Notes under the pieces: model-generated
The model's database searches: none
Told to the model about the DNA's origin: nothing
Seen by the model: only the letters and a program-made list of their open reading frames with translations
Shown: positions 1 to 35,781 of the stretch, piece by piece
Layout: each line of letters starts with the position of its first letter
Numbering within the stretch: the stretch's first letter is position 1
Program-made: the position numbers and the translations under genes
NCBI GenBank assembly: GCA_003650815.1
Contig: QMSB01000009.1
Location: 1 to 35,781, forward strand
DNA from: Thermoprotei archaeon
GTDB lineage: Archaea; Thermoproteota; Thermoprotei; Thermofilales; B15-G2
DNA length: 35,781 nucleotides
Direction: 5' to 3'

Positions 1-14
1 GATAAAATAGAAAA

Positions 15-22
15 CCTTAAAT
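15..22 (+). promoter_or_regulatory. Probable TATA box of the tRNA-Lys gene
   Basis: The sequence CCTTAAAT is centred about 27 bases before the first base of the tRNA, the usual archaeal TATA-to-start distance. Its position is seen directly; its function is inferred. Confidence 0.5.
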
Positions 23-82
23 GAGAGTTGTGGTGGTTTGTTTTGGGCCCGTAGCTTAGCCTGGTAGAGCACCGGGCTCTTA

Positions 83-100
83 AGGCTGGAGCCCGGGGCG
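83..100 (+). other. Putative canonical tRNA intron (after position 37)
   Basis: These 18 bases separate the anticodon loop CTCTTAA from the 3' anticodon strand CCCGG. GAGCCC at 89-94 can pair with GGGCTC at 74-79, giving an alternative precursor helix around the splice region. Boundaries may shift by a base or two. Confidence 0.7.
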
Positions 101-111
101 ACCCGGGGGTC

Positions 112-125
112 TCTTTAAGCCCAAA
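112..125 (+). other. Putative second, non-canonical tRNA intron in the variable region
   Basis: Nineteen bases lie between the anticodon stem and the T stem, where a class I tRNA has about five. CTTT at 113-116 can pair with AAAG at 123-126 around a six-base loop. Removing 14 bases restores a normal variable loop. Non-canonical tRNA introns are known in Thermoproteota; this one is inferred from length and folding only. Confidence 0.5.
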
Positions 126-151
126 GCGGGTTCAAATCCCGCCGGGCCCGC

Positions 152-1969
152 CTATTCTTCTTTCTCCTCTTCTTCCTCTTTCTCGGGAATGTAGTAGTAT
201 TCCTTTAGAACAGTCTTCTGGTATCTGTCGAGCCACGAGCCTTCTTTGTTTATTCGAGGGCGTCCTGTCTGAAGGTCTCTTCTAAAGGTTATGTCGAGGT
301 TTTTGAGGAAGAGGTTCATTCCCTCCCTTAGTCCTGCTGGCTTGTGTGCGTAGCCTCTTTTCCCCGGTTCTCCTTCGAAAACCATTATTGAGGATGAGAG
401 GAAGTCCTGTGCTATTATGTCGTGTTCTACGACGAATACGGCTGCTTTCCTGTCTTCAGCCGCTTTTCTGATCATTTTTGCTGCTGAGAATCTCTGCTCT
501 ACGTCTAGGTATGCCATAGGTTCGTCTAGAAGGTATATGTCTGTGTCTCTGAGGAGGCATGCTGCTATCGCTGCTGCTTGCAGTTCTCCTCCTGACAGCG
601 ATGATAGTTCTCTGTCTAGCAGCCGGTCTAGGCGCAGGGGCTTGACTATTGTTGAGAGGTCTTTTGAAGACAGAGGAGAGTTTTTTGCGTGTTCGAGGAA
701 CTCTGATACTGTTCCCTCGAAATCTATTTCAGTGAGATACTGTGGCTTGTAGCTTAGGGTAAGGGAATTTACGGAGAAGACAGAGCCGTCTTTAGGCTTT
801 ATGTCTCCTACTAGTGTTTTGACGAATGTTGTTTTGCCGATTCCGTTTGGACCAAGTATGCCTATTACTTCGCCTCTGTAGGCTTCTCCAGCCTCTACGT
901 GTAGGCTGAATCCGTTTAAACCTATCTCTAGGTCTGTCCACTGGAGTATCAGGTCTTCTTTAGGGAACGAGCGGACAGGGGGCCTTAGGTGGAATACTAT
1001 GGGCTCTTCTCGTATTCTCATGTTCTCGTCTCTGAGGTATCCTTGGAGGAACGCGTTGATACCTGTTCTCACGCCTTTTGGCAGTGATACTATTCCGTAG
1101 GCTCCTGGGACGCCGTACAGTATGCAGACGTAGTCGGCGACGTAGTCTAGTACTGCTAAGTCGTGCTCTACTACTATGACGTATTTTTCTTCTGCGAGAA
1201 GCCTACGTATAGCTTTCGCTACTCTGATTCGCTCGCTTACGTCGAGGTAGCTGGAGGGCTCGTCGAACATGTAGACGTCTGCTTCTCTGAGAACCGCGGC
1301 TGCTATCGCGAGTCTCTGGAGTTCTCCTCCGCTCAAGTACTTTATCTCCCTGTCTTTGATGTGGTCTAGCCCTAGTTCTGAGATTACTTTATCTAGTCTA
1401 TTTTTCTCGTCAACTTGTGCGAGAACGTCTTCTACTGTTCCCTTCACGTACTTCGGAATCTTGTCTACGTACTGTGGTTTGTGCACTACTTTTAGTTTCT
1501 TATTGAAGACTTTAGTGAAGTATTCGAAGAGCTCGCTGCCTCTAAAAGCTTTGAGTATTTCTTGAGGTGAGGGAGGAGTCTCCGTTCTGCCTAGGTTGGG
1601 TGTTATTTCGCCAGCGAGTATTCTTACGGCTGTAGTCTTGCCTATTCCGTTTGCTCCTATGAGCCCCAGCGCTTTCCCTGGTCTGGGCAAGGGAAGTCTA
1701 TATAATTTGAAGCCGTTTACCCCGTATCTGTGTACGCAGAATTTCTCTAGCTCGTCAGGGAGATTGACTATTTTTATTGCCTTGAAGGGACATTTCTTGA
1801 CGCATATTCCGCATCCAGCGCATATTTCTTCATGTATCACGGGCTTTCCATCTTCTCCCATTTCGACAGTGTTGTCTCCTGCTCTAACTCTAGGACAAAA
1901 GCGTATACACTCTTTATTACACCGCTTAGGTTTACAAAGAGACTTATCAATAACAGCTACTCTTACCAT
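152..1969 (-). CDS. rli: ABCE1/Rli ribosome-recycling ATPase
   Basis: This soluble twin-ATPase splits post-termination ribosomes together with aPelota or aRF1. The N-terminus has two 4Fe-4S cysteine sets (C12, C17, C21, C25 and C50, C53, C56, C60). Walker A of the first ATPase domain is GANGIGKT at 105-112, and the second domain has GPNGIGKTT near residue 375. Both domains carry LSGGELQ signatures and DEP Walker B motifs (FDEPSSYLD and LDEPMAYLD). Its 605 residues are the usual size. The C-terminus ends in a Glu/Lys tail. It is the last gene of an operon, 14 bases after the TFS-like gene, and its stop codon lies against the 3' end of the convergent tRNA. Identification is firm. Confidence 0.98.
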   Translation of the reverse strand: MVRVAVIDKSLCKPKRCNKECIRFCPRVRAGDNTVEMGEDGKPVIHEEICAGCGICVKKCPFKAIKIVNLPDELEKFCVHRYGVNGFKLYRLPLPRPGKALGLIGANGIGKTTAVRILAGEITPNLGRTETPPSPQEILKAFRGSELFEYFTKVFNKKLKVVHKPQYVDKIPKYVKGTVEDVLAQVDEKNRLDKVISELGLDHIKDREIKYLSGGELQRLAIAAAVLREADVYMFDEPSSYLDVSERIRVAKAIRRLLAEEKYVIVVEHDLAVLDYVADYVCILYGVPGAYGIVSLPKGVRTGINAFLQGYLRDENMRIREEPIVFHLRPPVRSFPKEDLILQWTDLEIGLNGFSLHVEAGEAYRGEVIGILGPNGIGKTTFVKTLVGDIKPKDGSVFSVNSLTLSYKPQYLTEIDFEGTVSEFLEHAKNSPLSSKDLSTIVKPLRLDRLLDRELSSLSGGELQAAAIAACLLRDTDIYLLDEPMAYLDVEQRFSAAKMIRKAAEDRKAAVFVVEHDIIAQDFLSSSIMVFEGEPGKRGYAHKPAGLREGMNLFLKNLDITFRRDLQTGRPRINKEGSWLDRYQKTVLKEYYYIPEKEEEEEKEE

Positions 1970-1983
1970 AAAACTAAATAATT

Positions 1984-2277
1984 TTAGTCTTCTGAGCCTT
2001 CCCCTTCAGACTCAAGATAAGTTTCAGAGAATATCTCCTTGTATAGCTCCTGTACAAGCTCTCTCTCGGCCTCTTTCTTTTCTCTGTCTTCCTCTTTCTT
2101 CTCTATTACAGATGTGCGTGTGTGCATTTCATCGCTTACTCTGTACACCATTTTCATAGACTCTATGCTAGACTGCGTAACATTAACTGTGTATCCGCAG
2201 GCTCTACACGTGAGCAGGGTTTTTCCCTCTTTTTTGACAGGGTAAAGAACCTTTCCACACTTAGGACAGAATTCCAT
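1984..2277 (-). CDS. TFS/RPB9-type N-terminal zinc ribbon protein without the C-terminal zinc ribbon
   Basis: The 97-residue product starts with the typical RPB9/TFS zinc ribbon (C4, C7, C24, C27; MEFCPKCGK and CRACGY). Archaeal TFS normally has a second, C-terminal ribbon of the TFIIS type, with an acidic pair that drives RNA cleavage by RNA polymerase. Here that half is replaced by a charged Glu/Lys helix-forming stretch ending in EGEGSED. The product could bind polymerase through the N-terminal ribbon but should not support TFIIS-like cleavage (inference). I chose the ATG at 2277 over the GTG at 2286 because AGGTG (2284-2288) sits six bases before it and the family starts with MEFCPKCG. 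It lies between the microprotein gene and rli. Confidence 0.85.
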   Translation of the reverse strand: MEFCPKCGKVLYPVKKEGKTLLTCRACGYTVNVTQSSIESMKMVYRVSDEMHTRTSVIEKKEEDREKKEAERELVQELYKEIFSETYLESEGEGSED

Positions 2278-2283
2278 TCGAGA

Positions 2284-2288
2284 CACCT
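2284..2288 (-). promoter_or_regulatory. Shine-Dalgarno site deciding the start of the TFS-like gene
   Basis: AGGTG lies six bases before the ATG at 2277 and overlaps the TAG stop of the upstream microprotein frame (2287-2289). This is the arrangement expected for translational coupling of the two frames. Confidence 0.6.
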
Positions 2289-2379
2289 ACCATTCTTCTT
2301 CCCACTCCTCCTCCCATTCTTCTTCCCACTCTTCCTCTTCCTCCTCCCATTCTTCTTCCCATTCTTCCTCGGGTCTCAT
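2287..2379 (-). CDS. 30-residue Trp-Glu repeat microprotein (WEEE repeat), unknown function
   Basis: The frame starts ATG AGA CCC and then contains only Glu and Trp codons to the TAG stop. Residues 4-30 are seven Glu blocks or part-blocks punctuated by Trp at 7, 11, 18, 22, 26 and 30, with one six-Glu run at 12-17. The product would be extremely acidic, with Trp mostly every fourth residue, so a helix would carry an aromatic stripe. All variation between the repeat units is GAA versus GAG, which does not change the protein. AAGGA lies seven bases before the ATG and a TATA box about 35 bases before it. The stop is coupled to the start of the TFS-like gene. I recognise no family. A chance frame in a GAA-rich leader is the alternative. 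Confidence 0.6.
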   Translation of the reverse strand: MRPEEEWEEEWEEEEEEWEEEWEEEWEEEW

Positions 2380-2410
2380 AGCGAGTCCTTCTCTAGCTTC
2401 CTTTAAGGGA

Positions 2411-2419
2411 TATATAAAA
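2411..2419 (-). promoter_or_regulatory. TATA box for the microprotein, TFS-like and rli operon
   Basis: On the minus strand this reads TTTTTATATA. Transcription would start near 2388, giving a leader of about nine bases that begins around the AAGGA ribosome binding site. There is no space for another promoter before the TFS-like gene or rli. Confidence 0.65.
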
Positions 2420-2487
2420 ATAACTGTTGAAGTTCTTGGACAGTAGTAAATGACAGTATTTCTTGACGAGAGTCTAGAGCGAAACGT

Positions 2488-2494
2488 ATTTAAG
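2488..2494 (+). promoter_or_regulatory. TATA box for the ABC ATPase gene
   Basis: TATTTAAG is centred about 33 bases before the ATG at 2524, predicting a short leader that contains GGTG near the start codon. Confidence 0.5.
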
Positions 2495-2523
2495 CATATT
2501 TATGAGTTTTAAGAAGTGGTGCT

Positions 2524-3255
2524 ATGTCTGAGCCAGCTTATGTAGTTGAGACAGTAGATCTTCACAAGTATTACTTCCTAAAGGGAGAGACCGTTAAAGC
2601 GCTGAGAGGAATAAACCTCAAAGTAAAGTACGGTGAGTATCTATCTATTCTAGGTCCAAGCGGATCTGGAAAGACTACGTTGTTTAACATGATAGGAGGA
2701 CTAGACAAGCCCACGAAGGGAAAAGTTTTCCTAGATGGGCGTGATATATCGACCTTGACTTCTAAGCAGATGGCATGGGTGAGATGCCATAAAATAGGAT
2801 ATATCTTCCAGACATTTAACCTGATACCTATTCTGACTGCTCTTGACAATGTCGCGTTGCCCATGATTTTCGCAGGTGTGCCTAAGGAGAAGAGAATAGA
2901 GAAAGCCACTAGGCTTCTCGAGAGAGTGGGGCTGGGAGACAGACTTCACCACAGACCTACAGAGCTCTCAGGTGGACAGCAGCAGAGAGTAGCTATAGCG
3001 AGGGCTCTTGCAAACGACCCAGCCATTATTCTAGCAGACGAGCCTACAGGAAACCTTGACTTAAACACTGGTCTCAAAATAGTTAATCTGCTCAAAGAGC
3101 TGAACAGAGAGCGCGGAGTGACTGTAATCTGCGCTACACACGACCTAAAGATGATTGATGTCAGTGACCGAATTGTCTGGATTAGAGATGGTCAGATTGA
3201 GAGAGAAGAGGCGAGGATTGAGGTAGAGCTTACGGCAGAAGATCTGGGTATTTAG
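2524..3255 (+). CDS. MacB/LolD-type ABC transporter ATP-binding protein
   Basis: This 243-residue nucleotide-binding subunit has Walker A GPSGSGKT (44-51), the signature LSGGQQQR, Walker [12 protein letters not shown] and a switch histidine in CATHD. The sequence is of the lipoprotein-release and antimicrobial-peptide export (MacB/LolD) class, which normally works with FtsX/MacB-like permeases. No permease or substrate-binding gene is in the window, so the partner must be encoded elsewhere. The next gene on this strand starts 10 bases after the stop, so the two may be co-transcribed, although their functions are unrelated. Confidence 0.93.
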
Positions 3256-3265
3256 CGGGGTTAGT

Positions 3266-3829
3266 GTGCTTAAAGATTTTAATTTACTTGTTTCTACTCA
3301 TCGGAATAGAGAAAATGAGTGTATTTCAGAGCTCTGGTATCATTTGAGGGAGCTGGGAGATCCGAAGATACAGGCTACTAAGACGCCATTTCCGGGGCTC
3401 GTTGTGGCGAAGACTAGGCTAGACCCCCTTAAAGTCGTAGAGGCTTTTAGGGCTAGAGTTAGAGAAAGGCCCTGGGACTTTAGAGCTGTGCTTAAAGTAG
3501 TTCCCATAGAGGTAGTGGTGAAAGCAGATATCGATGTGATCTCTGAGACTGCGGTTAGGCTAGCTAAGGAGAAAATATCTCCTGACGAAACTTACCGGGT
3601 CACAGTTAATAAGAGGGGGAGTCTTATCAAGAAAAGAGAGCTCATAGATAGAATAGCCTCGCAGCTTCCGTTTAAAGTCAACCTAGATGAGCCCATGAAG
3701 ATAGTTCAGGTGGAGATTATTGGAGAGTACGCGGGAATAAGCGTGCTGTCTCCTAAAGACATTTTTTCTCTAGTTAAGCTTAGGAGGAAGGCTCGCTTTT
3801 CGAGAGTTCTCGGCGAAGAAGAGAGCTAG
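3266..3829 (+). CDS. THUMP-domain protein, Tan1-like (tRNA acetylcytidine formation)
   Basis: The 187-residue protein resembles the Tan1/THUMPD1 family. An N-terminal domain (LLVSTHRNRENECISEL) is followed by a THUMP domain (about residues 80-165) with the typical VTVNKRGS and VEIIGEYAGISVL segments. In eukaryotes Tan1 binds tRNA and assists a Kre33/NAT10-type acetyltransferase to make ac4C12 in tRNA-Ser and tRNA-Leu. No catalytic domain is present, so it is an adaptor by family knowledge. It begins with GTG. Its last 60 bases overlap the 3' end of the convergent Cgi121 gene. Confidence 0.82.
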   Translation: MLKDFNLLVSTHRNRENECISELWYHLRELGDPKIQATKTPFPGLVVAKTRLDPLKVVEAFRARVRERPWDFRAVLKVVPIEVVVKADIDVISETAVRLAKEKISPDETYRVTVNKRGSLIKKRELIDRIASQLPFKVNLDEPMKIVQVEIIGEYAGISVLSPKDIFSLVKLRRKARFSRVLGEEES

Positions 3830-4375
3830 CCTTGAAGATACTAGCTTAAACATTTTGTCTAAGAGCGAGTTTGAGCTTGTAGCAGCTATCTCTTCCTCTG
3901 TGATGCCGTATAGGTCTCTAATGTAGCTTAGGTCTGGCTTAAGTCTGCAGGAGCAGTATGTGGAGTTGAGTAGTTCTAGTGTTTCTAAGAGTAGCTCGCT
4001 GGGAGAGTCTTCTAAAGAGCAACAACATATAAAGGCCTTCTTGTCTGCAGGATTCCAAGCGGTTTTTTCTAAGACTCGGCTTATCTGCCTTGTGGCGCTT
4101 AAGTAAAGGAGCGTCTCTAGGTTTAGATCTCTTGAAATATTGAAGCCTTGTTCAAATGACTTCTCAGCGTAGTAAAATGCTAATGCTAAGATCTTGTCAG
4201 AGAACACTACCTTGGGCTTAATGAAGACCACTGAGCACGCTTTCTTCTCAGCTGCCTTTTTGGCTATGCTTAACAGCTCTTCGTACTGCCCTTTGCTCAC
4301 CGTGACTTCTGCTGTGCAGTAGGCTATGTGTATTCGCGAGCCGAAGAGCTGATAAGCAGTGCTACATATTTGCAT
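3770..4375 (-). CDS. cgi121: KEOPS complex subunit Cgi121
   Basis: Cgi121 is the KEOPS subunit that binds tRNA and the Bud32 kinase during synthesis of t6A at tRNA position 37. The central part (about residues 60-115) shows the family pattern: a helix with ALAFYYAEKSF, then NISRDLNLETLLYL, then SATRQISRVLE and a following Asp/Lys turn. The 201 residues are longer than the usual 150 or so, with about ten extra residues at the N-terminus and a longer C-terminus. The C-terminal residues are the Bud32-binding part in the family, so the extension is worth noting. It overlaps the upstream phosphoribosyltransferase by 14 bases and the convergent Tan1 gene by 60. Confidence 0.85.
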   Translation of the reverse strand: MQICSTAYQLFGSRIHIAYCTAEVTVSKGQYEELLSIAKKAAEKKACSVVFIKPKVVFSDKILALAFYYAEKSFEQGFNISRDLNLETLLYLSATRQISRVLEKTAWNPADKKAFICCCSLEDSPSELLLETLELLNSTYCSCRLKPDLSYIRDLYGITEEEIAATSSNSLLDKMFKLVSSRLALFFAENSRKASLPPKLN

Positions 4376-4964
4376 GGTCTAAGTCTACTATCTCTAGTAC
4401 TTTCATTAATGTTTCTTCTTTAAATCCGCAGTGTATTTTAAGCCACTGAAGGATACGGTTTAGGCTCCAGCCTCTTTTCTTAAAGTAGAATATGGCTTCT
4501 CTAACGAACTCTGCGTACTCGTGGGGAAATATTATCCATTTATCTGTGGTCTTTAGGTAGAAGTCTGGTATGAACTTAGTCCATGGCTTAATGAAGAGGG
4601 TAGCGGTGTAGACTACGGGGATTCTTTCTCTGACGTGACTGTATGCTAGCTTTAGCGTTGACCCTGTGTCAGAAACGTCGTCGACTACAAGGGCTGTTCT
4701 GTGTTTTAAGGCGGTGTAGAGCGGCTGAAGCAGCTCAGGCTTTTTATTTGTCTCTCCTGTAGCCTGGTAGAATCTTATCTGAATTGTGTAAAGATACTTG
4801 ACTGCAAGAAAGTCTGCTAGAAGTCTGGCTACTATAAGTCCTCCTTTTGATATAGCTACTATTGAGTCTACTTTCGAGAGCTTTCTTTTAATCAAGTGGC
4901 TTAGCTTAAGGCTCATGTCGTATATGTCGTTGAGTGTGAGTAGCAAGTAGCTTAGAGACTCCAT
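4362..4964 (-). CDS. Phosphoribosyltransferase (Gpt-like purine salvage type)
   Basis: The PRPP-binding motif ALVVDDVSDTGST is at 91-103, and an early SKGGLIVARLLADFLAV segment (39-54) is typical of type I phosphoribosyltransferases of the Gpt/COG2236 group. The base is probably a purine such as guanine or xanthine, but the specificity cannot be read here. It is 200 residues long, with a C-terminal extension of about 50 residues after the PRT core (IFPHEYAEF...). The ATG follows directly on the TAA of the MoaD-like gene, so translation is coupled. It overlaps cgi121 by 14 bases. Confidence 0.88.
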   Translation of the reverse strand: MESLSYLLLTLNDIYDMSLKLSHLIKRKLSKVDSIVAISKGGLIVARLLADFLAVKYLYTIQIRFYQATGETNKKPELLQPLYTALKHRTALVVDDVSDTGSTLKLAYSHVRERIPVVYTATLFIKPWTKFIPDFYLKTTDKWIIFPHEYAEFVREAIFYFKKRGWSLNRILQWLKIHCGFKEETLMKVLEIVDLDHANM

Positions 4965-5258
4965 TTACCCACCGTGAGTAGATGGTATGAACACGACTAC
5001 TGTATTGTCCTTAATAACGGTTTCTTCCTCTGCGAGGAGACCTATATCTCTGTCGTTTACCAAAACTATTATGTCTGGTTTTACGAATAGGGTCTCCTTG
5101 TCTAGAAATCTCTCGGAGAACTCTGCTCCGTCGATGACCTCCACTATTTTGTGAACTAAGTCTTTTAGCTTCACCGAATCTTGTGAAAATTCTAGCTCGA
5201 GTGATTCAGTGTTGCTTAGAGTTTTGAGTACTCCGTAAAAAACTACTTTAACTTTCAT
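4965..5258 (-). CDS. MoaD/SAMP-like ubiquitin-fold protein with C-terminal Gly-Gly
   Basis: The 97-residue beta-grasp protein ends in FIPSTHGG. The exposed Gly-Gly is the residue pair that E1-like enzymes adenylate for sulfur transfer (molybdopterin, tRNA thiolation) or for protein conjugation in archaea. The N-terminus KVKVVFYGVLKTL and the ILVNDRDIGLL-like segment fit MoaD. No MoaE or E1 gene is nearby. It overlaps the aminotransferase gene upstream by 11 bases and abuts the phosphoribosyltransferase downstream. MoaD versus SAMP cannot be decided from sequence alone. Confidence 0.88.
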   Translation of the reverse strand: MKVKVVFYGVLKTLSNTESLELEFSQDSVKLKDLVHKIVEVIDGAEFSERFLDKETLFVKPDIIVLVNDRDIGLLAEEETVIKDNTVVVFIPSTHGG

Positions 5259-6390
5259 AAGCTTCTCGCGCGGCTTTAATGGCTTCGCCTACATTTACGG
5301 TTACTCCATAGTCGAGCATTACGTAGGAGAGGGATGCTATAAGGGTCAGTATTTCTCTAAGTGATGTTATGCCCATGTTTCCTATTCTGATGATTTTCTC
5401 CTTTAGCTCGCCTAGACCTCTCGCTATTAAGACTCTTGTTTTTCCGTAGAGCCGAGAGACCAGGACTGAGGGCGAAATGCCTTGAGGACAGTTTAGACTT
5501 ATGACTGTTGTAGATCTGAAGGGCTCTTTTACGAACTCTGTGAAGCCTATTTTTTCGAGTGCTACTGCTAGAGCTCTTCTATTCCTGTAGTGTCTCTTTA
5601 TCCAGTTCTCTACTCCCTCTGAGAGTATTAAGGAAAGTCCTTCATTGAGAGCATAAACAAGGTGTATAGCTGGCGTAAAGGGGGTTTCCCTTTTCTCGCT
5701 GTACTTCTTATATCTTTCTAAGTCGAAGTAGAAGCTGGGGCACTTCTTCTTAGATATCGTGGTCCAGGCATCGGGGCTAACTGTAATCAGCGTGACGCCT
5801 GGAGGAGAAGCCAGACATTTCTGAGTACCTATCACGCAGAGATCTATGCCCCATTCATCTATGTTCAAGTAGTCTCCTCCAGCGATAGATATTGCATCTA
5901 CTATAGTCAAAATGTTTCTAGATTTGGCGTAGCGGCATATTTTCTCTAGCTCTCTTATCTCCACTCCAGGAGAGGTGTCGTTGTACACTAGAAATATTGC
6001 GGTAGCATCTGAGTTAGCGTCGATTATTTCTTTAGCTTTTTCAAATGATATTCCTTCTCCTAGGGGCATTTTTTCGACTACGCAGTTGGCGCCGATTCTC
6101 CGGGCAATTTCTAGTCCTCTTTCGCTGAATTCTCCGTACACAGGCACTATGACTTTATCACCTAGACTCAGTGTATTCACTATAGCGCACTCTACTCCTC
6201 CAGTACCAGAAGCGGTGAGGAGGAAAATATCGTGTGTAGTCTTAAACACCTTTCTAGCCTTTTCTATAGTGTCTTCGAAAAGTTTTCTGAATTCTTCTGC
6301 TCGGTGACTTATAGCTGGGCGAGCCATGGCTCTTACTACTTCTGAATGAATGTTAGTTGGTCCTGGAATAAGTAACAGAGGATCTATCAC
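5248..6390 (-). CDS. Class V PLP aminotransferase, serine-pyruvate/alanine-glyoxylate type
   Basis: This 380-residue enzyme of the AGXT/PucG group begins with LLIPGPTNIHSEVVRAMARPAISHR. It has the PLP-binding lysine K191 in GTQKCLASPPG, an Asp at 165 (VDAISIAGG) for the pyridine nitrogen, and TASGTGGVE at 59-67. It probably moves amino groups between small amino and keto acids such as alanine or serine and glyoxylate or pyruvate. It lacks the active-site cysteine loop that would make it a cysteine desulfurase, despite its MoaD-like neighbour. The GTG start at 6390 lies where transcription should begin from the TATA box at 6412-6419, so the mRNA may be leaderless. First gene of the four-gene operon. 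Confidence 0.92.
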   Translation of the reverse strand: MIDPLLLIPGPTNIHSEVVRAMARPAISHRAEEFRKLFEDTIEKARKVFKTTHDIFLLTASGTGGVECAIVNTLSLGDKVIVPVYGEFSERGLEIARRIGANCVVEKMPLGEGISFEKAKEIIDANSDATAIFLVYNDTSPGVEIRELEKICRYAKSRNILTIVDAISIAGGDYLNIDEWGIDLCVIGTQKCLASPPGVTLITVSPDAWTTISKKKCPSFYFDLERYKKYSEKRETPFTPAIHLVYALNEGLSLILSEGVENWIKRHYRNRRALAVALEKIGFTEFVKEPFRSTTVISLNCPQGISPSVLVSRLYGKTRVLIARGLGELKEKIIRIGNMGITSLREILTLIASLSYVMLDYGVTVNVGEAIKAAREAYES

Positions 6391-6411
6391 GGATTTCTCA
6401 ACTGTTTATAG

Positions 6412-6419
6412 TATATAAA
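6412..6419 (-). promoter_or_regulatory. TATA box for the aminotransferase, MoaD, PRT and cgi121 operon
   Basis: On the minus strand it reads TTTATATA, centred about 26 bases before the GTG start at 6390, which suggests a leaderless transcript. Confidence 0.65.
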
Positions 6420-6438
6420 AGTAGTTGTTTTCTAGCCG

Positions 6439-7077
6439 CTAGAAGGTGAGCTTAGTTTCTAAGATGCGGGCGAGTTCTAGTCCTCTTTCGATAAATTGCA
6501 TAAGGTCTCGTGTATTTAGAAGATCCCTGCTGTCGACTTTTTGTCCAATTACCCTGACTCCCTCTAGCCTGAGCAGCTCTATCTTGATACTAGAGAATTC
6601 TAAGGAACCCATGTATCCTCCGACGGATCTGTCGGACTTAACGACTTTATGGCAGGGAATTAGTACAGGATAGGGGTTTCTTGACATGAGAAAGCCTACT
6701 ATTCTCGGACTCAGACCGAATACGCTTGCGAGAGCGCGATAAGTGGTGGCTTTTCCTCGCGGTATTGTAGCGAGCGTTAAGTAGACTAGCCTAGTGATCT
6801 TGCTAAACGAGCAGAGGCGTCTGAGCTTGAGTAGGAGCGGCTCTTCTAGAACTCTTTCTCCTTGAGCAGCTTTTAGTATAGCTTCGACGAACATTGCCAC
6901 TCTAGGGTCTTCGGCGCTAGTTTTGATTACAGCAGAGTCTTTGCACAGTTTCTTCGTTAAGAGAGCTTCAGCGAGGTCATAGGAGGGCACCGGGGGAGTG
7001 TTTCTGACTAAGTAGCTAGAGGATAGCACTAAGCCCACGTAGCCAAAGCAGGTCTTCACTACTGCGCTTTCAAGCAC
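6439..7077 (-). CDS. ogt: Methylated-DNA-protein cysteine methyltransferase (Ogt)
   Basis: This 212-residue suicide enzyme removes methyl groups from O6-methylguanine. It has the acceptor cysteine C142 in LIPCHKVV, the DNA-intercalating arginine R126 in SPRIVGF, and the IPRGKATTY helix-turn-helix entry (105-113). The N-terminal 85 residues form the less conserved domain. The GTG start at 7077 is about four bases from the predicted transcription start of the shared promoter with rtcA. The family normally has CHRVV; here it is CHKVV, a conservative change. Confidence 0.95.
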   Translation of the reverse strand: MLESAVVKTCFGYVGLVLSSSYLVRNTPPVPSYDLAEALLTKKLCKDSAVIKTSAEDPRVAMFVEAILKAAQGERVLEEPLLLKLRRLCSFSKITRLVYLTLATIPRGKATTYRALASVFGLSPRIVGFLMSRNPYPVLIPCHKVVKSDRSVGGYMGSLEFSSIKIELLRLEGVRVIGQKVDSRDLLNTRDLMQFIERGLELARILETKLTF

Positions 7078-7101
7078 AGTGTCCCTCTCTCCTAAGAAAA
7101 A

Positions 7102-7113
7102 TATTAATTTAAG
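7102..7113. promoter_or_regulatory. Shared divergent TATA region of ogt and rtcA
   Basis: TATTAATTTAAG can be read as a TATA box in both directions. It is about 28 bases from the ogt GTG at 7077 and about 25 from the rtcA ATG at 7131. Only 53 bases separate the two starts, so no other promoter fits. Confidence 0.55.
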
Positions 7114-7130
7114 CGATGAGTGTCTCTTTG

Positions 7131-8201
7131 ATGAGTTTAATAGTTATCGACGGTAGCATGGGAGAAGGAGGAGGACAGATTTTGAGAACAGCTATCGCTC
7201 TTTCTGCATTAACGTTGCGTCCAGTGAAGATTATTAACATAAGGGCTAAAAGAAGTAACCCAGGGCTCAGACCTCAGCACATAACGGGAATAAAGGCTGT
7301 AGCCGCGCTCTGCGGCGCCGAGGTCAAAGGTCTCAGTGTGGGCTCTAGAGAGATAGAGTTCCGGCCTACAGCGCGTAGAGCCGGAGTATTTAGGTTCGAC
7401 GTGGGTACTGCTGGAAGCGTCTCTCTAGTTCTGCAGGCGCTTCTTCCAGTTCTAGCATTGGCTCCAGATCCTTGTGAACTACATATTACTGGAGGCACGG
7501 ATGTTTCCTGGAGTCCTCCAATAGACTATGTACGTTTCGTGCTGGCTCCCATGCTGAGAAAAATGGGCTTTTTCTTCGATATCACTGTCAAGAAGAGGGG
7601 ACACTATCCTAAAGGAGGGGGCTACATTATCTGTAAGAGTCGCCCAGTAGCAGATAAGCTGAAGGCTATTAGAGTCCTAGAGAGAGGAGATTTACTGGAG
7701 GTGCAGGGGATTTCTCACTGCGTACGCCTCCCACCTCATGTCGCAAGGAGACAGGCGGAGTCAGCGAAAATATTTCTAGCTAAAAGGGGTATAACGAAGG
7801 TCAGTATTGACCTAGAGACATATCCTCCGCATAAGGACCCTCATCTAGGACCTGGAAGCGGCATAGTTCTCTGGGCAGTGTGTGAGAAATCGATTCTCGG
7901 AGCAGATTCTCTAGGAGCCAAAGGCAAGCCCGCGGAGACTGTTGGACAAGAGGCTGCGAGCAAGCTTATAGAAGAACTCGAGACCGGGAGAGCCGTAGAC
8001 AGGCATATGACAGACATGCTAGTGCCCTTCATGGCTATCGCGTCAGGGGAATCGGCGATTTCTTCTACTAAGTTAACGCTTCACGCAGAAACAAACATTA
8101 TGTTAGCTAAAATTATGTTAGGAGTAGATTTCAATGTAGAGAGGGTAGATAGTGGGGCTGTGATATCTGTTGAGGGCCTAGGGCTAGAGCGAGGGGTTTA
8201 G
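7131..8201 (+). CDS. rtcA: RNA 3'-terminal phosphate cyclase
   Basis: RtcA converts RNA 3'-phosphate ends to 2',3'-cyclic phosphates using ATP through a covalent AMP-histidine. The start IVIDGSMGEGGGQILRTAIALS, the GTAGSVSLVLQALLPVL motif and the C-terminal VDRHMTDMLVPFMA segment, which holds the likely adenylated histidine, are all present. From the ATG at 7131 the protein has 356 residues, a normal size. An in-frame ATG at 7116 would add five residues, but the TATA position favours a leaderless start at 7131. The gene is convergent with the CDP-alcohol phosphatidyltransferase, 37 bases away. Confidence 0.95.
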   Translation: MSLIVIDGSMGEGGGQILRTAIALSALTLRPVKIINIRAKRSNPGLRPQHITGIKAVAALCGAEVKGLSVGSREIEFRPTARRAGVFRFDVGTAGSVSLVLQALLPVLALAPDPCELHITGGTDVSWSPPIDYVRFVLAPMLRKMGFFFDITVKKRGHYPKGGGYIICKSRPVADKLKAIRVLERGDLLEVQGISHCVRLPPHVARRQAESAKIFLAKRGITKVSIDLETYPPHKDPHLGPGSGIVLWAVCEKSILGADSLGAKGKPAETVGQEAASKLIEELETGRAVDRHMTDMLVPFMAIASGESAISSTKLTLHAETNIMLAKIMLGVDFNVERVDSGAVISVEGLGLERGV

Positions 8202-8238
8202 ATTAGTGAAGTAGTTTACGTAAATCAAACAAAAACTG

Positions 8239-8841
8239 CTATTTTTCACGGAGGGAGATAGCTTTAACTACCCTGTATATTCTCTCAGCCAAAGTGACTC
8301 CTGACAAGACGACAGTTGCGAGAAGTAGCCATGTGAACATATAGGTGGCTCTGTCTAGTAGCAGAACTAAGATAGCTACAGCGATTAGTCTTTCAGCTCT
8401 TTCCATGAGCCCGACGCCCTTGATTTCTACTCCGAGACTTTCTGCTCTTGCCCTGGCATAGCTTATCATGAGGGATAAAGCAGCGAATAGTGCCGCTAAA
8501 GCCCCCTCAAGTGGCATGTTTCTCTGTATTAAGTTAAAGCATAGTGAGAGTATCACTGCAGAGTCCACTAGCCTATCGAACATAGAGTCTATGAAAGCTC
8601 CTAGTTTAGTTACTTTGCCCGATAGCCTAGCTACAGTGCCGTCTAGTGCGTCTAAGATACCTGATAGCAGAATTAGCGCAGTTGAGCAAAGGTAATTTCC
8701 TGTACAAAGGGTGATCGAAGAAAGCACACCTACGAGTAGTGAGAGTGTAGTGCACGCGTTAGGCGTAAGACCTAGTTTAAGGAGAGCTAGAGCTAAGACT
8801 CTGAGCTTTTTCTCGAAATACCTTTTAAATTTATTAAGCAT
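8239..8841 (-). CDS. CDP-alcohol phosphatidyltransferase (probable archaetidylinositol phosphate synthase type)
   Basis: This integral membrane enzyme joins a CDP-archaeol lipid to a head-group alcohol. The full catalytic motif is present: D64, D67-G68, A71-R72, G81, D85 and D89. Several hydrophobic segments follow (about 35-60, 92-125, 150-185). Its 200 residues are typical for the archaeal enzymes that use inositol phosphate, but the head group cannot be told from sequence. It starts four bases after the stop of the PadR gene and is surely co-transcribed with it. Confidence 0.9.
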   Translation of the reverse strand: MLNKFKRYFEKKLRVLALALLKLGLTPNACTTLSLLVGVLSSITLCTGNYLCSTALILLSGILDALDGTVARLSGKVTKLGAFIDSMFDRLVDSAVILSLCFNLIQRNMPLEGALAALFAALSLMISYARARAESLGVEIKGVGLMERAERLIAVAILVLLLDRATYMFTWLLLATVVLSGVTLAERIYRVVKAISLREK

Positions 8842-8845
8842 GGTT

Positions 8846-9166
8846 CTAAGAGAATAGCAGTTTGTAAATATTTTCTATAAACTCTCTGCCCTTTTCGAAT
8901 ACTTGAAGCCCCTTTTCTGTCGGAGCGTAGTAAGCTCTCCCGATACGTCTTACGCTTTTTTCTTCCTTGACCTTCTTTATCAGGCCCTCTGCTTCCATTC
9001 TGTAGAGAACGACATAGACTGTTACAGTTGCTGGAGAAAACTTGAACTTTTCTCTTATCGCTTTGACTATTTCGTATCCATACATGGGTCTCTCTTTAAG
9101 GAGCCTCAGTATGTAGAGCCAGAGGTTTTCTTTAGTCAGCTTCTTTACTAGGCGCTCATACGCCAT
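8846..9166 (-). CDS. PadR-family transcriptional regulator
   Basis: The 106-residue winged-helix protein has the PadR signature: LYILRLLKERPMYGYEIVKAI (residues 17-37), then SPATVTVYVVLYRMEAEGLIK and the wing RAYYAPTEKG. There is a short C-terminal dimerisation helix and no ligand domain. As first gene of a two-gene operon with a membrane-lipid synthase, it could control lipid head-group synthesis (inference). The ATG is about 29 bases from the TATA box, so the leader is very short. Confidence 0.92.
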   Translation of the reverse strand: MAYERLVKKLTKENLWLYILRLLKERPMYGYEIVKAIREKFKFSPATVTVYVVLYRMEAEGLIKKVKEEKSVRRIGRAYYAPTEKGLQVFEKGREFIENIYKLLFS

Positions 9167-9190
9167 ACTGTTTCTCAGTCGCAGATTTTG

Positions 9191-9200
9191 TATATATTTA
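9191..9200 (-). promoter_or_regulatory. TATA box of the PadR and lipid synthase operon
   Basis: It reads TAAATATATA on the minus strand, centred about 29 bases before the PadR ATG at 9166. A self-regulating PadR site would be expected close by, but I see no clear palindrome. Confidence 0.6.
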
Positions 9201-9208
9201 TTTGTTCG

Positions 9209-9580
9209 CTATTGTAGTCTCTTCTTAGAGGACAGTAGTATAATGGCTTTAGCTAAGTCGCCTTTAGTCTCGATTAGTGCTGCTCGGGCCTCTTCAAGGC
9301 TTACTCCCGCCTGCTCAGCCACTAGTTGAATATCTTCCTCACTTACTTCAACCTCTTCCTCCGCTAAGGTTTCTTCTCTCTTAATCTCGCTTATTTCTCC
9401 CCCCATCACCTGGAAGACTGTGTTACCTGAGACTCTCATCACACTGACTGAAGGATTTGCTATCTCTATGATCTTATCAGGCAAAACTATAGATACTTTC
9501 TCCACGTCATGTAATTCCTCGATCCTGAGGCCTAGCCTCTTAGCTAGTCGCCTTAGCTCTCGAGGCGAAAGAGGCCGCAT
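9209..9580 (-). CDS. nac: Archaeal nascent polypeptide-associated complex protein (NAC)
   Basis: This ribosome-associated chaperone binds emerging polypeptides as a homodimer. The 123 residues contain a basic N-terminus (RRLAKRLGLRIEELHDVE), the NAC beta-barrel (about 25-75, FQVMGGEI) and a C-terminal UBA domain (about 85-120, EDIQLVAEQAGVSLEEARAAL). This is the standard archaeal architecture. It follows alaS by 25 bases and ends the long translation cluster. Confidence 0.95.
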   Translation of the reverse strand: MRPLSPRELRRLAKRLGLRIEELHDVEKVSIVLPDKIIEIANPSVSVMRVSGNTVFQVMGGEISEIKREETLAEEEVEVSEEDIQLVAEQAGVSLEEARAALIETKGDLAKAIILLSSKKRLQ

Positions 9581-9605
9581 AGTCTCTCGACTATACTCAG
9601 CTCAG

Positions 9606-12356
9606 CTACTTATTTATCTTCTCTACTAACTTAGATACTTCTTCTACTACTCTTTGCCGCAGAGTTTCCAGCAGTACGTATCTTCCTCTTCCAGTAAACA
9701 TGTCCTGTTTTCCTCCTCCTCTGCCTTCAGCTAGCTCCATTATTTTTCGCCCTAGTACCCTGGCGTCTACTATAGTAGAGGCATTAGCGCCCACTAGTAT
9801 GAGGTATGTTGCTTTTCCGTTTTCTCGTGTATAAAGTACTACGACAGCATTAGCGTTATCTCTAGTAATTAATGCAGCTAAGTGGAGGAGGTCATGGGCC
9901 TCTGCTTCGGCTACTTCGTAGACGATTACCGAGAGGACGCCGACTTTCTCGGCTTGAGCTACTACAGTGTCTTTAATAAGCCTAAATAATTTCTTTTTCA
10001 GTGCCTCGTTTTCTTTTCTAAGTGATCTATACTCTTCGATAAGTTTAGTAACCGAGGGTAGTACATCTTCGAGTGGAGATCCTAGTTTTTCAGATACTTC
10101 TCTCAGAGTTTTTTCAAGAGACTGAACATACTTGAGAGCACTGCTGCCCGCTGCAAACTCTATTCTCTCGACTCCGTCCTGTATGCGCATAGACCTAATT
10201 ATTTTAATTAATCCTACTTCACCTGTACTGAGGCAGTGAGTGCCTCCACATGCCTCTGCGTCCCAGTCCTCTATTTCAACGACTCTAATCTCTCTACCTG
10301 GGACAACGCCGCCTTGATATAATGTGAAGCCGTATCTCTGTTCTGCTGTAATTCTGTCTTCAAAGAATGTTTTCACGCGCCTATTTTCGCGTACTATTCT
10401 GTTAGCCAAAGCCTCTATCTTATGTATTTGAGATAATGTTAGGTGCCTGTAGTGTGTGATGTCAAGCCGGGATCTCTCTACGCCTTTCTGAGCGCCAGCC
10501 TGCCAGACATGAGGTCCAAGTACTTTGCGGAGAGAAGCTAAAAGTATGTGTGTAGCTGTGTGGGCTCTCATTAAAGCTAGACGCATCTCTTTGTCGATTT
10601 CTCCAATAACAGTTTCTCCTTCTTTAATGCTTAGGTCTTCTTTAGCCTTTATTTCATGAACTACAACGTTTCCGACCTTGAATACGTTCACTACCTCTAG
10701 TTCTTCTCCGGACTGAGTTTTTAAGACTCCTGTGTCGCTTGGCTGGCCTCCTCCAGTAGGATAGAACGCTGTCTTGTCCAGGATCACGTACTTGCCACTT
10801 ATTACTTTTAAGACCTTTGCAGTGAAATCGAATAAGTACGGGTCTTCGTAGTAAAGCAGCCTGGTCTTCTCTATGTTTTCGACGAGAGCAGGGTCTAGTG
10901 GCGCTTCCTCCTTTTTAGCTAGTTGTGGCTTAGCTCTTTTAGCAAGTAATTCGTAGAAGTTTTGAGGAATGGTAATTTCTACGCCTAATTCATTGCCCGC
11001 TTCTCTGACTATATCAGGAGGTATGCCATGTGACTCGTAAAGGTATATTAAGTCTTCAGCAGAGACTTTTTCCTCCTTCTCTCTTTTCTTCTTTATGAAT
11101 GTCCTGCATATCTGACGACCTCTTCTGAGAGTCTGAGCGTATTTTTTCTCCTCTAGCTCTACGATTTCCAGTATGTTATCAATCAGTTCTCTATACTCTG
11201 TGAATAGAGATGTCCAGTACTTTAACGATATTTCCATTATGTCAGTAAGCTTTACGTCAGTGGAGAGTTTTAGTAGATTTCTGATAGCTCGTCGTATAAG
11301 AAGCCTCGCAAGGTACCCGGCGCCAGTGTTTGATGGAACTACGCCGTCTCCTATCATGAACATGAGTGCTCTGCAGTGATCTAGTACAGCGTAAATGTTT
11401 TCAAGAGGTATAACTATGCTCCTGAGCTCGTCGACGCTTATTCCTACAAGGGACGCTATCTCCCTGTAGCTTTTCTCTATATCTGCCTTAGATACGTCGA
11501 TCTTTCCAAAGTATCTTGAAAGCGTAGACATAATTTCAAAATCGGGCTCTGGTACAGACACAATTTTCTTCACAGCTGGTAGTATTTCCGAGAAAAGCGA
11601 GTCATAGAGCGTAGGGGATCCTGTTGACAGCCACAAAATTCTCTCCAGACCGTAGCCTGTATCGACTATATAGTTTCCCATTTCAACTAGCTTGGAGTCG
11701 TGTACTCTGTAGTGCATGAAAACTAGTGTCGCTACTTCTAGCCCATCTATTAAGACTTCGAAGTCCTCTCCAGCATTTCCTCCTCCGCTCCACATGCCTT
11801 CCTTAAAAATCACTTTTTCTTCAGGAACCTTGAGCTCTTCCGTGAAGAAGTTGAAGCAGAGCTCTACTGTCTTGTTGTTCCAGTAAGTAGTTATTTCTTT
11901 GAAGTTAAAGGCGTGGTGTGCCATCATCTCGAAGCACGATAGGTGGCGTCCTGTTCTTCCAATGTTGTCTAGATCCGTCAGCCTTATGCAGGGCTGTGAT
12001 ATGACTAAGGGATTTGCCGGGGGGTCTACTACTCCTTCTGTGACCCATGGCTGGAAGCAATAAATCGATGCGCCGACCAAATACACGTCTTCTCTCCATC
12101 GAGCGACTATCGGATAGCGCTTAACCGGAGTATGTCCTCTCTTAGCGAAGAATTCTATGTACTTCTTTCTTATTGTCTCGAGGTCTCTGTACTTAGCTGT
12201 CGGGGGCGAGCCTATAAACTCGTATTCTGCGCAGGGTGGCTCTCCACATGTATTTTGATCAGGATTTAATGTCCAGAAGTAGTCTCCGCAGATAGGGCAT
12301 TTCTTTCTGATAAATCCTTTTTCTCTGAATAACTTAACGTTGTAAAGAGTCTTCAT
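9606..12356 (-). CDS. alaS: Alanyl-tRNA synthetase
   Basis: The 916-residue archaeal-type enzyme charges tRNA-Ala and edits mischarged serine or glycine. The N-terminus has the archaeal zinc motif CPICGDYFWTLNPD followed by CGEPPC. The class II catalytic core follows (EMMAHHAFNFKE, GGGNAGEDFEVL). The editing domain has the metal ligands HTATH and CGGTH, and the C-terminal oligomerisation/tRNA-binding domain ends at KLVEKINK. The reading frame stays open for about 35 codons upstream of the ATG but contains no ATG, GTG or TTG, and a TATA box lies there, so the ATG at 12356 is kept. It has its own promoter although it follows the uL10 gene. Confidence 0.98.
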   Translation of the reverse strand: MKTLYNVKLFREKGFIRKKCPICGDYFWTLNPDQNTCGEPPCAEYEFIGSPPTAKYRDLETIRKKYIEFFAKRGHTPVKRYPIVARWREDVYLVGASIYCFQPWVTEGVVDPPANPLVISQPCIRLTDLDNIGRTGRHLSCFEMMAHHAFNFKEITTYWNNKTVELCFNFFTEELKVPEEKVIFKEGMWSGGGNAGEDFEVLIDGLEVATLVFMHYRVHDSKLVEMGNYIVDTGYGLERILWLSTGSPTLYDSLFSEILPAVKKIVSVPEPDFEIMSTLSRYFGKIDVSKADIEKSYREIASLVGISVDELRSIVIPLENIYAVLDHCRALMFMIGDGVVPSNTGAGYLARLLIRRAIRNLLKLSTDVKLTDIMEISLKYWTSLFTEYRELIDNILEIVELEEKKYAQTLRRGRQICRTFIKKKREKEEKVSAEDLIYLYESHGIPPDIVREAGNELGVEITIPQNFYELLAKRAKPQLAKKEEAPLDPALVENIEKTRLLYYEDPYLFDFTAKVLKVISGKYVILDKTAFYPTGGGQPSDTGVLKTQSGEELEVVNVFKVGNVVVHEIKAKEDLSIKEGETVIGEIDKEMRLALMRAHTATHILLASLRKVLGPHVWQAGAQKGVERSRLDITHYRHLTLSQIHKIEALANRIVRENRRVKTFFEDRITAEQRYGFTLYQGGVVPGREIRVVEIEDWDAEACGGTHCLSTGEVGLIKIIRSMRIQDGVERIEFAAGSSALKYVQSLEKTLREVSEKLGSPLEDVLPSVTKLIEEYRSLRKENEALKKKLFRLIKDTVVAQAEKVGVLSVIVYEVAEAEAHDLLHLAALITRDNANAVVVLYTRENGKATYLILVGANASTIVDARVLGRKIMELAEGRGGGKQDMFTGRGRYVLLETLRQRVVEEVSKLVEKINK

Positions 12357-12387
12357 TTTCTCTACTAGGAATGGACAGTGCTCTCTT

Positions 12388-12395
12388 CTATAAAT
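12388..12395 (-). promoter_or_regulatory. TATA box of alaS
   Basis: It reads ATTTATAG on the minus strand, about 36 bases before the alaS ATG, predicting a leader of about ten bases. Confidence 0.5.
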
Positions 12396-12459
12396 TTCGT
12401 TTTCTAAATAAGGGTCTCTAGGAGAAAAGAGCTGTTTAATTGGCAGAAATATTTTCAGA

Positions 12460-13353
12460 TTATTTCTCTTGCTCTACTTTAGGCTTCACTTTCTCGTAGA
12501 TTACCCTAGCTATATTCTCTGCTTTCCTCAGAGCGGCCTCAATAGAGTCTTTGAGCGGAAGCACGGCATTGAGAAGCAGACTATTCGCTTCTCTCGCGGC
12601 TTTCTGTATGATTAACGGTAGTGCCTCAGAGACAAATAGGGGAGCGCCTATTGATAGCTGAATGGCTCTTCTATGCGCCTCAGTGATCTGTTCTCTGTAT
12701 TCGTCTAGGTTTAGCTCAAGTTTTTCTATTAGCACTCCGTCTGTAATGGCTACCTTTATTTCGAGGCCTGAGAGTATAGGTTTAATATCTAGTTTTTTAA
12801 GGAGTTCTGCGAGCTCAGCTGATATCATATCTCCTTTCTTAGCCACAACAGTGTCTTTAGTAATCCATATGCTTCCCTCCTGGATTCTTGTCGGTATCTT
12901 GAGTTTGCCAAAGAGGCTTAATATAGGTCCGGGAGCAAAGCCTGTGTTACCTGAGGGAATAACTATGTCGTCGGGGGCTATATCTCCGGGACGTGCTTCT
13001 CTAGGTATTTTGTTCTTCTCCAAGAAGAGGTATAGCTCAAACGGATTTAGCTTAGAGAAGATAAACGCATTTTCCCCCTTCAGATAGTTTTTGAGCTTCT
13101 CTAAGCCAGGTCTCTTGTCTTTAACACGGTCAATTGCTATTCTGGCTAAAGTATTTTTACAAACCCTCAGTACATCGCCCTTTTCTTTTAGTAAGGCTCT
13201 TATTTCATGTAAAACAGGGGCTCCAACGTTTCTTATAGACACTACTGCGACTGTAGGATATTTCGTGAAAAGTTGGCTCATTTCTTCAACTATCTTTATT
13301 TTCCTAGGGGGAATAGGTCTTTCTCTCACATATTTCGCGGCTTGCACAGACAT
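12460..13353 (-). CDS. rpl10: Ribosomal protein uL10 (P0), short C-terminus
   Basis: uL10 anchors the L12 stalk to 23S rRNA. The rRNA-binding domain (about 1-110, TVAVVSIRNVGAPVLHEIRALLK), the insertion domain (about 110-190, GNTGFAPGPILS) and the helical spine for L12 dimers (about 215-297) are visible. It has 297 residues, while many archaeal versions have about 335-340 and end in an acidic hinge plus a LGALFG-like tail. Here the protein stops after KVKPKVEQEK with no such tail. The L12 gene that usually follows in crenarchaea is absent; alaS comes next after 103 bases. Confidence 0.96.
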   Translation of the reverse strand: MSVQAAKYVRERPIPPRKIKIVEEMSQLFTKYPTVAVVSIRNVGAPVLHEIRALLKEKGDVLRVCKNTLARIAIDRVKDKRPGLEKLKNYLKGENAFIFSKLNPFELYLFLEKNKIPREARPGDIAPDDIVIPSGNTGFAPGPILSLFGKLKIPTRIQEGSIWITKDTVVAKKGDMISAELAELLKKLDIKPILSGLEIKVAITDGVLIEKLELNLDEYREQITEAHRRAIQLSIGAPLFVSEALPLIIQKAAREANSLLLNAVLPLKDSIEAALRKAENIARVIYEKVKPKVEQEK

Positions 13354-13364
13354 ATCTCATACAC

Positions 13365-14018
13365 CTACTTTAGGCGAACTTTAACAGCAGGCCCCATAGT
13401 CAGCTTTACGTAAACTTTCTCTATATTATGAGGAATTCTAAACTTTGTCTCGAGAGCTGAAAAGACTGCCGCTATATTTTTAGCTACTTCTTCTAGAGGC
13501 TGGTCTTCAAGACCTACTCTGCACATAACGAGAGGCTGCGTTCTTATTCTTATTCGGACGGATCTCTTCAAACTATCGACGAGGAGAGCTATGTCTGCTG
13601 TGGGCGGCACAGGTCTTGGCATTTTCCCAGCGGGGCCTAAATATCTTCCGAGAAGTCTGCCTATGAGAGGCATCATGTCTGCCTGTGCTATAAAGAAGTC
13701 GTAGCTTTTAACAAATTTCTTAGCTGATTTCTTATCACTGGCTATTTTCTCAAGATCTTCTCTCGAGATTACTCCGTCTGCTCCCGCAGACTTTGCTTTT
13801 ACATAAAGGTCGCCTGCAGCGATGACGCATACTTTAGCCATTTTTTCTTTAGGAGGATGTGGTAATGCGACTGGCATATTAACTCTATTTTCAGGGCGTT
13901 TTAGATCGACGTCTCTTAGCTTAATAATAAGCTCGAAGCTTTGCTTAAAGTTTCTCGGCTTAGCTTTCTCCTTAGCTTCTTTAAGTGGATTAATAAAAAT
14001 CTTATAGTCTACTGGCAT
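13365..14018 (-). CDS. rpl1: Ribosomal protein uL1
   Basis: This 217-residue mobile-stalk protein binds 23S rRNA and, in several archaea, its own mRNA. The N-terminal AKPRNFKQSFELIIKLRDVDL and central GRLLGRYLGPAGKMPRPVP are typical. It starts two bases after the uL11 stop, inside the conserved uL11-uL1-uL10 order. Confidence 0.97.
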   Translation of the reverse strand: MPVDYKIFINPLKEAKEKAKPRNFKQSFELIIKLRDVDLKRPENRVNMPVALPHPPKEKMAKVCVIAAGDLYVKAKSAGADGVISREDLEKIASDKKSAKKFVKSYDFFIAQADMMPLIGRLLGRYLGPAGKMPRPVPPTADIALLVDSLKRSVRIRIRTQPLVMCRVGLEDQPLEEVAKNIAAVFSALETKFRIPHNIEKVYVKLTMGPAVKVRLK

Positions 14019-14020
14019 TT

Positions 14021-14521
14021 CTAACCACCTTCTTCATATTTCTTCAATAACTCGTCGTAAATACCCTCATTAACCTCTTTAATAACTTCTTTAGGGTTCT
14101 TACCCTCCACTGTTACACCCATGCTAAGACATGAACCCAGTACCTGTTTTACAGCGCCTTTCAGAGTTTTCGACTTAAGCTGCTCCCTCTTTGTAAGCGC
14201 TATTTTGATCACTTGCTCCATGGTTAAATTGCCTATATACTTTCGTCCAGGCTCTCCTGACCCTTTCTGCGCCTTAGCTTCCTTAATTATCAGGGCGCTT
14301 GTCGTGGGTACTCCTACCTCGACCTCGAACTCCTTAGTATCTACGTCTACAGTGACTTTAACAGGTACTTGCATCCCGGCAAAGTCCTTAGTAAGTTCAT
14401 TGACCTTGTTTACTACTGCCATTACGTTTACTCCGAGAGGGCCTAGTGCAGGACCTATAGGTGGTCCTGCGGTCGCCTTTCCTCCTGGAACTAGGAACTG
14501 TAGGGTTTTCTTAGTGCCCAT
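14021..14521 (-). CDS. rpl11: Ribosomal protein uL11
   Basis: The 166-residue protein of the GTPase-associated centre has the hallmark GGKATAGPPIGPALGPLGVN (13-32) and KAQKGSGEPGRKYIGNLT. The C-terminal domain binds 23S rRNA and the N-terminal domain contacts elongation factors. It sits between nusG and the uL1 gene. Confidence 0.98.
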   Translation of the reverse strand: MGTKKTLQFLVPGGKATAGPPIGPALGPLGVNVMAVVNKVNELTKDFAGMQVPVKVTVDVDTKEFEVEVGVPTTSALIIKEAKAQKGSGEPGRKYIGNLTMEQVIKIALTKREQLKSKTLKGAVKQVLGSCLSMGVTVEGKNPKEVIKEVNEGIYDELLKKYEEGG

Positions 14522-14562
14522 TTCTGCTCACCGATGTCGGTATTTGATAGAAAAGCCTCCTA

Positions 14563-15033
14563 TTAATAAAGCTCACTCCTCTCTGCCTTTTCAATTATCT
14601 TCACATCCTCGGCGTTTATTGTCACGGGGAACGGGTATGTGGCGTCTAGTATCTCTAAAACTACTTCTCCTCTGCTCTTATCTACGTGTCGCACTTTGCC
14701 TTTCATTCCTCTAAACGGTCCGTGCACTATCTCGACAATGTCGTCTACTTTAATGCTCTCTATCACTGGCTTGTAGTAGATGAATTTCTCGAGCTCAGCG
14801 AACGATATAGAGCCTCTGACTCTCCCCTTTATGTGTCTGAGTCCACTAATGGCTCTGTCAATGTCTCTGACAGAAGGGGATTCGATGAAGATGAAGCCCT
14901 TTAAGTCGTCAAACACCATTATAGCCCTTATGCTAAGATTTAGCGTTTTTACTCTTGTTTCAATGAGCAAAGCTACGTTGTGTTCTTGTCCAGCTACAGT
15001 TCTTATAGCGTAAAACCTGCTAGCTAAGCTCAT
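14563..15033 (-). CDS. spt5: Transcription elongation factor Spt5 (NusG)
   Basis: The 156-residue protein has an NGN domain (about 8-90, FYAIRTVAGQEHNVALLIETR and GFIFIE) and one KOW domain (about 98-150, DIVEIVHGPFRGMKGKVRHVDKSRGEVVLEIL). It clamps RNA polymerase with Rpo4/7-independent contacts and raises processivity together with Spt4. It overlaps the secE stop by four bases (ATGA), the usual archaeal secE-nusG coupling. Confidence 0.97.
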   Translation of the reverse strand: MSLASRFYAIRTVAGQEHNVALLIETRVKTLNLSIRAIMVFDDLKGFIFIESPSVRDIDRAISGLRHIKGRVRGSISFAELEKFIYYKPVIESIKVDDIVEIVHGPFRGMKGKVRHVDKSRGEVVLEILDATYPFPVTINAEDVKIIEKAERSELY

Positions 15034-15296
15034 GTGCCTCTACCTCTTCTCAAATACATCATAACGGCTAGTATAACTATGGCTACTGATATTAACGCCA
15101 TTATAACTATGTCTGGAGGGGGTCTAGGTATTCTCGCAGTGACTATGGTTAAGCCGATTATCTGTATAATAAATCCCACGGATCCGAGCAAAACAAGTCC
15201 TAAAAAGCTCACTCTCAGGGTCATTAAAAATACGCTCTTAGAAGGCTTTTTTGTGATCCTTAGTATCCTAGTTACCTCACTAAAGAACTTCTTCAT
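15030..15296 (-). CDS. secE: Preprotein translocase subunit SecE (Sec61 gamma) with an extra membrane segment
   Basis: The N-terminal half is standard archaeal SecE: an amphipathic helix (FSEVTRILRITKKPSK, 5-20) and a membrane segment at about 28-52 ending GFIIQIIGL. After a proline-rich turn (RIPRPPPD) there is a second hydrophobic stretch at about 63-82 followed by RRGRGT. Archaeal SecE normally ends after its single tail-anchor helix at about 60 residues; this one has 88. Position directly before nusG supports the assignment. The start has AGGTGATAAGGC before the ATG. Confidence 0.88.
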   Translation of the reverse strand: MKKFFSEVTRILRITKKPSKSVFLMTLRVSFLGLVLLGSVGFIIQIIGLTIVTARIPRPPPDIVIMALISVAIVILAVMMYLRRGRGT

Positions 15297-15302
15297 GCCT
15301 TA

Positions 15303-16238
15303 TCACCTTTTCCCAAAAATGTACGCTAAGACGGCTTTAGCTGAGTGTAGCCTATTTTCCGCTTGAGTCCATACGATAGAGATTTCAGGGTCCTCTAAGA
15401 GGTCTTCAGTGACTTCTTCTCCTCTTTTAGCTGGTAAGCAGTGCATAAATACTGCTGAGTTTTTAGCTTTCTTTAAGAGCTGTCGATTAACCTGATATCT
15501 AGGTAGGAATATTTTTAGTCTCTTTTCTCTTTCTTTTTCAAAGCCCATGCTGACGAATACATCTGTGTAGACAGCATCTGCGCCCTCAACGGCTTTTTCA
15601 GGGTTCTCTACGACTTCTATCTTTGCTCCCGTAACAGAGGCATGCTCCTTAGCCTTATCCAAGACGTCTTTTTGTGGCTGGTACTCAGGCGGACATGCTA
15701 CGCTCATACTTACGCCTAACATAGAGCACGCTAGTAGCAGAGAGTGGCACACATTGCTTCCTCCATCTCCTATAAAAGCTAACTTAAGCCCCTTAATGAA
15801 GCCGAAATGTTCTTTAAGCGTGAACATGTCAGATATAGCCTGTAGTGGATGAAATTTATCACTTAGGGCGTTTATTACTGGGATGTCAGAGTACCTTTTT
15901 AGCTCAATTAAGGTCTCCTGAGAATACACTCTAGTGACAATCGCATCTAAGTAACGGGAGAGAACTCTAGCTGTATCTTTAATAGGTTCTCCGCGTGCTA
16001 GCTGAAGAGAGCGAGGATCCATGTATACCGGATAACCTCCTAGCTCAACAATGGCTACTTCTAAGGATACTCTTGTTCTCGTAGAGGGTTTCTCAAATAG
16101 CAATCCTATGCTTTTGCCAGAGAGTATTTTAGGGCAATTGTTTCCCGCCAGCCTTATTTTCTTGAAGTATTCAGTGAGCTCAACTAGTTTCCTTAAATCC
16201 TCTCGGCTTATGTCGCTTAGGGATAACAAATGTTTCAT
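15303..16238 (-). CDS. argF: Ornithine carbamoyltransferase
   Basis: The enzyme joins carbamoyl phosphate and ornithine to citrulline in arginine synthesis. The carbamoyl-phosphate motif STRTR (about 53-57), HPLQAISD, the ornithine-side SMG motif and the catalytic HCLPAKRGEEV are present. Its 311 residues are normal. The family's usual HPxQALAD and DGNN appear here as HPLQAISD and DGGSN, mild deviations. It sits inside the ftsY-secE-nusG block, has its own TATA box, and its stop is six bases before the secE start, so secE-nusG are probably transcribed from the argF promoter as well. Confidence 0.95.
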   Translation of the reverse strand: MKHLLSLSDISREDLRKLVELTEYFKKIRLAGNNCPKILSGKSIGLLFEKPSTRTRVSLEVAIVELGGYPVYMDPRSLQLARGEPIKDTARVLSRYLDAIVTRVYSQETLIELKRYSDIPVINALSDKFHPLQAISDMFTLKEHFGFIKGLKLAFIGDGGSNVCHSLLLACSMLGVSMSVACPPEYQPQKDVLDKAKEHASVTGAKIEVVENPEKAVEGADAVYTDVFVSMGFEKEREKRLKIFLPRYQVNRQLLKKAKNSAVFMHCLPAKRGEEVTEDLLEDPEISIVWTQAENRLHSAKAVLAYIFGKR

Positions 16239-16264
16239 AAAACTCAGAAATACCTAAAGTTGCG

Positions 16265-16275
16265 AATTTATATTT
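16265..16275 (-). promoter_or_regulatory. TATA box of argF (and probably secE-nusG downstream)
   Basis: It reads AAATATAAATT on the minus strand, about 31 bases before the argF ATG at 16238, so the leader is about five bases. Confidence 0.6.
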
Positions 16276-16285
16276 CTTACTTATC

Positions 16286-17197
16286 TCAATCTGCTTCTAA
16301 AAGAGTTTTTACAAATGCTTGTGCATTAAACCTCACTAAGTCATCTAGATTCTGCCCTGTTCCTAAAAATATCAATGGTTTTCCTGTAACATATGTTATG
16401 GATAGCGCGGCGCCACCTTTAGCGTCAGTATCTGCTTTAGTCAAAATAACTGCATCTATTCCGACATACCTGTCAAATTCTAGCGCCTGGTTAACAGCGT
16501 CATTACCCATAAGTGCGTCTGCCACAAAAATGACTAAATCTGGTGAGACTACACGCTTTATCTTCGCCATTTCTTCCATTAAGTCTTTATCTGTTTGAAG
16601 ACGGCCTGCTGTGTCAATCAGCACTACGCTCACCTTCTTAGAGCGTGCATGCATAACTGCGTCATATGCGACGGCAGCAGGGTCTGCGCCATACTTCTGT
16701 TTAATCACTTTTGCGCCGACACGCTTTACCAGCGCCTCTAATTGCTCTATAGCTCCTGCTCTAAAGGTGTCTGCAGCGGCGATGACTACGGAGTATCCTC
16801 GGCTCTTTAAGTATCTAGCTATCTTAACTATAGTTGTAGTCTTGCCCTGTCCATTAGGTCCCACAAATAGTATCACGAAGGGGGGAGATCTGCTTGCTTT
16901 TTCTTTTATTAATTTCTCTAAATCCACTTCTTTTTTAGGTGTTAGTATTTCAATTAATATTTGGCTTAATATGTTTAGTACTCTTTCTTTGGGGTTTTCA
17001 AAAAGCCCTATTTTCTCGTTTGAAAGTCTTTCTTTAATTAGTTCACTAATTTTTTCTGCTACTTCGTACGCTACGTCATTTTCAACGAGCATTAACAGGA
17101 TCTCTTCTGAGATCTCTTCGAGCTCGTAGGATGAGAGTCCTCTGTGGGCTACTCTCGCCACTATTTTACTTAAAGTTTTCTTAAGTCCAGTGAACAT
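16286..17197 (-). CDS. ftsY: Signal recognition particle receptor FtsY
   Basis: The 303-residue SRP GTPase docks ribosome-SRP complexes at the membrane. The N domain covers about 1-90 and the G domain has G1 GPNGQGKTT, the DTFRAGAIEQL box, DTAGR, TKAD for guanine recognition, and the closing LGTGQNLDDL. A long acidic A domain is absent, as in many archaea. It starts three bases after the prefoldin alpha stop. Confidence 0.98.
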   Translation of the reverse strand: MFTGLKKTLSKIVARVAHRGLSSYELEEISEEILLMLVENDVAYEVAEKISELIKERLSNEKIGLFENPKERVLNILSQILIEILTPKKEVDLEKLIKEKASRSPPFVILFVGPNGQGKTTTIVKIARYLKSRGYSVVIAAADTFRAGAIEQLEALVKRVGAKVIKQKYGADPAAVAYDAVMHARSKKVSVVLIDTAGRLQTDKDLMEEMAKIKRVVSPDLVIFVADALMGNDAVNQALEFDRYVGIDAVILTKADTDAKGGAALSITYVTGKPLIFLGTGQNLDDLVRFNAQAFVKTLLEAD

Positions 17198-17199
17198 AA

Positions 17200-17622
17200 T
17201 TAACTTTGAGGAATTCTTTCTAATATCTCTCTTATCTGAGAAAGTCTAGCTATAAGAGTGTTGTAGTTTTTCTGATAGTCTTGAAGAGCTTTTCTCAAGT
17301 CTTCTATGCGAGTGTCTATTATTCTAAGGGTATCTTCTGCGGGTCTCTCGACAATGGTTCCTGCACCTAAGTTAACTAAGAATTTATTTGTTTTATCGAC
17401 TTTCACTTCCAGGTATACGTCACTCCCTATAGATACTATCAGCTGATGTCCTTCTTTGAGCTTAGAGACTTCTTCTACTGTTTGGCGTGTTGTCATAAGT
17501 TCGCTTAAGGTAGTATTTAAGACGTTTATTCTCTGCTCTATTTCTCTGATTAGGTTCTGAAGCAGTATATATTCTGCAGTTAGCCTCCTTATGTCTTCTC
17601 GAGTGAGCTCACTTTTACTCAT
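17200..17622 (-). CDS. pfdA: Prefoldin alpha subunit
   Basis: The 140-residue protein has two long coiled-coil helices (about 8-50 and 95-138) joined by a beta hairpin region with HQLIVSIGSDVYLEVKV and LVNLGAGTIVE. Two alpha and four beta subunits form the jellyfish-shaped chaperone that hands unfolded proteins to the thermosome. It follows the eL20 gene, a standard archaeal arrangement. Confidence 0.95.
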   Translation of the reverse strand: MSKSELTREDIRRLTAEYILLQNLIREIEQRINVLNTTLSELMTTRQTVEEVSKLKEGHQLIVSIGSDVYLEVKVDKTNKFLVNLGAGTIVERPAEDTLRIIDTRIEDLRKALQDYQKNYNTLIARLSQIREILERIPQS

Positions 17623-17632
17623 TTTATCTACC

Positions 17633-17875
17633 TCAAGCGTAAAGAGCGCCTAGTTCTAGGAGGTCTTTAACGTATCTATCTTCAACTTCTTCTGGAGAGA
17701 TTTCTATTACCTTAATTATTTTTATCTCAGATCGCTTTAACTTATGTCTTGATCCCAGCACAGAGTATACTCGCTCTATGACATGCTTTTCGTCTAATCC
17801 CGGCCACTCTATAGTAAACTTCTGCCATACTCCTTTAATTCTCATTTGACCGTATACCCGATACACTTTTGGCAT
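17633..17875 (-). CDS. rpl20e: Ribosomal protein eL20 (L18a/LX)
   Basis: The 80-residue protein starts MPKVYRVYGQMRIKGVWQKF, the pattern of archaeal LX/L18Ae. The ATG at 17875 is chosen over an in-frame TTG at 17893 because AAGGTGA lies just before it. It stands between the aIF6 and prefoldin alpha genes as in many archaea. Confidence 0.93.
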   Translation of the reverse strand: MPKVYRVYGQMRIKGVWQKFTIEWPGLDEKHVIERVYSVLGSRHKLKRSEIKIIKVIEISPEEVEDRYVKDLLELGALYA

Positions 17876-17925
17876 AGGGTCACCTTGAGGCAAATTAGGT
17901 AAGTTAAGTTTTTAAATGTAGCGGA

Positions 17926-18597
17926 CTAAGCGAGGAGAATTTGCTGTATCCGCAGTATTTCAGGTCCTGTGGTTTCGTCGCCCACTAGAGCTCCTTTGTC
18001 GTTTGCTAGCATTCCTGCACGTAAAAAGGGGCTTCCCCTGTTAACAGTCCCTACATCTACTACTAACTTAAAGATAGTGGATAGAAATCTTAGATCCTCT
18101 TCTTGAGCAAGCGCACTTAGTAGTACTCCTCGGTTATTAGCTATAGCTAATGTGCCTACTAGCTCGCTTTCAGCTATCTTGCCTTTTATAATTTCTACAT
18201 TTAGGTTATCTTTCAGCACTTTAATTACATTCTTTTTGAAATAAGGGCTTACGAGTGCTACCTTATTATTTGCCAAAATCAAGTTGCCTAGTGCATTTCT
18301 AGGGTCGTTCACTATAGCTAAATTAAGGTCCCTTAACTCTCTCTTGAGAAGGCTTAGCTCGTTTTCAAGTATGTTTGCTGGAACAAGTATGCCGCTATCA
18401 TTTCCGGCAATAAAGACTCCCACTAGATTCGTACCACATATAGTTGTTCTGATAACTTTGTCTACTCCAAGTATTTCTCTTATGGTCTCCTCGTCGTTAT
18501 CAGGTATGCTTGGAGGGATTATTGCTACTTCATTATTAGCGAAAATGAAAACTCCGATGCTTGGGACTCCGAATAGAGAGAGGCGCTCTAGTGACAT
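17926..18597 (-). CDS. eif6: Translation initiation factor aIF6
   Basis: aIF6 binds the large ribosomal subunit and prevents joining with the small subunit. The 223 residues show the fivefold pseudo-repeat, with NN(E/K/R)-type turns such as FANNEVAIIPP, AGNDSGILVP, LANNKVALVSP, AIANNRGVLLS and LANDKGALVG. It directly follows the eL31 gene, two bases after its stop. Confidence 0.97.
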   Translation of the reverse strand: MSLERLSLFGVPSIGVFIFANNEVAIIPPSIPDNDEETIREILGVDKVIRTTICGTNLVGVFIAGNDSGILVPANILENELSLLKRELRDLNLAIVNDPRNALGNLILANNKVALVSPYFKKNVIKVLKDNLNVEIIKGKIAESELVGTLAIANNRGVLLSALAQEEDLRFLSTIFKLVVDVGTVNRGSPFLRAGMLANDKGALVGDETTGPEILRIQQILLA

Positions 18598-18599
18598 AG

Positions 18600-18887
18600 T
18601 TAAGCTAGGGTTACTCTCGCGTATCGTTCCTCATCTTCTCTAACGACTTCTACTTTAACCTTAATCCTTCGAGGGGGTTTTTCTATATTTCTTGACCATA
18701 GGTACTCGTTTACGGAAGAATCAAGCTTTATCTCTTTAATATCATACTTTCTTAAATGCCTAATAACAAACTCTCTCAGGAGTCTTATAGCCTTTTTAGC
18801 ACGCTTTCGCCGAGGACCCCAATAGAGTCTTCCTAAAGGTACCACATAAGTGCGCGTTACTATTATCTCTTCTTCAGGAGAGCTCAT
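18600..18887 (-). CDS. rpl31e: Ribosomal protein eL31
   Basis: The 95-residue protein has the eL31 features RTYVVPLGRLYWGPRRKRAKKAIRLLREF (split in two blocks at about 12-40) and VNEYLWSRNIEKPPRRIKV near 64-82. It is preceded by a GGGTGA ribosome binding site and sits between eL39 and aIF6, the usual archaeal order. Confidence 0.96.
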   Translation of the reverse strand: MSSPEEEIIVTRTYVVPLGRLYWGPRRKRAKKAIRLLREFVIRHLRKYDIKEIKLDSSVNEYLWSRNIEKPPRRIKVKVEVVREDEERYARVTLA

Positions 18888-18899
18888 GCCTCGTCACCC

Positions 18900-19055
18900 T
18901 TATAATTTTAGTCTTTTTCTGCGCCAATGCCTCATCTTAGGATGCCTTCTAAACTCCCCCTTAGTTCGAGCTACAACCCATATGGGTGGAGATCTATTCT
19001 GTTTATAAGCTTTAGCCAGCCTCAGTTTTTTACCCAGAGGTTTAGCTCTAGCCAT
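18900..19055 (-). CDS. rpl39e: Ribosomal protein eL39
   Basis: This short basic gene encodes 51 residues. It begins [20 protein letters not shown], contains the family hallmark [20 protein letters not shown], and ends HWRRKRLKL. eL39 lines the polypeptide exit tunnel. GAGGTGA lies eight bases before the ATG. It lies between eS19 and eL31 and is co-transcribed with them. Confidence 0.96.
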
Positions 19056-19064
19056 AATGTCACC

Positions 19065-19532
19065 TCACTTAATAGGACTATACTTCTTAAGCTCGGGTTT
19101 TTCTTTAACTAGTTCTATAAAGACTTTATGTGCTATGCTATCAAGTAAGGATCTACCTTTAGGTGTCAGTGCTCTGCCTTTTCTATCGACTTTAGTTACG
19201 AGACCTGCTGCCTCTAATTGCTGTAGTGCCTTTCGTATTATAGAGCCTCCAGCTTTTTTACAGTGCTTACGCTTCATTCCGAGGTCTGCTCGACCACCAT
19301 AAGCTGTCCTCAGTCTTTCTATTCCTACAGGTCCATGAAAGTATAGCTTGCGTAGCAGAGAGGCGCACCTTATGTACCACCATTCAGGATTTTCAGGTAC
19401 TCTGTCTGCATGAGGTCCTGTTTTAACGAACATTGCCCATGAGGGAGGTTTTATTTCTGGGAAGTTTTCTTTCAAGTACCTCGCTACTCTTTCTATCAGT
19501 AGCTGTGCTGGGACATCATAGGCTGTTACCAT
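19065..19532 (-). CDS. rps19e: Ribosomal protein eS19
   Basis: The 155-residue small-subunit protein is involved in 30S head assembly. It starts [20 protein letters not shown] and has [16 protein letters not shown] and [21 protein letters not shown]. It is the first gene of the long translation cluster, with a TATA box about 40 bases upstream. Confidence 0.97.
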
Positions 19533-19568
19533 CTCCTATAAGCACCCATCTCTCCTCTCTTCAGTCGG

Positions 19569-19576
19569 TTATAAAT
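19569..19576 (-). promoter_or_regulatory. TATA box of the eS19 operon
   Basis: It reads ATTTATAA on the minus strand. Transcription would start near 19547, leaving a leader of about 15 bases that contains the AGGAG ribosome binding site. Confidence 0.6.
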
Positions 19577-19602
19577 CTTCCGCTACTCTGCATCACTGGC
19601 TG

Positions 19603-19663
19603 AGCTAAACCTCACTGTAGATATTTAAAGTCTCTGGGGAAACAAACACCGCGAAGTTTAGCT
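19603..19663. repeat. Spaced inverted repeat AGCTAAAC / GTTTAGCT
   Basis: The eight-base arms at 19603-19610 and 19656-19663 are perfect complements separated by 45 bases. They flank a second TATA-like ATATTTAAAG (19621-19630) in the divergent region between eS19 and the acyl-CoA synthetase. It may be chance or a looped regulatory site. The rest of the 263-base intergenic stretch holds only the two promoters and the palindrome listed separately. Confidence 0.3.
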
Positions 19664-19730
19664 TAATAGTTCTTATCTCCAAGATATTAGTGAAAATATT
19701 TACTTACGGGAGGATGGAATATTTAACTAT

Positions 19731-19750
19731 TGTCGAAAAAAGTTTCGACA
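19731..19750. promoter_or_regulatory. Perfect palindrome upstream of the acd operon, candidate operator
   Basis: TGTCGAAA and TTTCGACA form a perfect 8-base inverted repeat with a 4-base centre (AAAG). It ends 15 bases before the TATA box of the ADP-forming synthetase operon, where an activator that helps TBP/TFB or a repressor could bind. It is too far from any gene end to be a terminator. The symmetry is seen directly; the role is inferred. Confidence 0.6.
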
Positions 19751-19765
19751 GTATCGAGAGGAAAG

Positions 19766-19776
19766 TTTTTATTTAA
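19766..19776 (+). promoter_or_regulatory. TATA box of the acd operon
   Basis: TTTTTATTTAA is centred about 25 bases before the ATG at 19796, predicting a leaderless message and favouring that ATG over the GTG at 19787. Confidence 0.6.
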
Positions 19777-19795
19777 GAAATAATGTGTGCTTAGG

Positions 19796-21205
19796 ATGTC
19801 TCAAGAAAAGCACATGGAGTCTAGAATTAAGTACCTATTTTTTCCGAAGAGTGTAGCAGTGATAGGCGCGTCGCGGTCTCCCGGCAAAATAGGGCATGAG
19901 ATACTGCGGAACATAGTGGAGTACGGATTTAAAGGAAGAGTCTATCCAGTAAACCCCAGAGCAGACAAAATACTCGAACTAAAGTGCTACAAGTCGATAC
20001 TAGAGGTTCCGGATGAAGTAGACTTAGCGGTCATATCTATTCCCGCAAAGTTCGTACCAGCGGTACTCGAGGAGTGCGGAAAAAAAGGTGTAAAGGCGGC
20101 AGCGATAATTTCCTCCGGATTTAAAGAAGTAGGTAATGTTGAACTAGAGGAAAGAATAGTCGAAATAGCGAGAAAATACGGTATACGCTTTATAGGGCCA
20201 AATATCTTCGGAGTTTACAGCGCACCATCCAAGCTCAATGCCACCTTTGGGCCTACTGAAGTTCTTGCAGGGAAAATAGCCTTTATTACGCAGAGCGGAG
20301 CCCTCGGAATAGCATTAATGGGCTGGACTATATTTGCGGGAATAGGGCTTTCAGCTGTAGTCAGCCTTGGAAATAAAGCCGATGTAGACGAAGCAGATCT
20401 TCTCAAATACTTTGTAAACGACGAACATACTAAAGTTGTTTTAATCTACATGGAAGGACTCAACAACGGAAGGAGATTTATGGAGGCTGCTATGCACTGT
20501 TCTCTTAAGAAGCCAATTATAGTAATTAAAGCTGGAAGATCTGAGCGAGGAGCTAGGGCAGTAGCATCTCACACTGGATCGCTCGCTGGAAGCGACGTGT
20601 TCTACGACGTCGCTTTCAAACAATGTGGAGTTCTGAGAGCACTGAACGTAGAGGAGGCGTTTGACTGGGCTAGAGCGTTCACAGAGCTACCAGAGCCGAA
20701 AGGAGACAACGTCGTTATAATTACCAACGGCGGCGGGATCGGTGTCATGGCTACAGATGCGTGCTCAGACTACGGACTGAACTTAATGGAGCTCCCTCGA
20801 GATTTAATCGAGGAATTCAAAAAGTGTATGCCGCCTTTTGGAAGCCCGAAGAACCCTGTTGATCTCACAGGACAGGCAGCATACGATGAGTACTCGAGAG
20901 CACTGAAAGTAGCATTCAGTGACGATAGGATACACTCCATAATTCTGTTATTCTGCCAGACAGCTGTAGTAGATCCCCCCAAGCTATCTGAAGTGATCTC
21001 AGATATTGTGAGAGAGTATAAGCACTGCAAACCTATAGTAGCATGCTATATTGGAGGCGAGGAGTGTCAGAAAGCTATGAGAATACTTGAGCAAAACGGT
21101 ATACCAGCTTATCCTACTCCTGAGAGAGCTGTTTCCTCGCTAGCAGCAATATATAGATGGGCTAAATGGAAGAAGAAAATGCTTAAAAAGCTTAAAGGAA
21201 AATAG
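19796..21205 (+). CDS. acdA: ADP-forming acyl-CoA synthetase, alpha subunit (CoA-binding)
   Basis: This subunit pairs with the ATP-grasp subunit to turn acetyl- or acyl-CoA plus ADP and phosphate into acid, CoA and ATP. This is the last step of peptide or sugar fermentation in many archaea. The CoA-binding domain starts at VAVIGASRSPGKIGHEI (about 20-36). The phosphohistidine is H259 in ASHTGSLAGSD. The ligase-CoA domains continue to the C-terminus. It has 469 residues from the ATG at 19796. The beta gene follows after 19 bases with a good ribosome binding site. Confidence 0.94.
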   Translation: MSQEKHMESRIKYLFFPKSVAVIGASRSPGKIGHEILRNIVEYGFKGRVYPVNPRADKILELKCYKSILEVPDEVDLAVISIPAKFVPAVLEECGKKGVKAAAIISSGFKEVGNVELEERIVEIARKYGIRFIGPNIFGVYSAPSKLNATFGPTEVLAGKIAFITQSGALGIALMGWTIFAGIGLSAVVSLGNKADVDEADLLKYFVNDEHTKVVLIYMEGLNNGRRFMEAAMHCSLKKPIIVIKAGRSERGARAVASHTGSLAGSDVFYDVAFKQCGVLRALNVEEAFDWARAFTELPEPKGDNVVIITNGGGIGVMATDACSDYGLNLMELPRDLIEEFKKCMPPFGSPKNPVDLTGQAAYDEYSRALKVAFSDDRIHSIILLFCQTAVVDPPKLSEVISDIVREYKHCKPIVACYIGGEECQKAMRILEQNGIPAYPTPERAVSSLAAIYRWAKWKKKMLKKLKGK

Positions 21206-21224
21206 TCGAGGTGAGGGATTGACT

Positions 21225-21920
21225 ATGACTCCCCGAGAACTCATAGAGCACGCTTTGAAAGAGGGGCGTACCTGGCTTTACGAGCACGAAGCTAAAATGC
21301 TATGCTCCCTTTATGGAATTCCAGTAGCGAAAAGCAGGGTTGCTAAAAGTAAGGAGGAAGCATTAAAAATAGCTAGTGAAATAGGGTATCCCGTAGTTCT
21401 AAAAATAGTTTCTCCGGATGTCTTACATAAATCAGATGTTGGAGGGGTAATTGTTAACATAAAGAGCGAGGAAGAACTAGTGAAGGCGTATGATAGAATG
21501 ATGAGCAGCGTGAAAGAGAAAAAGCCTGACGCTAGAATTAAAGGAGTACTAGTACAGGAAATGGTGCCTCAGGCAACTGAAGTAATCATAGGTGGTATTA
21601 GAGATCCTCAGTTTGGGCCAGCAGTAATGTTTGGACTAGGAGGAATATTTGTAGAGATCTTCAGAGACGTTAGCTTTAGGATAGCTCCTATAGACGAGGA
21701 AGATGCCTGGGAGATGATTCACGAGATAAAGGGCTTTCAAATACTCAAGGGCTACCGAGGAACAACGCCAGCAGATATAGAGGCGCTAGTAGACGCCATA
21801 GTGAAGACATCGAATATGCTTACTGAGAATAGCGAAATTGATCAGCTAGACTTAAACCCTGTGTTTGTTTTTGAGAAAGGAGTAAAAGTAATAGATGCGA
21901 GAGTAATACTGAGAAAGTAG
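21225..21920 (+). CDS. acdB: ADP-forming acyl-CoA synthetase, beta subunit (ATP-grasp)
   Basis: The 231-residue ATP-grasp subunit has GIPVAKSRVAKSKEEALKIA near the start, the nucleotide-binding GYPVVLKIVSPDVLHKSDVGGV (two blocks around 46-68), then VLVQEMV, GLGGIFVEIF and DLNPVFVF. The ATG at 21225 follows GAGGTGAGGG and is preferred to a TTG six bases earlier. Separate alpha and beta genes, as here, are the Pyrococcus-type arrangement. Confidence 0.93.
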   Translation: MTPRELIEHALKEGRTWLYEHEAKMLCSLYGIPVAKSRVAKSKEEALKIASEIGYPVVLKIVSPDVLHKSDVGGVIVNIKSEEELVKAYDRMMSSVKEKKPDARIKGVLVQEMVPQATEVIIGGIRDPQFGPAVMFGLGGIFVEIFRDVSFRIAPIDEEDAWEMIHEIKGFQILKGYRGTTPADIEALVDAIVKTSNMLTENSEIDQLDLNPVFVFEKGVKVIDARVILRK

Positions 21921-21928
21921 GCGTCGAC

Positions 21929-22834
21929 ATGGCGCTAGAAAAGCTAATGAGTCAGCTTAAAGAGCTTGAGGAAAAAATCGCTGAGACGAGAGCAGAGAGA
22001 GACGAGTACAACAATAGAGTCAGAGAGCTCTCTGCTAAAATAAGAGAGCTTAGGAAGTCTATTGCGGAAAGAAGAGAGGCGCTAAAGTCGCTGCGTGAAG
22101 AGTACTCTAAGGTAGTAGAGGAGTTTAATGAATACAGAAATAGAAAGAACTCCTTAAAGGAGGTTCTCAAAGGACTCAGGGCCGAGAGACGTGAAGTGAT
22201 AAATGAGATGAGAAAGCTGAGAGCTAAGGTGAGAAACATTGACGAGAAGAATGAGAGAGAGCTCAGATCAAAGCTAGAGGCTTTAGAGTGGGAGTATCAG
22301 ACTAAGTCGCTTTCTTCAGAAGAGGAGAAAATATATGTCAATAAGATAAACGAGCTTTTAGAGCAAATAGCTGTTATAGAGAAGTATAAGAGACTGCAGG
22401 ACAGACTGAATGATATAGAAGCAGAGCTTGAGAAAATTAGGACCGAGTATGAGGAAATTTTATCTAAGTTAAGCGAACTTTACAAGAAAAGAAACGAGAT
22501 GAGAGAGAACATAGGAGCTCTCAAAAATGAAATCAGTAACATAAGAAATATAATAGACGATTTAAGAAGGACGCGTGACGAAACAAAGAAGCGCGCTGAC
22601 GAGAAACATCAGCAGCTAATACAAATGCTTACTAAAAGAAAAGAACTTCTCAAAGAGATAGAGAAAGAGCAGTTGCTTAGGAAGGCTCAAATAATAGCTA
22701 AGACTATTGCTGACAGAAGAAAAGAGCTTGAGAAGAAGGCAGTTCACATAAAAGAGAAAATTAAGAGAGGAGAGAGGATAACTTTCGAAGAGTTCAAGAT
22801 ACTCGTAGAATTAGGGGAAGTCCCTCTTCGCTAA
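21929..22834 (+). CDS. COG1340-type coiled-coil protein, function unknown
   Basis: About 270 of the 301 residues are a nearly uninterrupted coiled coil rich in Glu, Lys and Arg, with leucines at heptad spacing. The last 30 residues form a compact end, KRGERITFEEFKILVELGEVPLR, typical of the archaeal COG1340 coiled-coil family. No catalytic motif is visible. It starts eight bases after acdB and is probably in the same transcript, though a link in function is not known. Confidence 0.85.
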   Translation: MALEKLMSQLKELEEKIAETRAERDEYNNRVRELSAKIRELRKSIAERREALKSLREEYSKVVEEFNEYRNRKNSLKEVLKGLRAERREVINEMRKLRAKVRNIDEKNERELRSKLEALEWEYQTKSLSSEEEKIYVNKINELLEQIAVIEKYKRLQDRLNDIEAELEKIRTEYEEILSKLSELYKKRNEMRENIGALKNEISNIRNIIDDLRRTRDETKKRADEKHQQLIQMLTKRKELLKEIEKEQLLRKAQIIAKTIADRRKELEKKAVHIKEKIKRGERITFEEFKILVELGEVPLR

Positions 22835-22853
22835 TCAGCAAGTAAGTTAAAGA

Positions 22854-22864
22854 TTTATTTTAAG
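22854..22864 (+). promoter_or_regulatory. TATA box of the DUF373 gene
   Basis: TTTATTTTAAG is centred about 33 bases before the ATG at 22892, predicting a leader of about seven bases. Confidence 0.55.
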
Positions 22865-22891
22865 GATCAACTATCTTAAGCTGAGGCTGTA

Positions 22892-23980
22892 ATGTCTGAG
22901 AACTTTAAGGCAGCAAAAAAGTTACTTGTACTCTGTGTGGACAGAGACGACGACATAGGGCAGGTGACTAGGCTAAAGACTCCTATTGTAGGCAGAGACA
23001 ACGTCCTCAAGGCGGCAATAGACTTCGCTATAAAAGTGCCAGACGACTCAGACGCTAATGCTCTTTTCGCAGCAGTACAGACATACGACAATCTAGTATC
23101 TACGTTTGGGAGGCAGCGATGTGAAATCGCGGTCGTCGCCGGCCTACCTCAAGAGGGAATAGAAGCTGATATCAAAATTCTCTCGGAGCTGACTAAAGTT
23201 CTTGAGAAATTTAAGGCAGATGGAGTAGTTCTTATTTCCGACGGGCCCACAGACGAGCAGGTAATACCCATCATTCAGTCAAAGTTACCTGTTCTTTCTG
23301 TCAAACGAATAGTAGTGAGACAATCTAGAGGAGTTGAGGAGTCTTTCGTCTTACTGACTAAGTACGCTAAGAAGCTAGTAGAGGAGCCAAAGTATAAGAA
23401 ATACTCTCTAGGCATTCCAGGAATATTCATGGTGGTCTACGTTATACTATCTTTAACAGGTCTTCTCGAGTACATATCCTCCGCATTAATGCTAATCTTA
23501 GGAGTACTACTCTTTATGAAAGGCTTTAATATTCCAGAGAGAATTAAGACTAGCTACTCCAATTACCCAATATCTTTTACTCTAGCTATACTCTCATCTA
23601 TAGTTCTATTTTTGACTTCAATATATGTCCTAGCTCAGCTAGGATTAAATGAGCTCTCAGCGAGTGCCCTAATTAGCTTCCTTACATATACCTTTGGAAG
23701 CTACGTTATGATGCTTGATGTAGTAGTTCTTTCAGGACTCGTAATCTCAGCTGGATACTCTATAGAACAAATCATAAGAAAAACTAGACAGGTGCCTTCA
23801 GTGCTGTCTCTAGTACTTTTATTTCCTGTGCTCAGACAAGTGATTTTGGAGGCCTGTTATTTTTCTATGGGGAGGGGCTCTATGTTATTAGTGCTGTATT
23901 GGTTTAGCATGTCGTGTCTAGTAGTAGTTTTGTCTTATATTCTGGTAAAGAAGATCGAAAAGATTTTGTATCCTAAGTAA
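22892..23980 (+). CDS. DUF373 family membrane protein, function unknown
   Basis: The N-terminal soluble part (about 1-170) begins with the DUF373 hallmark LLVLCVDRDDDIGQ, followed by TPIVGRDN and PDDSDANALFAAVQTYD. The C-terminal half has about six hydrophobic segments (about 174-207, 229-254, 262-292, 305-325, 333-355) and ends with a basic tail. The family is widespread in archaea and has no established function. It has its own promoter; trmG10 follows 15 bases after the stop. Confidence 0.88.
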   Translation: MSENFKAAKKLLVLCVDRDDDIGQVTRLKTPIVGRDNVLKAAIDFAIKVPDDSDANALFAAVQTYDNLVSTFGRQRCEIAVVAGLPQEGIEADIKILSELTKVLEKFKADGVVLISDGPTDEQVIPIIQSKLPVLSVKRIVVRQSRGVEESFVLLTKYAKKLVEEPKYKKYSLGIPGIFMVVYVILSLTGLLEYISSALMLILGVLLFMKGFNIPERIKTSYSNYPISFTLAILSSIVLFLTSIYVLAQLGLNELSASALISFLTYTFGSYVMMLDVVVLSGLVISAGYSIEQIIRKTRQVPSVLSLVLLFPVLRQVILEACYFSMGRGSMLLVLYWFSMSCLVVVLSYILVKKIEKILYPK

Positions 23981-23995
23981 TTTTCTTACAGGCAA

Positions 23996-25057
23996 ATGCT
24001 AGCAAGAATTATAGTGATTCTCTCAGGAGATTTTCCTCAAATAGGCTTAGACGAGTTAAAAGCTATATTTGAAGCCTATAACATAGACTCTGAGATGAAA
24101 ATTGTTAATAAGAGGGTCATTAAAGTCGCAACCAGGGTCAAAGATTTAAATTACTTAAAAAAGATTTTAAAGCGTTTAGCTTTCATGAAGATGGCCGTAC
24201 TTGAATTAGCTACAACTAAGATCCAGAGTACTAGGGAAGCGGAAATGAGAGGTTTAGATCTAAGTATCTTATCAAAGCATCTTCGAGGAAAATCATCATT
24301 TGCTGTAAGAGCATTGGTATTCAATAGCAACCTATCTAAAATATACTTAGAGAGAGAAATAGGTAGAGTCGTTAAGGAGAAGACTGGTACTAAAGTTAAC
24401 TTGAGAAGACCTGATGTAATTGTGCAGTGTATAGCCTACGGAAATTGTCTTTCAATAGGTATCGGGATATGTGAGTCTATTAGGAGCGAGCTTTTTTCGC
24501 GTAAAGCTAAGTATAGGCCTTTCTTTCATCCATGTACATTACACCCAGTGATTGCCAGAGCTATGGTTAACTTAGCGAGAGTAAGAGAGAGTATGGTAGT
24601 CCTAGATCCTTTTGTTGGAAGTGGAAGCATATTAATAGAAGCTGCTATACTAGGCTGCCAGTGCATTGGAATAGATATCGCGTCTAAAATGTGTTATGGT
24701 TGTGTAAAGAATCTAAAGCATTACGGACTATACTGTGACTCCCACGTGATTAGAGCAGACACATTTCTTTTCCCCTTGAGAGTAGAGGAGACAGTAGATG
24801 CTATTGTAACAGACCCTCCTTATGGAAGACTTTCCTCACTTAAAGGACGTAGTCATCGAGACATAGTACTTAAGCTATTTGAGTTGGCGCTGACGTCTCT
24901 TAAAAAGAATCGATACATATGTTTCCTTTCAACCCTTTCCTCCGAAGATCTCAGGGAGTTAGCTTGTAAGATAGGCATTAAAATTAAAGGTATATACTTA
25001 ATTCCTGTCCATAACAACTTATGTAGAAGACTGCTTGTCGGGATGAAGCATGAGTAA
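23996..25057 (+). CDS. tRNA (guanine-10-N2) methyltransferase, Trm-G10/Trm11 type
   Basis: The 353-residue enzyme has an N-terminal ferredoxin-like and THUMP region (about 1-165) and a C-terminal Rossmann methyltransferase domain. That domain has DPFVGSG (204-210) for SAM and the amino-methylating motif DPPYG (273-277). This build matches archaeal Trm-G10, which makes m2G or m2,2G at tRNA position 10. The rnz gene overlaps its end by eight bases, joining two tRNA maturation steps in one transcript. Confidence 0.9.
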   Translation: MLARIIVILSGDFPQIGLDELKAIFEAYNIDSEMKIVNKRVIKVATRVKDLNYLKKILKRLAFMKMAVLELATTKIQSTREAEMRGLDLSILSKHLRGKSSFAVRALVFNSNLSKIYLEREIGRVVKEKTGTKVNLRRPDVIVQCIAYGNCLSIGIGICESIRSELFSRKAKYRPFFHPCTLHPVIARAMVNLARVRESMVVLDPFVGSGSILIEAAILGCQCIGIDIASKMCYGCVKNLKHYGLYCDSHVIRADTFLFPLRVEETVDAIVTDPPYGRLSSLKGRSHRDIVLKLFELALTSLKKNRYICFLSTLSSEDLRELACKIGIKIKGIYLIPVHNNLCRRLLVGMKHE

Positions 25058-25976
25058 AGTTAGACTAATTTTCCTCGGAACAGGTGGCAGTATTCCTTCT
25101 AAAAAACGGGCTTTACCAGCTATCGCTGTAAAGTACTTGAACACAGCTATACTACTTGACTGTGGAGAAGGATGTCAGTATAGGATCTTCGAAGCTGGGC
25201 TCGGTTTAAATAAAGTAAAGACCATATTAGTGACTCATATGCATGGGGATCACGTACTAGGGCTTCCAGGAATTCTTCAGACATATGCTTTTATGGGTAG
25301 GAGTGAAAGCTTAGTAATTATAGGGCCCAGAGGGCTGAAAGATTTCGTTGAAAGTGTACTTAGCTTAGTGCCCTGCGCCCTAAAGTATAAGATCGATGTA
25401 ATTGAATTAGATAAGAAACACTATGATGTAATATACGAGGATAAGACATATAAAATCTCTGCTGTAGAAGCTGAGCACACGATAAAGAATTATGCTTATC
25501 TTATTACTATTAAGGAGTATTACAGGAAAATTAGAGATGATGTAATAGCTGAACTTGGTTTGAAAATGAGTCCAGAGCTTTATAGGAGGATTATTAGAGG
25601 AGAGGTAGGGTTTATTGAAGCGTGCGGTAAGAGGGTTCCAATGTACCAGCTGTTGAAAATTAAAAGTAAGTTTAAGATAGTGTACACAGGAGATACAAGG
25701 CCTTGTAGAGCTATAGTAGAGTTAGCGCGCGGTGCTGATATACTGATTCACGATGCAACGTTTTCATGTGAGCTTAATGAAAAGGCTCGTGCTACTGGTC
25801 ACTCGACAGCGGCTGAAGCGGCTTTAGTAGCTAAGGAAGCTCGAGTTAAGGAGCTCGTACTCTTTCATATCAGTGCTCGCTACTCAAATGCCTCAAAGCT
25901 TCTTGTAGAGGCTTCAGCTATTTTTCCAGAAACTATATTACCTAACGACATGGATGAAATAGAACGTGATGTTTAA
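25050..25976 (+). CDS. rnz: Ribonuclease Z
   Basis: This zinc-dependent endonuclease cuts tRNA precursors after the discriminator base. The 308 residues carry THMHGDH (62-68; H63, H65, D67, H68), EHTIKNYAYLI, YTGDTRPC and the closing GHSTAAEAA and LFHISARYS motifs. Since CCA is not encoded in the tRNA of this window, this enzyme should make its 3' end. Its TAA shares bases with the stop codon of the convergent gene. Confidence 0.96.
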   Translation: MSKVRLIFLGTGGSIPSKKRALPAIAVKYLNTAILLDCGEGCQYRIFEAGLGLNKVKTILVTHMHGDHVLGLPGILQTYAFMGRSESLVIIGPRGLKDFVESVLSLVPCALKYKIDVIELDKKHYDVIYEDKTYKISAVEAEHTIKNYAYLITIKEYYRKIRDDVIAELGLKMSPELYRRIIRGEVGFIEACGKRVPMYQLLKIKSKFKIVYTGDTRPCRAIVELARGADILIHDATFSCELNEKARATGHSTAAEAALVAKEARVKELVLFHISARYSNASKLLVEASAIFPETILPNDMDEIERDV

Positions 25977-26410
25977 GGGTCCTCAGGTGGATCAACTTTA
26001 TAGAACGGCGTCCCATCGATAGTCATCGGAGTTAACCAGTCAATAAGTCTTTCTACATCGCTGCAGGAAATCACGAAAGTTATCGCTCCAAGTGGGCTTT
26101 CCTTATCAGGTATTGTGCAGAATGATATTTTTCCAACATAGGCAGCTTGCTTGTGTATGTGGAATACTACAGTATTTCCAATAACTCCTTTCTTTAAGTG
26201 TGAGCGAGCAGCATCAAGTATGCGCTGCTTCCTTAAGGCGTCGTAGAGTTTAAGCAGAGACCTGTATCCCTCTGCTCTACATATAATGATCTTCCTATAG
26301 TCCTCATCAATTACTTCCACGACATCTGGTTTAAAGAAGTTTAATATGGCTCGTTTAACCTTGTGCTCGTTTTCTGTTAAACGTACTTCACTCCTAACCT
26401 CGACTCTCAT
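25973..26410 (-). CDS. COG1325/DUF54 RNA-binding domain protein
   Basis: The 145-residue protein matches the archaeal COG1325 family, predicted RNA-binding and once proposed as an exosome partner. It shows VRLTENEHKVKRAILNFF, the EGYRSLLKLYDALRKQRILDAAR block and KGVIGNTVVFHIHKQAAYVGKI. The pairing with a UPF0200 gene, here overlapping by 17 bases, is a common archaeal arrangement. No catalytic residues are recognisable. Confidence 0.85.
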   Translation of the reverse strand: MRVEVRSEVRLTENEHKVKRAILNFFKPDVVEVIDEDYRKIIICRAEGYRSLLKLYDALRKQRILDAARSHLKKGVIGNTVVFHIHKQAAYVGKISFCTIPDKESPLGAITFVISCSDVERLIDWLTPMTIDGTPFYKVDPPEDP

Positions 26411-26972
26411 AGCATATCTCTCTCATTGTTTTCAATAAAATTTTTCTACATATTTCTTCATACTCTCTTAACGGTATATTCTCATTCACTATCATGTAGT
26501 CTGCTAAAGCTATTACATTTCCTATGCCCAGCGAGAGCTCTCTTAAATCTCTTGTAGAGAACTCTTCCCACGAAGAGGGGTCGTCAGGTCTTCCTCTAGC
26601 TTTTAGACGAGAGTATCGTGTACGCGGGGACGCGTGTATCGCAATGATGTATACTTCAAAAAACTTCTTGAAATAGTACACTTCTTCTAAGCTGCGTACT
26701 CCGTCTACGACAACGAGAGGAGATTCGTTGTATAGGATTCTTACTATACTTCGCTTCGCCATAACCTCTTTGCCGTATCTTTCCCTAAGCTCGATAGCTA
26801 TTTTACCTAGATTCTCAGACGTAAGGTCGAGCTTTCTTTTTAAGGCCTCTTCTCTGACAATATCTCCCAGAGATACTACTGGAATTGACATCTGTTGGGC
26901 GACTTTGGAGAACACGCTTTTTCCAGAGCCCGGGAGCCCTGCAATTAATAGCACTCTTTTTCTTCGTTTCAC
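26394..26972 (-). CDS. UPF0200 P-loop kinase-like protein
   Basis: This small P-loop protein resembles dephospho-CoA kinase and adenylate kinase: Walker A GLPGSGKS (13-20), VVSLGDIVREEALKR, VVDGVRSLEEVYYF and the lid-like RLKARGRPDDPSSWEEF. In archaea the family (UPF0200) has no proven substrate. A GTG at 26972 gives 192 residues. A second GTG at 26954 fits better with the TATA-like TTTTAAATA at 26973-26981 and would remove six basic residues, so the true start may be there. Confidence 0.85.
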   Translation of the reverse strand: MKRRKRVLLIAGLPGSGKSVFSKVAQQMSIPVVSLGDIVREEALKRKLDLTSENLGKIAIELRERYGKEVMAKRSIVRILYNESPLVVVDGVRSLEEVYYFKKFFEVYIIAIHASPRTRYSRLKARGRPDDPSSWEEFSTRDLRELSLGIGNVIALADYMIVNENIPLREYEEICRKILLKTMREICYESRG

Positions 26973-27010
26973 ATATTTAAAATGAGGCAGGTTTCTTAAC
27001 TTTAACTTTG

Positions 27011-27018
27011 ATATAAAG
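27011..27018 (+). promoter_or_regulatory. TATA box of the Gfo/Idh/MocA gene
   Basis: ATATAAAG is centred about 34 bases before the ATG at 27048, predicting a leader of about eight bases. Confidence 0.6.
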
Positions 27019-27047
27019 CTTATTAGCTTGTAACCTTTAGAATCACA

Positions 27048-28139
27048 ATGGCCAGGGAGGGACTAAAAGTAGCTGTGGTAGGTACAGGTAGATGGGGTAA
27101 AAACCACGTAAGAGTCTTTTCTAAACTACGAGAGAAAAACCTGTGTAGCGAATTAATTGTCTGTGATGTAAATAAAAAGGTCGCAGATAAAATATCTAAA
27201 ATGTATAATGCTGATAAAATATACTACGACGCAGAAGACATGATTAGCAAGGAGGACCTAGACTGCGCAGTGGTCTCAGTCCCTACTCTCTATCACTACG
27301 AAGTTTCTTCTCTTATACTAAAAAAGGCCGATGTTCTCGTGGAGAAGCCTCTAGCCGCTACCTGCAAGGAGGCTCTTGATTTAATTAAGATATCTAAAGA
27401 GGAAGGGAGAATACTGGCCGTAGGGCATGTAGAGCGTTTTAACTCAGCGGTCTTGGCAGTTAGAGACTATCTCAGAGACAAAGTATTGAACGCAAATGAC
27501 CGTGTAGTCTCTATTCTAACTCAGCGCATAGGCCCTGGTCCTCCGGGAGGATATACTCTGAACCTAGGTGTAGCTCATGACCTTCTCACGCACGATATCG
27601 ATGTGGTTGTCTTTCTGCTCGAGAGAGTTCCTAGAAAGGTAGTGGCACGAGCTATACAGGAGAATGAATTATATGAGAGTGATATCTCGGCAATATTTGA
27701 GTATGAAGATGGAATAATACACATAGCCCGAGCTAGCTGGCGGTCAGGGTCTACATTTAAGAAAAGAATGCTTTTAATACAGACTAAGGAAAGCATAATA
27801 GAGCTAGACTATATCCTCCAGCGTTATCAAGTCGAGAAAGGACTTATGCAGCATATCGCTTTAGGTACATTTCAGGAAGTAATTCAAGCATATAGATCAA
27901 AAGATATAATCACGCGAGAACTGATGCTCGGAGCTGAAAACGAGCCCCTCTACGTAGAAGACCAGCATTTCCTAGAGTGTGTAAAGTATAGAAGGGAACC
28001 TCTTAACTCAGCTAAATGGGGGTACATAGCCTTAAAGTGCGTAGAGACCGCGTTACTTTCCTCAAAAACTGGGGCTTGTCAGGAAATTTCATGGAGCAGT
28101 GAAGAGAGGTCCTTAATAAACTTAAGTAAAGTATTGTAA
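27048..28139 (+). CDS. Gfo/Idh/MocA family NAD(P)-dependent oxidoreductase
   Basis: The 363-residue protein has an N-terminal Rossmann fold with GTGRWG (12-17) and the EKP motif (99-101), which provides the catalytic lysine near the nicotinamide. The GFO/IDH C-terminal sheet domain follows (VGHVERFNSAV, THDIDVVVFLL). Such enzymes oxidise or reduce sugars, sugar nucleotides or inositols; the closest flavour is sugar-nucleotide 3-dehydrogenase, but the substrate cannot be fixed. It stands alone, with no sugar genes beside it. Its last 61 bases overlap the 3' end of trm1. Confidence 0.9.
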   Translation: MAREGLKVAVVGTGRWGKNHVRVFSKLREKNLCSELIVCDVNKKVADKISKMYNADKIYYDAEDMISKEDLDCAVVSVPTLYHYEVSSLILKKADVLVEKPLAATCKEALDLIKISKEEGRILAVGHVERFNSAVLAVRDYLRDKVLNANDRVVSILTQRIGPGPPGGYTLNLGVAHDLLTHDIDVVVFLLERVPRKVVARAIQENELYESDISAIFEYEDGIIHIARASWRSGSTFKKRMLLIQTKESIIELDYILQRYQVEKGLMQHIALGTFQEVIQAYRSKDIITRELMLGAENEPLYVEDQHFLECVKYRREPLNSAKWGYIALKCVETALLSSKTGACQEISWSSEERSLINLSKVL

Positions 28140-29320
28140 GAGGCATTTGTTCTGAAACCCTTAAAGTCGAAGTGCGTTAATGACGCTTTAAATCCTCTTT
28201 TAATTAACTCGTTTACGACTACTCTCGGCGAAATTTCATTCATCTTAATTACTCGAGAAATATTTTCAGTTGTATAATAGAGTTTATTGATATCACTTTC
28301 AGAGAGAATAGTTTCTAGCTTCATAGTGAGAGACTTGCTTAAACCCAAGCACTTAATCTCATTCAGTACTTCATCACAAAAAGCTGTGTCAAATATTTTT
28401 CCTATCCATAAAGGTCCTATCTTCTCTAATTGTCCTCCGCACTCTCTGCACTTCAAGGTAGTGGTGTTTCTTGAAAGTTCTCTGTAACCGCATTTACTGC
28501 AGTAGAGAGCATAGCCTATTCTACTGATAGTTTCATCGGCAGCTTTTCTCGATTTAAATATTTGTAAGAAACATCTGATATAATGTCTACCCTTAAAGGT
28601 GAGCAAAGGCTTTACTCCCATATTTAAGGGAGCAGCATGTTTTATGACACCATAGTAGAGGATACGTGATGCTATTTCGAATCCGCAGTCTGTTTTAGCT
28701 GTTACTGAAAAGTATCTCCGTAGACACGCAGCTCTATGCGCTCCCGTAAGAGGAGCTAAGTCTGTCGCTGTCAAGCATAGTAAACCTTTGTGAGTAATAG
28801 CTTTAAGAGCAGAGCCTATAAAGGGCTCTGGTGATCCGAAGGGGTCTATGTCTACGACGTTAAATCTGGTGAATTTCCTGGAGAGCGCTAATAGAATGTT
28901 AGCATCTAGGTTAAAGACATCGGCTAAGTCATCAATAGAGTTTAGGAGAGTATTTGCGACTGCTATTAAGGCTGCTCTTTCATCAATATCGTTTAAAAGA
29001 AGATACTCAACTACATTAGTTTCAGTAACATACCTTATTCCACGTACCCCTGTTGCACAAAGAGGTTCGCAAACACTGACAGAGCTGCTAGGGCTATAGG
29101 ACTTACTGTAAGCTAGTATGGCAGCTACACTTAAGTCGCGGCACATTTTCATTACAGGATTGTAGAAGACAGGTGCCCAGGAAGGATCGACGTAATCTCC
29201 TCTTTTATACTTGCTTAAGTCGGGTACTACTACTTTAGTCTTTTCCTCAGTAACAGTAGTCAACGGAAATTTTAAGATTTCTTCTAAAAAGTCAATTAAA
29301 CTATTTTCAAACAATTTCAT
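28079..29320 (-). CDS. trm1: tRNA (guanine-26-N2) dimethyltransferase Trm1
   Basis: Trm1 makes m2,2G26 in tRNAs. The 413 residues contain the SAM region (SVCEPLCATGVRGIRYV, DIDERAALIA), the catalytic VDIDPFGSPEPFI motif, TATDLAPLTGAH, and a zinc ribbon CSKCGYRE...CRECGG in the C-terminal half. The HTH regulator gene upstream overlaps its start by 14 bases. The tail overlaps the convergent oxidoreductase gene. Confidence 0.96.
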   Translation of the reverse strand: MKLFENSLIDFLEEILKFPLTTVTEEKTKVVVPDLSKYKRGDYVDPSWAPVFYNPVMKMCRDLSVAAILAYSKSYSPSSSVSVCEPLCATGVRGIRYVTETNVVEYLLLNDIDERAALIAVANTLLNSIDDLADVFNLDANILLALSRKFTRFNVVDIDPFGSPEPFIGSALKAITHKGLLCLTATDLAPLTGAHRAACLRRYFSVTAKTDCGFEIASRILYYGVIKHAAPLNMGVKPLLTFKGRHYIRCFLQIFKSRKAADETISRIGYALYCSKCGYRELSRNTTTLKCRECGGQLEKIGPLWIGKIFDTAFCDEVLNEIKCLGLSKSLTMKLETILSESDINKLYYTTENISRVIKMNEISPRVVVNELIKRGFKASLTHFDFKGFRTNASYNTLLKFIKDLSSLLHEIS

Positions 29321-30251
29321 CTTTAATGTTGCTATTATTTAGTATATCTATGTCATCGCCTACTTCATCTCGCACTAATTTTTTGGTGTCTCTATCTGAG
29401 ACTAGCACTATGTTAGATGATGTTATTTCTGCGACTTTGCGTGAAAGCTCTATCTCCTCTAGAGCTTCCTCTATTTTAATATTCTTTTCAACGACTTTTA
29501 TTAGTATCTTTTTATCGTCTTTCTCTTTAAATGCTATCATATCAAATGGCATCCTTGAGAAACAGAAAACATTATATCCGAGTTTCTTTATATTATAATA
29601 TAATCCCCTGAGCAGCGATTTTCTAGGCAACTTATTTTCAGTTATTTTTTCTCTTTTCCACTCAAATATATTTATTGGCTTTACTATGTTTTCTTCTAAA
29701 ATGCTCCCTAATTTAGATGCTACATCTAGTGTTGCGTTCATTTTCTCTCTTTCATAGTCATAAATCGCTTTACGGCTTACACCTAGCCTAATAGCTAGTT
29801 CTCCTAAAGAATATCCCTTCCTGAGGCGAGCCTCCTTGAGGTTCTTTCCGTTAATACTTACATATAGTCCTCCTCTTTCTGTAAAGGCTACCGGTTTTAT
29901 TCCCTTTAGTGCATCTATAAATGTCGATACGTGAACAGCGTATACTCCAAAGCGCTTATACACTACTCCTGAAAGAAGCTCTTCTCTACGTGAAGTTAAG
30001 CCTACTATGAGAGGAGTGGAGTCTGTAGATATACAGAACTTTTTAAGCTCACCAACATTTTTCTTCGTGCACTCATTGATGTCGATTACGCATTTAAGTG
30101 AGACCATTATTCGGCTATCTCTGGCTGATTTAAGTGCTAGTATGTCTGAACAGTACTTTTTAGAAGAAGTCTTTAGTATCTCCACTGTGAAGTCTCTGTC
30201 CTTGAGTTCTTCTGTCAGAGTTTCGATTAACAGCCTGGTTTTTCCAGGCAT
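29307..30251 (-). CDS. COG1395-type HTH transcriptional regulator with nuclease-like flanking domains
   Basis: A Cro/XRE-type HTH (about 139-172, LKEARLRKGYSLGELAIRLG then VSRKAIYDYE) is in the middle of the 314 residues. The segments before it (about 5-110) and after it (about 205-310) resemble each other. Each has a leading helix (LLIETLTEEL / LLRGLYYNIK), then F(T/C)-type strands, an Asp-Ile/Met-x-Ala-x-Lys block (SDILALK / FDMIAFK) and a strand ending in Lys. This recalls the Holliday-resolvase/restriction-nuclease fold without the full active site. The family is archaeal and often next to trm1, as here. Targets are unknown. Confidence 0.85.
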   Translation of the reverse strand: MPGKTRLLIETLTEELKDRDFTVEILKTSSKKYCSDILALKSARDSRIMVSLKCVIDINECTKKNVGELKKFCISTDSTPLIVGLTSRREELLSGVVYKRFGVYAVHVSTFIDALKGIKPVAFTERGGLYVSINGKNLKEARLRKGYSLGELAIRLGVSRKAIYDYEREKMNATLDVASKLGSILEENIVKPINIFEWKREKITENKLPRKSLLRGLYYNIKKLGYNVFCFSRMPFDMIAFKEKDDKKILIKVVEKNIKIEEALEEIELSRKVAEITSSNIVLVSDRDTKKLVRDEVGDDIDILNNSNIKDEIV

Positions 30252-30263
30252 AGTGTTTGGAGA

Positions 30264-30956
30264 CTACCTCTTTGCAACAACAAATGCATGAGCTATATCG
30301 TAAGGCTCTAAGTGAACTACATCTCTTATTTCAAACTCTCTTTTTTCTAGGTGGCTTATCTCCTCTTTATACGTCTCTGAGGGCTCTCTTGTTACATCAA
30401 TACTCATGGCTTTTATTGCTTGAAGGGCCCAGCCGCCTTTTTTAAGGAAGAAGTCGGCATTATCTGCTAGAATTTTACTTTGGAAAGGCTGAGCTATATC
30501 AGCATACACTACGTCGACTTCTTCAACGTACATTCTGTACAAGTTAGGGAATCGGGCGTCTGCTAATATTGGAATCATGTTTTTACGGTAGCTAGAACAC
30601 TTCTCTATAAGTTCTCGCATTACTCTTGGAGAGAATTCTACGCAATACACTATTCCTTCCTCGCCCACTATGTCGGAAACATGGCTAGCTGTAGTTCCTG
30701 AGGCTGCGCCTAGATAGAGTACCTTGGCTCCCTCTTTGATAGGCATTACTTCTAATCCCTTTATAATAGCGGCTGCTAGCTTGCTCCTATAAGGATTCCA
30801 CACGCGGTATTCCTCTCCCTCGATAGTTATCAACTGTTCTCCATAAACTTTATGTCCCGGCGCTAGACTCTTTGTAGCCAGCTTTTTTGCACCATCTTCA
30901 AATAGTATCCAGTATACTCCTGCGAATCTTTCATGAGGTTTTACCTCTACACTCAT
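30264..30956 (-). CDS. flpA: Fibrillarin-like rRNA/tRNA 2'-O-methyltransferase
   Basis: This is the catalytic subunit of C/D-box guide RNPs. The 230 residues include [25 protein letters not shown], the SAM motif [31 protein letters not shown] and [11 protein letters not shown]. The ATG at 30956 is chosen over the GTG at 30965 because GGAGGTGAT at 30961-30969 sits four bases before it. It is coupled to nop5, its direct partner protein. Confidence 0.97.
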
Positions 30957-30960
30957 AAGC

Positions 30961-30969
30961 ATCACCTCC
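30961..30969 (-). promoter_or_regulatory. Strong Shine-Dalgarno site of flpA inside the end of nop5
   Basis: GGAGGTGAT is a full match to the archaeal anti-SD and includes the TGA stop of nop5 (30962-30964). Translation of fibrillarin is therefore closely tied to the end of Nop5 translation. Confidence 0.7.
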
Positions 30970-32179
30970 TTCTCCTTCTTCTTCTAGGAGGCCTCCTCCT
31001 CTTAGGTTTTTCTTCTTTACGAGGAGGAGGTCTAGCATAAAGAGTTTTTATTTCCTCTATTCTTTTTCTCAATTCTTCTTTTAACATATCAGCTTTGTAT
31101 TCACCAGTAAAAGCATCTATTCTAGCAGCAATGGCTAGCTTAGCGGCTAAGGCTCTAGCTATCTTGCCTCTCTGCCATCGCGGGCTTCTGAAGATGTCAG
31201 GGTACTGAAATATTACGCCGTGCTTAGGAGGCTTTCCTCCTGTTCTAAGAGCTCTAAATAGAGCTTTTTCTGCACCTAAAACCTGTATTGTGCTAGCAGG
31301 TAACATTGCCAATTTCCTTAATCCTCCAGCTAAGGCAATTAGTCTAGCGCCTAGGAGAGAACCTACTAAGGCTCTTATGTTAGGTGCTACTTCCTTCATT
31401 GCCTCATCGACGTATTCCGCCAGCTTTCTTCTTAAATTGTAAAGATCTAAAGCTATGCCTGCGAGACCTTGTATGGCATTTAAGTCAAATTCCGTAATAT
31501 CTGCTCCCATGCTCTCTTTAGCTAATTTCTCTATTCTAGCCGCTTTGCCGGAAGGTATGCCTAGAGCAACAAGTTTTTCTTTAGTTATATCGGCTCTAGC
31601 GCCTATTTCCTTGATTATTTTAATATAAGTCTCATGTTCTCGTATTACTTCATCTAACTCTGGGAAGTGCAGACCATACCACTCGCGTAGCCTAGATGCA
31701 TAGAGATTAATCGTTTTGTCGGTTTCGTCAATAGCTGATATTGCTTGTGCTATGAAAAGGTCTCTTTTCTCAGCTTCTTCTTTAACTTTACTCTTCGTTA
31801 ATTTAACTGATATTTCATATAGCAAAGAGAGGTAGTCTTCGTAGTCTATTCCTATATTCTTCAGAAGATTTTTTTTCGCACTTCTATACTTTAGTCCACC
31901 TTTACTTGGTGTTTCAGCTGAGATAGATAATCCAGGGAAGAGCTTAGCTAGGTTCCGGGCGAGAGTCTCGTCTTCAAGTACAATTTCCTTAACACCTTTC
32001 GAACTCAGTTTCTCACATAATAATTGTAACTCTTCCGTCACTTCACCTTTCTCAAGTAGAAGTAGTTTTTGTACTATATCATCTAGTCTACTCCTATCAT
32101 ATACTACTTTTTCTATAATGCTACCTTTGTCATCTATAGCTAATACTCCAATAATGTCTTCGACAATGTAACATTTCAT
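30962..32179 (-). CDS. nop5: Nop5 (Nop56/58-like), C/D-box RNP scaffold
   Basis: The 405-residue protein bridges L7Ae-bound guide RNA and fibrillarin. An N-terminal fibrillarin-binding domain (about 1-120) is followed by a coiled coil (about 150-270). The Nop domain follows ([39 protein letters not shown] region, about 268-310, and [10 protein letters not shown]). The end is a very basic tail of Arg and Lys with prolines. It is the first gene of the nop5, flpA, COG1395, trm1 operon. Confidence 0.97.
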
Positions 32180-32210
32180 CTCATCACCTAAAATATTTTA
32201 ATAACTAAAA

Positions 32211-32220
32211 TAAATATATT
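32211..32220 (-). promoter_or_regulatory. TATA box of the nop5 operon
   Basis: The minus strand reads AATATATTTA, about 36 bases before the nop5 ATG at 32179. The leader holds GGTGATGAG immediately before the ATG. The region is AT-rich, so the exact box is uncertain. Confidence 0.45.
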
Positions 32221-32232
32221 TAACTAATTAAG

Positions 32233-32388
32233 CTAGCGTCTACCTGAAAGAGGTGCATAGAGTATTCTTCTCCTATAATTTCGAGAGTTCCGTCTACGTG
32301 GTATTAGGTTTTTCTTAGGCTTTGGAGGTATCTTCGGTGTGGCATTTCTTACTTTTCCAGCTTTAGTCAAGCTTCCGTGACTGGGCAT
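32233..32388 (-). CDS. rps30e: Ribosomal protein eS30
   Basis: The frame encodes 51 residues. It starts [20 protein letters not shown], continues with [20 protein letters not shown] and ends [10 protein letters not shown], which is characteristic of eS30. The protein reaches into the decoding site of the small subunit. eS30 occurs in crenarchaeal-type lineages and eukaryotes and is missing from Euryarchaeota. The ATG is about 25 bases from the TATA box shared with gatD, so the message is probably leaderless. Confidence 0.95.
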
Positions 32389-32405
32389 AGGATAAGAAGA
32401 GTAAA

Positions 32406-32418
32406 TTAATATATAAAT
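32406..32418. promoter_or_regulatory. Shared bidirectional TATA box of eS30 and gatD
   Basis: TTAATATATAAAT is nearly symmetric. Its centre is about 25 bases from the eS30 ATG (minus) and about 31 bases from the gatD ATG (plus). Only 54 bases separate the two start codons, so one AT-rich element must serve both directions. Confidence 0.65.
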
Positions 32419-32442
32419 CCTTCTCTAAGATTAGTCTTAGCG

Positions 32443-33759
32443 ATGGAAGAATATGGAGGGTATTCTACAGAAATAGTAGAGGTACTAGAAAAGCTAGGTA
32501 TAGATATTTACGACAGAATACGTGTTGAGAAAGATGGAGTTGTTTACGAAGGTTTACTTATGCCTAGACCTTTCTACGGGGATCCGCGGTGTATCGTAAT
32601 AAAGCTTGATAATGGATATAATATTGGTATATATTTTAGCGGAGAAACTCGAATAAGACTCGTCAGCAAAAGTGAAAAGAGGATAATAGAAGAGATTAAA
32701 GAACATTTAAGGGAAGGGGAAATTACTGTAATCAATACAGGTGGAACTATTTCATCCAAGGTAGATTACTTAACGGGAGCAGTCTATCCATCTTTCTCTG
32801 CAAAGGATTTATATGAAATGGTGCCTGAAATAAGAGATATAGCTAAAATAAAGGCAAGACCACTTTTTAATATCTTAAGCGAAGACATGACTCCTGATCG
32901 CTGGAAAATGATGGCTAAGGCGGTTTATGAGGAGTTTAAGAGCGGGGCTAAAGCCGTAATACTGACACACGGAACTGATACTATGCATTACTCTGCCGCA
33001 GCGCTGGCTTTTGCTGTTAGGAAAACACCGGGCCCAATAGTTTTCGTTGGGGCTCAAAGATCTCCTGATAGACCATCCTCTGACGCTTTCTTGAATCTTC
33101 TCTCAGCAGTCATTACAGCTAAAAAGGCTCCTTTCGGAGAATCTGTCATAGTTATGCACGGCGAGAGCAGCGACACCTACTGCTACGTCCATAGAGGTGT
33201 GAAAGCGCGGAAACTTCACACAAGCAGGAGAGATGCTTTCAAAAGTGTAAATGACAGGCCTATAGCAAAAGTAGAAAACATGAGGCTTGTAACTCTTACC
33301 AATAAGTATATTAGGCGTGAAGAAGATGCAGAGGAAATAGTATTTAAGCCTGAGTTTGATAGCAGAGTACTTCTCGTAAAAGTTCATCCCGGCTGTTCGA
33401 AGGAAATAATAGAGTGGGCGCTGGAGAAAAAGTTTCACGGCATAGTCTTAGAGGCTACAGGGCTAGGTCATGTGCCCTACTACATGGTAAAGAGCATAGA
33501 AGAGGCTGTAGCCGAGGGAGTACCTGTTCTTGTCACGAGCCAGTGCATATGGGGTAGAGTGAACCTAAATGTATACAGGAGAGGGGTTGAGTTAATTAAA
33601 GCGGGTGTAATACCGTGTGAAGATATGACACCGGAAACCGCTCTAGTCAAGCTTATGTGGACACTAGCTCAGACAAGGGATATTGAAAGAGTTAGAGAGC
33701 TTATGCTAACTAATTTCGTATATGAGATCAACAATAGATTAGGCTTAATATCTGCGTGA
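32443..33759 (+). CDS. gatD: Glu-tRNA(Gln) amidotransferase subunit D
   Basis: GatD is the asparaginase-like subunit that releases ammonia for GatE. An N-terminal AIDA-like domain (about 15-80) precedes the amidohydrolase. The catalytic threonine motifs are NTGGTIS (98-104) and THGTDTMHYSA (175-185). The C-terminal part has VEATGLGH-type and SQCIWGRVNLNVY segments. Its 438 residues are normal. The gene is coupled to gatE. Confidence 0.97.
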   Translation: MEEYGGYSTEIVEVLEKLGIDIYDRIRVEKDGVVYEGLLMPRPFYGDPRCIVIKLDNGYNIGIYFSGETRIRLVSKSEKRIIEEIKEHLREGEITVINTGGTISSKVDYLTGAVYPSFSAKDLYEMVPEIRDIAKIKARPLFNILSEDMTPDRWKMMAKAVYEEFKSGAKAVILTHGTDTMHYSAAALAFAVRKTPGPIVFVGAQRSPDRPSSDAFLNLLSAVITAKKAPFGESVIVMHGESSDTYCYVHRGVKARKLHTSRRDAFKSVNDRPIAKVENMRLVTLTNKYIRREEDAEEIVFKPEFDSRVLLVKVHPGCSKEIIEWALEKKFHGIVLEATGLGHVPYYMVKSIEEAVAEGVPVLVTSQCIWGRVNLNVYRRGVELIKAGVIPCEDMTPETALVKLMWTLAQTRDIERVRELMLTNFVYEINNRLGLISA

Positions 33760-33764
33760 TAGGT

Positions 33765-35669
33765 ATGTTCAAAGAGATAGGTCTTAAAGTAGGTATAGAG
33801 TTTCATCAAATGCTTGATACTAAAGAGAAGCTTTTCTGTAGTTGCCCAACCCTTTTAGTCAAAGAGCCAGGAGAAGCCATTATTAGGCGAAGGCTGAGAG
33901 CAACTCGCAGTGAGCTAGGAGAAGTCGATAAAGCAGCTCTACTGGAGGAGGCTAAAGGAAAAGAGTATGTATATGAGGCTCCCTCAAAGTGTTCTTGTCT
34001 CGTAGAGATGGATGAGGAACCTCCACACAACTTAAACAAAGAGGCTTTAGAAGTAGCTTTAAAAATAGCTTTAGCACTAAAGGCTAAGCCTGTTGACGAG
34101 ATACATGTAATGAGAAAAATAGTAATCGATGGATCGAATACAACAGGCTTTCAGCGAACCGCGCTAATAGCTTTAGGCGGCTTTATTGAAGTAGAAGGCA
34201 AGAAAATCCCGATTCAAACTATTTGTCTCGAAGAAGATGCTGCTAGAAAAATATCTGAAACAGATAGGGAAATAGTATACAAATTAGATAGACTAGGTAT
34301 TCCTTTAATAGAAATAGCGACAGCACCAGTAATAGAATCTCCTAAAGAAGCTGAGTTGGTCGCCGCGAAGATAGGGCAACTTCTTAGAGTAGTAGGTAAA
34401 GTAAAAAGAGGTCTCGGAACGATTAGACAGGACTTGAATATATCTATTCGAGGAGGCGGACTCGTTGAAATAAAGGGTGTCCAGTACCTCGAGCTGATAT
34501 CTAAGGTTGTTGAATACGAGGCTAAGAGACAGCTAGCACTACTGGATGTTATGAAGGAGCTTCAACGGAGAGGAGTGACTCCAGACAAGATTAAAGGAGA
34601 TATAGTGGATGTAACAGAAATATTCCGCGGAACTAAGTGTAAGATACTTAGGAATGTTATTAAACGCGGAGAAAAGGTTCTGGCAGTACTTCTGCCCGGA
34701 TTTAAGGGGATTTTAGGGAGAGAAATACAGCCCGGCAGAAGAGTGGGAACGGAGCTAGCTGACTACGCCAAGGTCTGGGGAGGAGTAAGGGGTCTTTTTC
34801 ACTCAGATGAGTTACCTAAGTACGGTATCTCTGAAGACGAAGTAAGTGCTGTCTTCGCTAAGCTAGGAGGAGATCCTAGTAGGGATGCTTTCGTAATCAT
34901 AGCTGAGGATGAGGAAAGGGCTCGTAAAGCGTTGAAAGCGGTCGTCGAAAGAGCTAGACTATTGCCAATAAAAATACCAGCGGAAACTAGGGGAGCGAAT
35001 CTCGATGGAACATCTCACTACAGCAGACCTAGACCTGGAGCCGCCAGAATGTATCCAGAGACAGACATTAGACCTGTTAGAGTTACAGATGATTTACTAA
35101 AGAAACTGGAAAAAGAACTACCTGAGCCGCCTGAAGTAAAGTACCAAAAATTTGTCAGTAAACTTGGTTTAAGCGAGGAACTTGCTCGAAAAATTCTTCT
35201 TTCATATCGGCTAGATTTATTCGAGAAAATTGTCCAAAAATATTCAAGTGTCTCGCCTACACTAGTCGCCTCTACTATAGAAAACACTATGAAGAGTCTT
35301 CAAAGAGAAGGAGTTCCTGTAGAAAATATAACTGATGAACACTTAGACGAGCTTTTCGCTAAGGTAAGTGAAGGAAAATTAGCAAAAGAAAGTATTCCTT
35401 TAGTACTCGAGTTTATAGCGAGGAATCCTTCAGCGACGATAGCCGACGCCCTGAGAGAACTTAAGCTAGAAAAAGTATCTGCTGAAGAGGTTAGGGCGTA
35501 TGTACGTGCACTAATAGATAAGCTGTCTGATGAAGTTAAAGAGAGAGGTGAGCGGGCGGATAAGATGCTCATGGGACTTGTAATGAAGAAATATAGAGGA
35601 AAGCTTGATGGTGCTATGATTTACCGTATTGTGAAGGAGGAGCTACGGAATTTTCTAAAGCTTCAGTAG
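33765..35669 (+). CDS. gatE: Glu-tRNA(Gln) amidotransferase subunit E
   Basis: GatE phosphorylates Glu on misacylated tRNA-Gln and amidates it with ammonia from GatD, giving Gln-tRNA(Gln); the pair is found only in archaea. The N-terminus GLKVGIEFHQML corresponds to the usual GLEIHQQL. MRKIVIDGSNTTGFQRT, LIEIATAPVIESP and RQDLNISIRGG follow. An inserted AspRS-like domain (about 290-410) and the C-terminal YqeY-like tail complete 634 residues. I chose the ATG at 33765; a GTG at 33756 overlapping the gatD stop would add three residues. Confidence 0.96.
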   Translation: MFKEIGLKVGIEFHQMLDTKEKLFCSCPTLLVKEPGEAIIRRRLRATRSELGEVDKAALLEEAKGKEYVYEAPSKCSCLVEMDEEPPHNLNKEALEVALKIALALKAKPVDEIHVMRKIVIDGSNTTGFQRTALIALGGFIEVEGKKIPIQTICLEEDAARKISETDREIVYKLDRLGIPLIEIATAPVIESPKEAELVAAKIGQLLRVVGKVKRGLGTIRQDLNISIRGGGLVEIKGVQYLELISKVVEYEAKRQLALLDVMKELQRRGVTPDKIKGDIVDVTEIFRGTKCKILRNVIKRGEKVLAVLLPGFKGILGREIQPGRRVGTELADYAKVWGGVRGLFHSDELPKYGISEDEVSAVFAKLGGDPSRDAFVIIAEDEERARKALKAVVERARLLPIKIPAETRGANLDGTSHYSRPRPGAARMYPETDIRPVRVTDDLLKKLEKELPEPPEVKYQKFVSKLGLSEELARKILLSYRLDLFEKIVQKYSSVSPTLVASTIENTMKSLQREGVPVENITDEHLDELFAKVSEGKLAKESIPLVLEFIARNPSATIADALRELKLEKVSAEEVRAYVRALIDKLSDEVKERGERADKMLMGLVMKKYRGKLDGAMIYRIVKEELRNFLKLQ

Positions 35670-35781
35670 ACTTTCTATTTCACTTCTTAGCTTAATATAT
35701 GTTATTTCATCTATCTCTCCTCTCTTCTTCATTTCTTCAAGCATTTTAAGTTTTTTAATTAGATCTTCTTTTCTAGCTATC
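35655..35781 (-). CDS. C-terminal part of an unidentified protein (runs off the window)
   Basis: An open minus-strand frame enters from the right edge and ends in TAG at 35655-35657. Its 41 visible residues are helical and charged (KKLKMLEEMKKRGEIDEITY), ending EIESLLKL. This resembles the short helical C-terminal (SHOCT-like) tails that read 'leucine-rich helix, K(K)xGxI, then ExxYxxLK'. It overlaps the 3' end of gatE by 15 bases. The main body of the protein is not in view, so no function is assigned. Confidence 0.55.
   Translation of the reverse strand, partial: IARKEDLIKKLKMLEEMKKRGEIDEITYIKLRSEIESLLKL

Follow-up and report, generated by a model that had tools for sequence, protein, structure and literature searches.

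The window, that is, the whole stretch of 35,781 nucleotides that was analysed, harbors a 30-aa open reading frame (ORF) on the minus strand, MRPEEEWEEEWEEEEEEWEEEWEEEWEEEW, which reads from ATG to TAG (2379-2287). After Met-Arg-Pro its codons are solely GAA, GAG and TGG, with one run of six Glu, and a Trp precedes the TAG. The translation agreed exactly with the initial annotation on these points. On the minus strand this W/E microprotein gene is followed by a TFS-like gene and then by the gene for ABCE1:

2411 to 2420, minus strand: TATA-like element TTTTTATATA, about 36 nt upstream of the ATG (read by eye)
2386 to 2390, minus strand: Shine-Dalgarno-like AAGGA, 6 nt upstream of the ATG at 2379 (by eye)
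2287 to 2379, minus strand: W/E microprotein gene, 30 aa, supported by translation, homologues and selection
2284 to 2288, minus strand: AGGTG, the ribosome-binding site of the TFS-like gene, overlapping the microprotein TAG at 2289-2287 (by eye)
1984 to 2277, minus strand: TFS-like gene, 97 aa, N-terminal RPB9/TFS zinc ribbon and acidic C terminus (PF02150, 1e-7)
152 to 1969, minus strand: ABCE1/Rli1, 605 aa, PF04068 Fer4_RLI (N-terminal Fe-S domain) and two PF00005 domains

The TATA-like box, the AAGGA and the overlap of TAG and AGGTG had been brought forward in support of translation, and all three were located. The AGGTG is spaced by 6 nt from the ATG of the TFS-like gene at 2277. Since the microprotein TAG overlaps this ribosome-binding site, the two genes are probably translated together in the window. 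The proposed coupling of stop codon and ribosome-binding site was confined to this arrangement; elsewhere the ORF is usually set apart from ABCE1 by 40-370 nt containing a poly-T tract. Unlike most copies, the window copy has no T tract after the stop codon. The TFS-like protein matched TIGR01384 (TFS_arch) with 1.5e-7, under the cut-off of the model. ABCE1/Rli1 is the twin ATPase that splits and recycles ribosomes. A DNA pattern for WEEE-x-WEEE matched only the microprotein locus in the source genome (2.0 Mb, 85% complete).

The search for the same frame in front of the TFS-like/rli genes of relatives, as suggested initially, was positive. ORFs of this type lie 5' of the TFS-like gene in four genomes, which belong to three further families of this order or class, and encode, each up to a stop codon, MVWEEEEFEEELEEWEEEEEWEEEEEWEEEW (L008), MAFEEEEWEEFEEEEWEEEWEEEEEEW (L012), MVFEEEEWEEEFEEEWEEEEWEEEEEEW (L016) and FFEEEWEEWEELEEEEWEEEEWEEEW (L038). 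The 61 genomes of this search included no other member of the family to which the window belongs. A disrupted or frameshifted repeat in related genomes had been named as counter-evidence; no frameshifted remnants were seen, while several TFS-like loci of the same order (L002-L007, L009-L011) had no such ORF in front. Some of the genomes lacking the ORF at this position have a W/E gene at another locus.

We also used a degenerate DNA pattern for WEEE-(0-9 nt)-WEEE, with the reversed pattern as control. It matched 18 of 81 genomes of the class (control: 0) and 105 of 398 Thermoproteota genomes, representing 61 of 163 genera (control: 2), and these counts are approximate, as a few matches are the tails of longer proteins (L048, L054, L056). 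Judged by the matching sequences, the W/E microprotein family is spread over the Thermoproteota, including many hot-spring and sediment archaea. At 11 of 13 Sulfolobaceae ABCE1 loci, a diverged acidic-Trp ORF, for example MEEDWEDIEEEDWEDIEEEDWEEDEW followed by a stop codon, ends 45-55 bp before ABCE1, and in one Sulfolobus genome a 34-aa ORF with GTG start, MVDVLVFEEDWEEEFEEFEEEEDWEEEEDWEEEW, directly precedes ABCE1. The ORF was missing before ABCE1 at two loci of one Sulfolobaceae genus (L255 and L258; genomes G401 and G157), and G157 carries a W/E ORF at an unlinked place (L229). No such ORF was present within 1.5 kb upstream of the sampled ABCE1 genes of families f9, f13, f17, f23, f25 and f43; ABCE1 therefore has no universal need for it. 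Viral contigs gave 30 pattern matches, mostly pieces of large proteins, and none of these was recognisably an ABCE1-linked W/E gene.

The collection comprised 130 distinct cores, 119 of which had been found without aiming at ABCE1. Seventy of these 119 copies adjoin ABCE1, compared to a rough chance of about one in two thousand per gene for a random position (from genome size), in a set that is phylogenetically non-independent and counts some lineages several times. In 55 cases the copy lies on the same strand less than 400 bp upstream of ABCE1, with or without a TFS-like gene between. Five linked copies are located 400-700 bp upstream, two further upstream, six are divergent (about 700 bp; L086, L103, L128, L133, L172, L213) and two lie several kb downstream. 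Four further copies are located beside a TFS-like gene on flanks that stop short of ABCE1. About 41% of the copies are not adjacent to ABCE1, and some are found beside other genes.

The linkage persists in varied arrangements and in deeply separated families. ABCE1 is the recurrent neighbour throughout the phylum, and the TFS-like gene is interposed only in some lineages. Since ABCE1 recurs phylum-wide, the link to TFS is a local form of a wider link to ABCE1, and its recurrence across the 119 copies ruled out the TFS-like gene as the main partner in general. The family is thus anchored to ABCE1 and not to the TFS-like gene, yet it is able to live elsewhere. Displaced copies occur in Thermofilum, beside an AbrB-like gene, and at L164, about 4 kb from ABCE1. 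The W/E gene survived divergence and displacement, so rearrangement did not remove it. A divergent or displaced position of the W/E gene relative to TFS-like/ABCE1 was observed at L086, L103, L106, L128, L133, L164, L172, L212, L213, L216, L239 and L270; where a family handle is known, these genomes belong to f16.

Genes with an AbrB/MazE-like N-terminal domain are a second recurrent neighbour of W/E genes, in Thermofilaceae and Calditenuaceae-like genomes (L039, L040, L043, L044, L045, L071, L098; L067, L078, L118). At L202 (G279), a W/E ORF lies 122 bp upstream of a gene whose product, judged by eye, resembles RadA. The copies away from ABCE1, some of them beside AbrB-like genes and one beside this RadA-like gene, make a single role for all copies uncertain.

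The initial annotation had also stated that the DNA varies while the protein repeat is kept. This was borne out by 48 pairs of copies, matched solely by homology of the flanking DNA and entered if an acidic-Trp ORF was recognisable: 372 synonymous and 81 non-synonymous changes were counted over 1249 aligned codons. With GAA, GAG and TGG codons, no more than a third of transitions are synonymous, and the neutral expectation is therefore ≤33%; the observed share was 82% (p = 2e-101, with changes treated as independent). The replacements were chiefly Glu/Asp, Trp/Phe and Glu/Trp. A Shine-Dalgarno-like motif precedes the start codon in 87 of 122 copies (about 19 expected), and a TATA-like motif is present upstream in 86 of 130 (34 in shuffled sequence). 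Within 100 nt after the stop codon, a tract of at least five T, the archaeal type of terminator, was found in 101 of 129 copies (33 in shuffled DNA; 20 for tracts of at least five A). A scan for bacterial sigma-70 promoters and hairpin terminators, with bacterial models unsuited to archaea, returned nothing. These signals and the conserved residues support translation, and the ORF is very probably translated into a small protein in the cell. It is almost certain that this is a real protein under selection.

The 112 distinct peptides consist of 73% Glu, 17% Trp, 4% Asp and 3% Phe, and the aromatic residues are mostly 4-6 positions apart. A typical member has about 23-50 aa and starts with Met and 0-6 further residues, usually including F, L or W, followed by Glu/Asp runs that are broken by Trp/Phe every 4-6 residues, and by a C-terminal -Glu-Trp. 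Three kinds of stop codon are in use. Of the 112 distinct peptides, 100 have an aromatic residue at the end, which is Trp in 90; among the 130 distinct DNA cores Trp is last in 108 and Phe in 10, and a minority end in Glu. This excess of C-terminal Trp over its overall share suggests that the peptide is released and that its C terminus has a function. We propose a family of Met-led peptides of less than about 60 aa, with at least 60% Glu/Asp, at least three Trp, an end in -Glu-Trp/Phe and purifying selection; the window peptide has these properties.

AlphaFold predicted a single helix for the window peptide (mean pLDDT 94.6). Such confident helices may reflect a known bias for Glu-rich sequences. 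The helical aromatic stripe suggested initially was seen in the window copy (resultant 0.69) and did not hold for the family, whose periodicity was no better than shuffled (0.364 versus 0.351 at 100 degrees). We consider a conserved stripe unsupported for this reason, and a flexible chain with Trp anchors is the more likely form.

Neither Pfam nor NCBIfam contained a family matching the window peptide, with the handling of low-complexity sequence as a caveat to this result. The PDB gave no match to the Sulfolobaceae form, and no description of such a protein was found in the literature searched, in line with the earlier impression that no family like it is known. A Sulfolobus atlas of 2025 lists 95 putative small protein genes, and the passages searched in its main text do not mention such a protein (PMC12817955). 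It may nevertheless already be listed there as a nameless smORF.

What could the microprotein do? A role tied to ABCE1 or the ribosome is probable, and action in trans rather than in cis is likely as well, since the divergent copies and the displaced copies (Thermofilum, L164) argue for it. Chances are about even that a translated, stand-alone microprotein acts in trans in ribosome recycling and assists or restrains ABCE1 or its docking site. Direct contact with ABCE1 is conceivable and somewhat doubtful. Docking of ABCE1 on the 30S subunit relies largely on contacts of basic residues with rRNA phosphates, and upon splitting the Fe-S domain of ABCE1 shifts to h44 (PMC7196836). An acidic chain with spaced Trp anchors could bind ABCE1 at a basic surface that has hydrophobic pockets; alternatively, its target would be the 30S site where ABCE1 docks via the rRNA phosphates. 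Occupancy by the peptide might hold ABCE1 off or help its release, in the manner of other Trp-anchored acidic motifs such as that of eIF3j/HCR1 (PMC2824034, PMC3836723), and would in this way tune loading or release. We tentatively suggest an undescribed archaeal recycling cofactor, in which a free peptide of nearly two letters (Glu, Trp) attaches to ABCE1 or to its docking site on the 30S subunit and controls whether subunits split or re-associate; both the bound partner and the direction of the effect are our inference. Such a peptide would have escaped notice, since annotation and profile searches do not cope with so short a sequence of so simple a composition. The initial annotation had considered mimicry of nucleic acid or binding to a basic partner such as polymerase or ribosome, and our guess is that binding to ABCE1 or the ribosome is the better option compared to mimicry or polymerase binding.

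Among the rival models, an acidic leader ORF acting in cis is the strongest; it is attractive since ABCE1 is the splitting factor. An N-terminal Glu-rich nascent chain would destabilise the translating ribosome, and abortion, re-initiation or read-through of the poly-T would set the ABCE1 level as a feedback on splitting capacity. In E. coli and yeast, translation is aborted by D/E runs at the N terminus (PMC9718836), and in Salmonella mgtB is under the control of a short acidic ORF (PMC8092293). The position of the 55 copies close upstream of ABCE1 fits this model and is a point against action in trans, because in many genomes the ORF sits where a leader ORF would. The gaps between the W/E gene and ABCE1 also contain a tract of at least five T in 52 of 62 cases (19 in shuffled sequence) without clear enrichment of TATA (25 of 48 versus 21). 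However, poly-T was seen by eye also after the divergent copies L128, L133, L213 and L270, and a separate TATA box for ABCE1 lies about 28 nt upstream of its start in one Sulfolobus genome. A leader ORF would always lie upstream and on the same strand as the regulated gene, whereas the same sequence persists in the six copies divergent from ABCE1 and in unlinked copies elsewhere in the genome. A generic D/E run would not need Trp residues and a C-terminal Trp as conserved as those of the copies. A leader as the general rule is at odds with the divergent and displaced copies, as well as with the conserved Trp at the C terminus, and we regard it as unlikely.

Acting on basic proteins at large (polymerase, ribosomal proteins, RadA), the peptide could be a generic acidic chaperone or a mimic of nucleic acid, its linkage to ABCE1 being a legacy of ancestral gene order. 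This reading would explain the extreme acidity, the copies beside other genes and the similar acidic-aromatic tails fused to zinc-ribbon proteins. We consider it quite unlikely, as the linkage survives in same-strand, divergent and few-kb arrangements in deeply separated families. The linkage to an Fe-S protein and the C-terminal Trp or Phe of most cores would also suit an adaptor for Fe-S insertion, which, in analogy to yeast Lto1, maturing Rli1 via a conserved C-terminal Trp (PMC4523923), might bring an archaeal Fe-S assembly factor to apo-ABCE1. But the eukaryotic signal is [LIM]-[DES]-[WF], with Glu normally at -3 here, and the motif is missing from archaeal homologues (PMC10623007). In addition, the deca-GX3 region is absent and Glu is the last residue in a minority of copies; we consider the adaptor very unlikely. 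The DNA at the window ORF resembles a tandem repeat, as expected for a slippage-prone purine repeat lacking protein function. This explanation, like a chance origin, was refuted by the 82% synonymous changes with mostly E/D, W/F and E/W replacements, the near absence of the control pattern and the translation signals, and it deserves next to no weight.

A recycling partner acting in trans remains our preferred reading. Few proteins of archaea and eukaryotes are as conserved as ABCE1, and a selected microprotein tied to it over much of the Thermoproteota would add a component that existing reconstitutions of recycling have been without. Carriers include the Sulfolobaceae, in which archaeal genetics and ABCE1 biochemistry are established. 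A protein of almost only two amino-acid types can persist over deep evolutionary time, and low-complexity filters hide this class.

Several known systems share features with the W/E peptides. DSS1/Sem1 is a small acidic disordered protein with aromatics among Asp/Glu. It differs by description, being longer, without a repeat and with other partners, and the search for similarity, which low-complexity sequence limits, gave no Pfam family at the threshold used. LysW has the C terminus EDWGE. Some archaeal and bacterial LysW-like zinc ribbons (PF21344) possess a similar Glu/Trp tail, whereas the window peptide has no zinc ribbon and no Cys and ends in EEEW; membership in LysW was rejected. LysW-like or CPxCG zinc ribbons with C-terminal Glu/Trp or Glu/Asp/Trp tails were observed at L158 (PF21344), L168, L203, L092, L124, L160 and L166, and a cysteine-rich zinc-finger-like protein with a W/E tail and no Pfam match at L197 (G367). 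A subfamily in f24 (L157, L188-L193) starts with MS[RK][RK]KTPPK, contains EDWGE and adjoins a conserved gene of unknown function, which is also the neighbour of the copy at L187.

The mgtQ-type leaders likewise are acidic short ORFs upstream of a gene, whereas W/E copies persist divergent or far from ABCE1 with conserved Trp and C terminus. Lto1 and the CIA signal share the C-terminal Trp and serve Rli1/ABCE1, but have Leu/Ile/Met at -3, where the W/E peptides have Glu, and a deca-GX3 region that is missing here; the window peptide has no Gly. Its end, -EEW, corresponds to half of the [LIM]-[DES]-[WF]-COOH signal, and CIA/Lto1 membership was rejected. In eIF3j/HCR1 the motif is part of a larger protein, and the W/E peptide is a free chain of 23-50 aa, rich in Trp and lacking any further domain; the window peptide, with 30 aa and no match in Pfam or NCBIfam, does not have the full-length eIF3j architecture. 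Both have an acidic segment with Trp, a putative anchor in the W/E peptide, and a genetic link to ABCE1/RLI1: a conserved Trp anchors the acidic domain of eIF3j/HCR1 (PMC2824034), and extra ABCE1/RLI1 suppresses the deletion of eIF3j/HCR1 (PMC3836723). Acidic Trp motifs are present in the W/E peptide, and their Trp might sit in a hydrophobic pocket of a partner, as the motif of eIF3j/HCR1 does.
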